A stretch of DNA of 64,000 bases, taken from contig NZ_CP009517.1 in the NCBI RefSeq assembly GCF_000970305.1, positions 4,464,001 to 4,528,000 on the forward strand. Reading direction: 5' to 3'. The DNA comes from Methanosarcina barkeri 3 (lineage in GTDB: Archaea; Halobacteriota; Methanosarcinia; Methanosarcinales; Methanosarcinaceae). This document shows positions 1 through 64,000 of this stretch, piece after piece. The notes under the pieces are model-generated. The model did not search any database. It saw only the letters and a list, made by a program, of their open reading frames with translations, and was not told the origin of the DNA. Every line of letters starts with the position of its first letter. The stretch's first letter is position 1. Made by a program: the position numbers and the translations under genes.

Positions 1-1
1 A

Positions 2-1783
2 AAAGGAAGTCCTGATTCCAGAGTAATTGTTTTTACGAATTATAGGGACACAGCAGAGATAGTGGTAAATGCTCTATCAGGATTTTCAGGAATTGTCCCT
101 ATCCGTTTTGTGGGACAGGCCTCGCGCCGTAAGGATAAAGGGCTTACGCAAAAACAACAGGTGGAAGTTCTTGATAAATTCAGGGCAGGAGAATATAACG
201 TACTTGTAGCTACCTCAGTTGCCGAAGAAGGGCTTGATATTCCTTCCACGGATCTGGTATTATTCTACGAACCCATCCCCTCGGAAATTCGGAGCATCCA
301 GCGTAAAGGCAGGACAGGAAGGCAGCATAAAGGCAGAGTCATTATACTGGTGACAAAGGGTACACGTGACGAAGCATATTACTGGAGCAGTAAGAGTAAG
401 GAAAAAAGGATGCTGAATAGTATGCATGGGCTTGAAGCCCTTCTTGAGCCTAAAAACTCAAAGCAGAGTTTGAAACTTTCAGATTTTGAGTCCAAAATTT
501 TTATTCCGGATCATGAGCAAAATGAAGCTGAAAATGAGATTAAAATAAATAACAATTTTGAAAATGAAGATATAACCCCGGAAAATAAGGATCTAATGCA
601 GGAAAGCAGTAATCTGGCTGTAAATCTCAGTGGTTTTGTAAATAGCAGGGATAAAGCTGTAGATAGCAACTTTTTTGAAGATAACAAGGACGCAGCTACA
701 GATAGCAATAGTCTTGCAATTAACAAGGACGTAACTATAGATAGTAGTAGTTTTGCAGATATTGGAAACAGGGCTGCAGATGTTAGAGATTTCACTGTAG
801 ACCGTGGGCGTTTAACTATAGACAGCAGGAATAAGGCCGCAGGCTTAGGCTACAACAGGACGAGTGAGGAAACTAACGAAGATAACTGTGAAGTTGGGAA
901 AGAAAAAGGAAACAACCAAAAGAACGAAGAAAAAAATAGAGAAGAAAAAAGCAAAGAAGAAAAAAGCAAAGAAGAAAAAAGCAAAAAAGAAAAAAGCAAA
1001 GAAGAAAAAAGCAAAGAAGAAAACGTCAAAGAAAGACAAAAAACATTTGTTTATTTTGAAACTCTTTCCGGAAAGAAAACGGAATCCGCACCTGAAACTG
1101 CTGCAGAGGCATCCGAAATAGGAGTCAGTCCCGAATCCCTGAAAATGGTAGTGGATTACAGGGAAGCAAAAAGTGGGGTTGCTAATACTCTTGATAAGCT
1201 TGGAGTAGAAGTTATTTTTACCACGCTTGAAATTGGTGATTACGTTGTTAGCGACCGCCTTGCTGTAGAAAGAAAGCGCACGGATGACTTTGTAAACTCT
1301 CTTGTTGACGGGAAACGTAATCTTTTTGCGCAATTGTCGGATCTTACAAGAGTATACGAAAAGCCTGTTCTTATCATTGAAGGAACAGAACTTTTTACTT
1401 CCAGGCAAATTAATCCTAATGCTATTTACGGCTCTCTGGTATCTATTTCAATTGATTTTGGAGTATCACTGTTATATTCGAGAGACGAGGAAGAGACTGC
1501 AGCAATTTTAAAAATGCTTGCAAAGCGTGAGCAAATGGAAAATAAACGTGAAGTCAATCCCCATGGAAAAAAGTCAACCAGTACCCTTACTGAGCAGCAG
1601 GAATACCTGGTGTCTGCGATCGCAGACATTGGGCCGAAAGCTGCAAGAAACCTTCTTTTACACTTTGGCTCAGTAGAGGCTATTATGAAAGCTGATGCTA
1701 AAGAACTGAAGAATGTAAAATTAATAGGGCCAAAAAGAGCAGCAAAAATTAGAGAGCTACTTGAAACCCCCTATAAAGAATAA
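2..1783 (+). CDS. hef: Hef-type helicase/nuclease (XPF-FANCM family), 5'-truncated
   Basis: Visible part (593 residues) of a structure-specific helicase-endonuclease that processes stalled replication forks. The frame is open to the window edge, so the N-terminal helicase lobe lies outside. Visible residues 1-135 are the C-terminal SF2 helicase lobe (VIVFTNYRDTA, LVATSVAEEGLDIP, QRKGRTGR, i.e. motifs IV-VI). Residues about 150-378 are a charged, low-complexity linker. About 379-520 is the ERCC4 nuclease domain with VDYREAKSG and the catalytic GDYVVSDRLAVERKRTDD pattern. From about 534 there is a tandem helix-hairpin-helix (DIGPKAARNLL, LIGPKRAAKI). The domain order is that of archaeal Hef. 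The linker includes six 15-bp units (941-1030) encoding EEKSK-type repeats and looser DSN/DNKDA repeats. A 12-bp tandem array begins 35 bp after the stop. Confidence 0.93.
   Translation, partial: KGSPDSRVIVFTNYRDTAEIVVNALSGFSGIVPIRFVGQASRRKDKGLTQKQQVEVLDKFRAGEYNVLVATSVAEEGLDIPSTDLVLFYEPIPSEIRSIQRKGRTGRQHKGRVIILVTKGTRDEAYYWSSKSKEKRMLNSMHGLEALLEPKNSKQSLKLSDFESKIFIPDHEQNEAENEIKINNNFENEDITPENKDLMQESSNLAVNLSGFVNSRDKAVDSNFFEDNKDAATDSNSLAINKDVTIDSSSFADIGNRAADVRDFTVDRGRLTIDSRNKAAGLGYNRTSEETNEDNCEVGKEKGNNQKNEEKNREEKSKEEKSKEEKSKKEKSKEEKSKEENVKERQKTFVYFETLSGKKTESAPETAAEASEIGVSPESLKMVVDYREAKSGVANTLDKLGVEVIFTTLEIGDYVVSDRLAVERKRTDDFVNSLVDGKRNLFAQLSDLTRVYEKPVLIIEGTELFTSRQINPNAIYGSLVSISIDFGVSLLYSRDEEETAAILKMLAKREQMENKREVNPHGKKSTSTLTEQQEYLVSAIADIGPKAARNLLLHFGSVEAIMKADAKELKNVKLIGPKRAAKIRELLETPYKE
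941..1030 (+). repeat. 15-bp tandem repeat inside the hef linker
   Basis: Six copies of gaagaaaaaagcaaa (one variant copy and a diverged last copy) encode the EEKSK run. The unit length keeps the frame. Confidence 0.9.
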
Positions 1784-1818
1784 GTGATGAAAAAAATAGT
1801 GGAAAAGTGACGAAAGAA

Positions 1819-1986
1819 GTAATGAAAAAAGTAATGAAAAAAGTAATGAAAAAAGTAATGAAAAAAGTAATGAAAAAAGTAATGAAAAAAGTAATGAAAA
1901 AAGTAATGAAAAAAGTAATGAAAAAAGTAATGAAAAAAGTAATGAAAGAAGTAATGAAAGAAGTAATGAAAGAAGTAACGAAAAAA
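1819..1986 (+). repeat. 12-bp tandem array, about 14 copies
   Basis: Unit gtaatgaaaaaa, with the last few copies carrying gaaagaa. It starts 35 bp after the hef stop. Frames through it give only (VMKK)n-type peptides and are not credible genes. Confidence 0.95.
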
Positions 1987-2070
1987 AAGCAAGGAAAAAG
2001 ATAAAGAAAAAGTCAAGTTTCTCTATACTCCTCCTTTTCTCCTTCGTTCTTCTCTTTCTTTTTATACCTA

Positions 2071-2229
2071 CTCTTACCTACCTTACCTTTACTCTTACCT
2101 ACCTTACCTTTACTCTTACCTACCTTACCTTTACTCTTACCTACCTTACCTTTACTCTTACCTACCTTACCTTTACTCTTACCTACCTTACCTTTACTCT
2201 TACCTACCTTACCTTTACTCTTACCTTTA
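2071..2229 (+). repeat. 21-bp tandem array, about 7.5 copies
   Basis: The unit begins ctcttacctaccttacc and repeats at exactly 21 bp. The array runs into the stop codon of the minus-strand zinc-protein gene. The stretch 1784-2226 holds only this array and the preceding 12-bp array. Confidence 0.95.
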
Positions 2230-2919
2230 TAATTGCCTCAGGCGTTCTATAAGCTCAAGCCCTTTTCCAATTAATTCCAAATCCTCGGCGATCCTACGCG
2301 GGTCTGTCTCGTTCTCAAGGCAATCTGCAATGTTAATCATTTTTCTAAAGAGAAGATCTTCCAGTACCTTCCGGTCACTATGGACTCCAGTTACCTTTGA
2401 TAATGCTGCCGGTTTTTCTGTTCTTTCTGAGGGTGCAGACTTTACAGGAGCTGCAGGACCTTTAGGTGAAGAAACTGCAGAACTTCTGGGAACTACAGAA
2501 CTTCTAGGAACAGTAGAACCTCTAGAAGCTGCAGGGTATTTCCTTCCTGCTTCTTCTTTTTCAGAAGGTAATACGGGAATTTCCTTTTCTACTGAATCGA
2601 CAGCTTTTTCCTCTTCTTCGGCAGTTTCAGAGGTTCTCAGCCCGAACCTTGACTTTTGCCTGTGTGCCTGGGCTCTCTTTTTAGTCTCAAGAGAAGAATT
2701 ATCTTTTTCTGTAGACGGCCTGGGTTCGGGAGCCTGGACTTCTGCTGCCGGTTCCGGGGTTTCTTTTTCTTCCTGGACATCACATATGGGGCAGATTACT
2801 CTACCCTGATAACGGAATTTTGGGGCTCCGCAGACTTTACAATGCTCAGCAAGCATTGTACCCCCCAGTTCAAGGAAACGGGCTATTCGCTTTACTTTTT
2901 TATCTTTTTCAGAATCCAT
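2227..2919 (-). CDS. SSSCA1 (autoantigen p27)-type zinc-ribbon protein
   Basis: A 230-residue protein. The N-terminal ~50 residues match the archaeal Sjogren's syndrome/scleroderma autoantigen 1 family: a short helix (RIARFLELGGTMLAEHC) leading into a zinc ribbon with CKVCGAP and CPIC pairs. A long, probably disordered middle follows (Pro/Ser/Ala/Glu-rich, with RSSVVPRSSAV-type duplications) and a C-terminal helical segment (LLFRKMINIADCLENE...LELIERLRQL). The molecular function of the family is not established. Start chosen at ATG 2919, preceded by ggaaggtc; an in-frame start at 2967 would add 16 residues. The stop codon sits at the edge of a 21-bp tandem array. Confidence 0.78.
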   Translation of the reverse strand: MDSEKDKKVKRIARFLELGGTMLAEHCKVCGAPKFRYQGRVICPICDVQEEKETPEPAAEVQAPEPRPSTEKDNSSLETKKRAQAHRQKSRFGLRTSETAEEEEKAVDSVEKEIPVLPSEKEEAGRKYPAASRGSTVPRSSVVPRSSAVSSPKGPAAPVKSAPSERTEKPAALSKVTGVHSDRKVLEDLLFRKMINIADCLENETDPRRIAEDLELIGKGLELIERLRQL

Positions 2920-3197
2920 AGTTCTGACCTTCCTTTGTTCATAGTTTCTTATGCATTTGCTTCTCACTTATTTTATTAAATTTTTCCTATAGCTCGCTGT
3001 ACTATGAAACCATTTTGTCCTGTGTAAATTAGAAAAAGGGAACTAACACCGAATCACAATGAGTAGACTCTGAAGAGGGTAACATTTAAAATCACCGATA
3101 ATATTTTATATAACAAGCCTGTCTTAGACTAGTCTATACTATATTAGCTATATTAGCTCTAATTTTTATATCATAATTGACTGCGAAGGTGATTCGA

Positions 3198-3470
3198 ATG
3201 TCATCAAATGATTCAGCAGAAGTTATAAAACAATGTCTTCAGGTCCTAGAAAGTATAACCAGTGACTCCTCAGTTCCTAGAAATATCAGGCGTTCCGTAA
3301 ATGAAATTATGGACATACTGAACAACGAATCCGAACCTCTCTTTCTTAGAGCGGCATCAAGCATTTCCATTCTCGAAGATATAAGCAATGATCCCAACCT
3401 TCCTCTGCACACAAGAACTTTAATATGGAATCTCTCAAGCCAGCTCGAGACCATTCCTGTGGATGAATAA
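3198..3470 (+). CDS. UPF0147 family protein
   Basis: A 90-residue acidic helical protein of the archaeal UPF0147 family, recognised from the conserved pattern around [34 protein letters not shown] and [16 protein letters not shown]. These look like HEAT-like helical repeats. No biochemical function is known to me. ATG 3198 is preceded by aaggtgat at good spacing; an upstream TTG (3177) would add seven residues and overlaps that ribosome-binding site. A TATA-like tttatataa lies near 3104-3112. Confidence 0.85.
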
Positions 3471-3723
3471 TACAGACGTAATAATACATAGCTATACAGA
3501 CGTAAAACACATAGCTCTTAAAACATAAAATAGAATTTACGCTGGAGCACAGGCTGGGAATAGACAAGCTCCAAGAAAAAAACATCTCTTGAGATGATCC
3601 TGCTAAAAAATCCCTAACTCTGACTAATTCTAAAAAAAGAACCAAAAGGTAATAACCTTACTATTCTATTGGTTACCTCTAGTTGCTTTTGGAATTGTCT
3701 TCTGGAAGTTAGAGGATATTGAC

Positions 3724-3750
3724 AAGGAAAAAGCCTTTTTCCTTCTTTTT
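3724..3750 (+). terminator. Hairpin plus T-run
   Basis: aaggaaaaa and tttttcctt form a 9-bp stem around gcc, followed by cttttttata. It lies 250 bp past the UPF0147 stop, so the assignment to that transcript is inferred. Confidence 0.5.
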
Positions 3751-3961
3751 TATATATTTTCCAGGGAACTGGAGATTAAATGGAAAAATGGTAGAAGAAA
3801 GATAAAAAGGGATGGAGTTTCAAACTCAGACCTAACGCAGACTATAAAAGAGAAAGATTTAAAGAGTTCTAAACTCAGCATAACAAGAAAAAATTTATAC
3901 ACAGATAATAGATATTTAAAGAGAACTTATTAAATGAAACTGCAGAAGAATTCTGAAAAAC

Positions 3962-4049
3962 AAATAGAAAGTATATGAAAAATAGAAGGTATATAAAAAA
4001 ATAGGAAGTATATAAAAATAGAAAGTATATAAAAATAGAAAGTACATAA
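3962..4049 (+). repeat. 17-bp imperfect tandem repeat, about 5 copies
   Basis: Unit aaaaatagaaagtatat with variants, upstream of the translin-like gene. Confidence 0.8.
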
Positions 4050-4129
4050 GAATGTTTTAGTTTTAAATTAAAATTAGTTTTAGGCGGAAAAAGCCAATCG
4101 TTTAAAAGCTAAGAAACGTAAAAGGGGGT

Positions 4130-4765
4130 ATGAAAGTCTTGCTTGAAGAAATCTCGGCCCGGATAAGAGAAAATTTTGAGGCCAAAGACAGTATAAGGGA
4201 AGAAGGATTGAAGATTTCCCGAGAAGTTGTCAGGGAATGCAGGACAGCATCATTTGCTCTACACAGTCAGGACTTCGAAAAGGCAGATAAAAACATCAAA
4301 ACCGCAGGACATGCGCTTGAGAAACTTGAGATTCTTTTCGAAGGGCATGCTGACATTTATCATGCAGGCTTTGTAGAACATGCTCAGCAGGAGTATTCGG
4401 AGGTTTCAGTCCTCAGTAGCCTGCTGAAAGAAGAAGGAGGAAAACTTCCCTCCCCTGAAGAGTTAAGAGTCGAATATGCAGCTTACCTTAATGGGCTTGG
4501 AGATGTTGTCGGAGAGCTTAGGAGGCATGTTCTGGACCTCATAAGGAAAGAGTCCTTTGAGAAAGCCGAAGTGTTTTTAGGTATCATGGAAAATATCCAT
4601 GCAGCACTTATGGACTTTGACTACCCTGATGCCATAACCGGAGGACTGAGGCGAAAAACCGACATATCCCGCTCCTTAATAGAAAAGACGCGGGGTGATG
4701 TTGTTAACGCAATTGGTCAGAAAAAGCTTGAAATTGCGATGCGAAATCTGGAGTCCAAACTTTAA
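4130..4765 (+). CDS. Translin/Trax-family RNA-binding protein
   Basis: A 211-residue all-helical protein. The N-terminal helix (MKVLLEEISARIRENFEAKDSIREEGLKIS), the central YLNGLGDVVGELRRHVLD and the late FDYPDAITGGLRRKTDISRSLIEK match the translin/Trax superfamily. In Trax-like members, acidic residues of the GDxxGEL helix and an Asp in the later segment form an RNase site; comparable residues (GDVVGEL; FDYPD) are visible here, so endoribonuclease activity is possible but inferred. The length is close to archaeal translin homologues. ATG 4130 directly follows aagggggt. The gene is monocistronic, with spacers of 660 bp before and 372 bp after. Confidence 0.82.
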   Translation: MKVLLEEISARIRENFEAKDSIREEGLKISREVVRECRTASFALHSQDFEKADKNIKTAGHALEKLEILFEGHADIYHAGFVEHAQQEYSEVSVLSSLLKEEGGKLPSPEELRVEYAAYLNGLGDVVGELRRHVLDLIRKESFEKAEVFLGIMENIHAALMDFDYPDAITGGLRRKTDISRSLIEKTRGDVVNAIGQKKLEIAMRNLESKL

Positions 4766-5137
4766 CCTTAGACAAGAAATGCTTAAATATCGAGCAAGTT
4801 AGCACTTTTTAAACTGCAAAACTAAAATTGATCGTAAAGTGCAATCCACTAATATACAGCTCACATGATAACTATTAATCAATTGATTATTTAACAGCTA
4901 TCTGGCCGTTCGATAGTTCAACTGTCTAAACTTTGGGATATGGAATTCAAAAGTAATCAATTCAGAATTAAGACAGTTTATAATCACAATTAAAAAGCTT
5001 AGAATGAATTTAACAGCTTATAACTATAGCTGGCAGGCTCAGAACTTCAATAATCTAGAACTCCAATAATCTAGAACTCCAATAATCTAGAATTCCAATA
5101 ATCTAGAATTCCAATAATCTATTACAAGAGGATATGC
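4766..5137. other. Spacer and leader before sepS
   Basis: AT-rich region with a 16-bp tandem array (5041-5120) ending 17 bp before the sepS start. No gene seen. Confidence 0.6.
5041..5120 (+). repeat. 16-bp tandem array, 5 copies
   Basis: Unit agaactccaataatct (later copies agaattcc...). It occupies the presumed 5' leader of sepS, unlike most arrays here, which lie 3' of genes. Confidence 0.92.
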
Positions 5138-6757
5138 ATGAAATTTGATCCAGAAAAAATAAAAAGAGACGCTAAAGAGAACTTTGACCTTACCTGGAAC
5201 GAGGGCAAAAAGCTGGTCAGGACACCTACCCTGAACGAACGTTATCCCAGGACAACTCTGAGATATGGAAAAGCCCATCCTGTTTACGATACAATCCAGA
5301 AACTTAGAGAAGCCTATTTAAGAATGGGCTTTGAAGAGATGATGAACCCTCTAATAGTGGATGATAAAGAGGTACACAAACAGTTCGGAAGCGAAGCTCT
5401 TGCAGTCCTGGATCGCTGTTTTTATCTTGCAGGCCTGCCAAGGCCAAACGTTGGAATTTCCGACGAGCGCACCGCAGAGGTAAAAGAAATTCTCGGAGAT
5501 ATAGGCGATGAAGGAGTCGAAAAGATAAGGCAGGTTCTCCACTCGTATAAAAAGGGAAAGATAGAAGGAGATGACCTTGTACCCGAGATTTCAGCAGTAC
5601 TTGGAATTTCGGATGCCCTTGTTGCAGATATGATCGACAAAGTTTTCCCGGAATTTAAAGAGCTTGTACCCCAGGCGAGCACAAAGACACTCCGCAGCCA
5701 CATGACAAGCGGCTGGTTTATTTCGCTCGGTGCTCTCCTCGAAAGACAGGAGCCTCCCTTTCATTTCTTCTCTGTAGATCGCTGTTTCAGGAGAGAGCAG
5801 CAGGAAGATGCCTCAAGACTCATGACCTATTATTCGGCTTCCTGCGTAATTATGGATGAAGATGTGACTGTAGATCACGGAAAAGCCGTTTCAGAAGGAC
5901 TCCTTTCTCAGTTTGGATTTGAAAAATTCCTTTTCAGACCCGATGAGAAACGCAGCAAATATTATATTCCTGACACACAGACCGAAGTATTTGCCTTCCA
6001 CCCGAAGCTTGTGGGCTCCAATTCAAAATACTCTGACGGCTGGATAGAGATTGCAACTTTTGGAATTTACTCCCCAACAGCGCTTGCCCAATATGATATC
6101 CCGTACCCTGTAATGAACCTCGGGCTCGGGGTAGAAAGGCTGGCAATGATTCTTCACGATGCCCCTGATATCCGTTCTCTTACCTACCCACAGATTCCGC
6201 AGTATACAGAATGGGAAATGTCAGATGGTGAGCTTGCAAAACAAGTTTTCGTAGATAAGGCACCCGAAACTCCTGAAGGACTTGAGATTGCAGCTTCTAT
6301 TGTTTCCCAGTGCGAATTGCATGGAGAAGAACCGAGTCCCTGTGAATTCCCTGCCTGGGAAGGAGAAGTTTTTGGTAGGAAAGTAAAGGTTTCCGTAATC
6401 GAGCCGGAAGAAAATACAAAGCTCTGCGGACCTGCAGCTTTTAATGAGGTTGTAGCCTATCAGGGAGATATCATGGGTATTCCGAATACCAAGAAATGGC
6501 AAAAAGCCTTTGAAAACCATTCTGCAAAGGCAGGAATTCGCTTTATAGAAGCATTTGCAGCTCAGGCTGCCAGAGAAATTGAAGAAGCTGCCCTGTCAGG
6601 AGCAACTGAGCATATAGTAAGAGTAAGGATTACCAAAGTTCCTTCTGAAGTTAACCTTAGAATAGGCTCTATTGCCCAGCGTTATATTACAGGTAAAAAC
6701 AAAAAAATAGATATGAGAGGCCCGGTTTTCACATCTGTAAAAGCTGAATTTATGTGA
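5138..6757 (+). CDS. sepS: O-phosphoseryl-tRNA(Cys) synthetase (SepRS)
   Basis: A 539-residue class II aminoacyl-tRNA synthetase that charges tRNA-Cys with phosphoserine, the first step of tRNA-dependent cysteine synthesis in methanogens. Class II motifs are visible: motif 1 around MGFEEMMNPLIVDD, motif 2 as DRCFRREQQEDASRL and motif 3 as MNLGLGVERLAM. The SepRS-specific context TLRSHMTSGWFISL sits before motif 2. The C-terminal part (about 400-539) is the anticodon-recognition region. The length equals Methanosarcina SepRS. The start has gaggat four bases upstream. Followed after 25 bp by a DUF169 gene with its own ribosome-binding site, so co-transcription is possible. SepCysS is not in this window. 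Confidence 0.95.
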   Translation: MKFDPEKIKRDAKENFDLTWNEGKKLVRTPTLNERYPRTTLRYGKAHPVYDTIQKLREAYLRMGFEEMMNPLIVDDKEVHKQFGSEALAVLDRCFYLAGLPRPNVGISDERTAEVKEILGDIGDEGVEKIRQVLHSYKKGKIEGDDLVPEISAVLGISDALVADMIDKVFPEFKELVPQASTKTLRSHMTSGWFISLGALLERQEPPFHFFSVDRCFRREQQEDASRLMTYYSASCVIMDEDVTVDHGKAVSEGLLSQFGFEKFLFRPDEKRSKYYIPDTQTEVFAFHPKLVGSNSKYSDGWIEIATFGIYSPTALAQYDIPYPVMNLGLGVERLAMILHDAPDIRSLTYPQIPQYTEWEMSDGELAKQVFVDKAPETPEGLEIAASIVSQCELHGEEPSPCEFPAWEGEVFGRKVKVSVIEPEENTKLCGPAAFNEVVAYQGDIMGIPNTKKWQKAFENHSAKAGIRFIEAFAAQAAREIEEAALSGATEHIVRVRITKVPSEVNLRIGSIAQRYITGKNKKIDMRGPVFTSVKAEFM

Positions 6758-6782
6758 AAGCCAGAAAAAAGGAGTATGCTGC

Positions 6783-7559
6783 ATGCAAACTGCTCAAAAA
6801 AGCCCTTTTTCAACATATCCGGAATTAAGCTGGCTAATGGAAGCTGGTGAGCCTGTGTGTGTAACCTTTGAAACAGGACACGAAAGCGGGTATAAAGTTG
6901 ATAGCAAAGTCGAGTGTAGAGTTGAGCGAGAAATAGGCAGCGAAACCGAAATTGAAAAAGGTATTAAGGGAAAAAACGAGGATATAGTAGTTGATACAGG
7001 AGACGAAAAATCTCCTGAAAAATCTCATTTTCTTTTTTGCGAACTTGTGCAAAAAGCGCGTATGGGAGAAGCATTTCTTATTTCGGGGCAGAGTTGTTCT
7101 CCTGGAGATTATATTCTGGGCTTTTCTGAAAAGAGCCCTGCTGCATACTACCTGAGTTCCGGAAGATATAAAGACTCGCAGGCTGCGGAAAATGCAGCTT
7201 TATCGCTTCCGAGGCTGAAAAAGAAATTTTGCTTTATAAGAATCGAGCCCCTGTCCCTTAATAAAGGCAGTTTTGATGTGCTGATTCTTTTCCTGAAGCC
7301 CGAAAAAGCTATGCGCATTGTTCAGGCCAGTGCATATTCCGAAGGAAAAAGGTCAGTTGTGGATACAATGGGTGCAGCTTCAGTATGCGGAGATTGTACC
7401 GTACTTGCTTACAGGCAGGGTATGGGCCTATCTTTCGGATGCAAGGGATCAAGGAAACATAGTGGATACGAAGATTCTGAGGTTCCCCTTGGACTTTCTC
7501 TTGAAAAAGCGGCTGAGATAGAATTGACGATCTCAAAACTTCCTAAAACACGAGAGTAA
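6783..7559 (+). CDS. DUF169 family protein
   Basis: A 258-residue protein. The part from about residue 80 (FCELVQKARMGEAFLIS, CSPGDYILGF, AALSLPRLKKKFCFI, LILFLKPEKAMRIVQA, MGAASVCGDCTVLAY) matches the DUF169/COG2043 family found in methanogens, whose function is unknown. Cysteines in SVCGDC and SCSPGDY could bind a metal or cofactor. The first 75 residues include a charged insert (about 33-72, VDSKVECRVEREIG...) not expected in the family. ATG 6783 is preceded by ggagtatgctgc. It lies 25 bp after sepS on the same strand. Confidence 0.78.
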   Translation: MQTAQKSPFSTYPELSWLMEAGEPVCVTFETGHESGYKVDSKVECRVEREIGSETEIEKGIKGKNEDIVVDTGDEKSPEKSHFLFCELVQKARMGEAFLISGQSCSPGDYILGFSEKSPAAYYLSSGRYKDSQAAENAALSLPRLKKKFCFIRIEPLSLNKGSFDVLILFLKPEKAMRIVQASAYSEGKRSVVDTMGAASVCGDCTVLAYRQGMGLSFGCKGSRKHSGYEDSEVPLGLSLEKAAEIELTISKLPKTRE

Positions 7560-7605
7560 GAAAGATAACTGCAAGTATTTTTCTGATTTCCGAGAGAACA
7601 AAAAA

Positions 7606-7680
7606 TTTTGAAACTATGTGTTTTGAAACTATGTGTTTTGAAACTATGTGTTTTGAAACTATGTATTTTGAAACTATGTA
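7606..7680 (+). repeat. 15-bp tandem array, 5 copies
   Basis: Unit ttttgaaactatgtg, last copies ...gta. It begins 47 bp after the DUF169 stop. Confidence 0.93.
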
Positions 7681-7897
7681 TTTTTATAGATATCCAGCCT
7701 TTCCGAAACAGGAAAAAATTGAATTCCGAAACTGGTAAATAAATTCTCTTTTAGAATTCCTTTTTTCAAAAAATCTCCAACCGAAAAACATGCGTTTTTT
7801 TCCATTAAAAACAGTCAAGAAATTGGTTTCTCTTTTGTTTTATTTAAAGAAGAAAATAGATAAAATCCCTATTATCCAGAGCTAATAGTGGGATGAG

Positions 7898-7906
7898 TTT
7901 ATATAG
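7898..7906 (+). promoter_or_regulatory. Thermosome TATA box
   Basis: tttatatag, about 72 bases before the start codon, giving a predicted leader of about 45-50 nt. A strong ribosome-binding site, ggagga (7965-7970), precedes the ATG. No heat-shock operator could be identified by eye. Confidence 0.55.
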
Positions 7907-7977
7907 AAGTACAAACATGTAAAATGCGATTTTAATTGCAAAGCTATTTCAGACTCATACTAATGGAGGATTAAATC

Positions 7978-9630
7978 ATGGCAGGACAGCCAATATTCAT
8001 TTTAAAAGAAGGAAGTAAGCGAACCAGAGGCAGGGATGCCCAGAGTAACAATATCATGGCTGCAAAGGCAGTAGCCGAAGCCGTAAGAACAACCCTTGGT
8101 CCCAAGGGCATGGACAAAATGCTCGTGGACTCTATGGGTGATGTGGTTATTACAAACGACGGAGCAACCATTCTCAAAGAAATGGACATCGAACATCCTG
8201 CAGCAAAGATGGTAGTGGAAGTAGCCAAGACACAGGATGAGGAAGTCGGAGACGGCACTACCAGTGCAGCTGTGGTCGCAGGCCAGCTCTTAAGTAAAGC
8301 TGAGGATTTAATCGAGCAGGAAATCCACCCGACAATTATCGCATCAGGGTACAGACTTGCAGCCGAAAAAGCCGTCGAAGTCCTGAACTCCCTTGCAATG
8401 ACAGTAGAACTGTCCAACCGTGACCTACTGATTAGCATTGCTGAAACCGCAATGACTGGAAAGGGTGCTGAGTCCTCCAAAAAACTCCTTTCAGAGATTA
8501 CCGTAGATGCTGTAACAAGCGTTGTAGACAAAAACGGAAAGAATTCTGTTGACAGAGACAACATCAATGTTGTTAAGAAAGTCGGCGGCAGGGTAGAGGA
8601 TTCCGAGCTTATTCGGGGCATGATCATTGACAAAGAGAGAATCCACCCCAACATGCCTGAAAAAGTTAAGGATGCAAAAATCCTTCTTCTTAACACCGCA
8701 ATCGAACTCAAGGACACTGAAGTAGATGCTGAAATTTCTATAACCTCTCCTGACCAGCTCCAGTCCTTCCTTGACCAGGAAGAGCAGATGCTCAAGAAGA
8801 TTGTTCAGAAAGTTATTGGCAGTGGAGCAAATGTTGTTTTCTGTCAGAAAGGAATTGAAGACCTTGCCCAGCACTACCTTGCAAAAGCAGGTATTTTTGC
8901 TGTCCGCAGAGTCAAGAAGAGCGACATGGAAAAGCTTGCAAGAGCAACAGGCGGCAAACTCATTACCAACATGGATGAGATCACTTCTGAAGACCTCGGA
9001 TATGCAGCACTTGTGGAAGAGAAAAAGGTTGGCGGAGACAGTATGACCTTTGTCACAGGTTGCGACAACCCTAAGGCTGTAACAATCCTGCTGCGCGGTG
9101 GCACAGAGCATGTCGTTGACAGCATTGACAGCGCTCTTGAAGATGCCCTGCGTGTGGTTGGAGTTGCAATCGAGGACGAGAAACTCGTTGCAGGCGGCGG
9201 TTCCCCTGAAGTTGAGGTTGCACTCAGGCTCCAGGAATATGCAGCAACCCTCGAAGGCAGAGAACAGCTTGCAGTTAAAGCCTATGCTGAAGCTCTTGAA
9301 ATAATTCCAAGAACTCTTGCAGAAAACGCAGGTCTAGATCCAATCGACATGCTCATGGAACTCCGTTCACAGCACGAAAAAGGTGTAAAGACCGCAGGAC
9401 TCAATGTTTTCGAAGGCAAAGTCGTTGACATGTGGAAAAACTTTGTGGTTGAGCCCCTCAGAGTCAAGACCCAGGTTATCAATGCAGCTACAGAGTCTGC
9501 AGTTATGATCCTCAGGATCGACGATATTATAGCTTCTACCCGTGCAGCCCCAGGCCCTGAAGAAATGGGTGGAATGGGCGGAATGCCCCCAGGAATGGGT
9601 GGAATGGGCGGAATGCCTCCAATGATGTAA
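7978..9630 (+). CDS. thsA: Thermosome subunit (group II chaperonin)
   Basis: A 550-residue group II chaperonin subunit that folds cytosolic proteins in a double-ring, lid-closing complex. Visible signatures: [27 protein letters not shown] near the N-terminus, the ATPase motif [16 protein letters not shown], and [15 protein letters not shown] in the C-terminal equatorial domain. The tail carries the Gly/Met-rich [15 protein letters not shown] repeats that line the ring interior. Full family length. Methanosarcina encodes several thermosome subunits; which one this is cannot be settled from the sequence alone. Monocistronic, with a TATA box and strong ggagga site upstream and a GC hairpin downstream. 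Confidence 0.96.
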
Positions 9631-9671
9631 TCCGGAAAAGAATAAAAACCATTTTGGGATAACAGGAAGAA

Positions 9672-9699
9672 GCACGGTTTTCACTCCGTGCGATCCTTT
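9672..9699 (+). terminator. Thermosome terminator hairpin
   Basis: gcacgg / ccgtgc stem with an 8-base loop, followed by gatcctttt, 42 bp after the thermosome stop. Confidence 0.6.
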
Positions 9700-9824
9700 T
9701 AACCCTTAAAAACCGAAGTCTGAAAAAATTTTGTTCCGGCCTCTCACCGGAAGTCAATGTGAATCTCCATGCAAATCTCTTTTTTCAGACTTTTCCAATA
9801 TTAGTAGACTATTTTTAAGGTTAT

Positions 9825-9878
9825 TTAGATTATTTTCAGGTTTTAGATTATTTTCAGGTTTTAGATTATTTTCAGGTT
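9825..9878 (+). repeat. 18-bp tandem repeat, 3 copies
   Basis: Unit ttagattattttcaggtt, between the converging thermosome and cdc6 genes, 50 bp from the cdc6 stop. Confidence 0.9.
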
Positions 9879-9928
9879 TTTCAATTCTGAAATGTAGAAT
9901 TCCTTACTGGTTTTATAGGACTCTTTAC

Positions 9929-11050
9929 TCATTTCTTTTCAAGACAATTAAGAATGTCATCAGCTCTGAATTTTGTTTTTATAATTCTCGTCCTGCCTCT
10001 CTGACCCTTGCCGGTAAAGTCCGCATCAATGTAGTTGAGCACTTGAAGCTTGTTGACAATCCCATAAAAGCGAGTATATCCAAGCTGAGTTAATTCATGG
10101 AAGGACTTGTAAAGTTCACCTGCCTGGACTTCTCCTCTTTTTGCTATTAGCTCAAGCAGGTGTTTTTCAGGACCTGACAGGAGGTTTATACCCCTGCATA
10201 AATGAAGCAGTTTGGACGCTTCATAAGCTTTTTCCACATCCTCCGAGGAGATTGTTCGACTTCCCCTGCGTTCGGCATTAAAACCGGAACGTTTCAGAAG
10301 GTCAATCCCAACCCTGAGGTCTCCCGTCCTTTCTACATATGATACTACGAGTTCAAGTAACTCGTCGGAAATCACCTTCGGATAAAAGCCGTATTTTACC
10401 CGGTCTTTAAGAATATCAAGAATTTCAGTACTGCCGTATCTCGGGAAAGGAATGTCTTCAGGCAGGAACACCGAATTCACCCTGGAGTCCAGGCAGTAGA
10501 GATCCGAGGCATCATTTACTATCCCGATTACCCCGATCTTTGTTCCGGGGTACTGCTCATGTGCCCTTAAAAGCGAGTACATTACTTCATTGGCATGCCC
10601 TTCATAGCAAAGATAGTTGAGGTCATCCAGAGCAACAAGCAGAACTTTCTCCGAAGAAACAAGGAAATTAACAACGGTTTCAAAGATTTTCCTGAACGCA
10701 ATTCCCGAGTTGGGAGGAGAAATTCCAAAAAGCTTTCTGTAAATTCTGGACATTACTGCAAAACGTGTGGAATCAATCTGACAGTTGACTTTAACAGTAA
10801 CGACACTGGGTGCATGGGCTTCAACTTCCCCGAATACCTTCATAACTGCACTGGTCTTTCCTGTTCCTGGAGGACCTACAAGTAAACAATTCAAAGGCCG
10901 CATACCGCGAAGGGCTGGCTTGAGTGCGAATCTGATTCCGTTCAATTGTGACTCCCTGTGAGGAAAATATTCAGGGAGATAGTCAGGCTCAAGCACAGAC
11001 GGATCCTTAAATAGGGTCTCATCCCAGAGTAGTATGTCATTACCTGTCAA
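9929..11050 (-). CDS. cdc6: Orc1/Cdc6 family replication initiator
   Basis: A 373-residue AAA+ initiator that binds origin boxes and helps load MCM. Walker A is LVGPPGTGKTSAV (about 57-69), Walker B LLVALDDLNYL (about 138-148), sensor 1 near GIVNDASDLY, sensor 2 in ERTGDLRVGIDLLKRSG. The C-terminal ~90 residues form the winged-helix DNA-binding domain (AKRGEVQAGELYKSFHELT...). The start is TTG, with an in-frame stop three codons upstream. There is a 1-kb AT-rich non-coding region immediately upstream, the usual place for an archaeal origin. Methanosarcina has more than one Cdc6 paralogue; which this is remains open. Confidence 0.93.
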   Translation of the reverse strand: MTGNDILLWDETLFKDPSVLEPDYLPEYFPHRESQLNGIRFALKPALRGMRPLNCLLVGPPGTGKTSAVMKVFGEVEAHAPSVVTVKVNCQIDSTRFAVMSRIYRKLFGISPPNSGIAFRKIFETVVNFLVSSEKVLLVALDDLNYLCYEGHANEVMYSLLRAHEQYPGTKIGVIGIVNDASDLYCLDSRVNSVFLPEDIPFPRYGSTEILDILKDRVKYGFYPKVISDELLELVVSYVERTGDLRVGIDLLKRSGFNAERRGSRTISSEDVEKAYEASKLLHLCRGINLLSGPEKHLLELIAKRGEVQAGELYKSFHELTQLGYTRFYGIVNKLQVLNYIDADFTGKGQRGRTRIIKTKFRADDILNCLEKK

Positions 11051-11210
11051 AGGAAGTTACTCCATAAATCATTAATCTATTATTGTTAATAAGTGAAAGC
11101 TCAGTAATATTGAAATCCAGGAACTATGCAAGTGCTTTGACTGGAGCCTGGCGTATCAAGTTACAAAGACAGGAATAAAGTAGTTCCTCATTCTGAATTA
11201 AGTAACCTCT

Positions 11211-11305
11211 AAGTAATCAATCAAGATTTAAGTAATCAATCAAGATTTAAGTAATCAATCAAGATTTAAGTAATCAATCAAAATTTAAGTAATCAATCAA
11301 AATTT
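11211..11305 (+). repeat. 19-bp tandem array, 5 copies, upstream of cdc6
   Basis: Unit aagtaatcaatcaagattt, last two copies ...aaaattt. It resembles an iteron array, but similar arrays occur throughout the window. Confidence 0.93.
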
Positions 11306-11703
11306 CACATGAATAAACTTTGCTTAGTAAGAGAGATTCAGGTTTAGTATTAATAAATTAGTTCCTTTTAGCAGAATTTTGAGAATATTTCCAAATGTTT
11401 TTCCTAAATTTTTAGTAGATATGTTTTACTGCATTTAGCTTTTTTGAATTATTACTTAAATAGAACTATAAGCCAAAAATAATGAACCATTAATACTCTG
11501 GTTATTAATAACTATTAGTTCGAGCTAATAAAAATAGTAGTAAGAATCAGTAACCGGTAAAAAGAATAATATTAAGACTTTGTAGAAATTCTCTGAAAAG
11601 AGAAGTTTGCTTTAGTTTAAATTAATGACTTGCTTCATATTTTCATAGGTGATTTCAATATTTGAGGCTAACTTTGATAGATTTTCTGCAGAACTAAAAA
11701 ACC

Positions 11704-11851
11704 GGCTCTGTAGAAATCATAAATATTCGGACGGAAATTAAAGTTAACACTAATTCAAAAAGTACTGTTCGTTACTAATTGTGTTACTAATTGGATAGAT
11801 TTGCCGAGTTCAACTTACTAACAGTGAATTTTATAGGTTTTCTACAGAGTC
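11704..11851. mobile_element. Possible 148-bp MITE-like remnant
   Basis: ggctctgtagaaatc at the left end and the complement of gactctgtagaaaacc at the right end form imperfect terminal inverted repeats. There is no coding capacity and no clear target-site duplication. Alternative: paired initiator-binding boxes. Confidence 0.3.
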
Positions 11852-12060
11852 AACATTAGATTTGTTTATAAATATTTGAGCAATATTTATATAAAAACAA
11901 CCTAAAAATAGTTTAGGAAAAAATAACTTTGTAGAATTCCTATGCTTTATAGCGCCTCAATTAATTGAATGCAGTTTTAAATTACACATTTATACATTTA
12001 TACATTCAATTTACGGTAATCTTTTAACTGTAAGAAATAACGATGGGATGGAAAGAGAGT

Positions 12061-12915
12061 ATGGAGATAGAATCAAAATTTTTGGTAATGGAAGAGATGG
12101 ATTTTCAAGCCCTTGAAAGCCTTTCAGAGCTTGCTTCATACTCTCTTTCTGAAGCGAAGATTCAGTTAAATGAGGATATTTTCTTTGATACTGAGAACCG
12201 GGATATTATGGCTTCTGGTTACTATCTGCGTGTCAGGAAATCATCTGGGGAAGAGGGAAGCTGGGTAACCGTTAAAAGCCTGGGAGGTTTTGAAGGTGGA
12301 ACTCACAGGCGAGAAGAATATGTAAGTTTCTTGCCTGAAGGAGCTTCAGTGCTCGAATGCCCTGATCCCCGTATTAAAGAACTGATTTTGGAATTTACGA
12401 CAGGATTTGACCTTTTTCCACTGCTATCCCTTAAACAAAAAAGGGTGATACGTCAGGTAAAAATGGAAAACAGAATTATAGCTGAGACTTACCTGGACCG
12501 TGTGAACCTGAAAAGTAAAGGCAGGGAAAAGAATTATAACGAGTTTGAAGTTGAGCTTAAAAGCGAAGGAAGTTCGGAAGATCTTGAAACTATCAGGCTT
12601 TTCCTGATCAAGCATTACAACCTGATAGAAAGTCGTTTTTCCAAGTTCGAAAGAGCCTTTCTTTTCATGGAAGAACTTCCTGAAAAAACTTTCCTTAGCC
12701 TGAGAGAAAGAGCTTTTTGTGCACAGCTTGCAGACCAAAAAAACATATACGGAAAACAAGCTCACATTTTGACGGAGCTTGATAAAGGAAAAAGCTTTGA
12801 AGAGCTAAGCCTGCTTCTGAAAGTTCCTCAAACCGAAATAAAAGCCCTGCACTCAGAGTTTGAAGAGAAAAGGCTATCTATTTTTCCTTTTACAACTTAT
12901 AAAAAAAGATCCTGA
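12061..12915 (+). CDS. CYTH-domain protein (triphosphatase/adenylate cyclase-like)
   Basis: A 284-residue protein beginning with the CYTH signature MEIESKF (ExExK). Further conserved elements follow: YLRVRKSSG, SWVTVKSLGG, HRREEYV, LKQKRVIRQV, IAETYLDRV, YNEFEVELK and SRFSKFERA, which build the acidic/basic tunnel binding triphosphate groups and metal. CYTH enzymes include tripolyphosphatases, thiamine triphosphatases and class IV cyclases. The genes Ppx/GppA and PPK1 nearby favour a polyphosphate-related role (inference). Residues about 215-284 are extra; HILTELDKGKSFEELSLLLK looks like a helix-turn-helix. ATG 12061 follows ggaaagagag; an in-frame ATG at 12043 is also possible. Confidence 0.83.
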   Translation: MEIESKFLVMEEMDFQALESLSELASYSLSEAKIQLNEDIFFDTENRDIMASGYYLRVRKSSGEEGSWVTVKSLGGFEGGTHRREEYVSFLPEGASVLECPDPRIKELILEFTTGFDLFPLLSLKQKRVIRQVKMENRIIAETYLDRVNLKSKGREKNYNEFEVELKSEGSSEDLETIRLFLIKHYNLIESRFSKFERAFLFMEELPEKTFLSLRERAFCAQLADQKNIYGKQAHILTELDKGKSFEELSLLLKVPQTEIKALHSEFEEKRLSIFPFTTYKKRS

Positions 12916-13055
12916 ATTCCATTTTTAGGTCGAAAAAAACTGTATTTCAAAAAAGGAAAAGAAAGCAATAGAAAAAGAAAGCAATAGAAAAGAAAGCAGT
13001 AGAACTTAAGCAAAAGATAAGCAACGGAACCCCGAAAGCCTGCTTGAGTATTGGA

Positions 13056-13307
13056 GTAACCTGTACTAATGCAGTAACTTGTATTAATGCAGTAACTTGT
13101 ATTAATGCAGTAACTTGTATTAATGCAGTAACTTGTATTAATGCAGTGAATTGTACTAATGCAGTGAATTGTACTAATGCAGTAACTTGTACTAATGCAG
13201 TAACTTGTACTAATGCAGTAACTTGTATTAATGCAGTGAATTGTACTAATGCAGTAACTTGTACTAATGCAGTAAATTGTACTAATGCAGTAACTTGTAC
13301 TAATGCA
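13056..13307 (+). repeat. 18-bp tandem array, 14 copies
   Basis: Unit gtaacttgtattaatgca with aattgtact/acttgtact variants. It lies between the converging CYTH and Ppx genes. Frames on both strands stay open through it and yield only TCTNAV- or YCISTS-type repeats, so they are not genes. The rest of 12916-13447 is AT-rich and featureless. Confidence 0.96.
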
Positions 13308-13447
13308 GTAAGTTACTCTATAGATTTCTTCATAGATAGGATTTATAAAGAGTTTTTGAATAAGTTTCAATGGGTTAAAATAAATTTTGTAAGTGAGTTT
13401 ACTTTCGATTTATTGTAAACTCATTTTATAATAAGTAAACTGTTAAT

Positions 13448-15097
13448 TTAACTTTTCGAGGACATTTCGATATTTGGAAGTTCTTCAATTTCAGCACCTC
13501 CTTCAAGGACTAAAGAAACCCCAGAATCCTGTTTTATAATGACCTTGGACTGAAGATTATATCCGAATATTTTCTTAAAATACTTTTTCTGCTTCTCTAC
13601 TTCCCAAATTTCAAGCTGGCACTCACGACGAGCGTGTGTTTCAAGCACCAGGCTGTCGGTAGAAGCTATGTAAAATCGGACGTGGGAAATAACTCCATTA
13701 TGAGAACGGTCAAGCCCTTCAGCAATGCGGAGCAGAGCACTGAGAACTTTTATACTTTTTACGATATCTTTATTGAGCCCAACAAGATTAGGATGTTTCT
13801 TCTTGGGCGTGTTTTTACTGTGGAAATAGGCAAGATTTGCTATTATTTCGATTTCTTCAGGATGGAAACCTGGAAGATTGCTCTCCCTTATCAGGTGATA
13901 GGCGTGAGCCTGATGGGTATCATACGATAGAAATGTCCCTATGTCGTGCAGAGTGGAACCGTATTCAAGAAGTTCCCTTTCTCCTTCCCTGAACTTATAA
14001 ATTCCAAGCGCCTGGATACTGTCAAAGAGCTCAAGGGCAAGTCTGGTAACGGTATGAGCATGTTCTTCATCGAAATTGCAGGTAAGCCCAAGCTGCATGA
14101 TGCTGCGCTTTCTTACCGACATCTGCGTAATCATGTAGGAGAATTCACTCTTTGAGATATAATCTACAAGCAGTCCCTCTCGAAGCCCGCGTTTACTTAT
14201 CCTGATTTCGGAAAGCCCCATCTCTTCCATAAAGGTCTCAATAATTGCAGCCCCCGCGATAATGATATCAGCTCTTTGCGCGTTAATTCCCGGAAACCTG
14301 CGTCTCTCTTCGAGGGGTATGGCGCACATTGCCCTGACTATTTTCTTCAGGTCTTCATACTCCAGTTTTTCAAAACTCTCACTGGCCGTTTTATGCAGGT
14401 AGATAAAAGCGATCCTTGCAAGGTTTTCAATTGTTCCAGAGCTTCCAATTGAACAATTTATATCGTACTCGGAAAGGTCTTTTGTTATATTCGTAATTTT
14501 ATGTCGAATGTAATTTTTAATCTGCTCGTACTGTTCCTCGGAAACAGGCCCTGTTTCCTCCGGCAAAAACATATTTGTCAGCCTGACAGCTCCAAGGTTA
14601 AAAGAATAGAGATAATAACACTGAGTCTGATCCCCTACCGATACTTCAGTACTCCCGCCTCCGATATCTATGAACAGAGCTTTTAAGTCTCCAAGCCGAA
14701 GCCCGCTTGAAACCCCAAGGTAAATGAGGCGAGCTTCTTCGGTTCCGGAAATCGTACAGACTTCCAGGTTTGCCTCCTCTTTCAACATTTCGAGAAGTTG
14801 AACCTTATTGCTCGCATCTCGCGTTGCCGAGGTAGCCACAGCTATAATCTCTTCTGCCCTGTAGGCCCTGGCAAGTTCCACAAACTTTTTACAGACAACA
14901 ACTGCGCGTTCTATCGCTTTCGGTTGCAAAATCCTGTCTATGAATTCCCCATCCCCGAGCCGGACTGTTTCCTTCTGCTTGGTCAGGGGAAAGTAAGACC
15001 CATTGGGGTTTATCCGGACCAGAAGAAGTCGGATGGAGTTAGTGCCTATATCGATAAACGCAACAACTCTGCCTTCGGAAATTCTCTCGGGTTCCAT
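13448..15097 (-). CDS. ppx: Exopolyphosphatase / pppGpp phosphohydrolase (Ppx/GppA)
   Basis: A 549-residue member of the ASKHA-fold Ppx/GppA family, releasing phosphate from polyphosphate ends. Phosphate-binding motifs are visible: FIDIGTNSIRLLLV (about 12-25), VATSATRDASN, FIDIGGGSTEVSVG (about 140-153) and SIGSSGTIENLAR. The C-terminal ~230 residues are an HD-type domain (HAHTVTRLALELFD, LLEYGSTLHDIG, HSKNTPKKKHPNLVGL) as in long bacterial Ppx proteins. ATG 15097 is preceded by aggtggt; an in-frame GTG three codons earlier lies within that site. PPK1 is 2.8 kb away on the same strand, with a surface-protein gene between them on the other strand. Confidence 0.92.
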   Translation of the reverse strand: MEPERISEGRVVAFIDIGTNSIRLLLVRINPNGSYFPLTKQKETVRLGDGEFIDRILQPKAIERAVVVCKKFVELARAYRAEEIIAVATSATRDASNKVQLLEMLKEEANLEVCTISGTEEARLIYLGVSSGLRLGDLKALFIDIGGGSTEVSVGDQTQCYYLYSFNLGAVRLTNMFLPEETGPVSEEQYEQIKNYIRHKITNITKDLSEYDINCSIGSSGTIENLARIAFIYLHKTASESFEKLEYEDLKKIVRAMCAIPLEERRRFPGINAQRADIIIAGAAIIETFMEEMGLSEIRISKRGLREGLLVDYISKSEFSYMITQMSVRKRSIMQLGLTCNFDEEHAHTVTRLALELFDSIQALGIYKFREGERELLEYGSTLHDIGTFLSYDTHQAHAYHLIRESNLPGFHPEEIEIIANLAYFHSKNTPKKKHPNLVGLNKDIVKSIKVLSALLRIAEGLDRSHNGVISHVRFYIASTDSLVLETHARRECQLEIWEVEKQKKYFKKIFGYNLQSKVIIKQDSGVSLVLEGGAEIEELPNIEMSSKS

Positions 15098-15701
15098 TAT
15101 TACCACCTGAAAGCCCTGTTTTTCTTTTTTCTCGAAGGAGTCGAGAAACTCAAAGTAAGCTTCACAATACTAGTTCATATTTTTATTCTATTTGAGATTA
15201 TTTAGTAGCGTACCGAAAGTTTGTAATCATTGTTATTTTCACACAACCTCTTTCGATTTGTTGAAATAGTTGATTATTTACATACATTATAAAAAAAGAG
15301 TATTAAAAAAGCTGTTTTTAAAAAAAGAGTATTAAGAAAGATGTTTTTCCGGCTTTTTGGATATTCGTTATATGGAGATCAAGCCATTTGTCATTGAAAA
15401 ACATGTATCTGTAGGGATTTAAAATACTTTTTGTGCTTCATGTCGAAGTAGAATGATGCATGAACCCCAGTATTCATATAAACCAGAGACAATTTAAGTT
15501 TATAGACACATTGAGGTCGCAAAAATTTAGTTTTTTAATTTGTCATTTTGTTGTTTTTGGGCAGTGTGTCGGTTTTTCATATAACCATAAATCTCAAGAA
15601 GTTATAATGTATCAATTTCATATCAGAATCTCAATTTTCTCATCGTACAAGAAATGACTTTAATTTATAGCAAATTTACGGCACTGTCAAGGGAGGAGGC
15701 A
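15098..15701. other. 600-bp divergent intergenic region
   Basis: Lies between ppx (minus) and the CARDB protein (plus). It has two ~35-bp direct copies containing aaaaaaagagtattaa at about 15292-15350 and must hold both promoters. No coding frame is convincing. Confidence 0.5.
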
Positions 15702-17687
15702 ATGAAAATGAAAACTAAATTTTTAAATTCTTTAGTTTCGGCATTATTGATAATAGTAATAATTCCGGGACTAACACCCAGCATAGTATCTGCTGCAGAT
15801 GGACAATTTGCAGACGGCGGAAACTCGACAAATAGTACACTAAACTCCAATCTTATTTTAGAAAAACTCTCCACTGACCCTGACTATCCAAAACCCGACA
15901 GTAAGGTCGCTATTAATTCACTAGTTAAGAACACAGGAACTGAAGCCTCAGAGCCTACGAATATAATATATAAAATTGGTGAAACCGAGGACAAAGAAGA
16001 AGTCCCTGCAATAGAGGCTGGATCGGAAACATTAATTTCCCACACATGGATAACTCCTGACGAAGAAGGAACAGTGTCAATAAAAGCCTCTTTAGAAAAC
16101 GTAGAGAATAGTGAGAAAGAAATTTCTGTGAAGGTAGTACAGGAAACACTTCCGGATCTGATAGTTGAAGACCTGTATCCAGAATCATCAACACAACCCG
16201 AAGCCGGAAAAACTTTGAATTTTACCTTGAAAATAAAAAATGTGGGGGAGGCAACTGCCAGTAGTAGTACTGCAAAATATAGTTTTAACGGAACTTCAGA
16301 AGGAGAGATTTCTATCCCTGAACTTTCAGCAGGGACAAGTACAAGTGCAGAGTTTTCGTATACCCCTGGAAACGAAGAAAACATCAGTGTAACAGTAGTC
16401 GCAGATTCTGGGAATATCGTTAGTGAAAGTAATGAAGATAATAATAGAATGTCAAAAACCATAAGTATGAAACGCGACCTTCCTGACCTGAAAATAGAAT
16501 CTATTTCTTTGAGCCCTGAAAACCCTCATCCTGAGGAAAACATAACTTTTACTGTAACAGTAAAGAATAATGGGTCTGCAGCTGCTGAAAGCAGCGAAAT
16601 TAATTACGATATCAAAGGAAACAATGAAAGTTACACTGGAGTTACATCGATACCAGCTCTTGCAGCAGGCGAAACCGGAACAGGCGCTTTTTTCTGGACT
16701 CCTGAAAATGAAGGGCAAATTGAAGTAAAAGCAACTGTGGATGCGGAAAACATCATATCCGAAAGTGATGAAACTAATAACGAGTTCACAAAAACCGCAA
16801 CCGTATATAAGGAAACAGTTTCAAGCGATTCAGGAAACGATTCAGGAAATGAGAGTTCAGAGTCTTCCAATAACAATTCAGGAAATGAGAGTTCAGAGTC
16901 TTCCAATAACAATTCAGGAAATGAGAGTTCAGGATCTTCAAGTAGTGACTCCGGAAGTAAGAGTTCAGGATCCTCCAGCAGCAGTTCAGGAGGCACCATT
17001 CTTTCTAAAGAACCAGTAAGCAATATAGAGGCAAAGGAGCTTGCCGCTGGAAACGTTCAAAGTGGTTATCATGTCAAGTTCGATTTTCCGGAAGGCGTCA
17101 CATGCATTACATATATCGAGTTCGACCCAATAAAGACATTAAGGAGAACAATCACAACTGTAGAAATGCTCAAAGATAAATCTACTTTTGTCTCAGAAGT
17201 CCCTCCTGGGAAAGTATATAAATATGTGAATATCTGGGTAGGAAATAACGGAGCAGGAGTAGCTAATTATTTTGAAAATGGGTTTATAGAATTCAAAGTT
17301 GAAAAGTCATGGCTTGAAGAAAATAATATTAGCCAGTCACAGATAACTCTTCAATGGTATAATAAAGGCTGGGAGACTCTAGCTACAGAAAAAGTTAAGG
17401 AAGATACGCGTTACGTGTATTTTAAATCGAAAACACCTGGATTTTCCTGTTTTGCAATAACCAGTTATTCTGCAGAGGGAAAAAATATATTGGAAGGCAA
17501 TGGATTAGCAGAAGAGGGAGTGTTGAGAAACTGGAATGGTGAAACAAACAAGAGTGCCGTCAACGGAAGTGCAAAAACGGATGACAAAGATAAAAATCCT
17601 CTGGGGAAAGCCAAAATAATTTTGGCAATTTCTCTGCCCCTTTTCTTGATTCTTGTAGAGTATTTTGTGATGAAGAAAAAGATTTGA
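15702..17687 (+). CDS. Secreted CARDB-repeat surface protein with PGF-pre-PGF domain
   Basis: A 661-residue exported protein. A signal peptide (SLVSALLIIVIIPGLTPSIV, cleavage after SAA) is followed by three CARDB-type beta-sandwich modules (about 40-130, 138-250, 255-370) with the typical DLxVExLxxxP...AGxxxNFTLKIKNVG pattern and ESNEDNN ends. A Ser/Gly/Asn-rich linker with short repeats (NNNSGNESSESS) runs about 385-440. Then comes a PGF-pre-PGF domain (IEFDPIKTLRRTITTVEML, FKSKTPGFSCFAITSY). The C-terminal membrane anchor is ILAISLPLFLILVEYFV plus a basic tail. Probably cell-wall associated. ATG 15702 follows gggaggaggca; an in-frame ATG at 15654 would add 16 residues before the signal peptide. 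It interrupts the polyphosphate genes. Confidence 0.85.
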   Translation: MKMKTKFLNSLVSALLIIVIIPGLTPSIVSAADGQFADGGNSTNSTLNSNLILEKLSTDPDYPKPDSKVAINSLVKNTGTEASEPTNIIYKIGETEDKEEVPAIEAGSETLISHTWITPDEEGTVSIKASLENVENSEKEISVKVVQETLPDLIVEDLYPESSTQPEAGKTLNFTLKIKNVGEATASSSTAKYSFNGTSEGEISIPELSAGTSTSAEFSYTPGNEENISVTVVADSGNIVSESNEDNNRMSKTISMKRDLPDLKIESISLSPENPHPEENITFTVTVKNNGSAAAESSEINYDIKGNNESYTGVTSIPALAAGETGTGAFFWTPENEGQIEVKATVDAENIISESDETNNEFTKTATVYKETVSSDSGNDSGNESSESSNNNSGNESSESSNNNSGNESSGSSSSDSGSKSSGSSSSSSGGTILSKEPVSNIEAKELAAGNVQSGYHVKFDFPEGVTCITYIEFDPIKTLRRTITTVEMLKDKSTFVSEVPPGKVYKYVNIWVGNNGAGVANYFENGFIEFKVEKSWLEENNISQSQITLQWYNKGWETLATEKVKEDTRYVYFKSKTPGFSCFAITSYSAEGKNILEGNGLAEEGVLRNWNGETNKSAVNGSAKTDDKDKNPLGKAKIILAISLPLFLILVEYFVMKKKI

Positions 17688-17888
17688 AAATCTCTTTCTT
17701 TATAATTTTAATTTGAAATAATGCGTGGATTATTGAAACCTATAAAAAACAGACTAATTTTATAATTGAGTCAATGTTAGTGATGTGTTTGCTTTTTGGA
17801 ATTGATCAATAACTTACAGAAACAACCAGATAAAGAGTAACAAAGGAACAAAAAGAAAAAGAAGAGATTCTAAGAAGAAATTCTCTTT

Positions 17889-20075
17889 TCAACCTTTCTT
17901 AGAGCTTAAATCCCAGCTTCTGCTATTCTCAAGCATCCATGCCTGAGAATCCAGTTCTTCTTCTTCAGGTTGCGGGTAGATCCTTTCAGTCTTGCCGTTA
18001 GGGAGCAGCAAGCGGGCTTTTACGTTATCTTTAAGATGAGTGCCAAGGATTACGCCCCTCACGACAGGAATATACTCGGCAGATATCGGAAAGAGAACTT
18101 CTACCCTATTGTCCAGGTTGCGCGGCATAAGATCTGCGCTTCCCATAAGGATTTCTTCTTTTCCTCCGTTCCTGAAATAATATATCCTGGAATGTTCAAG
18201 AAAACGGCCAACTATCGAGGTAACCCTGATATTTTCACTGAGCCCAATAATACCTGGCCTGAGGCAGCAGATTCCCCGAACAAGAAGGTCAATTTTCACT
18301 CCGGCCTGAGAAGCTCTATAAAGTTCCCGGATGCACTGGTAGTCCACAAGAGAATTCATTTTAAAGATCAGGTGCCCATTTCCATACTTCTCATGCAGGT
18401 CAATTTCACGCCTGATACGCTCTAAAATCTGGTGTCTTAGAGTCTGGGGAGCTACAAGGAGTTTGATATAATGGTCCTTTCGCGAATATCCGGTAAGGGC
18501 ATTAAAAAGGTCAGAGACATCCTTGCCTATGCACGGGTCACTTGTCAGGTAGCCCGTGTCGGTATATAGCTTTCCTGTGACTGCGTTATAATTTCCTGTG
18601 CTCATGTGCACGTAATACCTGATACCTTCTTTTTCGGCCCTGACAACCAGACACATCTTGGCATGAGTCTTACGTCCCGGGAAGCCATAAGCTACATGAA
18701 CTCCTTTGCGCTCAAGTTCTTTTGCCCAGCCTATATTGTTCTCCTCATCAAAACGGGCTTTAAGTTCTACCAGAACCGCTACTTGCTTTCTCCGGTCAGC
18801 AGCCTTCATAAGGGCTTGAATTATTCTGGAATTGTCATCCACCCTGTACAGAGTCATTTTGATTGCCAAAACATCAGGATCGTCAGCAGACTCTTCCACG
18901 AAATCGATTACGGATTCAAAACTGTCATAAGGATGATAGAGAAAAATATCTCTTTTTTTCAGAGTTGCAAAAATTTGCTCCTTATTCGCTAACTGAGAAT
19001 GCTTTTTAGGCTCGAAGTGCTCATACTTAAGCTCAGGACGGTTGATCTGTGCAAGTTTGATGAGATTTGATAGTCCCAGAGGAGCCGCAGACCTGAACAT
19101 AAGGGAAGGGGAAAGTTCCAGGTTTTTAAGGAGAATATCCGAGACTTTTGTTGGCATAGTATAATCGGTCTCAAGTCTGACAACAGACCCGAAGTAGTTC
19201 CTGCCTACTCTCTGTTTTACAGCGGTCAGAAGGTCTTTGTCGCCATCCTCATCAAACCCGAGGTCTGCATCGCGTGTGATCCTGAAAGGATAAGCTCCCA
19301 GGATTCGCTGCCCGGGAAATAGAAGGTCAAGGTTTGCAGCGATAAGTTGTTCAAGCCAGACAAAACGACCGTTTTTTAGCTCTTCCAGACTGGAAGTTAT
19401 TCTCTCCTGGTCACCTTCAGGAACAACTATTAGCCGCATAAACATCGGAGGTATCTTGACCCTGGCAAAACGTTCTCCAAAGTCTGGATCATCAATTAAT
19501 ACTGCAAGGTTAAGGCTGAGGTTGGAAATATGAGGGAAAGGATGTCCTGAATCAAAACCGAGAGGAGTAAGTAAAGGGAAAATATTTCTCTCGAAATAAT
19601 CTCTCAATTTTTCTCTTTCTTTTTTAGAAAGCTCAAAGTAATTAAGGACTTTAATTCCTTTTTCCCTGAGAGCAGGCTCAAGCATTTTGTTCCAGCAGCT
19701 GTCATTGAGAGGAAGCTGCCTGAGAAGCTCTTCCCGGATGATGCGAAGTTGTTCCTGTGCAAGCTCATCTGTCCGGTCATCTTTCGCAGCTTCCATTATT
19801 CTCTTCTGGACGCCTGAAACCCGGACCATGAAAAATTCATCAAGGTTACTTCCGAAGATAGAAAGAAACTTAACTCTTTCAAGCAGAGGATTGCGATCGT
19901 CAAAAGCCTCTTCGAGTACCCTGTCATTGAACTGAAGCCAGCTATACTCGCGGTCCGTGTATAAACATGGATCGCTGAGGTCAGGCATATCGGAAACTTC
20001 TACCCGAGTTCCTTTAACATTATCCATAATCAGCCTATCAAAATCTGCACACTGAATGGGGAAGTTCCGCTCCAT
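17889..20075 (-). CDS. ppk1: Polyphosphate kinase 1
   Basis: A 728-residue enzyme that reversibly polymerises the ATP gamma-phosphate into polyphosphate. The N-terminal domain begins YTDREYSWLQFNDRVLEEA and continues LLERVKFLSIFGSNLDEFFMVRV. The catalytic phospholipase-D-like core contains FPGRKTHAKMCLV, with the His expected to be phosphorylated, and VHMSTGNYN with the second conserved His. The C-terminal domain holds NSLVDYQCIRELYRAS, YFRNGG and GSADLMPRNLDNRVE. Length is close to bacterial PPK1. Alternative starts are GTG 20084, ATG 20075 (used) and ATG 20018-20027 before MDNVKG; the conserved region begins at about residue 40, so the choice is uncertain. Functionally paired with ppx upstream. 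Confidence 0.94.
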   Translation of the reverse strand: MERNFPIQCADFDRLIMDNVKGTRVEVSDMPDLSDPCLYTDREYSWLQFNDRVLEEAFDDRNPLLERVKFLSIFGSNLDEFFMVRVSGVQKRIMEAAKDDRTDELAQEQLRIIREELLRQLPLNDSCWNKMLEPALREKGIKVLNYFELSKKEREKLRDYFERNIFPLLTPLGFDSGHPFPHISNLSLNLAVLIDDPDFGERFARVKIPPMFMRLIVVPEGDQERITSSLEELKNGRFVWLEQLIAANLDLLFPGQRILGAYPFRITRDADLGFDEDGDKDLLTAVKQRVGRNYFGSVVRLETDYTMPTKVSDILLKNLELSPSLMFRSAAPLGLSNLIKLAQINRPELKYEHFEPKKHSQLANKEQIFATLKKRDIFLYHPYDSFESVIDFVEESADDPDVLAIKMTLYRVDDNSRIIQALMKAADRRKQVAVLVELKARFDEENNIGWAKELERKGVHVAYGFPGRKTHAKMCLVVRAEKEGIRYYVHMSTGNYNAVTGKLYTDTGYLTSDPCIGKDVSDLFNALTGYSRKDHYIKLLVAPQTLRHQILERIRREIDLHEKYGNGHLIFKMNSLVDYQCIRELYRASQAGVKIDLLVRGICCLRPGIIGLSENIRVTSIVGRFLEHSRIYYFRNGGKEEILMGSADLMPRNLDNRVEVLFPISAEYIPVVRGVILGTHLKDNVKARLLLPNGKTERIYPQPEEEELDSQAWMLENSRSWDLSSKKG

Positions 20076-20657
20076 TGCTATCACGCGTGACCTGGGTTTT
20101 GCACTTATTCAAACTAGTCTTTAAAAATAATAAAAGATCTGAAGGTAGGATCTCTGTAGATCTCATGTTCAATTTCATTACCTGATTGGCACCCTCATTA
20201 CCTGATTGGCACCCGGTTTTGCTGGGTTGAAAAGAAGATATCCCCCGGGTTCACTCAAACAACTTAGTACAGTTAGCCTTAAGATAGTATAGTTAGCCTT
20301 AAGAAATTTTTCCTTGATAACATCAACCCTGTTAGCCGATTAGAGTTTTGAGTCCTTTTGCAGGGGGGAACACAATCTCCTTATTAAGTTATCGGACATG
20401 CATTGACACCAAAACATATATAAACTTTTGTATCAGCCGGATTTCAGGGGTCTAAGGAATCTCTGCTGACTCATTACTATTTATTAGTATATAGAACTAA
20501 AGATTTATAATATTATCTCTTGAAACCAATTACTGACAAAAACAAAAAAAAGATGCCCCAGATATAAAAGAAAAAAAAGTAATGGAAAATTGCCAGAAAA
20601 GGTCAGAAACTTCTAAGTAAATTTTTTATTAATATTTTTTAAATAGTATACTAAAGT
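20076..20657. other. 580-bp intergenic region upstream of ppk1
   Basis: Contains a duplicated 19-mer cattacctgattggcaccc (about 20177-20216) and two copies of agttagccttaag (about 20270-20303). A TATA-like atatataaa near 20417 points along the plus strand, where no gene follows. No coding frame seen; a small RNA cannot be excluded. Confidence 0.45.
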
Positions 20658-22802
20658 TTATTTAAAAGTTGCTTTTGAGCTGGTTTTAAATTTATCTTTT
20701 AAATGAGAGTAGAACTCCTGCTCTTTTCCAGTGGTCTTTCTGAACAGCCGTTCCACAATCAGCTCTGGAGTGCTTCGAGCAATACGGTTGTATACAGGAT
20801 TCCGGTTTACAATTAGTTCCAGATGGGAATCGAGACCATCTGCCTCAATCCCATCAACTCTTACTTCAGTTCCGGTATTTTCAAGGATGAGTTCTGAAAG
20901 ATGGGAAACAAAAACCCCAAGACTCTGTTCATTTCTGTATAGATATTCAAGAATTCCTGCTATAATTCGTGCAGAAGCTCCAGGCTCAGTGATGGATTCC
21001 AGTTCGTCCGCAAGTACCAGTTTTTCTGAGGCTTCGGAGAGCACTGAGAATTGCTTAAGGGTAGTCTCAAAAGCTCCTGCGTCGAGAGTTCCTTTTGATT
21101 TTCCGAAATAGTAGAATTCCTCTACAGGCCCGAGTTCAAGTTTTTTTGCAGGAACCGGAAAACCCATATACCCAAGAATTACGCATTGGGAAAGGAGTTC
21201 GAGCAGGGAAGTCTTGCCTCCTGAGTTTACTCCACTCAAAAGTACAACTCTGTTTTCCATACCTGCCGGAGAAAATCCGGTTTTTCCGATGGAGTAACTG
21301 ACGGGATCGATTTCTCCATATCGGGCTTTTAAAAAGAGATTTTCTCCACCTATAAAACCTATTCCAGCTTCAGGAATCAACGTGGGCAGATTAAGCCGGA
21401 ATTTTGTAGAGAAACAGGCAATCGAAAAACCCAGGTCAAAATCCAGGACTTTCCTGACAAGTTTTTCTACAGGCTGGTGAAAACCTGAAAGCGTTTTTGC
21501 CAGTTCTCTTTTTCTGGCAAGCCGTGTTTTCTCAAGGCTATTATTCAACTTTTGCCTGAGAAGCTGCAACTGAGATTGATCTGCGTAGAGAGGGTAGGAG
21601 ATTTCATCAGGAAAGAGTGAGTCAAGCATTAGTTTTTCTTGCTTTTGAAGCCCTAGTTTTTTAGCAAGTTCTTCTTTGATTGCTTCAGTTTCGGTTTTAT
21701 AGATTTTATTAAGTTCCTTTGTAAGCAGGTCTTTAATCTCCATTCCGCCGCTTACAAGCCTGACGAGTTCCTGCCCTCTAAGAGTAAGGGAACTTGCCTC
21801 AAGGGTTCGGTTCATACGCTGGTTAGCTTCATTCAGAGCCGAAGTCAATGCAGGATCCAGATTTTGAAGGGCTGCTCCGAGCCTGTCAAGTTCAGGATCA
21901 AAACCTTCAACGGGTTTTCCATCTTCACCAAGCTTTGAGAGAGCGGTCTCGAGTACGTCAAGCTTTTCTTTTGAAAGTTCTTCAAAAATCTCAAACTTCC
22001 CTGAGCGAAGAGCTGATACAATATTCAGGCATGAACGGATGCAGTTCAGGTTCCGCGCAAAAAATGCCAGTTCTTTTTCAGGCAGAACCTGCCAGAATTC
22101 AGTTTTGGAAAGGTCCTGGAGGTATTCAGGTTCAATGCCTTCAGGTAAATCAAAGCCGAGATAAGTGTCATCAAAAACAATTACACTGGAGTAACCTCTT
22201 GCTAGATCTACAAATTCCGATAGATTTTCTATAGCCTGGACAGGCAGGAAGTCCTGGAACTTTACTCTGGCTGCCTCAAAGATTTTTGAATCCCCGCATA
22301 AAATTACCCGGTCCCTGACTCTGAGGTTCCCGGACACTGGCCTGAGTTCACTGACGCTCGTAAGCAATTTTAGAAATTCGGAGTTCTCAGGGAAGGCATT
22401 TCCCAGTTCAAGATACTCTCTTATGAAAGCCTGTCTCTCTCGGATAAGATCCATGCGCGAAGCAGGTAATGGGTAAAAAAGGTTTAGTTTGTCCCTGGCA
22501 TGCGTCGTATGGGCAAAACTTTTTATCAGCTCAAGCAGGCGGGAATAAAGATCTAGAGCTTCTTTTGTTCTGAGAAAATCGGAAATTGAGCAGCCTTCAG
22601 CTCTGGATCTGGCATATCTGGAAAGGGAAAGAGCAAAATTACGGCTAATCCCATTGACCTCAGAAAGCGAAGCTATATCACCCTCGCAAATAGCCTGAAG
22701 AGCGGCTTCCTCAGTTCCAAAGTGCTCAGTCAGCCTATCGGCTACCCTTTCACCTATTCCATGAATTTCCCGAAGGCTTGAAATTTTTTGCTCTGATATC
22801 AT
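20658..22802 (-). CDS. Archaeal MutS-like ATPase with N-terminal helix-hairpin-helix
   Basis: A 714-residue protein. The N-terminal ~65 residues are a helix-hairpin-helix pair (IHGIGERVADRLTEHFG, VNGISRNFALSLSRY). A long helical middle follows, comparable to the MutS lever/clamp. The C-terminal ABC-type ATPase has Walker A LLSGVNSGGKTSLLE (about 507-521), a Q-loop region, a TLDAGAFETTLKQ signature and Walker B KLVLADELESITEPG. There is no mismatch-binding domain, so it resembles MutS2/MutS5-type proteins in architecture. A role in recombination or branched DNA is inferred from the family. Last gene of a minus-strand run; 134 bp separate it from the TPR-ATPase gene upstream. Confidence 0.82.
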   Translation of the reverse strand: MISEQKISSLREIHGIGERVADRLTEHFGTEEAALQAICEGDIASLSEVNGISRNFALSLSRYARSRAEGCSISDFLRTKEALDLYSRLLELIKSFAHTTHARDKLNLFYPLPASRMDLIRERQAFIREYLELGNAFPENSEFLKLLTSVSELRPVSGNLRVRDRVILCGDSKIFEAARVKFQDFLPVQAIENLSEFVDLARGYSSVIVFDDTYLGFDLPEGIEPEYLQDLSKTEFWQVLPEKELAFFARNLNCIRSCLNIVSALRSGKFEIFEELSKEKLDVLETALSKLGEDGKPVEGFDPELDRLGAALQNLDPALTSALNEANQRMNRTLEASSLTLRGQELVRLVSGGMEIKDLLTKELNKIYKTETEAIKEELAKKLGLQKQEKLMLDSLFPDEISYPLYADQSQLQLLRQKLNNSLEKTRLARKRELAKTLSGFHQPVEKLVRKVLDFDLGFSIACFSTKFRLNLPTLIPEAGIGFIGGENLFLKARYGEIDPVSYSIGKTGFSPAGMENRVVLLSGVNSGGKTSLLELLSQCVILGYMGFPVPAKKLELGPVEEFYYFGKSKGTLDAGAFETTLKQFSVLSEASEKLVLADELESITEPGASARIIAGILEYLYRNEQSLGVFVSHLSELILENTGTEVRVDGIEADGLDSHLELIVNRNPVYNRIARSTPELIVERLFRKTTGKEQEFYSHLKDKFKTSSKATFK

Positions 22803-22903
22803 TTAAAGGACAATTTGTAATTCTTTTAATTATATCGCGAGAACTAAAACAAAGTTTAAATATAAAACTCTTGGCAAATAAATTAATTTTAGTGCGACTT
22901 ATT

Positions 22904-22918
22904 GCCACGATGCGTGGC
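22904..22918 (-). terminator. Small hairpin after the TPR-ATPase gene
   Basis: gccacg-atg-cgtggc is a perfect 6-bp stem 19 bp past the stop, but no U-run follows directly, so terminator function is only possible. Confidence 0.35.
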
Positions 22919-22936
22919 TACAAAGAAAAATGTCGT

Positions 22937-25900
22937 TCATCGCTTTTTATACTCTGATGGCAACAGGTCTTCTGATTTGGAAATTTTTTGAACAATCTCA
23001 GCCACAATTTCCCGTTCTTCAACCTGTAACTTATAATATATCTGAACATCCTTTGTTTCTACAATTTCAACCGCCTTACACAAAAGTTTGAGAAGCTCTG
23101 GACAGTTGCCACCCTTAATTTCTATAATTTCATTAATGATTGTTTTGAGGATTTCAAATTCTCCAGAATCAACTACTGTTTTGAAGAAACTCATCATGCA
23201 ACTTTCAAACACTTCTTGTTCAATCCTTACTTCGAGATCAAAAACGGTTTTTACGAATTTTTTACCATTTCCGATATTTCCAATTTTTAGTTCTTCAAAA
23301 ACTAAATCCCAACATAGGCCAATGAATTCTTCAATCAAATCGGGATCCTGATTGTACATTATATCTTTTATTGATTCGAGTTCAGTGGCAGCTTCGTTAA
23401 TCTCATTAAGGGAAATATAAGCTTCGAGTATTCTAAAAGCACTTTTGATTTTATGTGATTCATCGCTTGCTATACTTTTGGCTTTATTAAATACCTCAAT
23501 AGCCTCTTCATACTTTTCTAATAAAAATAAAGCAGATCCTTTATTAGAAAGCGCAAACTCATCGTCAGGATTTAGTTCCAAAACTTTGCTAAAAATTTCA
23601 GCAGCTTCTTCATACCTATCTAATAAAGCTAAAGCATATCCTTTGCTAGAAAGCGCAAACTCATCGTCAGGATTTAGTTCCAAAACCTTATTAAAAGTCT
23701 TAATAGCCTCCTCATATATATTTAATAAAATTAAAGAAGATCCTTTGTTAAAAAGCGCAAACTCATTTTCAGGATTCATCTCCAAGGCTTTGTTAAGAAC
23801 CTCAATAGCCTCTTCATATCTTTTTAATGAAGCTAAAGCAGATCCTTTATTAGAAAGCGCAAACTCATCGTCAGGATTTAGTTCCAAAACCCTACTAAAA
23901 ACTTTAACAGCTTCTTCATACCTATCTAATAAAGCTAAAGAAGATCCTTTTCTTGAAAGCGCAAACTCATCATCAGGGGTCAGTTCTAAAACCTTGTTAA
24001 AAATCTCAACAGCTTCCTCATATTTTCCTAATAAAATTAAAGAAGTTCCTTTGTTAGAAAGCGCAAACTTATCGTCGGGATTTAATTCCAAAATTTTATT
24101 AAAAATTTTAACAGATCCCTCACATCTTCCTAATAAAATTAAAGAATATCCTTTGTTGGAAAGCGCAAACTCATCTTCGGGATTTATCTCTAGAGCTTTA
24201 TTAAGAACTTCAATAGCCTCTTCATATTTTCCTATTAAAAATAAAGCAGATCCTTTTCTTGAAAGTGCAAACTCATTTTCAGGATTTAGTTCCAAAAGTT
24301 TACTAAAAGTTTCAACAGCTTCCTCATACATTTTTAATGAAATTAAAGAATATCCTTTGCTAGAAAGCGCGTATCCATCTTCAGGAGCTAGTTTGAGAAT
24401 TTTATCGAATACCTTTGATAATTCTTGAAATATTTTAACGTGCCCAGAATTTAAAAAATTAAAGTAATCTTTTGAGCCAAAATTTAAAGCTTTTTTAAGT
24501 ACATTGCTGATTTTCTCATTATTTTTATAATGATAAATACTTTCTAAAACTAATGATTTTGCTTTCAATTCTTTATCTGTATTATGAGATGCAATTTCTT
24601 TTAATTTTTGGATATCATAGTCAGCTTCTTCCCATTCTCCAAGTTCTATAATTTTAGGTGTGAGCTTCAGAATAGCTTCTGTCTTATATTTATCCGGTAA
24701 GACATCAACGTAGTAACAAAGATCTTTCAGAACGTCTTTGTTTCCGGATTCGAGAAGATGTAATTTCCTTTCAAAAATCTCTTTTTGTTCATCGGAAGTA
24801 TACCATAACTTCAGAAAGTCCATAAAGACTGAGATTCTATTTCTTCCAAGAGGCTGCCTCATATCTCTCCAAAGACGGAAAAGTCTCTCACGTACTTCAT
24901 AATAGGTTTCTCTTCCCATAGGTCTTGAAAGAACATAGCCATCCTTTTCCAATCTCCGAAGCTGTGTTATGACAGTTGAAGCATCAATTCTCGATTTTTC
25001 AGCAATCTGCTTTGGTGTCAGAGGGGATTCAGAAGAGATAACCGTATCGAATATTAGCCTTTTCTGACCTGTTAGAAGCTGGAATATTTCTTGATAATAA
25101 GGAGTGTGTTCATCCAGTATCTTAAAAAATACTTTTTCTATATCTTCAAAGTTGTCTCTGGCAATCAATTCATAAAAAAATATTACAAGTCTCGGACTTC
25201 CGCCGGTAAGATGGGCTATGCCTTCTATTCTGGATTCATATTTATTGAAGTTCTCCAGAAATTCACTGTTATCTTCGTTTCTAGCGATTTTTTTAAGCAA
25301 AATCTTAATTTCATCAACTGTGAGTTCCTTCAAATACTGGATCCTGAAAAAGTTATAAAAAGGTTCTTCGCTTTCAGCCACGCCTGGAAAAATAATAGGA
25401 GAAGATGCCACAATTGAAAAAAAGTCATATTTTTGGAAAATTGACCTTAATTTTTGAACTTCCTTTGCCTCGAATTGCCGAAATACTTCATGTAAATTCT
25501 CAACAAAAACTAGATATGTTTTATTTTCTTTTTTGGCGATTTCTTTAAGTCTGTCAAGAGAAGCGTCAAGGATCTCGTCTTCATTGTTGAGAGACAAAAT
25601 ACCTGAAGTATCCTCATTTTGCTCTTGCAGAACTCTCAAGAAGAAGTCAGAAGCTCGATAAACTGAATATTCTTCTTCTGCAAACTTAACCGGAATATAC
25701 AGATAACTCAGCTCCTGTTTAATTTTATGGTATAGCATGATTAAAAAATGTGATTTACCAATTCCTCGCGAACCTACAATCAAATAAAATCTTGGGGTTT
25801 TGTTTTTTCCGGCTGTTTCAAGTTCTTTAAATACTTTTTTAAAAAGGTCATCTCTTCCAACAAAGATATTTTCTAAAATTTCTGAAGGTATGTTTTCCGG

Positions 25901-26020
25901 AGAATATCTGTATAAAGTGACTTTAGAATTGTTAGAAGAGACGCTAATAGAAGTTCTACCAACAGCCATAGATACACTACGACTGATGTGATCAGGCTTG
26001 CTGCCTTTAGATATTCCCAT
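22937..26020 (-). CDS. AAA/STAND-like ATPase with winged helix and nine TPR repeats
   Basis: A 1027-residue protein. Residues about 45-310 form a P-loop ATPase with FVGRDDLFKKVF, Walker A LIVGSRGIGKSHFL and a Walker B-like TYLVFVENLHEVF, ending with a lid containing HLTGGSPRLVIFF. About 318-385 is a winged helix (TPKQIAEKSRIDASTVITQLRRLEKDG). After a helical linker, about 545-845 hold nine TPR units of exactly 34 residues (consensus DDEFALSNKGSALxLLxxYEEAIEVFNKALELNP), then a unique helical C-terminal domain. This order is that of STAND-type sensors, where repeats sense and the ATPase switches. The start overlaps the preceding ATPase gene by 14 bp with ggagg upstream, so the pair is translationally coupled. 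Ligand and output are unknown. Confidence 0.8.
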   Translation of the reverse strand: MGISKGSKPDHISRSVSMAVGRTSISVSSNNSKVTLYRYSPENIPSEILENIFVGRDDLFKKVFKELETAGKNKTPRFYLIVGSRGIGKSHFLIMLYHKIKQELSYLYIPVKFAEEEYSVYRASDFFLRVLQEQNEDTSGILSLNNEDEILDASLDRLKEIAKKENKTYLVFVENLHEVFRQFEAKEVQKLRSIFQKYDFFSIVASSPIIFPGVAESEEPFYNFFRIQYLKELTVDEIKILLKKIARNEDNSEFLENFNKYESRIEGIAHLTGGSPRLVIFFYELIARDNFEDIEKVFFKILDEHTPYYQEIFQLLTGQKRLIFDTVISSESPLTPKQIAEKSRIDASTVITQLRRLEKDGYVLSRPMGRETYYEVRERLFRLWRDMRQPLGRNRISVFMDFLKLWYTSDEQKEIFERKLHLLESGNKDVLKDLCYYVDVLPDKYKTEAILKLTPKIIELGEWEEADYDIQKLKEIASHNTDKELKAKSLVLESIYHYKNNEKISNVLKKALNFGSKDYFNFLNSGHVKIFQELSKVFDKILKLAPEDGYALSSKGYSLISLKMYEEAVETFSKLLELNPENEFALSRKGSALFLIGKYEEAIEVLNKALEINPEDEFALSNKGYSLILLGRCEGSVKIFNKILELNPDDKFALSNKGTSLILLGKYEEAVEIFNKVLELTPDDEFALSRKGSSLALLDRYEEAVKVFSRVLELNPDDEFALSNKGSALASLKRYEEAIEVLNKALEMNPENEFALFNKGSSLILLNIYEEAIKTFNKVLELNPDDEFALSSKGYALALLDRYEEAAEIFSKVLELNPDDEFALSNKGSALFLLEKYEEAIEVFNKAKSIASDESHKIKSAFRILEAYISLNEINEAATELESIKDIMYNQDPDLIEEFIGLCWDLVFEELKIGNIGNGKKFVKTVFDLEVRIEQEVFESCMMSFFKTVVDSGEFEILKTIINEIIEIKGGNCPELLKLLCKAVEIVETKDVQIYYKLQVEEREIVAEIVQKISKSEDLLPSEYKKR
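23480..24400 (-). repeat. Nine 102-bp TPR-coding repeats
   Basis: Internal DNA repeats of the TPR-ATPase gene. Segments such as gaaagcgcaaactcatc recur with few changes, which suggests recent homogenisation. Confidence 0.85.
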
Positions 26021-27191
26021 GAAAAATCCTCCACCAATCTTTGAGTACTTTAGAGTAAAAATTAAGTTTTCCGTAATCGTTTTCTATGTAGAAGTCATTT
26101 TCAAGGTCAGAAATCAGATCTAAAAAACGCTCATAATCGTGAGATCCTGTTTCTTGCTGAAAAGCGTCAAACGCAAGTTCAATAGGATAATTTTCTGTAG
26201 TTGAGACTCTTCCCAGTATTGCCTTTGCAGCTTTTACATCCATTTCTTGATAAAAAACTTTGAGCCTTTTGAAATAAGGATCAAAATAATGCTTACATTT
26301 GCTCCCAAGAAGGCGATTATTATAAACGTCTTCAATTAAAACTTCGTCTACCGCTTTTCCAGTAATAATTTGTTCATCTACTATAGTACTGAGCATAATC
26401 CCGACAAAATAAGGAATGTAAGACTCTCCAACGCAATCTAAAATTTTGTCTCCTAACAAGGGTGTATATTCCCAGCTTTCGTCATCAAAAACATTTTCAA
26501 CAATCTTAAGTGCGACATCCCTTTCAAAACCATTTACTCTTATTATCTTAAAATCATTAATGACATTAGTTCCCCCAATAGTTCTTAAGACCCGTTCAAT
26601 GCTTACAGAACCCCCAACAATAAAACGTACATTTGTACAAGTTTGCCGCAATTTCCGAAACCACGATAAAAACATTTCTGCGTCCAGTGGATTCATATTC
26701 TTGATAGCAATGGGAAATTCATCAAAAACAAAATAGATTTTTACGTTGGTTGAATTAATTATTTTAAATAATGCATCGGATTTATCTACCCAGTATTCTT
26801 CCAAACCTTCCTCAACGCTACTTCTCAATCTAGCCTTAATTATCGTAGGAACCTCTATTTCCTCTACATTGTCTTGAACGCATTTACAAATTTTCTTGAC
26901 TTGAGATCGAAAACCAGACTTTTCACTGAACTCTTCAAATTCAGTTAATTCCATAATAGTTTCAGACAAGAATCTTTGTGGAGAATACACACTTTCAACA
27001 TCAAGGAAAACAACAATGCTATCATTACCAGATAATTCTTTTTCTAACTTGCGCATAATAGAAGTTTTTCCAAATCTTCGAGGCGCGGCAAGAAGGACAT
27101 TGTCTTTTTCTAACGTTGCTAGAATCTGTTTGATCTCATGTTCACGATCAATAAAGTCTTCTCCAATTGCAGGGCTTCCTACAGGCATCAT
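26007..27191 (-). CDS. Archaeal ATPase family protein (ATPase_2-like)
   Basis: A 394-residue P-loop ATPase. It shows IDREHEIKQILATLEKDNVLL, Walker A LLAAPRRFGKTSIMRKL (the APRRxGKTS form typical of the archaeal ATPase family), Walker B KIYFVFDEFPIAI and sensor-like VRFIVGGSVSIERVL. The C-terminal ~100 residues look like the family's winged helix (VSTTENYPIELAFDAFQQETG...DLENDFYIEND). Cellular function is not known; members are often accessory or defence-associated. Start at ATG 27191 after gagtgat; GTG 27200 is also in frame. It is followed, with 14-bp overlap, by the TPR-ATPase gene. A triple repeated element lies 30-75 bp upstream. Confidence 0.78.
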   Translation of the reverse strand: MMPVGSPAIGEDFIDREHEIKQILATLEKDNVLLAAPRRFGKTSIMRKLEKELSGNDSIVVFLDVESVYSPQRFLSETIMELTEFEEFSEKSGFRSQVKKICKCVQDNVEEIEVPTIIKARLRSSVEEGLEEYWVDKSDALFKIINSTNVKIYFVFDEFPIAIKNMNPLDAEMFLSWFRKLRQTCTNVRFIVGGSVSIERVLRTIGGTNVINDFKIIRVNGFERDVALKIVENVFDDESWEYTPLLGDKILDCVGESYIPYFVGIMLSTIVDEQIITGKAVDEVLIEDVYNNRLLGSKCKHYFDPYFKRLKVFYQEMDVKAAKAILGRVSTTENYPIELAFDAFQQETGSHDYERFLDLISDLENDFYIENDYGKLNFYSKVLKDWWRIFHGNI

Positions 27192-27220
27192 AGATATCAC
27201 TCAACCAGATCTAAACTTAG

Positions 27221-27266
27221 TTTGTTATATAACAAATTTGTTATATAACATTTTTGTTATATAATA
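27221..27266 (-). promoter_or_regulatory. Triple TTTGTTATATAACA operator/promoter element
   Basis: Copies begin at 27221, 27237 and 27253, exactly 16 bp apart; the first extends to the perfect palindrome tttgttatataacaaa and the third differs at one base. Each contains a TATA-like ttatataa. The element sits just upstream of the two-ATPase operon, so a bound regulator would block its promoter. Confidence 0.65.
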
Positions 27267-27378
27267 TAAAATTAGATGTAAATTGTAAAAATTATATAAA
27301 CTGAGAAGGAATAAACAATAGCTAAAAATTAAAAGTGAAACAAAAATTTCTAAATAAGAAATAAATTTGAAGGTAAAA

Positions 27379-28350
27379 TCAGGAAAGAATTATCGCAAGT
27401 TCTTTTTCAAGATAGGGATGCATTGAGGCCGTATATCCGTGTGTTCCCTCAGTAACGTTATACATTGCTTTTGGCTCTTTTGCAAGGGAATAAATCCTGA
27501 GCGCCAGATCGTGGGAGATTACCGGATCATTAAAAGAATGAATCAACACGAATTTCGCAGGCGGAAGAGTAGAGAGATAGGTATCCGGGTCAATTGAACG
27601 ATAAAAGCGGTAAGCTTCAGTATCATCTACAAGGGAAGAATCAATTTCTTCAGTTCCGTACCCTGAGGTGCTGATTCCAATAACTCCTTTAAGGGAAGGG
27701 TTAAGAGCACAGACAAGGATTGCAAATCTTCCACCATTGCTTTCTCCGATGATTGCAAGCTTTTTCGGATTAATTTCAGACTGGGCCGCAAGCACATCTG
27801 AGGCTTTAAGAACATCGTAAACCATGGTATATTCTACGGGCTCAAGGCCGGCTTTGAAAAGTTCAAGGTCTTTTTCCGTGTTTATGCCGCCCAGGTTGCG
27901 CTGGTCAAGAGTGAGAGTTGCATATCCCATATTAGAAAGTTCAGCAGCCAGACCTTGTTCGGCTTCTTTGCTAACACCTGCCCCAGGCAGCAGAATCAGG
28001 CCAGGAGAAGAAGAGGAGTCTGCAGGAACTCTTAAAAGAGCCTTGATTTTTTCTCCTTTACTTTCAAAAGACAGAAGTCTTAAAGTATCCGAGCTTTCAG
28101 GAGCATATACATCTTCGATTTCCTGGGATGTAAATACTGGCTTTTCTCGCTCTGGAAAAGATAGAATGCCTGCATCCGAAACCTTCCAGGGAGCCGTAGC
28201 GTTTATAGAGTTGGAAGGATTATACAGGACTCCAAAAATACCCACAAGTATGAGGAGAAAACCCAGAAGAAAAATTGTGGGCTTGGAGATTCTGGTCCCT
28301 GAAGAAGCCCTGAGTTTAGTTTCTTTTTTTCCTGAATTCTGCCTGCTCAA
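27379..28350 (-). CDS. Membrane-anchored alpha/beta hydrolase
   Basis: A 323-residue protein. A basic N-terminus is followed by one membrane segment (PTIFLLGFLLILVGIFGVLY, about 24-43). The rest is an alpha/beta-hydrolase domain facing outward, with LILLPGAGVSKEAEQGLA as oxyanion region, nucleophile elbow IIGESNGGRFAIL (Ser in GESNG), an acid near VLIHSFNDPVIS and a late His in TEGTHGYTASMHPY. The substrate is unknown; dienelactone-hydrolase/peptidase-like enzymes are the nearest type. The only in-frame start near the anchor is TTG 28350, after ggcaggg. It follows the Sec61-beta gene by 26 bp, so the two are probably co-transcribed. Confidence 0.78.
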   Translation of the reverse strand: MSRQNSGKKETKLRASSGTRISKPTIFLLGFLLILVGIFGVLYNPSNSINATAPWKVSDAGILSFPEREKPVFTSQEIEDVYAPESSDTLRLLSFESKGEKIKALLRVPADSSSSPGLILLPGAGVSKEAEQGLAAELSNMGYATLTLDQRNLGGINTEKDLELFKAGLEPVEYTMVYDVLKASDVLAAQSEINPKKLAIIGESNGGRFAILVCALNPSLKGVIGISTSGYGTEEIDSSLVDDTEAYRFYRSIDPDTYLSTLPPAKFVLIHSFNDPVISHDLALRIYSLAKEPKAMYNVTEGTHGYTASMHPYLEKELAIILS

Positions 28351-28376
28351 GGGAACCCTGCCGGAAAAAATTGCAA

Positions 28377-28544
28377 TTACGGCCAGAAACCATTTACAGC
28401 ACTTAAGAATAGTACTGCAATACCAGCAACGGCACCGACAATAAGCACTATCTTGGGCTGGATTTGAACTGCATTTTTATCTGCTTCATAATAGCGCATG
28501 AGCCCTGCAGAAGACTGGAGCCCCGAACCTGATTTTTTAGCCAT
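28377..28544 (-). CDS. Preprotein translocase subunit Sec61-beta (SecG-type)
   Basis: A 55-residue protein, MAKKSGSGLQSSAGLMRYYE at its start, then ADKNAVQIQP and one C-terminal membrane helix (KIVLIVGAVAGIAVLFLSAV). The pattern GLxSSAGLMRYYE is the archaeal Sec61-beta signature. It is the third, tail-anchored subunit of the SecYE-beta export channel. ATG 28544 is preceded by aggtgtt at 6-base spacing; the stop is TAA. Located 26 bp before the membrane-anchored hydrolase gene. Confidence 0.93.
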   Translation of the reverse strand: MAKKSGSGLQSSAGLMRYYEADKNAVQIQPKIVLIVGAVAGIAVLFLSAVNGFWP

Positions 28545-29037
28545 GTGTTAACACCTGTGTAAGCGCATTGATTGAGATATAATTTTACTGCCTTTACTTG
28601 CCTGTAATAGGTTTTCTGGCTGATAGTTAAAGACTATGTGGAAGTTAACAGTTAAGAACAAGAACTAGCATAGCTGCTAATTAATTATTGAATTTGATAA
28701 TCAATCATTAAGTTTACTAACTAATTATTGAGTTTGATAATTAACCATTAAATTTACTAACTAACTATTGAGCTTATTAATTATTAAATTTGCTAACTAA
28801 CCATTACTTATTAATTATTAAATTCGCTACTTAGTATTAAATTTGCTAACTAATACTGAATTTGCTAATTAACTATCAAACTGTTATTAACATTGAATAA
28901 CTGTTAAATCTCCTCTTAAATTTGGTAATTATCACTAATTTACAGTTCTGATATATAAATCCAGCAGAGAAACTTCTTAATAGCCAGGACTCAAAGAAGT
29001 TGAAGGGAATTTGTCACTCTCTTGAAACAGACAATTC
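28545..29037. other. 490-bp AT-rich spacer with degenerate repeats
   Basis: From about 28680 to 28900 it consists of diverged units like ttaattattgaatttgctaa, as if a tandem array were decaying. No gene seen. Confidence 0.6.
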
Positions 29038-30057
29038 TCAGACAAGTACTTCGTCCAGCAGAAAAGGTGGATAAAATACTCCTTTCTCAGTAATTATAGC
29101 AGTTATATTTTCCATGGGAGTTGCGTCAAAAGCAGGATTAAAAACTTCCACGTCTTTTGGAGCAAGCTGTTCAGATCCGAAAAAGCGCAACTCATCCGGG
29201 TCTCGCATCTCTATCTTTACACTGCCTTCCCAGCCATTGAAATCGAAAGTAGAGGTAGGGGCTGCTACGTAAAAGGGAATATCATGCTCTTTTGCAAGAA
29301 TTGAAAGAGAATAGGTACCTATTTTGTTGAAAACGACATCCTGGGTAATTCTGTCAGCTCCTACAAGCACACTGTCTACAAGTCCCTGCTGCATTACCCA
29401 TCCAGCCATAGAATCCGAAATAAGAGTTACTGGAATCTTATCCTGCATCAGTTCCCATGCAGTTATCCTGCTTCCCTGATTCAGGGGCCTGGTCTCACAG
29501 GCAATAACCTTGATCTTTTTGCCTTCAGCAATTGCCGAACGCACAACCCCAAGGGCCGTACCCCAATCCACGCAGGCTAGCCTACCTGCATTGCAGTGTG
29601 TAAGTACGGTATCTCCGTCCTTGAGGAGTTCTGCCCCAGATTCACCTATCAACTTGTTGGTGACCACGTCTTCTTCTGCAATGTCCCTGGCTTCCTGAAG
29701 GGCAATTTCTCGGACACCTTGAACATCAAAGGCATCCGAAACCGCTTTCAGAACTCTGTCCACACCCCAGCTAAGATTTACTGCTGTAGGGCGAGTTGAC
29801 TTAAGGGTCTTTCCTGCAATCTTAAGATCTCTTATTATTGTTTCGAAATCTCTAGACTCACTCAGGAAAGCTGCAAGGGCAATCCCGAAACCTCCTGCTG
29901 CACCTAGAGCAGGCGCGCCTCTTATCCTGAGAGATTTTATAGCCTCACAGAGAGAACTCAGGGTTTTGCATTCTATTATCCGATACTCTTTAGGGAGAAG
30001 GGTCTGATCTACCAGCACCACAGAATTGGACTCTTCCTTCCAGTCAATTGTCCTCAT
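29038..30057 (-). CDS. mtnA: MtnA-type aldose-phosphate isomerase (5-methylthioribose-1-phosphate isomerase)
   Basis: A 339-residue member of the eIF2B-alpha/MtnA superfamily. Visible signatures are IRGAPALGAAGGFGIALA, LTHCNAGRLACVDWGTALG containing the catalytic Cys, and LVGADRITQDVVFNKIGTY containing the catalytic Asp. These support isomerisation of methylthioribose-1-phosphate (or the 5-deoxyribose analogue) in methionine salvage. The related ribose-1,5-bisphosphate isomerases lack part of this pattern, so MtnA is preferred. ATG 30057 is preceded by ggaatgtgat; a longer in-frame start (30126) adds 23 unlikely residues. Monocistronic. Confidence 0.88.
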   Translation of the reverse strand: MRTIDWKEESNSVVLVDQTLLPKEYRIIECKTLSSLCEAIKSLRIRGAPALGAAGGFGIALAAFLSESRDFETIIRDLKIAGKTLKSTRPTAVNLSWGVDRVLKAVSDAFDVQGVREIALQEARDIAEEDVVTNKLIGESGAELLKDGDTVLTHCNAGRLACVDWGTALGVVRSAIAEGKKIKVIACETRPLNQGSRITAWELMQDKIPVTLISDSMAGWVMQQGLVDSVLVGADRITQDVVFNKIGTYSLSILAKEHDIPFYVAAPTSTFDFNGWEGSVKIEMRDPDELRFFGSEQLAPKDVEVFNPAFDATPMENITAIITEKGVFYPPFLLDEVLV

Positions 30058-30678
30058 TAAATCACATTCCAATGTAAGCGTCAGATTCTGCCGGAAAAGT
30101 TTCCGTTTTTCTTTCAAGCTCCACATAAGATAAAAACCTATTCAACTTACATGGATCGTTACATTCTTCTCGTTATCACTATCCAGTTACTCTTTTATTC
30201 TACTATCCAGTTACTCTCTTATTCTACTATCCAGTTACTCTCTTATTCTACTATCCAGTTACTCTCTTATTCTACTATCCAAGTATTCGGAGAAACTTAA
30301 AAAAATTATATTAAAGATAAACCTTAAACTTCAAATAACTAGAAAAATGCGGCAGGTCAAGCTTCTGGCAGCCGAACTCCATAATAAAAATTTTACTTAA
30401 AGAATAAGTAACACGTGAGATATAAATAAACTAACCCCTTTTTCCATAGAAGCAAACCTACATATAATAGATTTATAGAGTAACAGAGCAATAAGACAAG
30501 ACTTAAAATCCATAGTTAAAATACAGGAAGTCGTAATTTTCAGAAATATAAATTATTAAACTTCATGGACCTTGAATCCGTAAATCCTTGAATCTATAGA
30601 TTCAATAATCATAAGAGATCTGTCATTTCATTAATGAGGTTTATGAGAATCTGGGTATTCATCGGAGAGTAAGCGCTT
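30058..30678. other. 620-bp divergent region with tandem array
   Basis: Lies between mtnA (minus) and the inositol phosphate synthase gene (plus). It carries a 24-bp array and otherwise AT-rich sequence. No gene seen. Confidence 0.55.
30181..30276 (+). repeat. 24-bp tandem array, 4 copies
   Basis: The unit begins atccagttactctctt; it lies upstream of the mtnA start, so it is an exception to the 3'-end pattern. Confidence 0.93.
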
Positions 30679-31779
30679 ATGACAAAAATAAAAATAGCAA
30701 TTGCAGGAATCGGGAACTGTGCAAGCTCTTTGATACAGGGCATTGAGTACTATAAAGTCGACGATAAAGAACCCATAGGACTGATGCACAGGGAAATTGG
30801 AGGGTATAAACCTGGCGATATTAAAGTTGTTGCTGCCTTTGACATTGATGCCAGAAAGGTAGGAAAAGATGTCTCTGAGGCTATCTTTGCTCCCCCGAAC
30901 TGCACAGCGGTTTTTTGTCCTGATGTTCCGTCCACAGGTGTGAAGGTTAAAATGGGCAGGGTTCTCGACGGGGTCTCTGACCATATGAAAAACTATAAAG
31001 AAAGTCAAACTTTTGTTGTCAGCAAGGAACAGGAAGCCACAAAAGCCGATATTGTGAACGAAATTAAAAACTCGGGTGCCGATATGCTTCTCAATTACCT
31101 GCCTGTAGGTTCTGAAGAAGCGGTCCGTTTTTATGCCGAGTGTGCACTTGAAGCAGGTGTGGCTTTCATAAACAATATGCCTGTTTTTATCGCAAGCAAT
31201 CCTGAATGGGCAAAAAAGTTTGAGGAAAAGAATATTCCAATTATTGGCGACGATGTCAAAGCCCAGCTTGGGGCTACTATCACGCACAGGATTCTTGCAG
31301 ACCTTTTCGAAAAAAGAGGTGTAAAACTCGAGAGAACATATCAGTTAAATACCGGGGGAAATACGGATTTCCTTAATATGCTCAACAGGAACAGGCTTGC
31401 TTCCAAAAGGGAATCAAAGACCGAGGCTGTTCAGTCTGTGCTTTCCAGAAAGCTTGAGGACGATAATATTCACATTGGACCAAGCGATTACGTTCCCTGG
31501 CAGAAAGACAACAAGGTTTGCTTCCTGAGAATGGAAGGCAAGCTTTTTGGAGATGTACCTATGAACCTTGAACTCAGGCTTTCCGTAGAAGACTCTCCTA
31601 ATTCCGGAGGTGTGGTAATCGATGCAATCCGATGCTGCAAGCTGGCTCTTGACCGTGGAATCGGAGGTGTATTGTATTCCCCGGCTTCCTACTTTATGAA
31701 ACATCCCGCAATTCAGTATCCTGACGATGAAGCTTACAGGCGGACTGAAGAATTTATATCTGGAACCAGAGAACGTTAA
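30679..31779 (+). CDS. ino1: Myo-inositol-1-phosphate synthase
   Basis: A 366-residue NAD-dependent enzyme converting glucose-6-phosphate to inositol-1-phosphate, the precursor of archaeal inositol lipids. The N-terminal Rossmann motif is IAIAGIGNCASSLIQGIEYY. Family-specific segments follow: GDIKVVAAFDIDARKVGKDV, DMLLNYLPVGSE, FINNMPVFIASNPEW, GDDVKAQLGATITHR and TGGNTDFLNML. The length fits archaeal/bacterial-type MIPS, shorter than the eukaryotic enzyme. Start ATG 30679 follows ggagag. Followed by a strong hairpin terminator. Confidence 0.94.
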   Translation: MTKIKIAIAGIGNCASSLIQGIEYYKVDDKEPIGLMHREIGGYKPGDIKVVAAFDIDARKVGKDVSEAIFAPPNCTAVFCPDVPSTGVKVKMGRVLDGVSDHMKNYKESQTFVVSKEQEATKADIVNEIKNSGADMLLNYLPVGSEEAVRFYAECALEAGVAFINNMPVFIASNPEWAKKFEEKNIPIIGDDVKAQLGATITHRILADLFEKRGVKLERTYQLNTGGNTDFLNMLNRNRLASKRESKTEAVQSVLSRKLEDDNIHIGPSDYVPWQKDNKVCFLRMEGKLFGDVPMNLELRLSVEDSPNSGGVVIDAIRCCKLALDRGIGGVLYSPASYFMKHPAIQYPDDEAYRRTEEFISGTRER

Positions 31780-31812
31780 AATTCTGTTAGAGGTTCCTGT
31801 AAAAAGGAATTC

Positions 31813-31846
31813 TAAAACCCCCGGAATACCGGGAGTTTTAAGTTTT
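31813..31846 (+). terminator. Terminator after the inositol phosphate synthase gene
   Basis: aaaacccccgg and ccgggagtttt pair around aata with one mismatch, followed by taagttttt. Confidence 0.75.
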
Positions 31847-31976
31847 TCTGTCCAGAGTTATCAAAGGAGTAATTATTAAAAGCTCTTCTAAGAATATTTC
31901 CCGATTTATTAGTTCGGTTTATCGAATCTCTTTAGCTCAGCGAATTTACTTAACTTAGCGAATTCCTTTGACTTAG

Positions 31977-32102
31977 CGAGTTTTCTCAACTTAACGAGTT
32001 TTCTCAACTTAACGAGTTTTCTCAACTTAACGAGTTTTCTCAACTTAACGAGTTTTCTCAACTTAACGAGTTTTCTCAACTTAACGAGTTTTCTCAACTT
32101 AA
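31977..32102 (+). repeat. 18-bp tandem array, 7 copies, entering radB
   Basis: Unit cgagttttctcaacttaa. Diverged copies extend on both sides; the unit cgaatttctacgacttag (32103-32120) contains the radB stop codon and the next partial unit codes its last residues. Confidence 0.94.
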
Positions 32103-32116
32103 CGAATTTCTACGAC

Positions 32117-32785
32117 TTAGCGAATTCCTTCGGCTGTAATTCTAAACTCTGCACTCGAACCTTCCGGGCAGGACCGATGTTTATACAGAATGGCACGCCT
32201 GGTTCCTTCGCCAGTTTTTTCAAGCTGGATAATCGTCTTTGAAATGTGCTCCAGAGAACTACCACCAAGCGGGCGCACCCCTCCTGAGGTAATATCGGAA
32301 TACACCTGATTAGTTATGACTGCAGCAAACCCGTGTTTGCGGGCAAGGGCGTGTAAATACCCTATCTGGCTAGCAAGTTCTCTGCGGCTTTTCATGCCTG
32401 TCTCATCGTCTTCGAGCTCGAACCTATAATATGAAGTTGCAGAATCCAGGATCACCAGACCGATATTCTCACTGGCTATTCTCTCCACCTCTCTTACGGC
32501 CGCATATTGCTCCTCAAAATTAAGGGGTTCATAGATAATTATGCTCCTCGCTATTTCTTTTGCGTTTTCCCCTGCAATTTGTTTGAAACGAGCAGGAGAA
32601 AGCCCTTCGGTATCTATGAAGATGACTCTCTGCCCTTGTTTTACGCATTCCACTGCAAGCTGGATGCAGATATTTGTTTTCCCGGTTCCTGCAGGTCCGA
32701 AGATTTGAGTCACAATCCCTTTCTCGAAACCTCCTCCCAGAAGTTCGTCAAGGGGCTTGCAGCCGGAAGATAATAATTTTTCTAT
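32117..32785 (-). CDS. radB: RadB recombinase paralogue, apparent AUA start
   Basis: A 222-residue RecA-fold ATPase of homologous recombination in archaea. It shows Walker A IFGPAGTGKTNICIQL, Walker B NIGLVILDSATSYYR, and VTNQVYSDITSGGVRPLGGSSLEHISKT at the L2 region. The conserved N-terminal strand SSGCKPLDELLGGGFEKG lies upstream of the first canonical start in frame (GTG 32713), so the gene must begin earlier. No ATG, GTG or TTG exists between that segment and the ribosome-binding site gaggtgt; the codon at the right distance (6 bases) is ATA 32785. AUA initiation is inferred; a start at GTG 32713 would remove the essential strand. Confidence 0.86.
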   Translation of the reverse strand: MEKLLSSGCKPLDELLGGGFEKGIVTQIFGPAGTGKTNICIQLAVECVKQGQRVIFIDTEGLSPARFKQIAGENAKEIARSIIIYEPLNFEEQYAAVREVERIASENIGLVILDSATSYYRFELEDDETGMKSRRELASQIGYLHALARKHGFAAVITNQVYSDITSGGVRPLGGSSLEHISKTIIQLEKTGEGTRRAILYKHRSCPEGSSAEFRITAEGIR

Positions 32786-33609
32786 GAAATGACACCTCTT
32801 TTTGTACTTAATAATTATAACTGGCCCATGATATAACGTTTTTTTGTGGTTTTCAACCGTTCCAGGAAAATTAAAGATTTTCTAAGAGGAGTAAAAAGAC
32901 GAAGTTGATATAAATGAAATGCTCGGGTATAGATTCCCGGTCCTTAAAAGAAGAGAACTTCACAAAAGTGCAGTGAAAATAAAAAACGGTCATCAGATAA
33001 TATTTTTGAGAGTTTGGAGGAATAATGCCTTATACATGTTAGCCGTACCTGTACCCGGTAAATCAGCTGTGATATTCCTTAAAGCCTTCTGTACGTGAAA
33101 TTATTTACCTAAAGAAGGCAGTTTTGCAAAAACAGGAATCCTTAAATCGTTACCAGATATGGTAACAAATAGAGAGTCTTTGTATACAAAAAAAGGGTGT
33201 TATTGTATCCAGACAAAAGGGTTATTGTATTCAGAGATGAGTTGAAAAACGATTATTAAGGGAAATGTCATTTAGAATATTTACCTCAAAATAAAGGTCA
33301 TTTTCATTTAATAGGATGAAAAAAACAATATAAGGGGGAACTTTTTAGAAGCCGTACCCCTTTCCGATATTGCTGACTGATATTTAAAAAGACACGTTTG
33401 TAGGGACTATAAGGGTTAGCTGAGGAATGGTAACCCATGTGGGGCTTTGTTTTATGCTGTAGTGTGTTCTGTACCTGCGCGCTCACTCCTAATACAATAG
33501 GAATAAATATAAAATGTATGAACGAGCGTAAGAACAAAGCAAGCCCTATGCAAGAAACTGTAGTTAAAAATTAGATTGGAATTAGAGTAAAATCAGAGGG
33601 ACGTAAAGC
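32786..33609. other. 820-bp region upstream of nrdH with hairpins and promoter
   Basis: Contains a five-codon frame with a strong ribosome-binding site (33016-33042), the inverted repeat gttacc-agatat-ggtaac (33149-33166), a TATA-like tatttaaaaa near 33380-33391 and the hairpin gggtta...taaccc (about 33411-33434). The TATA position predicts a structured leader of about 190 nt for nrdH. No larger gene seen. Confidence 0.5.
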
Positions 33610-33861
33610 ATGGCAAAAATAATCATATACACAACGGAACGCTGTCCGAAATGCAATAAATTAAAAACTTTCCTGGAGGCACACTCAGTCGTTTTTGAGG
33701 TAGCCGACATGTCTACCCCCGAAGCTCTAACGGAACTGCGTTTCAACGGAGTCTTCACAGTGACAGCGCCTGTTTTACAGATCAATGATACATTCCTTAC
33801 GCACGAGGAAATCTTCAGTGAGGGAGAAGTAAACCCTGAAAAAATCCAGGAAATCCTGTGA
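33610..33861 (+). CDS. nrdH: NrdH-type glutaredoxin-like redoxin
   Basis: An 83-residue thioredoxin-fold protein with the redox motif ERCPKCNKLK (residues about 10-19), the cis-Pro region TVTAPVLQ and the acidic C-terminus. NrdH redoxins reduce ribonucleotide reductase. Class III reductases of the Methanosarcina type are reported to take electrons from such a redoxin rather than from formate, which fits its place directly upstream of nrdD (126 bp gap, same strand). Start ATG 33610 has aggga upstream. Confidence 0.88.
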   Translation: MAKIIIYTTERCPKCNKLKTFLEAHSVVFEVADMSTPEALTELRFNGVFTVTAPVLQINDTFLTHEEIFSEGEVNPEKIQEIL

Positions 33862-33987
33862 TGAAGAAAATCCTGTGATAACAAAGGTCTGAAATTAAAA
33901 ATAAATGAATATTTCTTCAAATTCATTATTAAACTCTATTACTAAGACAATCACTAAAGAACTAAGACAATCACTGAAGATGAGAAA

Positions 33988-36372
33988 ATGACAAGCGAGA
34001 TTCTCTTACCAGATTACCAGTTATCTGACAACCAATCAACCCAAAAGACGCTTGAAGAAGTGCCCGTCTCTCCTCTCCCCAAAAACGACCAGTTATCTGA
34101 TAACCAGCCAGTGCAAAAAACCCTTGACGGACTGTCTGTCTCCCCTCTTCCAAAAGTAAGGACAACAGATGGTTTCATTCTTAACTGGGATAGAAACATC
34201 ATTGTAAACCAGCTCCTGAAAGAAACAAAATTAAGCGAAGTTTTCTATAATAAACCCTCCATCACAAAAGAAGAAGCTATTGAGATTGCAAAGGATGCAG
34301 AAAAGATCATTAAAAAGATGAATCTTAAGTTTCTCTCAGGTCCTCTTATCCGGGAAATAGTAAACAATATTCTGCTTGACAGAGGGCATGTTGAATGGAG
34401 AAACATAATGACCAGAGTCGGAGCCTCGGTCTACGATGCCTATGAAATCGATACTGGTTACGGCTTTGAAGCAAATGATAACGCAAACCAGCTGAATAAC
34501 GCCGAGACCTCACATAAAAGAAAAGCCGACAAAATGTCCAAAGAGCAAAATCTCCTTCTGATGCCAAAAGAACTTGCCGACCTTCACCTTAATGGAGATT
34601 TTCATATTCATGATCTTGAATATATGGGTACAAGACCATTTTGCCAGGACTGGGATCTCCGTTACTTTTTTTACTATGGGCTCATGCCTGACGGAGTAGG
34701 AACTCAATCAAGCGTGGCAAAACCTGCAAAGAATGCTGAAGTAGCTTTCCTTCATGCTGTAAAAGCTATGGGTTCAGCTCAGACAAATTTTGCAGGCGGG
34801 CAGGGTTTTTACAATTTTCTGACTTTTATGGCTCCCTATCTTGAAGGCAAGTCCGAAACCGAGATAAAACAACTTATGCAGATGTTCGTCTATGAGATGA
34901 TGCAGATGATGTGTGCAAGAGGCGGACAGACTGTCTTTTCATCTGTTCAGCTTTCTCCCGGGGTTCCGAAACTCTGGAGAAACATTCCTATTGTCGCTAT
35001 GGGTAAAGTATGGGACGGAAAGAAGGCTCCTCTCAGAACTTATGGAGAATTTGAAAAAGAAGTCCGTCTCGGTTTCAAGGCTCTTATGGATGTTATGCTT
35101 GAAGGAGACGCATGGGGTAAACCTTTCAGCTTCCCAAAGCCAGAGATTTCCATTGAACCTGACTTTATGGAAGAAGACAAAGAATTCAATAGAGCTCACC
35201 CTGAGCTTCCGACTTATAAAGAGCTGTACAGGATGACCTTTGAGCTGGCTGCTAAATTCGGGACTCCTTACTTTGATAACCAGCTTCCTGAATATAGAGG
35301 AGCAGGAGAAGGGATTTCGTGTTATCAATGTTGTGCGTATCAGTTTTCTGCAAATCCTACTGATGATAAAGAGTTCGATGATAAACTTCATTTCAAGGAC
35401 GGAAAACACTTTTCAATGGGCTCATGGATGGTTCTGTCTTTAAACTGCCCAAGGGTTGCATACAAAGCTGAACATAACGATGAAAAACTTTTCAATGAGC
35501 TAAAGACCCTGATGAATAAGGGAGTGGAAGTTTTCAAGATCAAACGTAGATGGATGAATAGTCTGATCAAGAAGAACAGAATTCCCTTTGCAGCCCAGTG
35601 TCCCAAAGATCCTGGTACAGAGGAAAAAGGGGCCATAGCTGTGGACTTTGAAAGTCTTGTCTATACTATCGGAGTAGTAGGAATCAATGAAATGGTCCAG
35701 TACCATACAGGCTATCAGATCCACGAATCTCCTGCTGCTTATAAGCTTGCTATCAGAGCTATGTTTGAAATGAAAATGCACGCTCAAAAGCTTTCAAATG
35801 AAAATGGTATGGAGATTGCTCTTGCAAGAACGCCTGCAGAAACGACAGCCCAGCGCTTTGCAGTCTCGGACCTCCTGCATAAAGAGTATGCCGACAAGGC
35901 CGAATTTACAATTAAAGGGGATTTGGAGGCCGCAAAAAGCGAGTTGAACCAGACACATGACCTGCCAATCTACTATACTAACGGGACTCATGTTCCAGTT
36001 AATGCAGATATATCTCTGCCTGAAAGGATAAAGTATGAACATACTTTCTTCCCGATTGTGGACGGCGGAAATATCATGCATGTCTGGCTTGGAGAAGGAC
36101 AGCCCGATCCTGACGGCCTTCAGGAGCTTGCCATGCATATAGCAAAGAACACCCAGACAGGTTACTTTGCCTTTACCAAGGATATGACCGTATGCACCGA
36201 TGAAGGATACGTAGCCGATGGGCTGCTGGATAGATGCCCTAAGTGTAAGTCCGAAAATGTGCAGCATCTCTCAAGGATTACAGGATACCTTCAGTCTGTT
36301 GAAGGCTGGAACAAAGGCAAACGTCAGGAACTTCTGGACAGAAAGCGGTACAGCACAAGGGAACTCAGGTAA
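33988..36372 (+). CDS. nrdD: Anaerobic ribonucleoside-triphosphate reductase (class III)
   Basis: A 794-residue glycyl-radical enzyme reducing NTPs to dNTPs. An ATP-cone begins at about residue 53 (VRTTDGFILNWDRNIIVNQL). Catalytic-domain markers are FHIHDLEYMGTRPFCQDWDL, SCYQCCAYQFS and SVQLSPGVPKLW. The C-terminal radical loop is RITGYL, whose Gly carries the radical, next to CPKCKSENVQHLS. Compared with the usual two Cys pairs of the zinc site, the first pair reads CTDEG, so one Cys is replaced. The first 50 residues hold two 24-residue repeats (QLSDNQSTQKTLEEV... / QLSDNQPVQKTLDGL...). Forms a cluster with nrdH and nrdG (48 bp downstream). Confidence 0.94.
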   Translation: MTSEILLPDYQLSDNQSTQKTLEEVPVSPLPKNDQLSDNQPVQKTLDGLSVSPLPKVRTTDGFILNWDRNIIVNQLLKETKLSEVFYNKPSITKEEAIEIAKDAEKIIKKMNLKFLSGPLIREIVNNILLDRGHVEWRNIMTRVGASVYDAYEIDTGYGFEANDNANQLNNAETSHKRKADKMSKEQNLLLMPKELADLHLNGDFHIHDLEYMGTRPFCQDWDLRYFFYYGLMPDGVGTQSSVAKPAKNAEVAFLHAVKAMGSAQTNFAGGQGFYNFLTFMAPYLEGKSETEIKQLMQMFVYEMMQMMCARGGQTVFSSVQLSPGVPKLWRNIPIVAMGKVWDGKKAPLRTYGEFEKEVRLGFKALMDVMLEGDAWGKPFSFPKPEISIEPDFMEEDKEFNRAHPELPTYKELYRMTFELAAKFGTPYFDNQLPEYRGAGEGISCYQCCAYQFSANPTDDKEFDDKLHFKDGKHFSMGSWMVLSLNCPRVAYKAEHNDEKLFNELKTLMNKGVEVFKIKRRWMNSLIKKNRIPFAAQCPKDPGTEEKGAIAVDFESLVYTIGVVGINEMVQYHTGYQIHESPAAYKLAIRAMFEMKMHAQKLSNENGMEIALARTPAETTAQRFAVSDLLHKEYADKAEFTIKGDLEAAKSELNQTHDLPIYYTNGTHVPVNADISLPERIKYEHTFFPIVDGGNIMHVWLGEGQPDPDGLQELAMHIAKNTQTGYFAFTKDMTVCTDEGYVADGLLDRCPKCKSENVQHLSRITGYLQSVEGWNKGKRQELLDRKRYSTRELR

Positions 36373-36419
36373 GGGTCCCTTAACCTTTTTTATACTTAAA
36401 GGCGTGAGAACGGTAAGCC

Positions 36420-37202
36420 ATGAAAGTAAACTACGCAGGTACTGTCCCTCTTTCGACCGTGGACTGGAGAGGGAGGGCTGCGGTTACTATCTTTTTTAGG
36501 GGATGCCCTCTTCGCTGCCCCTACTGCCAGAACCATCCCTACCTCCAGGGACTTAACCTTGTAAAATTGGAATTCGTGAAAGAGCAGATTAAAGAATCAA
36601 AACCCTTTGTGAGTGCAGTTGTATTTTCAGGAGGGGAACCTTTGATGCAGAAAGCAATTATTCCTCTTGCAGAGTTTGCAAAAGAAATGGGGCTTTCAAT
36701 TGGGGTTCATACAAACGGCTACTATCCTGAAACAGCAAGCGAAATGGTTAAACGAAAGCTGGTTGATAAGTTTTTTATCGATATAAAAGCTCCTCCGGAT
36801 GATCCCGAACTTTATGGTAAAATTACGGGCTTCGAAGAATATGAATCAGTGAAAAAAAAGCCTGAACAGGTTACTGCATCTGTAATAAAAACACTTGGAA
36901 TTGCAGACTCCTGTGACTTGGAACTGGAGCTTCGGACAACATTAATTAGAGATTTTATAGGAAGCAAGGAAGAAATTACCAGCATAGCTGCCTGGATCTC
37001 GAAACATATGAAGAACGAGGAACTTACCTATGTACTGCAGCAGGGAATTCCGGAACATAGTTTGCAGAAAAATTTAAGGGAGCTGCGGGTTCTGGAAAGG
37101 GAAGAACTATATGAACTCGGTAAAATTGCAAAAAAGTTTCTGAAAAATGTAAGGATAAGAACAAAAGAAAGCGGAGAAGAAATAATTTCTGGCTCTGTAT
37201 GA
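36420..37202 (+). CDS. nrdG: Anaerobic ribonucleotide reductase activating protein (radical SAM)
   Basis: A 260-residue radical SAM enzyme that installs the glycyl radical on NrdD. The [4Fe-4S] motif is RGCPLRCPYCQN (about 29-40), followed by VVFSGGEPLMQ (GGE) and the SAM-binding GVHTNGYYPE. MKVNYAGTVPLSTVDWRGR at the N-terminus is typical of this NrdG subtype. Immediately follows nrdD, consistent with one transcript. A 16-bp tandem array starts 53 bp after its stop. Confidence 0.93.
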   Translation: MKVNYAGTVPLSTVDWRGRAAVTIFFRGCPLRCPYCQNHPYLQGLNLVKLEFVKEQIKESKPFVSAVVFSGGEPLMQKAIIPLAEFAKEMGLSIGVHTNGYYPETASEMVKRKLVDKFFIDIKAPPDDPELYGKITGFEEYESVKKKPEQVTASVIKTLGIADSCDLELELRTTLIRDFIGSKEEITSIAAWISKHMKNEELTYVLQQGIPEHSLQKNLRELRVLEREELYELGKIAKKFLKNVRIRTKESGEEIISGSV

Positions 37203-37739
37203 CCGAACCTGACAGAATTCAGAGTCTAGTTTGTTTAACTTATCTGATGTTTACTGATATAAGATTGTATTGATATTAGATTCTATTGATATGAGATTGT
37301 ATTGATATGAGATTGTATTGATACGAGATTGTACTGATATAAGCTTGTTTTTTCTTCTTGTGCTTTTCTTTTTTGTCTGAAAAGTGAATAAAGTGTAAAA
37401 CATTTCTCTATTAGAGGCCTACAGAAAACCATGCTTTGAGTTCAAATGAATTTGAAGTTTACAAAAGTTTTATACATTCCTAGAGATAAAATGAAAATGT
37501 GAAGCCTTTAAGAAATTTACTTAGGAAAATTTGTTAATTAATACTAGTGGAAATAAGTAGAATTTTTAGAAAAAACCTCATATAATGCTGAAAATGATTC
37601 TGAGAAGACTGTTATAATTTTTGTGTGACTTTACAGGTTACACAAATTAAATAAAGGAGAGGAACTCAGTGTTTTTTGGCTCACATAATGCATTTATTTA
37701 TAGAAAAAAACACAAAAATTAGCATTTTCAAAAAAGACC
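37203..37739. other. 540-bp spacer with array, inverted repeat and leader frame
   Basis: Holds the array 37255-37350, an imperfect inverted repeat tttgtgtga/ttacacaaa (about 37619-37647) and the short frame described separately. The remainder is AT-rich without features. Confidence 0.55.
37255..37350 (+). repeat. 16-bp tandem array, 6 copies
   Basis: Unit tgatatgagattgtat with single-base variants, downstream of nrdG. Confidence 0.92.
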
Positions 37740-37743
37740 ATGA
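37669..37743 (+). CDS. Possible leader frame with internal TAG, overlapping thiL start
   Basis: Preceded by aaaggagagg, GTG 37669 opens a frame MFFGSHNAFIYRKKHKN that meets TAG at 37720-37722. If UAG is read as an amino acid (pyrrolysine in Methanosarcina), seven more codons lead to TGA 37741-37743, which overlaps the thiL ATG as ATGA. thiL itself has no ribosome-binding site, so coupling from this frame would explain its translation. No homologue is known to me; a chance arrangement cannot be excluded. Confidence 0.3.
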
Positions 37744-38762
37744 AAAACACAAAAGTATCTTCAGTTGGAGAGCGCGCTCTAATCTCCATTTTATCGGAGA
37801 TTTTCAAAACATCTGATGGCAGGGAGAAAGAACAGGAAGGAATCCTTATAGGCGCAGGTTCGGATGACTGCGCCGTCCTTGACCTGAAAGGTGAAGACTG
37901 CCTGGTTGTTACTACCGATATGCTGCACAGGACTACTGACTTCCCGGAAGAAATGACACCCTGGCAAATAGGCTGGATGTCAGCAGCCGTAAACTTCAGT
38001 GACATCGCAGCTATGGGTGCAGAACCCACAGGACTTGTTATGGCAATTGGAATGCCGGTTGATACCGAAACTGCTTTTGTTGTATCCCTTGCAAAAGGTA
38101 TGCAGGCATGTGCCGAATTCTGTGGGACTGCGATCATCGGAGGCGATCTTGATACACATGCAGAACTGACAATTACAGGGACGGCACTTGGCAGGGTAAA
38201 AAAAAGCCAGCTCCTTCTTCGGCGCGGAGCAAGACCGGGTGATCTTGTCTGTGTCACTGGATATACAGGATCAGCCGGAGTAGCTCTGGAAGCTCTTCAA
38301 TTAAGAAAGCCAGTAAGTGAAAATATTCTGAAGGCACTTTTTGAACCTGTCCCGCGCACGAAAGAAGCAAGGACACTTGCAGAGTCAGGAGCAGTCACAT
38401 CCATGATGGATACGAGTGACGGCCTTGCAATGTCCCTTTATGACCTCTCCAGGCAGAGTCATGTGGGCTTCAGGATCAGAGAAAGTGCCCTTCCTATCCT
38501 CAAGGAGGTCCGTGAATTTGCTTTAGACCCGAATAAACTGAGAGAGTTTGCTCTTTACACAGGTGGAGATTTTGAACTTCTTATTACAATTGACCCCCAA
38601 AAGATCAAAAAAGTACAAAATATATGTAACTTAGTCGTTATAGGAGAATGTACAAAGTATGAAGCAGGCATTGTACTCGAATCCCCGGAATGCAAGCTTA
38701 TAACTATAGAGCAAAGAGGATACCAGCAGTTAAAAGCTAAAGCTGTTGATAGATCCACTTGA
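37740..38762 (+). CDS. thiL: Thiamine-monophosphate kinase
   Basis: A 340-residue AIR-synthase-like ATP-dependent kinase that makes thiamine pyrophosphate from thiamine phosphate. Family markers: SVGERALISIL at the start, GSDDCAVLDL, VVTTDMLHRTTDFP, AAVNFSDIAAMGAEPTGLVM with the metal/ATP-binding Asp, GDLDTHAELTITGTALG, MMDTSDGLAMSLYDLS, and ALYTGGDFELLITI near the C-terminus. The ATG has no visible Shine-Dalgarno sequence and overlaps the TGA of an upstream short frame. Monocistronic otherwise. Confidence 0.92.
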   Translation: MKNTKVSSVGERALISILSEIFKTSDGREKEQEGILIGAGSDDCAVLDLKGEDCLVVTTDMLHRTTDFPEEMTPWQIGWMSAAVNFSDIAAMGAEPTGLVMAIGMPVDTETAFVVSLAKGMQACAEFCGTAIIGGDLDTHAELTITGTALGRVKKSQLLLRRGARPGDLVCVTGYTGSAGVALEALQLRKPVSENILKALFEPVPRTKEARTLAESGAVTSMMDTSDGLAMSLYDLSRQSHVGFRIRESALPILKEVREFALDPNKLREFALYTGGDFELLITIDPQKIKKVQNICNLVVIGECTKYEAGIVLESPECKLITIEQRGYQQLKAKAVDRST

Positions 38763-38921
38763 TTAAAAATAAATTACCCCCGTGAAACAGAATCCTGGAT
38801 TAGAAAGATAAAAATGAAGAACTCTTGGTTTAAGCCCGAAAGTTTACAAAAATAGATCAAATGTCAGAATAAACTGACTAAACTCATAATAATTTATGCA
38901 CAAGGTTCAGAAGGATAGAAT

Positions 38922-41900
38922 ATGAAAAAAACTAGTTTACAGATATTTACAGCAATTCTGGTGCTAGGTCTATTTTGCGGAACTGCAGCTGCAGCCCCGA
39001 GCATAATAGCAGCAGTGCCTGGAGATAATGCGACTGTCAATAAGATAGTCGGCCAGACTCAAGGTTTTAGCGTTCAAACAAACGAGTCAGCAACTATTGA
39101 CTGGCAGGTTGACGGAAGCACTGTTTCCCAAACATCGTATGATAGTGCAACGAATACCTCTACCCTCAATCACACCGTTAATCAAGGTACATACAATGTT
39201 AAAGCAACTGTTCAGTCAACTGGAGACAATAGAACCTGGAGTGTAACCGGAGGATCAAACGTACCGGTGATCACATTATCTACTCCTTCATCATCAACGG
39301 TTAACAATAACATAGGAGAATCAAGAAAGTTTACTGCAACTGTTAGCCCTACATCAAATGTGACATGGTATGTTGATGATGTCCAGGTTCAGAAAAATGA
39401 GTCTGTCACTGAGGCATCATATACCAACACTTCTGCAACACAGGGTACGCATACAATTAAAGTGAATGCAGAAAATGAAAATGGCAGTGCAGAATCAAAA
39501 TCCTGGACATGGAAAATACCAACTACCGGAGGATTATCTGTTAATCTTGACCCCTCCGAAGGAACTATTTCAGTCGATAAAGGAGTGTCTAAAACTTTCA
39601 AAGTCAATTCCAGCACGGATAACCAGAATGTTAATGTTGAGTGGCTTGTTGGTGACGAATCAAAGAAAAAGGATGAAGGTGTAACCTATTCTTCATATGA
39701 CTTTGAAGAAGACAGTGCAGGAAATTATACCCTCAAAGCAGTGGTCAGTGACCCCAACGGCAATTATGATTCATCGACAAAAACATGGACTGTAACCGTC
39801 GGATCCACAGACAATTCAACTGGGAACAGAATATGGGAAGAGGGAATGCCAGAAACTTACACATGGACTGCCCAGAGTTACTCAGGCTTCTATTATGACC
39901 TTGATTCCGGAGTATCCTCAGAAGAGATGACCATTAAGGATATAGATAGAAGCATAAAATCAGAAAATATTGAGTACTCCACAAAACCTACCAAAACTGA
40001 TTTTGAGTACAATGCATGGGGTTCGTACCAGATAATCGGTTTCATGGCAGAGAAATACTTTGCAGGGTATACTGAAAATTCTACGGTTATAGATGATGAT
40101 ATTAGCCCTATTTCCGAAGGTATTCTTTCCAAGATTCTCATAGACAGTGACGATAAAAAATCAGCAAATGCAGGAGATTCTCTTGTTCTCGAAGAAGGAT
40201 ATTCCCTGAATATCGTGGAAGTGGATATCAATGGAAAGTCTGTCAGGGTCCAGCTTGAAAAGGATGGCGATGTAGTAGATGAGGCATTCCTCCAATCGGG
40301 CGATAACTATGTCTATAAAACTGATCTTGGAAAAGCAGAAGATGTGCCCATAATCATTGCTCATATCGGTTCGGTTTTCCAAGGAAATGAAAATTCTGCT
40401 GTATTCATACAGGGTCTCTTCCAAATTTCGGACCAATACACCGAGGTCAGTAATGGAGATACCTTTGGGGAAATGAAAGTAACTTCCGTAAGCAGCAGTG
40501 AAATAAAGATGGAGAATGATGATAGCGTCGGACTTGATAAGGGAGATACTGTAGACCTTATGGGTAAAATACAGCTTCAGGTAGCTGATGATAACACACT
40601 GCGCTTTGCCCCGACTCTTGACACCTCGGAAGCGGGTGAATACGAGCTGCGTGGGACTGTCTATGACAAGAGCATTAATGGTAATTCACTCATTAGCTGG
40701 ACACCCCTTAACTTTGAAGGTTTCTATTACAACATAGACGAAGGAATTGGGACTGAAAACCTTACAGTGGAAGAGCTTAAAGACAGGAATATACCTTCAG
40801 ATAAACTAGTCTACAAATCCACACCTCAGGCTGTTGATTTTGATCACAAAAAATGGGGCAATTTCACAGTTATTGGTTTCATGGCAGACAAGTACTTTGC
40901 CGGATACACTGATGACTCTGTTAATGGATCTGTTGATGATGTGAGCCTTCTTTCGAACAATATTCTCTGTAAAGTCCTTACCGACAACGACGACAAAAAG
41001 TCTATGGATTCGGGTTCTGCCCTTACCCTTGAAGATGGTTATTCTTTGAATATCGTGGAAGTAGATATCAATGGAAAATCTGTCAGGGTCCAGCTTGAAA
41101 AAGATGGTGATGTAGTAGATGAGGCATTCCTCCAATCGGGCGATGACTATGTCTATAAAACTGATCTTGGAAAAGCGGAAGATGTGCCCATAATCATTGC
41201 TCATATCGGTTCGGTTTTTCAAGGAAATGAAAATTCTGCTGTATTCATACAGGGTCTTTTCCAGCTCTCGGACCAGTACACCGAAATCAATAATGGAGAT
41301 ACTTTTGGAGAGATGGAGGTCACCGGTGTCTCTGAAAGTGGCATTACAATGAAAAACGATGATGATATCGGGCTTGACAAGGATGAGACTACTGAAATAA
41401 TGGGCAATGTCAGTTTCAAGACTGCTGATGACAATACTCTCAGGTTCTACCCCTTCGTGAGTGTTGAAACTGGAGGTAATGGAAATGACAACAACTCACT
41501 GAAAATAGATGTGCCTGATAAAATCTATGCCGGAGATACGTTTAATATCGAAGTAACTGCTGGCAATAAGTCTATAGCAGGCGCTAATGTTTCGGTTAAC
41601 GACAGTAGCATAGGTGAAACCGATAATGATGGAGTCATTGAATATACAGCCAAAGACGCCGGTACCTTCAAGATAACTGCAAAAAAGGACGACTATAAAA
41701 CTGCAAACAAAAACATTAACGTCAGTGCCCCGAAAGAAGAAATGGTAATTACCGTTTCACCTGAGACAGTTTATGTTGGAGATACCCTGAATGTTGAGAT
41801 TGTCAAAGCGATCGGTGGTGACCCAATTGAGGGTGCAGACGTATCGATTGATGGAAACATCATTGGTAAAACAGATTCCAGCGGAAAAATCACCTACAAG

Positions 41901-42407
41901 ACAGATAAAAGTGGCAATTTTGAATTGGACGTAAAAAAGGAAGGATTTGAGGACCAGGAAGTAAACGTAAAAGTGAAAGACCTTGAAGCTACCTTCAAAT
42001 ACTCAAACCTGGTAATCAATCCTTTAGAGGTAAATGCAGGAAAGAACGCAACAATCTCAGTTAACCTAGGAAACACAGGCAATGCTGCAGGAAATGAAAG
42101 TGTAAAGTTGCTTATTAACGGAAACGTAAGCGCCTCAAAAGATGTTTCCCTGGGTGTTGGGAACAATACCACTGTAACCTTTGAGCACGCAGAAGAAGTG
42201 CCAGGAAATTACACGGTAGAAATTGGAGGAGAAACCGCAACCTACAATGTGAAAGAAAAGTCTTCCTTACTGTTCTACGCTCTTGGACTCATTGTCCTGT
42301 TAATAATTGGCGGAGCTGCTTATTATTTTACAAAGGGTGGCGGAAACATGGAAAAACTATCTGAGCAGATAAAGGAGCTTACTAACTCGATAAAATCCAA
42401 AAAATAA
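38922..42407 (+). CDS. S-layer-related surface protein with duplicated Methanosarcina S-layer domain
   Basis: A 1161-residue exported protein. Signal peptide at about 1-25 (IFTAILVLGLFCGTAAAA). Residues about 26-300 are three Ig/PKD-like modules (WYVDDVQVQKNESV-type). Two Methanosarcina S-layer modules follow (about 305-580 and 585-860), each with a YSGFYYDLDSG / FEGFYYNIDEG strand and GFMAxKYFAGYT. About 870-1045 carries two PEGA/carboxypeptidase-regulatory-like repeats (GDTFNIEVTAGNKSIAGANV; GDTLNVEIVKAIGGDPIEGA), then a CARDB-like module, a membrane anchor (LLFYALGLIVLLIIGGAAYY) and a short charged tail. The N-terminal Ig modules make it longer than the main S-layer protein, so it is probably a paralogue. 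Start follows aaggatagaat. Ends at an array and a strong terminator. Confidence 0.87.
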   Translation: MKKTSLQIFTAILVLGLFCGTAAAAPSIIAAVPGDNATVNKIVGQTQGFSVQTNESATIDWQVDGSTVSQTSYDSATNTSTLNHTVNQGTYNVKATVQSTGDNRTWSVTGGSNVPVITLSTPSSSTVNNNIGESRKFTATVSPTSNVTWYVDDVQVQKNESVTEASYTNTSATQGTHTIKVNAENENGSAESKSWTWKIPTTGGLSVNLDPSEGTISVDKGVSKTFKVNSSTDNQNVNVEWLVGDESKKKDEGVTYSSYDFEEDSAGNYTLKAVVSDPNGNYDSSTKTWTVTVGSTDNSTGNRIWEEGMPETYTWTAQSYSGFYYDLDSGVSSEEMTIKDIDRSIKSENIEYSTKPTKTDFEYNAWGSYQIIGFMAEKYFAGYTENSTVIDDDISPISEGILSKILIDSDDKKSANAGDSLVLEEGYSLNIVEVDINGKSVRVQLEKDGDVVDEAFLQSGDNYVYKTDLGKAEDVPIIIAHIGSVFQGNENSAVFIQGLFQISDQYTEVSNGDTFGEMKVTSVSSSEIKMENDDSVGLDKGDTVDLMGKIQLQVADDNTLRFAPTLDTSEAGEYELRGTVYDKSINGNSLISWTPLNFEGFYYNIDEGIGTENLTVEELKDRNIPSDKLVYKSTPQAVDFDHKKWGNFTVIGFMADKYFAGYTDDSVNGSVDDVSLLSNNILCKVLTDNDDKKSMDSGSALTLEDGYSLNIVEVDINGKSVRVQLEKDGDVVDEAFLQSGDDYVYKTDLGKAEDVPIIIAHIGSVFQGNENSAVFIQGLFQLSDQYTEINNGDTFGEMEVTGVSESGITMKNDDDIGLDKDETTEIMGNVSFKTADDNTLRFYPFVSVETGGNGNDNNSLKIDVPDKIYAGDTFNIEVTAGNKSIAGANVSVNDSSIGETDNDGVIEYTAKDAGTFKITAKKDDYKTANKNINVSAPKEEMVITVSPETVYVGDTLNVEIVKAIGGDPIEGADVSIDGNIIGKTDSSGKITYKTDKSGNFELDVKKEGFEDQEVNVKVKDLEATFKYSNLVINPLEVNAGKNATISVNLGNTGNAAGNESVKLLINGNVSASKDVSLGVGNNTTVTFEHAEEVPGNYTVEIGGETATYNVKEKSSLLFYALGLIVLLIIGGAAYYFTKGGGNMEKLSEQIKELTNSIKSKK

Positions 42408-42420
42408 AGCAATCGGAAAA

Positions 42421-42602
42421 TAAAGAATTCAGAAATAAAGAATTCAGAAATAAAGAATTCAGAAATAAAGAATTCAGAAATAAAGAATTCAGAAATAAAG
42501 AATTCAGAAATAAAGAATTCAGAAATAAAGAATTCAGAAATAAAGAATTCAGAAATAAAGAATTCAGAAATAAAGAATTCAGAAATAAAGAATTCAGAAA
42601 TA
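42421..42602 (+). repeat. 15-bp tandem array, 12 copies
   Basis: Perfect unit taaagaattcagaaa repeated without a change from 42421 to 42600, starting 14 bp after the S-layer gene stop and running straight into its terminator. Confidence 0.97.
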
Positions 42603-42641
42603 AAATTCCGCGTTAATCCAAACGCGGAATTTTTCTATTTT
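42603..42641 (+). terminator. Strong hairpin terminator of the S-layer gene
   Basis: aaattccgcgtt and aacgcggaattt form a perfect 12-bp stem around aatcca, followed by a T-rich run. Confidence 0.85.
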
Positions 42642-42836
42642 TAAAAAACTATTCAAACTTGATTTAAGTCAGCATTCTTTCAGAATTTATTTGGTTTAAG
42701 TTCACAGTCTTTCAGAATTTATTTGGTTTAAGTTCACAGCCTTTTAGAGTTTTGCTGACAGATATTCAGTGTTTTTCATTTCAGGAAATTTTTTGTTCCG
42801 GCGAAGCAGCATTTGCTTCTAGTGCTAGATGTAGTT

Positions 42837-43358
42837 TTACTCCATCTTTTTGAGCGCAAGTTCGATAGCAACTATAAGGCTGTTCTTCGGGATCATGGTT
42901 GTTACTGGAATGTTGAGGATCTTTTCAACTGTAGGGCTCACTATAGGAGCGCAAACAAGGGCTTTTGCTCCATCTCTTTCAGCGTTAACGGCTGCTATTA
43001 TGGCTTCTTCCATTGAGGTTGCCGAGTATTCCCTGATTGTGACCAGCCTACCAGCTATCTTTTTCTTTGTTTCTACAATGTTATCAAGCACTGAGCGAGT
43101 TGCAATCACAGCTATAAAATCTCCACTGTCTGTTTCTTTAATATCACGGATGGTTTTCACGATCTGACGGAGAGTTTTAATATTGGGATCCCGGTTCCCT
43201 GACAGGATTTTATAAAGGGTACTCGGAGGGATATTTGCTTTTTTGGCGAAATCCACTGCAGTAAGATTAAGATCCTCTTTTATTACAGTGGAAAGCGTTT
43301 TTTGGAAAACCTCATCGGACTCGAACGCGGATTTGATAACTTTGTCTGCAACATTCAT
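42837..43358 (-). CDS. XRE-family transcriptional regulator
   Basis: A 173-residue protein. The HTH occupies about 25-70 (LTAVDFAKKANIPPSTLYKILSGNRDPNIKTLRQIVKTI). The C-terminal ~95 residues form a separate alpha/beta domain (SGDFIAVIATRSVLDNI, SATSMEEAIIAAVNAERDGAKALVCAPIVSPTVEKIL, IPVTTMIPKNSLIVAIELAL), a pattern found in methanogen regulators of unknown ligand. ATG 43358 is preceded by aaggttga. Divergent from the ABC transporter genes across 530 bp; control of them is possible but not shown. A palindrome lies 20 bp upstream of its start. Confidence 0.8.
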   Translation of the reverse strand: MNVADKVIKSAFESDEVFQKTLSTVIKEDLNLTAVDFAKKANIPPSTLYKILSGNRDPNIKTLRQIVKTIRDIKETDSGDFIAVIATRSVLDNIVETKKKIAGRLVTIREYSATSMEEAIIAAVNAERDGAKALVCAPIVSPTVEKILNIPVTTMIPKNSLIVAIELALKKME

Positions 43359-43891
43359 AAAATTCAACCTTTTAAATTCCGTAAAGAATTTTTTACAACG
43401 GAAAATATTCTACATTTCACAGGAAATTTAGTCCTTAATGAGAAAATATATCCAGATATATTAATACATTTGGGATATAATCAAGGCTTCTTTGAGAGAT
43501 TATATATAGGAAGTGTAAAAATATTAATACACCGTTAGGTATTTATTTTTTATTTTTACCAGGATTCTTATCTGAAGAAAAATAAACTTTATTGTAAAAG
43601 AGTTTATGGATAGTTTATGGAAAGCTGACAAAAAACTAGAAATTTGTTGATTTTTCAATAGGAGGGTACGCTTCCAAAAAACTACATTTTAAGGTGCCAT
43701 TTTAAGTTATGAAAGTTACTATTATATGGATCAATATCAGTATATGGACTATTGTTAATATAGGAATAATTGTCAGTAACATAAGTAATTGTCAGTAACA
43801 TAAGTAATTGTCAGTAACATAAGTAATTGTCAGTAACATAAGTAATTATCAATAAGATTATTACCAGTTCTAAGAGTATCGAGGTGAAACT
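43359..43891. other. 530-bp divergent region with operator candidate and array
   Basis: Contains the palindromic segment 43377-43402 (ttcc-gtaaa-gaattt-tttac...ggaa) close to the regulator start, an AT-rich middle with tatatatagg (43501-43510), and the 19-bp array before the transporter. No gene seen. Confidence 0.5.
43772..43847 (+). repeat. 19-bp tandem array, 4 copies
   Basis: Unit gtcagtaacataagtaatt, in the leader or promoter of the ABC operon. Confidence 0.92.
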
Positions 43892-44914
43892 TTGAAGAAA
43901 TTAAGCATAATTGCACTTGTTTTATTAATGGTCACATCAATTTTCGTCTCTGGCTGCGCATCTAACGATGATAACAGTAATGAAAGCGGAGTTAATGAGA
44001 CCTCTACACTTACTGAGCTGAACATTGGATATCAGCCAAGTACCCACCAGATTGCATATATGACTGCAGCTGAAAAAGGATGGTGGAAAGCAGACCTTGC
44101 ACCATATGGGATTACGAAAATTAAAGAATATCAGTTTCCTACAGGAGCCCCTGAAATGCAGGCAATGCTAGCTGGGGATCTGGATGTTGCCTATGTTGGA
44201 GCAGCCCCTGTAATTACAGCTCTCAGCCAGGGACTTGATGCAAAGATTGTTGCACCTGTGCAGATAAACGGTTCAAGTCTTGTTCTTCGTAATGATCACA
44301 AATACGGAAGCCCTCAAGACTTAAAGGGTCTTAAGATCGCTACTTACCCACCGGGAACTATTCAGGATACCCTGCTAAGAAGCTGGCTCCAGAAAAATGG
44401 GCTTGATCCTGAAAAAGATGTGACAATCCTTGGAATGACACCAGGAGACGCTGTCACCGCTATTTCAGCTAAACAGGTTGATGCTGTATTCCTGCCTCAT
44501 CCATCTCCGGCAGTTGTAGAAAAAGAAAATATTGGGCGTACCATAGTGCAATCTGGAGAAATGGAAGGAAACCATGCTTGCTGTGTACTTGTCGTAAGTG
44601 GAAAACTTATAAGAGAGCACCCCGAGATTGTGGAGCAGGTTGTAAAGACCCATATTAAGGCAACCGAGTATAACCAGGCACATATGGACGAAGCTGCCAA
44701 GATTTATTCAAACAAAACCACAGAGGATCTTGACACTGTAAAGAAATCTCTTCAGGAATGGGATGGAGCCTGGATTACAGACCCAGCCTTGATTGAAAAC
44801 TCATCTGTCAATTACTCAGAGGTTCAGTATGAACTTGGTTATATTCCAAAATCCCTGACCAAGGAAGAAATCTTTGATACAAGCTTCTATGACAAAGCCA
44901 TGAGTGAGAAATAA
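43892..44914 (+). CDS. ABC transporter substrate-binding lipoprotein (NitT/TauT type)
   Basis: A 340-residue extracytoplasmic binding protein. The N-terminus LIIALVLLMVTSIFVSGCAS-like (actual: KKLSIIALVLLMV then SIFVSGCAS) is a lipoprotein signal with the lipid-bearing Cys in SGCAS. The periplasmic-binding fold shows LNIGYQPSTHQIAYMTAAEKGWW, LAGDLDVAYVGAAPVITALSQG, DLKGLKIATYPPGTIQDTLL and QVDAVFLPHPSPAVVE, as in nitrate/sulfonate/taurine binding proteins. The true substrate cannot be read from sequence. Start is TTG 43892 after gaggtga. Followed by a hairpin, then permease and ATPase genes. Confidence 0.87.
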   Translation: MKKLSIIALVLLMVTSIFVSGCASNDDNSNESGVNETSTLTELNIGYQPSTHQIAYMTAAEKGWWKADLAPYGITKIKEYQFPTGAPEMQAMLAGDLDVAYVGAAPVITALSQGLDAKIVAPVQINGSSLVLRNDHKYGSPQDLKGLKIATYPPGTIQDTLLRSWLQKNGLDPEKDVTILGMTPGDAVTAISAKQVDAVFLPHPSPAVVEKENIGRTIVQSGEMEGNHACCVLVVSGKLIREHPEIVEQVVKTHIKATEYNQAHMDEAAKIYSNKTTEDLDTVKKSLQEWDGAWITDPALIENSSVNYSEVQYELGYIPKSLTKEEIFDTSFYDKAMSEK

Positions 44915-44955
44915 AGACGAGAATGACTAAAAGATAGAAATTGAATAAGGTATTA

Positions 44956-44998
44956 AACTGCCCTGGCTTTATAGGAGGCAGTTAAACCCTTATTTTTG
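44956..44998 (+). terminator. Hairpin between binding protein and permease genes
   Basis: aactgcc / ggcagtt perfect stem (44956-44983) followed by aaacccttatttttgtttt. Partial termination here would give more binding protein than channel, a usual stoichiometry. Confidence 0.6.
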
Positions 44999-45055
44999 TT
45001 TTGAAAAATGAAGTCTGCCGGAAAGATAAAAAAGTAAGAATCCTTTTAATTAGAC

Positions 45056-45841
45056 ATGAACATTAACTTCATAAAAACAACCAAAGAAAAAGGCATTGAA
45101 GCATTATCTCTCATAGTTGCAATTGCAATATGGCAGCTTGCAGCAGACGTGATTGTACAGAATAAATTTAAGCTGCCTAGTTTTTATGATGTGATAATCT
45201 CTTTTTCTGCAATTGTAAAGAGTGGGCTAATTTTTACAGATATATTCACAAGCCTAATTAACTTTTCAATTGGTATTGCTGGCGCTTTTGTAATCGGAAT
45301 TCCCCTTGGAATAGCCATGGGATGGTTCAAAAAAGTAAATAGAGCAGCCGACCCTATAATAGAGATATTACGTCCTATCCCCCCAATTGCCTGGATTCCC
45401 TTTGCCATCATATGGTTTGGGCTTACCCACCAGGCTGCAGGCTTTGTTGTGTTTGCAGGTATGGTCTTTCCAATCATTATCAATACATATACTGGCTTTA
45501 AGAACGTACCAAAAGTTTATGTTGAAGCCGCAAGAGTTCTTGGTTGTACCCGAAACCTGGATCTTATACGTTATATTGCAATTCCCTCAGCTATGCCATC
45601 AATTGTTGCAGGAATCAGAATTGCTATGGGTGTAGGCTGGATGTGCCTTGTAGCTGCAGAAATGTTTGGGAGTGACAGCGGACTCGGATATGAGATATGG
45701 CACAATTACTACATGCACAGGATGGATTTCGTACTTGTCTATATGTTGCTGCTCGGATTTGTTGGCCTTTTAATTGACCGTTTCTTCAGGTATTATGTAG
45801 ACGCAAAACTACTGAGATGGACATCAGGAACTGTGGTATAA
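45056..45841 (+). CDS. ABC transporter permease (NitT/TauT type)
   Basis: A 261-residue membrane protein with about six hydrophobic segments and the EAA-type cytoplasmic loop (VEAARVLGCTRNLDLIRYIAIPSAMPSIVAGIRIAMG, around 155-190) that contacts the ATPase. LRPIPPIAWIPFAIIWFG is characteristic of SsuC/TauC/NrtB permeases. It follows the binding-protein gene after a 141-bp gap with a hairpin, and its stop is one base before the ATPase start. No clear ribosome-binding site is visible before ATG 45056. Confidence 0.9.
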   Translation: MNINFIKTTKEKGIEALSLIVAIAIWQLAADVIVQNKFKLPSFYDVIISFSAIVKSGLIFTDIFTSLINFSIGIAGAFVIGIPLGIAMGWFKKVNRAADPIIEILRPIPPIAWIPFAIIWFGLTHQAAGFVVFAGMVFPIIINTYTGFKNVPKVYVEAARVLGCTRNLDLIRYIAIPSAMPSIVAGIRIAMGVGWMCLVAAEMFGSDSGLGYEIWHNYYMHRMDFVLVYMLLLGFVGLLIDRFFRYYVDAKLLRWTSGTVV

Positions 45842-45842
45842 G

Positions 45843-46607
45843 ATGGGCAGAGTAAATGTAAAAAATGTTTCACGTGTCTTTACTAAAAAAGAAGATAACG
45901 GTAGTATGGAAGCTCTTCATGAAGTTAGCTTTGATGTTGAAGATGGGGAGTTTATCTGCCTTCTGGGGCCCTCTGGCTGTGGAAAAACCACTCTGCTTCG
46001 TATAATTGCTGGACTTGAAACCCAGACTTCAGGAGAAATTACACTCAATGGAATTCCTATAACGGGCCCGGACCCCAAAAGAGGAATGGTGTTTCAGCAA
46101 TATTCATTATTTCCCTGGAGAACAGTTATCGATAATGTTACTTTTGGGCTTGAAATGCAGGGAATCAGTAAGACTGAAGCCAGGAAACAGGTGGAGAAAT
46201 ATATAGACCTTGTTGGCCTGGAGCAGTTCAAAAATAGCTATCCATATGAACTTTCCGGAGGTATGCAGCAGCGTGCAGCCATTGCACGAGCCCTTGCAAA
46301 TGAGCCCGAAGTCCTTCTTATGGACGAGCCTTTTGGAGCCCTGGATGCCCAAACTAGAAATATCCTCCAGGATGAACTTCTGAAGATATGGGAACAAAAA
46401 AACGTGACCTTTCTTTTCGTAACTCATAGTGTGGATGAAGCAGTTGTTCTTTCGGACAAGATAGTGGTAATGACCGCAAGACCGGGAAGAATAAAAGAGA
46501 TTGTAGAAGTAGACCTTCCTCGACCACGCTCCAGGACAAGTCACGAGGTTAACCTTTTGAGGGATCGTGTCTTGAAACTTCTGGAAGAAGAAAGGTTCCA
46601 CAAGTAA
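45843..46607 (+). CDS. ABC transporter ATPase (NitT/TauT type)
   Basis: A 254-residue ABC ATPase with Walker A LLGPSGCGKTTLLRII (about 40-55), Q-loop MVFQQYSLFPW, signature LSGGMQQRAAIARAL, Walker B VLLMDEPFGALD and switch His VTHSVDEAV. YSLFPWRTVIDNV is typical of SsuB/TauB. It energises import through the adjacent permease. The start lies one base after the permease stop, so translation is coupled. Confidence 0.93.
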   Translation: MGRVNVKNVSRVFTKKEDNGSMEALHEVSFDVEDGEFICLLGPSGCGKTTLLRIIAGLETQTSGEITLNGIPITGPDPKRGMVFQQYSLFPWRTVIDNVTFGLEMQGISKTEARKQVEKYIDLVGLEQFKNSYPYELSGGMQQRAAIARALANEPEVLLMDEPFGALDAQTRNILQDELLKIWEQKNVTFLFVTHSVDEAVVLSDKIVVMTARPGRIKEIVEVDLPRPRSRTSHEVNLLRDRVLKLLEEERFHK

Positions 46608-46716
46608 AGTATACTAGGTAAAGTACCATTTTGAAAAAAACTAAGTAAATACACAGTCGTAAAGGCAAAGAATGAGAAAGAGAGATGAAAAGAGAATAAA
46701 AAATAGAAAGAACTGA

Positions 46717-46832
46717 GGAAAAGAGAATAAAAAAGGGAAAAAGAATAAAAAGGGAAAAAGAATAAAAAAGGGAAAGAGAATAAAAAAGGGAAAAAGAATA
46801 AAAAAGGGAAAGAGAATAAAAAGGGAATAAAA
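46717..46832 (+). repeat. 17-18-bp purine-rich tandem repeat
   Basis: Units like aagagaataaaaaaggga with small length changes. It ends directly at the stop codon of the minus-strand bactofilin-like gene, whose RNA would carry the U-rich strand. Confidence 0.85.
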
Positions 46833-46833
46833 G

Positions 46834-47286
46834 TTAAAAGTTTGTTGGAAAAACCGATTGTTCTTCACCCCGAATAACAACTTTCGTTAATGGCTCTACT
46901 TTCCTGACAAGAGCTTTTCCAACAATCTCAAGCGTACCATCTGCTTTTACGGAGTCAATGACGCACCCCGGCCTGACGCGGATATCTCCCTGGCAGGCTG
47001 CAGCGCTTATTTTGGCTTTATCGAGAAGGAAAAGCTCAGAAATTGTTTCTATGTTACCCAGAATTTTTGCCCTTGAACAGACAAGAGCACTTCTGGCTTT
47101 TACATTGCCTCTAACAACCGAACCTTTTCCGAGTTCAAGCCTGCCAGTTACTGTGAGGTTCTTCCAAAACTTCACTTCCTGCCCGACAATTACGTTGCCA
47201 TCCAGAGTAAGATTCTCATAAAGAAAAGCTCGTTTTTCAATAACGTAAGTATTGGACCTGGGGTGGTACTTGATAAAACTAACCAT
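46834..47286 (-). CDS. Bactofilin-like polymer-forming protein
   Basis: A 150-residue protein built of short beta turns (NLTLDGNVIVGQEVKFW, NLTVTGRLELGKGSVVRGNV, SRAKILGNIETISELF, KISAAACQGDIRVRPGCVI, KADGTLEIVGKALVRKV), the pattern of a right-handed beta-helix as in bactofilin/DUF583 proteins. Such proteins self-assemble into filaments; the archaeal role is unknown. No membrane segment or signal is visible. Monocistronic; the stop abuts a tandem array. Confidence 0.75.
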   Translation of the reverse strand: MVSFIKYHPRSNTYVIEKRAFLYENLTLDGNVIVGQEVKFWKNLTVTGRLELGKGSVVRGNVKARSALVCSRAKILGNIETISELFLLDKAKISAAACQGDIRVRPGCVIDSVKADGTLEIVGKALVRKVEPLTKVVIRGEEQSVFPTNF

Positions 47287-47712
47287 TAGAAATCACTCCG
47301 GGCTACTCTCCCGGTTATAGATATAAAGCAAATACTTGTTCTGCAAGGCATTTACAAAAATTTTGTTAATTGAATTTCCAAAGTATGATTGAATATCTAT
47401 TATTTAACAGCATCGAATGTTCACTATCAGACGCCGTGAACAAGTAACTAAAGCATAAACTACATGCTAAAAAATAAGCGAAAAATAAATCCTATCAAAA
47501 TAAACTGAGAAACATAAACATATCAAAATAAGCTGAAAAGGAAACAACCGGATAAAAGTACCGATAAAAGTAAAATACGAATTATAAGAAAAATAATTCC
47601 GGTAGTAAAGTATCCGGAGTGTAATTAATGTATGTGAATGGAAAAGAGACTGAAGAATTAGATATAGATATCATTTTTCAGTCTCGGTTTTTCTCGTTTG
47701 AAATGATCCTGC
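47287..47712. other. 425-bp spacer between the bactofilin-like and TRAM genes
   Basis: AT-rich; contains only the bidirectional hairpin near 47646-47685. No gene seen. Confidence 0.55.
47646..47685 (-). terminator. Hairpin after the TRAM cluster
   Basis: gagactgaa / ttcagtctc perfect 9-bp stem with a 22-base loop containing gatatagatatc. T-rich sequence follows on both strands. It lies 28 bp past the last TRAM stop. Confidence 0.65.
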
Positions 47713-47919
47713 TTATTCAACGAGGCTGGCGAAACCGTATTTGGGGAGAACCCTTTCGATTTTAATCCGGACGTTATCGTCAACTTTGGTGCCTGGGACA
47801 AAGATAACAAAACCTTCAATACGAGCAATGCCATCTCCCTGACGAGCGATGTCCTGGATAGTTACATCGTAAACTTCGCCTTCTTCAACAGGAACAGAGC
47901 TACTTTCGTCTCTGAACAT
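47713..47919 (-). CDS. TRAM-domain protein, copy 1
   Basis: A 68-residue protein that is essentially one TRAM domain (YDVTIQDIARQGDGIARIEG, FVIFVPGTKVDDNVRIKIER). Single-TRAM proteins of methanogens bind RNA and act as RNA chaperones, comparable to cold-shock proteins. This is the last copy in transcription order and differs from copies 2 and 3 at about ten positions (RDESS, DDN, KYGFASL). Start chosen at the second Met (47919), which has ggaatgg at proper distance; the in-frame ATG 47928 lies on top of that site. Confidence 0.9.
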   Translation of the reverse strand: MFRDESSSVPVEEGEVYDVTIQDIARQGDGIARIEGFVIFVPGTKVDDNVRIKIERVLPKYGFASLVE

Positions 47920-47972
47920 GAAAACCATTCCTAATGACTTAAATTGAAGTTGATATGATTTATTTCCTGTAT

Positions 47973-48179
47973 TTACTCGACAACGCTTGCAAATGCAAAC
48001 TTGGGAAGAACTCTCTCGACTTTAATCCGGACTTCGTCTCCAACTTTGGTGCCCGGGACAAAGATAACAAAACCTTCAATACGTGCGATGCCGTCTCCCT
48101 GACGAGCAATGTCCTGAATTGTTACATCGTAGACTTCGCCCTCTTCGACAGGGACTGAGCGACTTTCTTCTCTGAACAT
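47973..48179 (-). CDS. TRAM-domain protein, copy 2
   Basis: A 68-residue single-TRAM RNA-binding protein, almost identical to copy 3 (one Ile/Val change in GFVIFVPG). The spacers flanking copies 2 to 4 are also nearly identical, so the duplication unit is about 258 bp and recent. Start and ribosome-binding site as in copy 1. Confidence 0.9.
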   Translation of the reverse strand: MFREESRSVPVEEGEVYDVTIQDIARQGDGIARIEGFVIFVPGTKVGDEVRIKVERVLPKFAFASVVE

Positions 48180-48230
48180 GAAAACCATTCCTTTAATTTA
48201 CTTTCAATGTGATTCTTTATTTTCCTGCAT

Positions 48231-48437
48231 TTACTCGACAACGCTTGCAAATGCAAATTTGGGAAGTACTCTCTCGACTTTAATCCGAACCTCGTCACCA
48301 ACTTTGGTGCCCGGGACAAAGACTACAAAACCCTCAATACGAGCGATGCCGTCTCCCTGACGAGCAATGTCCTGAATTGTTACATCGTAGACTTCGCCCT
48401 CTTCGACAGGGACTGAGCGACTTTCTTCTCTGAACAT
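48231..48437 (-). CDS. TRAM-domain protein, copy 3
   Basis: A 68-residue single-TRAM protein (MFREESRSVPVEEGEVYDV...). It differs from copy 2 by one residue, with mostly silent base changes in addition. It begins 51 bp after copy 4 ends, each copy having its own ggaatgg site. Confidence 0.9.
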   Translation of the reverse strand: MFREESRSVPVEEGEVYDVTIQDIARQGDGIARIEGFVVFVPGTKVGDEVRIKVERVLPKFAFASVVE

Positions 48438-48487
48438 AAAAACCATTCCTTTAATTTACTTTCAACGTAATTCTTTATTTCCCACGT

Positions 48488-48694
48488 TTACTCGACAATG
48501 CTTGCAAACGCAAATTTGGGAAGTACTCTTTCGATCTTAATCTGGACTTCATCGCCAACACTCGTATTCGGGACAAAAACTACAAAACCTTCGATACGGG
48601 CAATGCCGTCTCCCTGGCGAGCAATATCCTGAATAGTTACATCGTAGGTTTCGCCCTCTTCAATGGGCACAGGAGCACGTTCATCTTTAAACAT
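48488..48694 (-). CDS. TRAM-domain protein, copy 4 (promoter-proximal)
   Basis: A 68-residue single-TRAM protein and the most diverged copy (MFKDERAPVPIEEGETYDV, FVPNTSVGDEVQIKIER). As first gene of the array it follows a 540-bp AT-rich region that must hold the promoter. Start at 48694 by analogy with the other copies; ATG 48703 is in frame. Confidence 0.9.
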   Translation of the reverse strand: MFKDERAPVPIEEGETYDVTIQDIARQGDGIARIEGFVVFVPNTSVGDEVQIKIERVLPKFAFASIVE

Positions 48695-49240
48695 TACATT
48701 CATTCCTTTAACTTCTATTAATTAGCTTAAGAAAGCTCCATCGACAGAAAAGAGTAAAAGCAGTACTTAACAAACCAAACTTGAAAACCCAAATTCAGGA
48801 AGTACACATTCTACTTAATCTATTTTCTACTTAATCTATTTGATTAACTGATCCCCAACAGAGCTTCGGATAAGTCAATTAATTGGTCATACTCATATTC
48901 GCTTGTATATAACGTTTTGCTTTCTTGTCTGTGAAAAAAGAAAAATAATGAAGTTTGAAAAACGTTCAATCCCTAGTTATAAGACTTCTGATTTCTAATT
49001 TCAAAGATACGCAAACAAGGACAATTCATTAAAAAAATAAAATTACTATGAATAAAAAAATATTTCTCTATTAAACTTAAAGATTTCTGAGGAAGATTTT
49101 TTTCAAAGAAAGCCCGAGTAAATTTTATAAATTAGGGTTCAATTTCGAAAAGATTAGAAGGATAATGGATTATACCGAAACCTATAAATAATTAAAGCTC
49201 CATTGTGAGAATCGTTCGCTCAATAAGAAAAACAATGTGT
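48695..49240. other. 545-bp divergent region between TRAM genes and tRNA
   Basis: AT-rich. A TATA-like ctataaata at about 49180-49188 probably serves the tRNA gene. No coding frame seen; the TRAM promoter could not be fixed. Confidence 0.5.
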
Positions 49241-49314
49241 GGGCCCGTAGCTTAGTCAGGCAGAGCGATGGACTCTTAATCCATAGGCCGGGGGTTCAAA
49301 TCCCTTCGGGCCCG
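49241..49314 (+). tRNA. tRNA-Lys (CTT)
   Basis: A complete cloverleaf of 74 nt. Acceptor gggcccg pairs with cgggccc; the D arm is gctt...agagc; the anticodon stem atgga/tccat encloses ctcttaa with anticodon CTT; the T arm contains gttcaaatc. There is no intron, and CCA is not encoded. Confidence 0.96.
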
Positions 49315-49346
49315 CTATCGTAATCTATTTTTGAGAATTTTTTCAC

Positions 49347-49448
49347 TGATTTTGAGCATTATTTTACTTATTTTAAACACTGATTTTGAGTATTATTTTA
49401 CTTATTTTAAACACTGATTTTGAGTATTATTTTACTTATTTTAAAAAT
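49347..49448 (+). repeat. 34-bp tandem repeat, 3 copies
   Basis: The unit starts tgattttgagtattatttta; it lies just after the tRNA gene. The remaining sequence to 49680 is AT-rich without features. Confidence 0.9.
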
Positions 49449-49684
49449 TCTTTTATTGATTTTGGTATTATTTAACTAATTTTAGGTATACTCTCAGTAA
49501 TTAGGTTATAAGCTAATCCTAAAACTCAAAATTGCTTCTCTAAGTACAAGATCCGCATAACCAATGAATCTTCAACCACAAAAATAATTTTAAAATTTTA
49601 CTAATTTGAAGGTAAAATTAGTTTTGGATAATTTCCTTATTAAAATATCAGTTATATATTTAAAACGATTAATTACTAAAAATC

Positions 49685-49701
49685 AGCAGTTGAAAACTGC
49701 T
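49685..49701 (+). promoter_or_regulatory. Operator-like inverted repeat before the RHH gene
   Basis: agcagtt-gaa-aactgct, perfect 7-bp arms, located 10 bp upstream of the TATA-like ttaaatatata (49711-49721). A typical position for autoregulation by a ribbon-helix-helix protein. Confidence 0.5.
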
Positions 49702-49745
49702 AAGTAAACCTTAAATATATAAAATATCTCATAGGTGCAGCTCTA

Positions 49746-49916
49746 ATGCCAAAAGTAAGCGTTGAAATTCCTCAAGAACTTCTGGATGACCTCAACAAGC
49801 ATGTAGGAGATAATAAAAAATTTGTCAGTCAATCTGATGCTATCCGAACCGCTATTCGAAAAATGCTAGATATGATGGACGAGATCGATAGAAGGCATGG
49901 GAGACTCGAGAAGTAA
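49746..49916 (+). CDS. Ribbon-helix-helix (CopG-type) DNA-binding protein
   Basis: A 56-residue protein: beta strand KVSVEIPQELLDDLNKHVG, then FVSQSDAIRTAIRKMLDMM, and a charged tail (DEIDRRHGRLEK). This is a classic MetJ/Arc-fold repressor that binds DNA as a dimer through the strand. The ATG is preceded by aggtg at 8-base spacing. A TATA box only about 25-30 bp upstream of the ATG implies a very short leader. No toxin gene is adjacent, so it is probably a stand-alone regulator. Confidence 0.85.
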   Translation: MPKVSVEIPQELLDDLNKHVGDNKKFVSQSDAIRTAIRKMLDMMDEIDRRHGRLEK

Positions 49917-50366
49917 TTAAAAATTTGGAAACGGAAGTTAACTGTGAAGACCAATTACAAAATCAATCATAAATCATAAATCAATCATAAAATCAATCAA
50001 AAAATCAATCAAAAAATCAATCATAAAATCAATCAAAAAATCAATCATAAAATCAATCAAAAAATCAATCATAAAATCAATCAAAAAATCAATCAAAAAA
50101 GCAAGCGGAAAAGTAATCAGAAAAGTGATTAAAAACTAATTAAATTTGATTAAAAGAATAAAAATAAAAGAAAAAGTAAAAACATTATAAAAGTACCCCT
50201 TTATTTCCACTGTGCTTTGATATCTGTCGACTATTTTTTGAGAAATCCAGGCTTATTGGATAGCTTCTACTGGAAGGAAAAACGAAGCCTGCTCTCTCAG
50301 GCTATGGCCTTTTAGGTCATGAATTTTTAAAATAAATTTCATATAGAAGCTATAAAAAAATAAGGA
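49917..50366. other. 450-bp spacer with 12-bp array
   Basis: Lies between the converging RHH gene and the methionine synthase gene. It contains the array 49979-50100, then AT-rich sequence with two possible weak hairpins. No gene seen. Confidence 0.55.
49979..50100 (+). repeat. 12-bp tandem array, about 10 copies
   Basis: Unit aatcaatcaaaa, alternating with aatcaatcataa, downstream of the RHH gene. Confidence 0.92.
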
Positions 50367-51401
50367 TCAGAGAGATTCCCTGAAGTCTTTTATACCCTGA
50401 GCTACATTGGAAAGCAAGATGAAAGCTATTTTCTGGTTAGGCCAGGAGCCTAGCCCGCAATCAGGACCTACATACTTTATCAGATTGCCAAAACGCCTGT
50501 AGTACACCTTCAGTCTCTTAGTTATAGTAGCTGGGGTCTCAAGCCCGCTAACAATTTCTGGAAGATATTGTTGATCTTTCCAGACGTTAGTACAGTACTT
50601 TTCACTAATGATGCCTGCCAGGGTGTAGATGTCAGTTCTTGCAATCCCAAGCCTCAGGAAAGAGTCCGTATCCTCCAGAGTTTTCTTGTCTATCAATTCC
50701 AGATAAGAGGGCGTGCCTGCGGATTCTACTCCTATGACGTTTATTGTGGGGACTTGACAGGCAAGGTTATAGTAGAGAGGAGAATGAAGGTGAATCTGTA
50801 CATCGGCTCCCCACTTGCTGGCAGCTTTTGAAGCGCTGGTAAGAGCAGAAATAATATCGTTCTCATCAAAAGCAAGCTCAGGGTTCAGCCCTATACTTGG
50901 TTCATCAATAGAAACTGTTGCAATTTTGAAATTTTTTGCAGATCGCATGGAATTTCTTACAAAGTTATTCACGCTTTTTGCAAAAAGAGAATAGATATCA
51001 GTATACCGTGTACCTCCGAATTCCTTCAGATAAAGTTCAGTTGGACCCGTTACACAGACCCGAACCTTGAGTGTCTCTCCGACTCTTTCCTTATAGGCTT
51101 TTGCAACCTTCTCTATAGCCTCAAGTTCCTCAATCCTGGCGCACTCAAGTTTTACCTCAAATGGGCTGTCACAGCAATTAGAGTCTCGAATAATCCTCAG
51201 GAACTGCTCATTCATATCCTGATACTGAGGATAGGTAGGAATATCAACACCTGCATCTACTTTTTGCTGAAAGGCGTCATTGATTACCGTAAAGAGTTTC
51301 TCATCTTCGGTTCTCGTTTTAAAGGCATTTTGGACCCATTCCTTACTGACTCCTTCAGGAAGGGGATAACTCCCAATATCGTCAAAGATGATTTCTTCCA
51401 T
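50367..51401 (-). CDS. Core-MetE type methionine synthase, paralogue 1
   Basis: A 344-residue TIM-barrel protein equal to the catalytic half of cobalamin-independent methionine synthase (archaeal core-MetE/Mes group), which in methanogens uses methylcobamide-type donors to methylate homocysteine. It starts FDDIGSYPLPEGVSKEWV. Zinc-site candidates are IHLHSPL (HxH where MetE has HxC), a Glu in NVIGVESAGTP and the Cys in VGPDCGLGSWP. The donor protein cannot be inferred. Tandem with a 348-residue paralogue 124 bp upstream on the same strand. The start codon directly follows gaggat. Confidence 0.85.
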   Translation of the reverse strand: MEEIIFDDIGSYPLPEGVSKEWVQNAFKTRTEDEKLFTVINDAFQQKVDAGVDIPTYPQYQDMNEQFLRIIRDSNCCDSPFEVKLECARIEELEAIEKVAKAYKERVGETLKVRVCVTGPTELYLKEFGGTRYTDIYSLFAKSVNNFVRNSMRSAKNFKIATVSIDEPSIGLNPELAFDENDIISALTSASKAASKWGADVQIHLHSPLYYNLACQVPTINVIGVESAGTPSYLELIDKKTLEDTDSFLRLGIARTDIYTLAGIISEKYCTNVWKDQQYLPEIVSGLETPATITKRLKVYYRRFGNLIKYVGPDCGLGSWPNQKIAFILLSNVAQGIKDFRESL

Positions 51402-51524
51402 ATCCTCTTAGTAGACCTGTAAGGATTTAGCGTTATTGGAAAGACAGAAAAAATATAAAAAAAGAGACCTTTTGGAAAAACTTAAGTTTTGTTCGGTTAT
51501 TCGATCACTTGAGAATTAAAAGGT

Positions 51525-52571
51525 TTATTCTCCCTGTTTTTTCTTCTCTGCATTAAACTCATTAATGCCTTTTGCTGTGTTTTCTAGAAGTTTGAAGGCA
51601 AGTTCCTGATCCGGCCAGAAAGCCAGCCCACAGTCCGGACTTGCATACTTTATCCGGTCTCCAAGGACAGAGTATGCCGTTTCAAGCCTCTTTTTAACTA
51701 CATCGGAAGTTTCCAGGTCAGTAACGATTTTTTGCATGTACTCCTTTTCCTTCCAGACATTGACCCCATAATTTTCGTTGATAATACCTATAAGACTGGA
51801 AATATCGGTTCTCGAAACTCCGAGCCTGACATAAGTATTTGAATCCTCGAGCACTTTTTTATCCAGAAGGTTAAGGTAAGAAGGAGTTGCCGCATACTCA
51901 AAACCGATGACATTAATTGGGGTCTCGCAGACAAGTTTGTATTTTAACGGTGAATGCAGATGAATTTCCACATCAGCTCCCTGTTTCCGGGCGTAGGTAG
52001 AAGCGACTGTGAGAGCAGAGATTATATTGGCGTCAGAAAACTGGATTCTGTCATTTATCCCGAGACTCGGCTCATCCAGAGCTATGACCTTTATTTTGAA
52101 ATTTTTCGCAGCTACAAATGCCTGTTTTATAAAATCTTCAATATCCAATGCAAGGATATGATAAGCGTCCGCATAACCCGTTGCTCCAAAGGCCTGGAGG
52201 TAGAGATCTGTCGGACCTCCAACACAAACCCTGACTTCAAGCATTTTTCCTGTCTCTTCCCTGTACTGTTTTGCAACCTCGTCAATTATCTCCAGCTCAA
52301 GGATCTTTGCATTTTCCTCTTTCAGTACATAAGGCTCATAACAGTTCTTTTCATCTTTAATAATGTCCAGAAATTGTCCTATCATATCCCTGAACTGAGG
52401 ATAAGTGGGTACATGTATTCCCACATCGATTTTCCTCCGGAAAGCATCCCTTACCATAGAAAAAAGTTTCTCGTCTTCATCCCGGTTTTCAGCCGCAGTC
52501 TTCACCCATTCCCTTGTAATACCTTCAGGCATGGGAAGGCTGCCTCCATCAATAAAAGTAATATCTTGCAT
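51525..52571 (-). CDS. Core-MetE type methionine synthase, paralogue 2
   Basis: A 348-residue protein, clearly homologous over its length to the next gene downstream (FIDGGSLPMPEGITREWV; IHLHSPLKYKLVCE; NVIGFEYAATP; ASPDCGLAFWP). It keeps the HxH and Cys zinc-site residues. Sequence differences are spread throughout, so the duplication is old and the two may differ in methyl donor. ATG 52571 is used; an in-frame start at 52595 adds eight residues. A TATA-like catataata lies about 35 bp upstream. Confidence 0.85.
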   Translation of the reverse strand: MQDITFIDGGSLPMPEGITREWVKTAAENRDEDEKLFSMVRDAFRRKIDVGIHVPTYPQFRDMIGQFLDIIKDEKNCYEPYVLKEENAKILELEIIDEVAKQYREETGKMLEVRVCVGGPTDLYLQAFGATGYADAYHILALDIEDFIKQAFVAAKNFKIKVIALDEPSLGINDRIQFSDANIISALTVASTYARKQGADVEIHLHSPLKYKLVCETPINVIGFEYAATPSYLNLLDKKVLEDSNTYVRLGVSRTDISSLIGIINENYGVNVWKEKEYMQKIVTDLETSDVVKKRLETAYSVLGDRIKYASPDCGLAFWPDQELAFKLLENTAKGINEFNAEKKKQGE

Positions 52572-52630
52572 GCCTGTTATGTAAGACAGTATCAAGTATT
52601 ATATGTATTGGAATTGATTTGAGGGGAAAT

Positions 52631-52714
52631 TCAAAGTAAAGAAGTCAAAGTAAAGAAGTCAAAGTAAAGAAGTCAAAGTAAAGAAGTCAAAGTAAAGAAG
52701 TCAAAGTAAAGGAG
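52631..52714 (+). repeat. 14-bp tandem array, 6 copies
   Basis: Unit tcaaagtaaagaag, ending 11 bp from the toxin stop codon (minus strand). Confidence 0.94.
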
Positions 52715-52725
52715 AAAAGCAGATT

Positions 52726-52977
52726 TTATTTATAGATATCCCGTCGGTGCCCAATTTTAAGCACGAGTATTTTCAAGCATCTGCCCTGAATCTCCAGGAT
52801 TACTCTATAGTCACCGACCCTCAAACGATAATTTGGAGACCCGGCTAATTTTGTTACATAGCGAAACGGATCCTCCTTCAACTCAGAGACCTTATGAAAA
52901 ATGCGTTTTGCCAGCTGATGATCAAGTTTTCTGAGCTGATTGACCGCAGGGTCAGACCAGATGATTTGGTAGTGCAT
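52726..52977 (-). CDS. RelE/ParE-type toxin
   Basis: An 83-residue protein with the RelE-fold pattern IIWSDPAVNQLRKLDHQLAKRI, YRLRVGDYRVILEI and VLKIGHRRDIYK. RelE toxins cleave mRNA on the ribosome; the GHRRDIYK end and the basic residues are those of active members. ATG 52977 is preceded by gagcgaga; a TTG one codon earlier is possible. It lies 27 bp downstream of its antitoxin gene. Confidence 0.9.
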   Translation of the reverse strand: MHYQIIWSDPAVNQLRKLDHQLAKRIFHKVSELKEDPFRYVTKLAGSPNYRLRVGDYRVILEIQGRCLKILVLKIGHRRDIYK

Positions 52978-53004
52978 CAAAATCTCGCTCTTAGAATCAG
53001 CTTC

Positions 53005-53229
53005 TTAGAAACCTATCTCTTTTTTTAAATCTTCATGTGTTATGTATCTGCCTTCCTTAACAGCTTTTCGGGCAAGTTCGATTTCTTTTTTCGTTTCCTC
53101 ATTTAGTTCCTGGACTTCTTCCAGTAACCGCTCAAGTACCTCGTTGTAAGTTTCCCGCTTATAGATCTTCATTTTTTCAAGAGCTTCTTTAGTGCTCTGT
53201 TTCACTTGAATGGTTGTTGTCTCAGCCAT
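53005..53229 (-). CDS. Antitoxin of the RelE-type pair
   Basis: A 74-residue protein. The N-terminal strand-helix TTTIQVKQSTKEALEKMKIYKRETYNEVLERLL resembles ribbon-helix-helix antitoxins, and the acidic-basic C-terminus (EIELARKAVKEGRYITHEDLKKEIG) should wrap the toxin. Transcribed before the toxin. A perfect 34-bp palindrome lies 28 bp upstream, as expected for conditional autoregulation. Confidence 0.88.
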   Translation of the reverse strand: MAETTTIQVKQSTKEALEKMKIYKRETYNEVLERLLEEVQELNEETKKEIELARKAVKEGRYITHEDLKKEIGF

Positions 53230-53256
53230 GTTTTACTCTATACAGAGAGATTTACT

Positions 53257-53290
53257 TATAGTTTGTTATAATCAGTTATAACAAACTATA
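53257..53290. promoter_or_regulatory. Perfect palindromic operator of the toxin-antitoxin operon
   Basis: Arms tatagtttgttataa and ttataacaaactata are perfect 15-bp complements around tcag. It overlaps TATA-like sequence, so binding by the antitoxin should block transcription. Confidence 0.85.
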
Positions 53291-53425
53291 GCGAGAAATT
53301 GACATAAATATAAATCGATTAGAGTGGATAAAATACTGAAGATTCTCAAGTACAGTTAAAGAAATTGGGTTAAAGAAAGTGGGTTAAAGAAAGTGGGTTA
53401 AAGAAATAGAAAATGAAATCGTGAC

Positions 53426-53890
53426 TCATTTTTCTTCGGTTTCAAGATCTTCATCTTCCAATTCAAGTTCTGTCTGCAATTTAGATTCTTTTTTCTCTAA
53501 GACTTTCAAAACAGCAGAAACAGGGACAATTAACCCATTGATCATTACGAGATTATTAAAAGGATTGTCTTTTTGCACCCTTTCTGTGGAGAACTCCTCA
53601 TTAAAATATCCCATTTTGAACATATCGCGGATTTTCTTTGCTTTCTGGGAGACTGTGCTCTGGCTTGCCCCAAAATAATCACAGAGATTAGTAGCACTTA
53701 CGTAGGGCTCGAAACTTCTATCAAAAAGAAAGTTGATCTGCCCAAGTGCATAAACCACTGCAGCAGCCCAAATATCTAACCTTCCTGAAAGAAAAGGTAC
53801 CTGCCTTTTCCGGCTCATTTTATTGATTAGTTTTTGACACAGTATTTTATAGTCTTCATCAAGGTAGCTATCTGCAAATCCGTCTGTCAT
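53426..53890 (-). CDS. DUF6398-like protein
   Basis: A 154-residue protein whose core matches what I know of DUF6398: LDEDYKILCQKLINKMSRKR, LSGRLDIWAAAVVYALGQINFLFD and YFGASQSTVSQKAKKIRDMF. The last is an HTH-like segment within a cyclin/TFIIB-like helical fold. Function unknown. The acidic C-terminus (ELELEDEDLETEEK) is low complexity. From ATG 53890 the protein begins MTDGFADSY, which lacks the first helix of the domain; that helix is encoded in frame just upstream but separated by TAG (next entry). No ribosome-binding site precedes 53890. Confidence 0.65.
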   Translation of the reverse strand: MTDGFADSYLDEDYKILCQKLINKMSRKRQVPFLSGRLDIWAAAVVYALGQINFLFDRSFEPYVSATNLCDYFGASQSTVSQKAKKIRDMFKMGYFNEEFSTERVQKDNPFNNLVMINGLIVPVSAVLKVLEKKESKLQTELELEDEDLETEEK

Positions 53891-53938
53891 CTAGATAAGA
53901 GTGTCTTTCTTTTGTTGCACAAGTTCGCGGTCGCTCAT
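53891..53938 (-). other. In-frame N-terminal extension ending in TAG
   Basis: ATG 53938 opens MSDRELVQQKKDTLI followed by TAG (53891-53893) and then, without a gap, the ATG of the DUF6398-like protein. Joined through UAG the product reads as a continuous helix into DGFADSYLDEDY, where family members have an I-x-x-L-T-D-x-F pattern. Methanosarcina can insert pyrrolysine at UAG. Confidence 0.45.
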
Positions 53939-53992
53939 AGTTTATCTTCTAGATAGAGTTATAGATCTTCTAGATATAATTATAGATATACT

Positions 53993-54313
53993 TTACAATT
54001 TTTCAAAACCCAAAGAAAATCCAGTTCTCATTGAATTCCGTAGAAAGCATAGAACAGGCACAGGTCCGATGTGCCTTCCGTCAGAAAAACTCTCAAACCA
54101 GTGTTTTCCGGGTTTAATCCCGGTAATAATAAAGAAATTATCCAGAGTTTCAGAATAATCTTTAACAGGATGAGCCCAACCGTTGAGATATTCTTCAAAA
54201 TAATAAATCGCTTCTTCATACCACGAAGAGGTTTTAGAACTCAGGCGGGCTTGCTGTTCAGACAGGAATTCCTCTAAAATTTCACGAATTGATCTACTGA
54301 CTATTGTTTTCAT
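53993..54313 (-). CDS. Short paralogue of the SAM-like family, internally deleted
   Basis: A 106-residue protein of unknown function. Its first ~45 residues (IREILEEFLSEQQARLSSKTSSWYEEAIYYFEEYL) match the start of the 247/237-residue neighbour, while residues ~68-88 (IKPGKHWFESFSDGRHIGPVPV) match that protein's C-terminal part (IEPGKLWVEDYLDPYREIGPVKV). The middle, about 110 residues, is absent, and the last strands are cut by TAA. It looks like an internal-deletion derivative that kept an open frame. ATG 54313 has aaggtcg upstream. Confidence 0.55.
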   Translation of the reverse strand: MKTIVSRSIREILEEFLSEQQARLSSKTSSWYEEAIYYFEEYLNGWAHPVKDYSETLDNFFIITGIKPGKHWFESFSDGRHIGPVPVLCFLRNSMRTGFSLGFEKL

Positions 54314-54403
54314 TTTATCGACCTTACAGCTCTTCTCTTTGAGATTAAATTTCGTTAGAAAATCCCCGGAAATATTTAATAATTCCAGAAAGTGCTGAGC
54401 TTT

Positions 54404-55117
54404 TCAATAAGGACAGCGGGAAGAAACTCCCTCTACATATACTATCTGCCAGAAGTCCCCGACTTTTACTATTCCGAAGTTAAGGTACCAGCCTACCTTT
54501 GCCAGCGAACTCACCTCTTCCGAAACCTTAACAGGCCCAATTTCTCTGTAAGGATCCAGATAATCCTCTACCCATAACTTTCCGGGTTCGATCCTCCTTA
54601 TCTCAAAATCTCCCCCTTTCCACTCTGAACTCTCTTCAGCCTGATATGCGTCTACATAATCGCAGAGCAAACTGCCAAATTTCTGAACCTGAGAAGCAGT
54701 CTTTTTCCCTTTTTTTCTTATATTCCCGACAATCTCAGCAAATTCACTATAGTGCTCTGGATCAAGGTAGTCTTTTTCATAAGCCCAGGACAGGAATTTG
54801 CGGAAAAAACGCCGCGAAGTTTCAACGAAAGCCGCTCTCCCTCCAAAATCATTAATCAGATAATCCTCAAGGAAATATTCAATATCTAAAGGCGCAATAT
54901 ACGCAAGGTCAAAAACCTGGCAGTATTCTTTATGCTCGCTTTTCTGCTTCTCTTTATAGAGCTTCTGATCCTCTTCATAAAGGTCGTCGAAAGCACAAAC
55001 GTCAAGATATTCCTCAAAAAGAGAGATTAAATTTTCATAGTCCTGATAAGTCCTGGGACTCAGCTCTCTTTTTTGCTCTTCTAAAAATTCCAGAAAAGCT
55101 TCACCTATCGTCTTCAT
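54404..55117 (-). CDS. Integrase-SAM-like domain protein, long form
   Basis: A 237-residue protein. The N-terminal part (TIGEAFLEFLEEQKRELSPRTYQDYENLISLFEEYL) and a later FVETSRRFFRKFLSWAYEKDYLD resemble the helical core-binding (SAM-like) domain of tyrosine recombinases. There is no catalytic Arg/His/Tyr domain. A C-terminal beta-rich segment follows (FEIRRIEPGKLWVEDYL...VGWYLNFGIVKVGDFWQIVYVEG). Function unknown. Start placed at ATG 55117 because paralogues begin MKT/MTT; an upstream TTG (55147) adds ten residues. Middle member of three related genes on the same strand. Confidence 0.62.
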   Translation of the reverse strand: MKTIGEAFLEFLEEQKRELSPRTYQDYENLISLFEEYLDVCAFDDLYEEDQKLYKEKQKSEHKEYCQVFDLAYIAPLDIEYFLEDYLINDFGGRAAFVETSRRFFRKFLSWAYEKDYLDPEHYSEFAEIVGNIRKKGKKTASQVQKFGSLLCDYVDAYQAEESSEWKGGDFEIRRIEPGKLWVEDYLDPYREIGPVKVSEEVSSLAKVGWYLNFGIVKVGDFWQIVYVEGVSSRCPY

Positions 55118-55456
55118 GGTAGTTCTAGAAGATGATTGTTCTTCCAATTTTTCAAGATTTTGCCCTGCTTTTGAGAGTTTCCGGCCTACTCTCCCCTACA
55201 GGAGAAAGAACCTCTAAAGGTTTGAGAAATAAACGAAATAAATGGAATCAACAGAACTAACGGGATTAACAGAATAAGCAAAAAAAGAAAAGGACTATCT
55301 GAAAATAGGCTTCTCAGACCTCTATTCCAGAAAAAGGCTCTTCTAATACATATTTCTCTTCAAAACATTTTCTGGTGTCTCATCAATCCTCAAAGATTCA
55401 ATGAGTCTGAATAATTGCAACTGATTTTATACGACATTTTTATTGATCATGTGGCA
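55118..55456. other. 340-bp spacer between SAM-like paralogues
   Basis: AT-rich, without repeats or a coding frame that I can support. It separates the long and first copies. Confidence 0.5.
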
Positions 55457-55867
55457 TCAGTACCTTTTTTTATACTTCCTGAGAACCTCACTGTTTACTT
55501 CAAAAGCTTTCTCGTCAATGTAACCTTTTTCCTGAGCCCATTCAAAGAATTTTTCAAGGATTTTTACAGCTGTCCCCGTGAATTTCTTGCCTCCTCCGAC
55601 CTCAACTACATAATCGTCGAGAAATTCCTTAATTCCTGACGGAATGAGATGCTCAGGGCCGAAAATATCGCAGTAACTCTTGTTCTCGTGTTCGTGCCGG
55701 GCATTATAAAGTTCCCTGTCTTCTTCAGAAAAAGAATCTTCTGCACTGAATTCAAGGAATTCCTCGTAAAGAAGGATCACATCTTCAAGATCCAGGAAAG
55801 CATCCGGTTTCAAGCTAGCTTCCTGTTCATTCAAGAACATCCGAAAAGCTTCATTTATCGTGGTCAT
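55457..55867 (-). CDS. Integrase-SAM-like domain protein, domain-only form
   Basis: A 136-residue protein related to the long form: TINEAFRMFLNEQEASLKPDAFLDLEDVILLYEEFLEF, then DRELYNARHEHENKSYCDIFGPEHLIPSGIKEFLDDYV and VKILEKFFEWAQEKGYIDE. It lacks the C-terminal beta-rich part, ending in a basic RKYKKRY. The conserved region between them (YCxxFxxxxxxPxxIEFLxDYx) may be a functional surface. ATG 55867 follows aggat. Function unknown. Confidence 0.62.
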   Translation of the reverse strand: MTTINEAFRMFLNEQEASLKPDAFLDLEDVILLYEEFLEFSAEDSFSEEDRELYNARHEHENKSYCDIFGPEHLIPSGIKEFLDDYVVEVGGGKKFTGTAVKILEKFFEWAQEKGYIDEKAFEVNSEVLRKYKKRY

Positions 55868-56048
55868 AATATCCTGCAGCAGTAGTTGTAATTATCTTTT
55901 TGCTGCAAAAGATTTTATATTTTTCTCATTGGCTTTCTGTACATGATTGGAGAAGTGATTTTCAATAGTCAGCTTCTCTAGACGGCATTCAGCAGTATCG
56001 AACCTCGTATATTCATAAACAGTAAAAAAAGTAAAATTGAAAAGAGAT

Positions 56049-56261
56049 AAGAAAAAAAGAGGAAAAAAGGAAAAAAGAGGAAAAGAGAAAAGAGAAAAAA
56101 GAGGAAGAAAGGAAAAAAGAGGAAGAAAGGAAAAAAGAGGAAGAAAGGAAAAAAGAGGAAGAAAGGAAAAAAGAGGAAAAAGGAAAAAGAGGAAAAAGGA
56201 AAAAGAGGAAAAAGGAAAAAGAGGAAAAAGGAAAAAGAGGAAAAAGGAAAAAGAGGAAAAG
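56049..56261 (+). repeat. 213-bp uninterrupted purine tract made of tandem repeats
   Basis: Only A and G on the plus strand. The left half uses gaggaagaaaggaaaaaa (18 bp), the right half gaggaaaaaggaaaaa (16 bp). It ends two bases before the argS stop, so argS mRNA would run into a pyrimidine tract. Confidence 0.96.
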
Positions 56262-56262
56262 T

Positions 56263-57972
56263 TTACATGGATTCTGGAGCTGCAATTCCAAGTGTATCAA
56301 GCGAGTTTGCAAGCACAATCCTTGCGCAGTTCACAAGAGCCAATCTTGAAACCCTGGTTTTTTCGTCCTCAGCAGCAATTACAGGGACAAAGCGGTAGAA
56401 CTGGTTAAAAGCATCAGCGAGTTCACGGGCGTAGATTGCAAGTACATGAGGTTTGAGTTCACGAGCTGCAAGGTCGATTATACTGTCAAACAATGCCATT
56501 TTCTTGATAAGATCGATTTCGGTATCCTCAACAAGTAGAGAAGGCTCGATTTTTGCAGAGGGGTCCCAGGCAGCTTCTTCTTTCGCCTTCTCAAGAATAC
56601 TGCAGGCACGGGCATGGGAGTACTGAATATAGGGAGCACCCTGCTTCTCAAAGTCCAGAGCTTCTTTCCAGTTGAAAACCGTGGATTTTTCCGGAGAGAC
56701 TCTTACTATATCGTACCTTACCGCACCAATTCCCACCATTTCAGCAACCTGTTTCTTGAACTCGCAAGAAGTCTCTGGACGGCGAGTTTCTACCTGTTCA
56801 AGGGCAGCTTCCGTAACCCTGTCAAAGAGATCATCCGCACTTATGAACTGCCCACGACGAGTGCTCATTGAACCTTCAGGAAGGGAGACGAACTCGAAGA
56901 TGACGACCTCAGGTTCCTTGATCCCAATTGCGTTCAGTGTAGCCCTGAGCTGGCCTGAGATCAACTTGTGGTCAGCTCCGAAAACATCAATTATGCGGTC
57001 TACCTGCCCGGCTTTCCATTCATGGTAAGCAAGATCTCTGGTTGTGTAAAGAGAAGTGCCGTTTGAACGCTGGATAACAAGGGTTTTTTTAAACCCGTAG
57101 TCGGAAAGGTCTACTACAAGAGCCCCTTTATCCGTTTTAGTCCTTCCGGTCGCCTTGATCCGCTCGACAATATCATGTACTGCGCCTGATTTAAGGAAAG
57201 TGGATTCATTGACAAATTTATCATGGACAACATTTAAACGAAGCAAGGTCTCCTTGATTCCGGAAATCGCCAGGGAAACTGCGTTATTGAAACTATCAAT
57301 CGTCCTGACATCCCCAACTTCTACCTTTTCCATAAGGGCATCGATTTCCTTTACATACTCCGGATTTTTATCCAGCTCGACGTTGGCTTTGATATACACA
57401 TCAGCAATGGCAGAATCGGGTTTTTTTGAAAGGTCAAGCTCAAAACGTTCGCATGCCCAGGAAACTACTGCAATCTGACGGCCCATATCATTGACATAAT
57501 ACTGTACCTCCACATTGTATCCTGCACGCCTGAGAATACGGGCAAGGGTATCTCCGATAATGGAATTTCGGATGTGTCCTACATGCAGGGGGCCATTAGG
57601 ATTTGCTGAGGTGTGCTCAAGTAAAATTTTATCCTTTGGGGCTCCACAGCCAAATTTTTCCTCTTTTTCAAGAACTGTAGTAACCGTTCTGTCCAGATAG
57701 AGCCTGCTTGCATGGAAGTTAATGTAAGGGCCAGAAGCACTTACTTCTCCTATATACGAACCATCAGGAATTTCGACTGCGGAAACGATACGAGTTGCAA
57801 GTTCTTTCGGGTTTTGCTTGTACAGACCTGCCAGTCTGAAAGCAGCCCTGCTTGCGAGGTCAGCGTAAGAAGAGGTTTCGAAATAAAGTTCGGAATCTTC
57901 AATTTCAAGTCCGGCCTTTTGGATAGCATCTTTTAAGATTGATGTAGCCTGAGCTTTTAATTCCAGGAACAA
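56263..57972 (-). CDS. argS: Arginyl-tRNA synthetase
   Basis: A 569-residue class I synthetase. The N-terminal additional domain (about 1-110) is followed by the HIGH-type motif ANPNGPLHVGHIRNSIIGD, YYVNDMGRQIAV, and GADHKLISGQLRATLNAIG. MSTRRGQFIS represents the degenerate KMSKS region. The C-terminal helical anticodon-binding domain (HARACSILEKA...AFNQFYRFVPVI) is complete. The start is TTG 57972 with aggtgat five bases upstream. The stop adjoins the long purine tract. Confidence 0.95.
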   Translation of the reverse strand: MFLELKAQATSILKDAIQKAGLEIEDSELYFETSSYADLASRAAFRLAGLYKQNPKELATRIVSAVEIPDGSYIGEVSASGPYINFHASRLYLDRTVTTVLEKEEKFGCGAPKDKILLEHTSANPNGPLHVGHIRNSIIGDTLARILRRAGYNVEVQYYVNDMGRQIAVVSWACERFELDLSKKPDSAIADVYIKANVELDKNPEYVKEIDALMEKVEVGDVRTIDSFNNAVSLAISGIKETLLRLNVVHDKFVNESTFLKSGAVHDIVERIKATGRTKTDKGALVVDLSDYGFKKTLVIQRSNGTSLYTTRDLAYHEWKAGQVDRIIDVFGADHKLISGQLRATLNAIGIKEPEVVIFEFVSLPEGSMSTRRGQFISADDLFDRVTEAALEQVETRRPETSCEFKKQVAEMVGIGAVRYDIVRVSPEKSTVFNWKEALDFEKQGAPYIQYSHARACSILEKAKEEAAWDPSAKIEPSLLVEDTEIDLIKKMALFDSIIDLAARELKPHVLAIYARELADAFNQFYRFVPVIAAEDEKTRVSRLALVNCARIVLANSLDTLGIAAPESM

Positions 57973-58420
57973 GATAAATCACCTATGAAAACTACGAAAA
58001 CAACGGAATAGCCTTAAGATTACTGAGTTTAACTTATTAGTTCTAATTTACTAAGTTTAATTTATAAAGTTCGATTCGCTACTTTTAATTCAATAGGTTT
58101 AATTCACTAGTTTTAATTTACTAAGTTTAATTTATAAAGTTTGACTTACTAGTTTTAATCCTGCAGTTTTAATTCACTAAATCTGATTCACTAAGTTTAA
58201 TTCTGCAGTTTTAATTCACTAAACTTAATTCACTTAACTTAATTCACTAAACTTAATTCACTAAACTTAATTCAACTGTATTAGTTTGTTTTTGATTTAG
58301 TTATTTTAATTTACCAATTATAATCCAGTGATCTAAGGGCAGTTTAATTAAAAAAGTGTTGGATAAAAATTATTGGCTGAAAATTGTTGGGAGAAGTATT
58401 TGCTAGGAGTCTGGATGAAA
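57973..58420. other. 450-bp spacer of degenerate repeats
   Basis: From about 58030 to 58280 it is made of diverged units like ttaattcactaaactt, a decayed array between prf1 and argS. No gene seen. Confidence 0.65.
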
Positions 58421-59668
58421 TCAGACTCCAGTACTATACCTGAGAATTGCAGCAATGCCTCCGAAAGCGTTCATAAGTTGTGACCCTTCGTCAAAATCAG
58501 TAGATACGAAAACAACTTTTGCGTTGCTTTTGTCAGCAAGGGCTGAAAGCTCGTCAACAATGTCAGTAACGTCCGTAACTTCAAGGGAAGCTCCACAGTT
58601 TGGACAGTTACCCGTTGTAGGGGCAGATTCTCCGGGTTTCCATCGCCGTGTCCACTTATTTTCATATCCGCAAACGCTGCAACTAGTGGTTACTCTTTCA
58701 GCCCGCAGATCTTCGGAAAGCAGAAGCATGTCCACAGCATTGATTTCAAGGTTTGCCCTAACCTGTGTTTCTCCATAGGCTACTTTGCCTGAGTCGGAAA
58801 TAAGTTCTTTAAAGAAGGCTCTGACAGCATTCTTCTGCCCCATAAGCTCAAGATCCTGTAACTTATCTCCGGCAGCATTCACAAGTTCCGAGAGCCCGGA
58901 CTCGTCAGTGTAAGCCGTATCAAAGAGCCCAAGAATTTTTCTCATAAGCTCGTGATGCAAGAACTCCCCGGCATAAAATTCTTCCTTCGTAGGAGAAGGG
59001 CCTCCTATCAGGATACCTTTGAGATCTTTAGGCTCAACAGCAAGGAAAATTTCACTTGCGGCGTCTCCTATCCTTTTATAGAACTCATGGATAGCAATTA
59101 ACCTGAGTTGCTGGAAACGATGAGAACTCTGACCACCTTTCCTCTGTTTTCCCGGAACGGTTGAGGTAAGGTTGCGGAAGGCCTGGATCCGTTTTCCGAC
59201 AAGAAGCCCTACTGTGGCTTCCCTGCGGTCAAGCACCAGAAGTCCAAACGTACCCTTATCCTTGAGCATATCCTCCAGGGGCTCAAGATAGAAAGAGGAG
59301 TCGCAGTGATACTTATAAACAGTAATGGGTTCCGGAGGGACAATTACTTCGCTCTCCATGTTCGTCTTGTTGGCCCCAATATCCACGGCCCCTGTGAAAT
59401 AAACGATCCCGTTTTCAGGAACCTTGTCAAGATATCTGAGCCTTGAAAGGAGAGATTCAATGGCTCCCTGTACGTTAGTCCTGGTAAGCTTGGACTTGAT
59501 ATTTGCAGCCTGTCCGTGCTCGTCTTTTAACTGGTTTGTAACGTCAAAAATTTGCTTGTCAGGCGGGATATAAAGAGAAATCAGTTCAGTACTTCTTCCC
59601 TTTTTATCCCTCAGGCTTTCAAGCTTCTTTTTAAATTCGTACTTTTCGTGTGCAGATTGTTCAGTCAT
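58421..59668 (-). CDS. prf1: Peptide chain release factor aRF1
   Basis: A 415-residue archaeal/eukaryotic-type class 1 release factor. The N-terminal codon-recognition domain has NIKS (HGQAANIKSKLT) and YHCDSSFY (YxCxxxF). The middle domain holds GGQ in GKQRKGGQSSHRF, which triggers peptidyl-tRNA hydrolysis. The C-terminal domain contains a zinc-ribbon-like CSVCGYENKW...CPNCGASLE. In an organism that decodes UAG as pyrrolysine, this factor competes with tRNA-Pyl at UAG. ATG 59668 is taken; an in-frame start at 59695 adds nine residues. Confidence 0.94.
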   Translation of the reverse strand: MTEQSAHEKYEFKKKLESLRDKKGRSTELISLYIPPDKQIFDVTNQLKDEHGQAANIKSKLTRTNVQGAIESLLSRLRYLDKVPENGIVYFTGAVDIGANKTNMESEVIVPPEPITVYKYHCDSSFYLEPLEDMLKDKGTFGLLVLDRREATVGLLVGKRIQAFRNLTSTVPGKQRKGGQSSHRFQQLRLIAIHEFYKRIGDAASEIFLAVEPKDLKGILIGGPSPTKEEFYAGEFLHHELMRKILGLFDTAYTDESGLSELVNAAGDKLQDLELMGQKNAVRAFFKELISDSGKVAYGETQVRANLEINAVDMLLLSEDLRAERVTTSCSVCGYENKWTRRWKPGESAPTTGNCPNCGASLEVTDVTDIVDELSALADKSNAKVVFVSTDFDEGSQLMNAFGGIAAILRYSTGV

Positions 59669-60520
59669 TTTAAATATTCCCCATGAAGATAGCAAAACTC
59701 TGATATTTCTGGTAAACTTGAGATTGAGTCCATTATTGAATTTTAAATTACCTTTTTAATCGAGATTGATAAATTTAAGATAAATTAACTTAGATTATTG
59801 AATAATTTTAAACTGCTGAGCCTGTCGAGGGTTTTAATTGGACTGGTTAGCATTTTTGAAACTTTCTATCAAATTTGAAAATATAAATAAGAATTTCAAC
59901 TTTGATATTCAAACGAGGCGTCTTCGTAATTTTTATTGCTCAGTCCATTGTTCGTTTAGCTTATCGGTTAATTTAACAAGGGTGACAGAAGATTTGATAA
60001 TGACAAATCATACAGCGAGGCCCATCTCACCGAAAGCTGAATGTAAAAACCGCTCTGAACACAAAAAACTAAGAGTAAGAATACACCGCCAGGAAAAATA
60101 ACACTCTGAAACTCCGGGAAAATATTCGGAAATCCCGGAAAAAGCTAGCTCCTTTGCCGCGTAAACTTGTCCTGTTTCGTGCTCTATTGATATCACTAGA
60201 TGTGAGACATAATTTTACTCAAACTGTAGATGAATATAAAACTGAATAAATTCATGATGGAGTTATACCCTAAATGAAACCTGAGTTTATATTTGTTTCT
60301 ATTCCCTCGACTTGTTATATATATTTATAAATATATAAAAGTATTTCTGTGAATCCAATTGGTTTACACTACTGATACTAAAGATAAAAACGCGAATTTG
60401 GCCAAAGTAGTGAACCTTTTTTGACAGGAGACTTTTTCCCGTTTACAGGAGTTTTTCCCGTTTATAGGAGTTTTTCTCTGTTTATAGGAATTTTTCTCGT
60501 TGATAGAAGATTTCTTTCTG
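59669..60520. other. 850-bp region, no convincing gene
   Basis: AT-rich spacer between prf1 and taw1, ending in the 19-bp repeat. A plus-strand frame at 59838-60101 has no recognisable features or good ribosome-binding site. Confidence 0.5.
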
Positions 60521-60560
60521 TTAACAGGAGATTTTTTTCTTGTTTACAGAAGACTTTCTC
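60421..60560 (+). repeat. ~19-bp imperfect tandem repeat, about 7 copies, entering taw1
   Basis: Unit gtttataggagtttttctc with variants. It extends past the taw1 stop (60521) into its last codons, giving the SSVNKKKIS tail. Confidence 0.85.
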
Positions 60561-61558
60561 CCGTCCTTTGATAACAGGACTACCCTGCTGATTTCAGATT
60601 CATCTGCGATTTTATACCCAAGATGTTTTGCAAGTTCCTGTGAAAACTCGATAACCTCTTCATGAGTAGGCATTGCAGAGCGATCAAGCCTGAGTCGCGA
60701 GAAACCCAGATGCATATACGCTTTTATTTCCACAAAGTCAGGGGAGGCTTTTTCGATTAGCCTGGCATAATCCTCAGGTTTGAACAAGTTTTCACCTTTC
60801 ACAAGGGTGGTTCGGATAACTGTCCTTGATTTTTTCTGCTTCATCAAGGACAAAGATTCATTGATCTTTTCCCAAAGGACAGGCGACCTTGGCTGGCAGA
60901 CTTTCAGGTAAGTCTCAAGATCCGGTGCATCGAGACTCATGTATAACTGAGAAGGGGAAACCTTTGCAAGCATCTCGGGAACTGTGCCGTTTGTGACAAG
61001 AAATGTCGTAAAACCTCTTTTTTCATACTCCTCGATAAGTTCCGGGAGATAAGGGTAAAAAGTTGGTTCTCCTGACAGAGAAATTGCAACATTGTTAGGC
61101 TCATTACCTTCAAGCCAGCGTTCCTTAAGTGCGTTCGGAGAACCTCCAAAGCCGGTGATTAACTTACGCTGGCAGACAATACTTTCTTCCACAATCTTCT
61201 CAGGAGAATCCCATTCCTCAGGTGCAGGAACAGGAACTTCAGTCGGACGCCAGCAGAAAAGGCAACGTTGATTGCACATAAGCGTTGGAGTCATCTGAAG
61301 ACAGCGATGGGACTGAACTCCATAAAACTTCGATTTATAGCAGAAGCCCTGATCATTCATAGCGTGCCTTAACCAGAGACAGGTCTTAACAGCTGAGTGA
61401 CGGCCTGCCAGAGCATAGCCCTGCTTTTTCAGGAGAGTTTTAAAATCAGGGATATCAAAAGGAAGCAAAACAGCGTCTTCTTCCCTGTTTTTCTCCCTAA
61501 CTTCAGGAGAATTTTCCCCGAAATTTTCTTTTTTTTCTTCCATCGGCATTTTCCGCAT
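60521..61558 (-). CDS. taw1: tRNA 4-demethylwyosine synthase (Taw1)
   Basis: A 345-residue radical SAM enzyme that condenses pyruvate with 1-methylguanosine-37 of tRNA-Phe to form the wyosine core. The radical motif is MCNQRCLFCWRP (CxxxCxxC). Upstream cysteines (AVKTCLWL, GFCYKSKFYG) bind the second cluster. Further marks are SLSGEPTFYPYL, LVTNGTVPEML, YMSLDAPD and KAYMHLGFSRLRL, all typical of TYW1/Taw1. The first ~35 residues are charged and variable; MPMEEKK offers later starts. The C-terminal tail is derived from a tandem repeat. Confidence 0.93.
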   Translation of the reverse strand: MRKMPMEEKKENFGENSPEVREKNREEDAVLLPFDIPDFKTLLKKQGYALAGRHSAVKTCLWLRHAMNDQGFCYKSKFYGVQSHRCLQMTPTLMCNQRCLFCWRPTEVPVPAPEEWDSPEKIVEESIVCQRKLITGFGGSPNALKERWLEGNEPNNVAISLSGEPTFYPYLPELIEEYEKRGFTTFLVTNGTVPEMLAKVSPSQLYMSLDAPDLETYLKVCQPRSPVLWEKINESLSLMKQKKSRTVIRTTLVKGENLFKPEDYARLIEKASPDFVEIKAYMHLGFSRLRLDRSAMPTHEEVIEFSQELAKHLGYKIADESEISRVVLLSKDGRKSSVNKKKISC

Positions 61559-61619
61559 ATTAAATCTTTGTGGTATATATAAGGATCGGAAAATACTTTT
61601 GGAGAGAGCTTCAGTGATC

Positions 61620-61733
61620 CAGTTAAAGTACAGTAACCCAGTTAAAGTACAGTAACCCAGTTAAAGTATAGTAACCCAGTTAAAGTACAGTAACCCAGTT
61701 AAAGTATAGTAACCCAGTTAAAATACAGTAATC
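61620..61733 (+). repeat. 19-bp tandem array, 6 copies
   Basis: Unit cagttaaagtacagtaacc; ends 38 bp from the stop of the PolD small-subunit gene, with a diverged copy between. Confidence 0.94.
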
Positions 61734-61771
61734 AAGTTAAAATCGAATAAACTTTGGTGAAAGTTTAAAAA

Positions 61772-63865
61772 TTAGTCAAAAGCAAGAATCTTTACATCGA
61801 AATTCTCTAGATCCACAATTGGAACCCTTGCAGGAACAGGCACTAGATTTACACGTTTCTGAAACTCTGTCTGGTCCTGCCAGGTTCCGGAATTGACCAG
61901 AAGGACATTTTTATAGCGCTGGACTCCCAGGGTATGGACGTGGCCCGTATGAATAATATCAGGTACAGGATCAATTATAAAGTAATCCTTTTTCTCAGGG
62001 GATATGGAAACTCTACTCCCGTAGGTCGGGGCAAGATGCCTGCGTTTCAGCATTTCAAGAACTGCCCCAGCAGGCTCCTGATACGAGACTCCGGGGACAC
62101 TCGCCACAAGATCGTCAATTGATCTGCCGTGGTAAATAAGAAGACGGACACCGTCAAGCTCCATAAAAGCAGGGTTACCAACAAAAACAGTATTCTCAGG
62201 GAAATATGCCTGAATATTTTCCGGTAAGGCAGGCTGGGGTTCTGCCTGGCGAACAGCATCGTGATTGCCTGGACTTATTATAACACGAATGTGTTCGGGA
62301 ATTTCCCTGAAATATTCTGCAGCCTTCTTATACTGTTCGTAGACATCCAGAATGTCAAGTTCCAGTTCCTGGTCAGGATAGATCCCTATCCCATCAACAA
62401 TATCTCCTGCAACAACAAGATAACGAACACTGGCTGCAATTTCCCGCATATCATCTGAATCCGATTCTCCCTTCAAAAAATCCAGGAAGTCCAGCCAGGC
62501 ATCTTCCAGAAACTTGGAACTGCCCACATGCACATCCGAAATAAGTACAGCTTTCCCATGGCTTCCGGTTCTGCGCTGAATATTATTCGGGACATCGGGT
62601 TGTATTAGCTTTGTTGCCAGCATGAGGCTTCCGTCATTGGTTATCGAACCGGCCACCCCTATGACCTCATCAAGGAGAATTCTTGATGCAAGTTCAAAAA
62701 GCTCTTTATCGGAATTTCGAATAAGGACTGAAAAAGAACCTGTCGGGTCTTCCAGAGAAAGAATTTTATGACCATTTGTTGTGCTGTTGATATCCGAAAC
62801 CATACCTATAATCGAGATTTCCTCAGAACCTGCATCTTCTCTTCTGCGAAAGTTTCTTCTTTTCAAGCTTTCGATAGGGCGTGCGTTAATTCTCCCCCGA
62901 ATAATCTCCGAAAGCCTGCTATATCTATCCCTGAAATATTGTACAAACTGCATATATTCTCCGACACAGGTTGAGTGGCCTGTTATATCTGAGACTACGG
63001 TCACAGGATTTTTACCTGGGTAGTGTTTGTACTCGTCCCTTGAACTCGAAAATATTCCTCTTTCAGAAGAGGAGGAAGATTGCTCTGTCCTGAAAATCCG
63101 ATTTGAAGAGGAGGATGGAAGAGAGTTTTCCTGTCCGAAAAAGGGAGAATTTGATCTGTTTATAGCCTGGGAGGAACGAGATAAGAAAGTCAGAGGTTCT
63201 GCCTTCACCGAAGAAAGGGAGTCTGAGGCAAGATAGGAGGCTGAAGTTTGGTCAGATGGAGTTACACTTGATTTAGTGTCTAGAGTGTTTGGAGTATCCA
63301 GAGTGTTTGGAGTATCCAGAGTGTTTGGAGTATCCAGAGTGTTTGGAGTATCCAGAGTGCTTGGAGTATCTAGAGTGTTTGGAGTATCCAGAGCTGGTTC
63401 ATAAGCAATATCCTGAAGCATATCCTGAACTGGAACAGAATCTGGAACAGAATCTAGAACAGAGTCCTTAGATGATTTTATAATTGGGTCAGGAGCTGCA
63501 GTAACAATATCGGGCTTTAAAGAAAGAGCAGGCTCTGATAAGGAATCGGGCACTAAAAGAGAGTTAGGTTTGGAAGATGGATTGTTTGATCTGGAAGAAA
63601 GTATGGAAGCACCGGAAAAAATTTTCCTTTTTTCTGTACAAAAAACATGTACTTTATCTGAAAGCGACTCACCTGCTGAAAAAGCAGCAAAGCCTTCAAG
63701 ATCTATATGTTCGCTCCCTATGACAATAACAGAGTCATTTACAGTTGAAAGGACATATCTGAGTAGGGCTTCGGGAGAATTACTGGAACAAATAAGTTCT
63801 ACAGCCTCAGGGCTGATCTGATACTCTTTTTCCATAACAACCCTTATAATATCCTTTCTGTCCAT
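61772..63865 (-). CDS. polB: DNA polymerase D small subunit (DP1)
   Basis: A 697-residue subunit of the archaeal replicative polymerase PolD. The N-terminal helical domain (about 1-75) is joined by a long disordered linker (about 90-290, Ser/Pro/Asp-rich). An OB-fold domain follows (ISIIGMVSDINSTTNGHKILSLEDPTGSFSVLI). The C-terminal calcineurin-like phosphoesterase domain, the 3'-5' exonuclease, shows LISDVHVGSS, YLVVAGDIVDGIG, ISPGNHDAVR, YHGRSIDD and HTGHVHTLGV. The linker contains six 18-bp units coding TLDTPN. The partner DP2 gene is not in the window. ATG 63865 is preceded by aaggtcaggc. Confidence 0.93.
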   Translation of the reverse strand: MDRKDIIRVVMEKEYQISPEAVELICSSNSPEALLRYVLSTVNDSVIVIGSEHIDLEGFAAFSAGESLSDKVHVFCTEKRKIFSGASILSSRSNNPSSKPNSLLVPDSLSEPALSLKPDIVTAAPDPIIKSSKDSVLDSVPDSVPVQDMLQDIAYEPALDTPNTLDTPSTLDTPNTLDTPNTLDTPNTLDTPNTLDTKSSVTPSDQTSASYLASDSLSSVKAEPLTFLSRSSQAINRSNSPFFGQENSLPSSSSNRIFRTEQSSSSSERGIFSSSRDEYKHYPGKNPVTVVSDITGHSTCVGEYMQFVQYFRDRYSRLSEIIRGRINARPIESLKRRNFRRREDAGSEEISIIGMVSDINSTTNGHKILSLEDPTGSFSVLIRNSDKELFELASRILLDEVIGVAGSITNDGSLMLATKLIQPDVPNNIQRRTGSHGKAVLISDVHVGSSKFLEDAWLDFLDFLKGESDSDDMREIAASVRYLVVAGDIVDGIGIYPDQELELDILDVYEQYKKAAEYFREIPEHIRVIISPGNHDAVRQAEPQPALPENIQAYFPENTVFVGNPAFMELDGVRLLIYHGRSIDDLVASVPGVSYQEPAGAVLEMLKRRHLAPTYGSRVSISPEKKDYFIIDPVPDIIHTGHVHTLGVQRYKNVLLVNSGTWQDQTEFQKRVNLVPVPARVPIVDLENFDVKILAFD
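63281..63388 (-). repeat. 18-bp tandem repeat in the PolD small-subunit linker, 6 copies
   Basis: Plus-strand unit cagagtgtttggagtatc, coding TLDTPN on the minus strand (about residues 160-195). Confidence 0.95.
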
Positions 63866-64000
63866 GATTCCAGCCTGACCTTTCGAAACTGTCCTGAATT
63901 CTTCTAAATTTTCATGCGATCTGGTATACTATAACCAATCTCATTCAAGACTTGTAGAGACTAAATCAAAAGCCTGTTTAAAATATAAAAACTAATAAGA

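Follow-up and report, generated by a model that had tools for sequence, protein, structure and literature searches.

A single DUF6398 gene in the window (the whole 64,000-nucleotide stretch of DNA that was analysed) is located on the minus strand at 53938-53426, and its sole interruption is an in-frame TAG at codon 16 (53893-53891). This is a real gene carrying a CAG-to-TAG change that is private to the genome, and the host possesses the pyrrolysine (Pyl) machinery. The explanation that we favour, as probable, is neutral amber drift in a Pyl-decoding archaeon, comparable to that of Thg1 in Methanosarcina acetivorans, in which the residue at codon 16 would have no special role. The initial annotation had put the TAG forward as a candidate pyrrolysine codon. 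The genuine gene and the decoding-capable host were upheld, while the TAG, being private to this genome, is not an established pyrrolysine position.

The DUF6398 gene and its predicted fold

As initially described, the frame is contiguous around the one TAG and, with the TAG taken as sense, consists of 170 codons followed by TGA. The minus-strand reading from 53938 to 53426 is MSDRELVQQKKDTLI-TAG-MTDGFADSYLDEDY..., where the residues after the TAG begin MTDGFADSYLDEDYKILCQKL... (reading MSDRELVQQKKDTLI-TAG-MTDGFADSYLDEDYKILCQKL...). The features of the region are as follows.

53426..53938, minus strand: DUF6398 gene of 170 codons plus TGA with one in-frame TAG, from the frame, the PF19935 match and homologues
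53891..53893, minus strand: in-frame TAG at codon 16, a single C-to-T step away from an earlier CAG (Gln), from the CAG or GAG of relatives
53894..53938, minus strand: 15 upstream codons forming the first two-thirds of predicted helix 1 (residues 3-25), from homologues and the structure model
53888..53890, minus strand: ATG directly after the TAG, a possible restart codon with no Shine-Dalgarno match, from the alignment of relatives and a leader scan
53426..53890, minus strand: conventional ORF of 154 aa, which a standard gene caller would report, from the ORF list
53621..53695, minus strand: predicted helix-turn-helix (residues 82-106) of a TFIIB/cyclin-like fold, from the model and the fold search
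53956..53976, minus strand: 21-nt leader insertion, a second copy of TCTAGAAGAT absent from M. spelaei, from the comparison with M. spelaei

The Pfam family DUF6398 (PF19935), which has no assigned function, was matched over the whole domain at 140 bits when the upstream residues were included (3.2e-41, from model position 2) and at 137 bits by the conventional ORF (3.7e-40, covering model positions 5-106 of 106), both exceeding the Pfam gathering cut-off of 27.2 bits. With the upstream part the domain begins at residue 14, upstream of the TAG, and the upstream codons therefore contribute to the domain. The ATG at 53890 has no Shine-Dalgarno match, as had been claimed, yet the upstream ATG at 53938 also has only a 3-base match. 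More distant relatives feature a four-base match before the upstream start (an AGGA motif) and the window leader is without AGGA.

An AlphaFold2 model of the protein (alignment A1) had a mean pLDDT of 83.6. Helix 1 was predicted at residues 3-25 with a pLDDT of 90-97 and spans the TAG position, which agrees with the earlier proposal that the residues before the TAG are part of the gene and of its first helix. The best Foldseek match had an E of 0.035, a probability of 1.00 and a TM of 0.48 on the query, and most of the top 50 matches were TFIIB, Brf2 or cyclins. A sequence search of the PDB returned no solved homologue of DUF6398, and no paper in the library searched names the family. The protein has a predicted TFIIB/cyclin-like fold and probably binds DNA or protein, and a role in transcription or partner-protein binding would be a reasonable guess.

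Just downstream of the DUF6398 gene, window positions 52726-53229 (minus strand) include a ParE-type toxin gene (PF05016, 44.8 bits) beside a short antitoxin-like gene (DUF7557). Another gene at window positions 54404-55147 (minus strand) has an N-terminal part resembling phage integrase SAM-like domains (PF13102, 26.2 bits) and no recognised catalytic domain.

Relatives and the origin of the TAG

A homologue search was undertaken with 60 genomes, including 31 of Methanosarcina. The DUF6398 gene was present in 9 of the 31, a broken copy included, and 22 were without a match; besides the window genome, the gene was thus found in eight Methanosarcina genomes, one copy being broken. The best match, at 97% identity, was in the sister species M. 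spelaei (G016:C2; L002/L012), where the same 15 upstream residues are encoded by identical bases (45/45) and the TAG site is CAG (Gln). The codon is also CAG in L003, L004 and L005 and is GAG in L006, L007, L008 and L011. Beyond the sister, five distinct Methanosarcina copies have CAG or GAG. A TAG at codon 16 was found in no other Methanosarcina genome among the 31 searched.

Distant bacterial homologues (Syntrophaceae, Paenibacillus, Balneolaceae, Aquibacillus and others) have Gly, Gln, Lys or Glu at the site and continue the same N-terminal helix. Residue 16 is freely variable (Q/E/G/K), while nearby Leu14, kept in at least 90% of homologues, and Phe21 are conserved. Codon 17 specifies Met in all intact Methanosarcina copies and Leu in most bacterial homologues. 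An alignment of this kind had been suggested as a check on the pyrrolysine proposal: the upstream helix proved to be conserved, with Gln at the site in close relatives, but conservation of TAG or Lys was absent (Gln/Glu). Similarity to the 15 upstream residues was present among the homologues and the claim stands in that respect.

The alternative of a chance short frame was rejected, as homology runs through the site: the frame stays open across it in the intact Methanosarcina copies and in bacterial homologues, and M. spelaei matches every upstream base. A conserved pyrrolysine site was likewise rejected, as close relatives have Gln or Glu there. On this comparison the site is variable and ancestrally Gln in the clade, and the TAG is a lineage-specific C-to-T change after the split from M. 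spelaei. Since the relatives carry CAG or GAG and the TAG is private, it is a recent nonsense-type substitution rather than an established pyrrolysine position.

The G029 copy (L003) reads ATT at the upstream start, while a Shine-Dalgarno-like AGGA and the rest of the gene are retained, and the G002 copy is frameshifted and split between two frames. The gene or its N-terminus can therefore be lost without Pyl, and the genus can dispense with the DUF6398 gene.

UAG decoding in the host and other interrupted genes

The statement that the host reads UAG as pyrrolysine was borne out by a full set of pyl machinery and by UAG-containing methyltransferase genes. The genome encodes pylTSBCD in a pyl cluster with tRNA-Pyl(cta), PylS (410 bits), PylB, PylC and PylD, each above the NCBI cut-offs. 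One in-frame TAG apiece was located in three mtmB copies and one mttB, and two mtbB copies with a TAG interruption (640561 and 835267) were recognised from the familiar sequence flanking the stop rather than through a family search. The DUF6398 gene resembles mtmB, mtbB and mttB in having an in-frame TAG inside a homologous frame of the same genome. It differs in that their TAG is conserved and catalytic whereas its own is private and at a variable position.

The pylB gene itself ends in TAG, so UAG also terminates translation in this genome. TAG ends 79 of the 1749 predicted genes (4.5%) in 2.4 Mb of the genome, and a share of about 4-5% has been described for Methanosarcina, under which, it is argued, an in-frame amber can become a stable mutation (PMC4153887). 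It had been noted that all other stops checked in the window are TAA or TGA; this is correct (none of the 44 predicted genes has a TAG stop), although it is weak evidence because TAG is such a small share of stops in the 2.4 Mb (P = 0.13 at the 4.5% of the genome). In M. acetivorans, 20-30% read-through with Pyl is reported for an amber codon introduced into the bacterial reporter uidA, so a degree of decoding does not depend on context; a PYLIS-like downstream element has been reported as not essential (PMC2933860). No PYLIS-like RNA structure beyond chance was identified in the 100 nt from the UAG (z = 0.30). Some read-through of the codon-16 UAG as pyrrolysine is likely.

Under neutral amber drift, a single CAG-to-TAG substitution occurred at codon 16 of a real DUF6398 gene after the split from M. 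spelaei. Ribosomes starting at the ATG at 53938 would mostly terminate at the UAG, and a minority would insert pyrrolysine via tRNA-Pyl(CUA) to give the full-length protein. A long polar side chain at variable residue 16 of helix 1 should be harmless, and the mutation would persist because little product is lost or because the cell can do without the gene. Some truncated protein may come from restart at the adjacent ATG; the two routes are compatible. The gene has the pattern taken as the mark of drift, namely a sense codon altered at one base in a single lineage, with the rest of the gene intact and constrained. Among the properties of Pyl genes, the pyl machinery and homology in a single frame before and after the UAG were found, while conservation of the site and an RNA structure were not.

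An interruption scan covered 2.4 Mb of the genome, the window and the pyl region. Frames that were coding-like on both sides of the stop numbered 59 for TAA, 38 for TGA and 26 for TAG. Interruptions for which a homologue has a sense codon at the site numbered five for TAG, four for TAA and two for TGA (2.48 Mb), several of them gene boundaries or pseudogenes. In these raw counts TAG was in excess of its share among gene stops, although the TAA and TGA sets include gene boundaries and pseudogenes. Hexamer scans recovered mtbB and mtmB, most other matches being antisense frames, gene boundaries and degenerate surface-protein genes, and a strict scan by codon usage was underpowered. Among 112 orthologues shared with M. 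spelaei there was one clear TAG event (the DUF6398 gene) and one possible TGA event.

A second private TAG (genome position 2255596) is located in a gene encoding an MreA-family transcriptional regulator (G000:C1:2255234-2255644, minus strand; L162:15234-15644). This gene has 137 codons, scored 143 bits (cut-off 100) and carries its TAG at codon 17, which is GAG in the three relatives read, and at least 22 other Methanosarcina genomes match it essentially full length without a stop. The first ATG is preceded by GGGTGAT, a strong ribosome-binding sequence, so ribosomes should meet the UAG. The MreA domain match begins after the TAG, so the N-terminus may be dispensable. Five MreA-family genes were found in all, including the amber-bearing one.

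Other candidates were rejected: the strongest TGA control (1478466) is a gene boundary kept in relatives, the TAG candidate at 1395759 is upstream of the conserved region and corresponds to non-coding-like sequence in relatives, and the TAG candidate at 1843058 has no intact orthologue. Two surface-protein-like frames (G000:C1:1388346 and 278138, both minus strand; PKD-type repeats by eye) have TAG where paralogues have Gln or Trp; with a further in-frame TAA nearby, at 1388580, the former is probably degenerate. A further TAG-interrupted frame (G000:C1:397013, minus strand) has paralogues with Tyr, Ile, Phe or Thr at the site, the closest three at 52-62% identity.

Competing explanations and known systems

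Restart at the adjacent ATG is a serious rival to pyrrolysine read-through, since the codon next to the TAG is an ATG, from which a protein without most of helix 1 would be made, and we consider it a real if minority possibility. The UAG would terminate translation and the ATG at 53890 would re-initiate, or initiate independently, giving a 154-aa product without the first 16 residues and making pyrrolysine irrelevant. In Haloferax and E. coli, termination-reinitiation requires the two genes to overlap or to lie very close together, and the final 15 nt of the upstream gene are enough for it (PMC10666635), so a restart at 53890, where TAG and ATG are contiguous, is physically plausible; overlaps (-4, -1 nt) are, however, by far the commonest arrangement there, not abutting codons (PMC10666635). 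The restarted protein would keep DUF6398 model positions 5-106 of 106 but would lose 14 of the 23 residues of helix 1, conserved Leu14 included, and its ATG is the one without a Shine-Dalgarno match. The G029 copy, without the upstream ATG yet with the rest kept, fits restart, whereas the Leu at codon 17 in most bacterial homologues, which places the family start upstream, argues against it. The prior for a stop so near the start (codon 16, against 172 codons in the sister) is about 9%, and the TAG of the MreA-family gene is also early (codon 17, with an ATG at codon 22). Early stops in both genes fit restart as well as they fit tolerance of a harmless residue.

It is unlikely that the amber marks an early pseudogene, as one step in the loss of a dispensable gene that makes no useful protein. 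The patchy presence of the gene (9 of 31 genomes), the frameshifted remnant in G002 and a leader with a 21-nt insertion and without the AGGA of more distant relatives are consistent with decay, as is a slight, non-significant excess of changes on the branch of the window (own:sister 8:2 in the gene vs 21:18 in flanking DNA, P = 0.17). Compared with M. spelaei, the gene has six synonymous and five replacement codon differences, the TAG not counted, and a two-codon gap that is an insertion in M. spelaei. The resulting dN of 0.0149, dS of 0.0631 and dN/dS of about 0.24 are within the range of other pairs in the genus, and the substitutions indicate purifying selection on the DUF6398 gene. Further lesions were looked for in its 513 bases and none was found. 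The own-branch replacements R110G and E129N are to the state common in bacterial homologues, unlike random decay.

Private ambers in regulator-like genes (the DUF6398 gene and the MreA-family gene at 2255596) might tie full-length protein levels to charged tRNA-Pyl and so couple methylamine metabolism to transcription, with UAG near-neutral and partly sense, but we regard this as very doubtful. A base-calling error in the assembly would account for the TAG, as a single base decides it, but is highly improbable given that substitution errors are rare in a closed single-contig genome and that a similar private TAG occurs in the MreA-family gene. A selected pyrrolysine residue that makes a regulator depend on pyrrolysine supply would fit the predicted TFIIB/cyclin-like fold, and hence a possible regulator, in a genome with the pyl system, but is improbable in the extreme with the site nowhere conserved as TAG among the 31 Methanosarcina genomes, an RNA structure z of 0.30 and a pyl cassette that is constitutively expressed in Methanosarcina (PMC4153887).

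Neutral amber drift has a precedent in Thg1, the tRNA-His guanylyltransferase of M. acetivorans, in which an in-frame amber that is not essential is described as having arisen (Heinemann et al. 2009, as cited in PMC2933860 and PMC3639795). Both are ordinary non-methyltransferase genes of a pyl host with the amber in one species only and a residue that is apparently not essential. Thg1 differs in being reported as translated with pyrrolysine, while the DUF6398 gene, whose read-through is a prediction, has its codon at position 16 with an ATG directly after it, where restart is possible. The putative Pyl proteins of 'Ca. Methanomethylophilus alvus' (PMC4153887) are also encoded by TAG-interrupted genes with TAG-free homologues and low TAG stop usage, and have been read as tolerated ambers, although that organism belongs to another order and has many such genes, compared with few candidates in the window genome.

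The DUF6398 gene is a useful example of amber drift and not a new kind of system. It provides a polarised case (CAG to TAG, sister known) of an amber entering an ordinary gene under an expanded genetic code, an event that standard annotation, by starting the protein at 53890, would hide. Together, the DUF6398 and MreA-family genes are two natural sites for measuring the fate of an unprogrammed UAG, whether termination, pyrrolysine insertion or restart.
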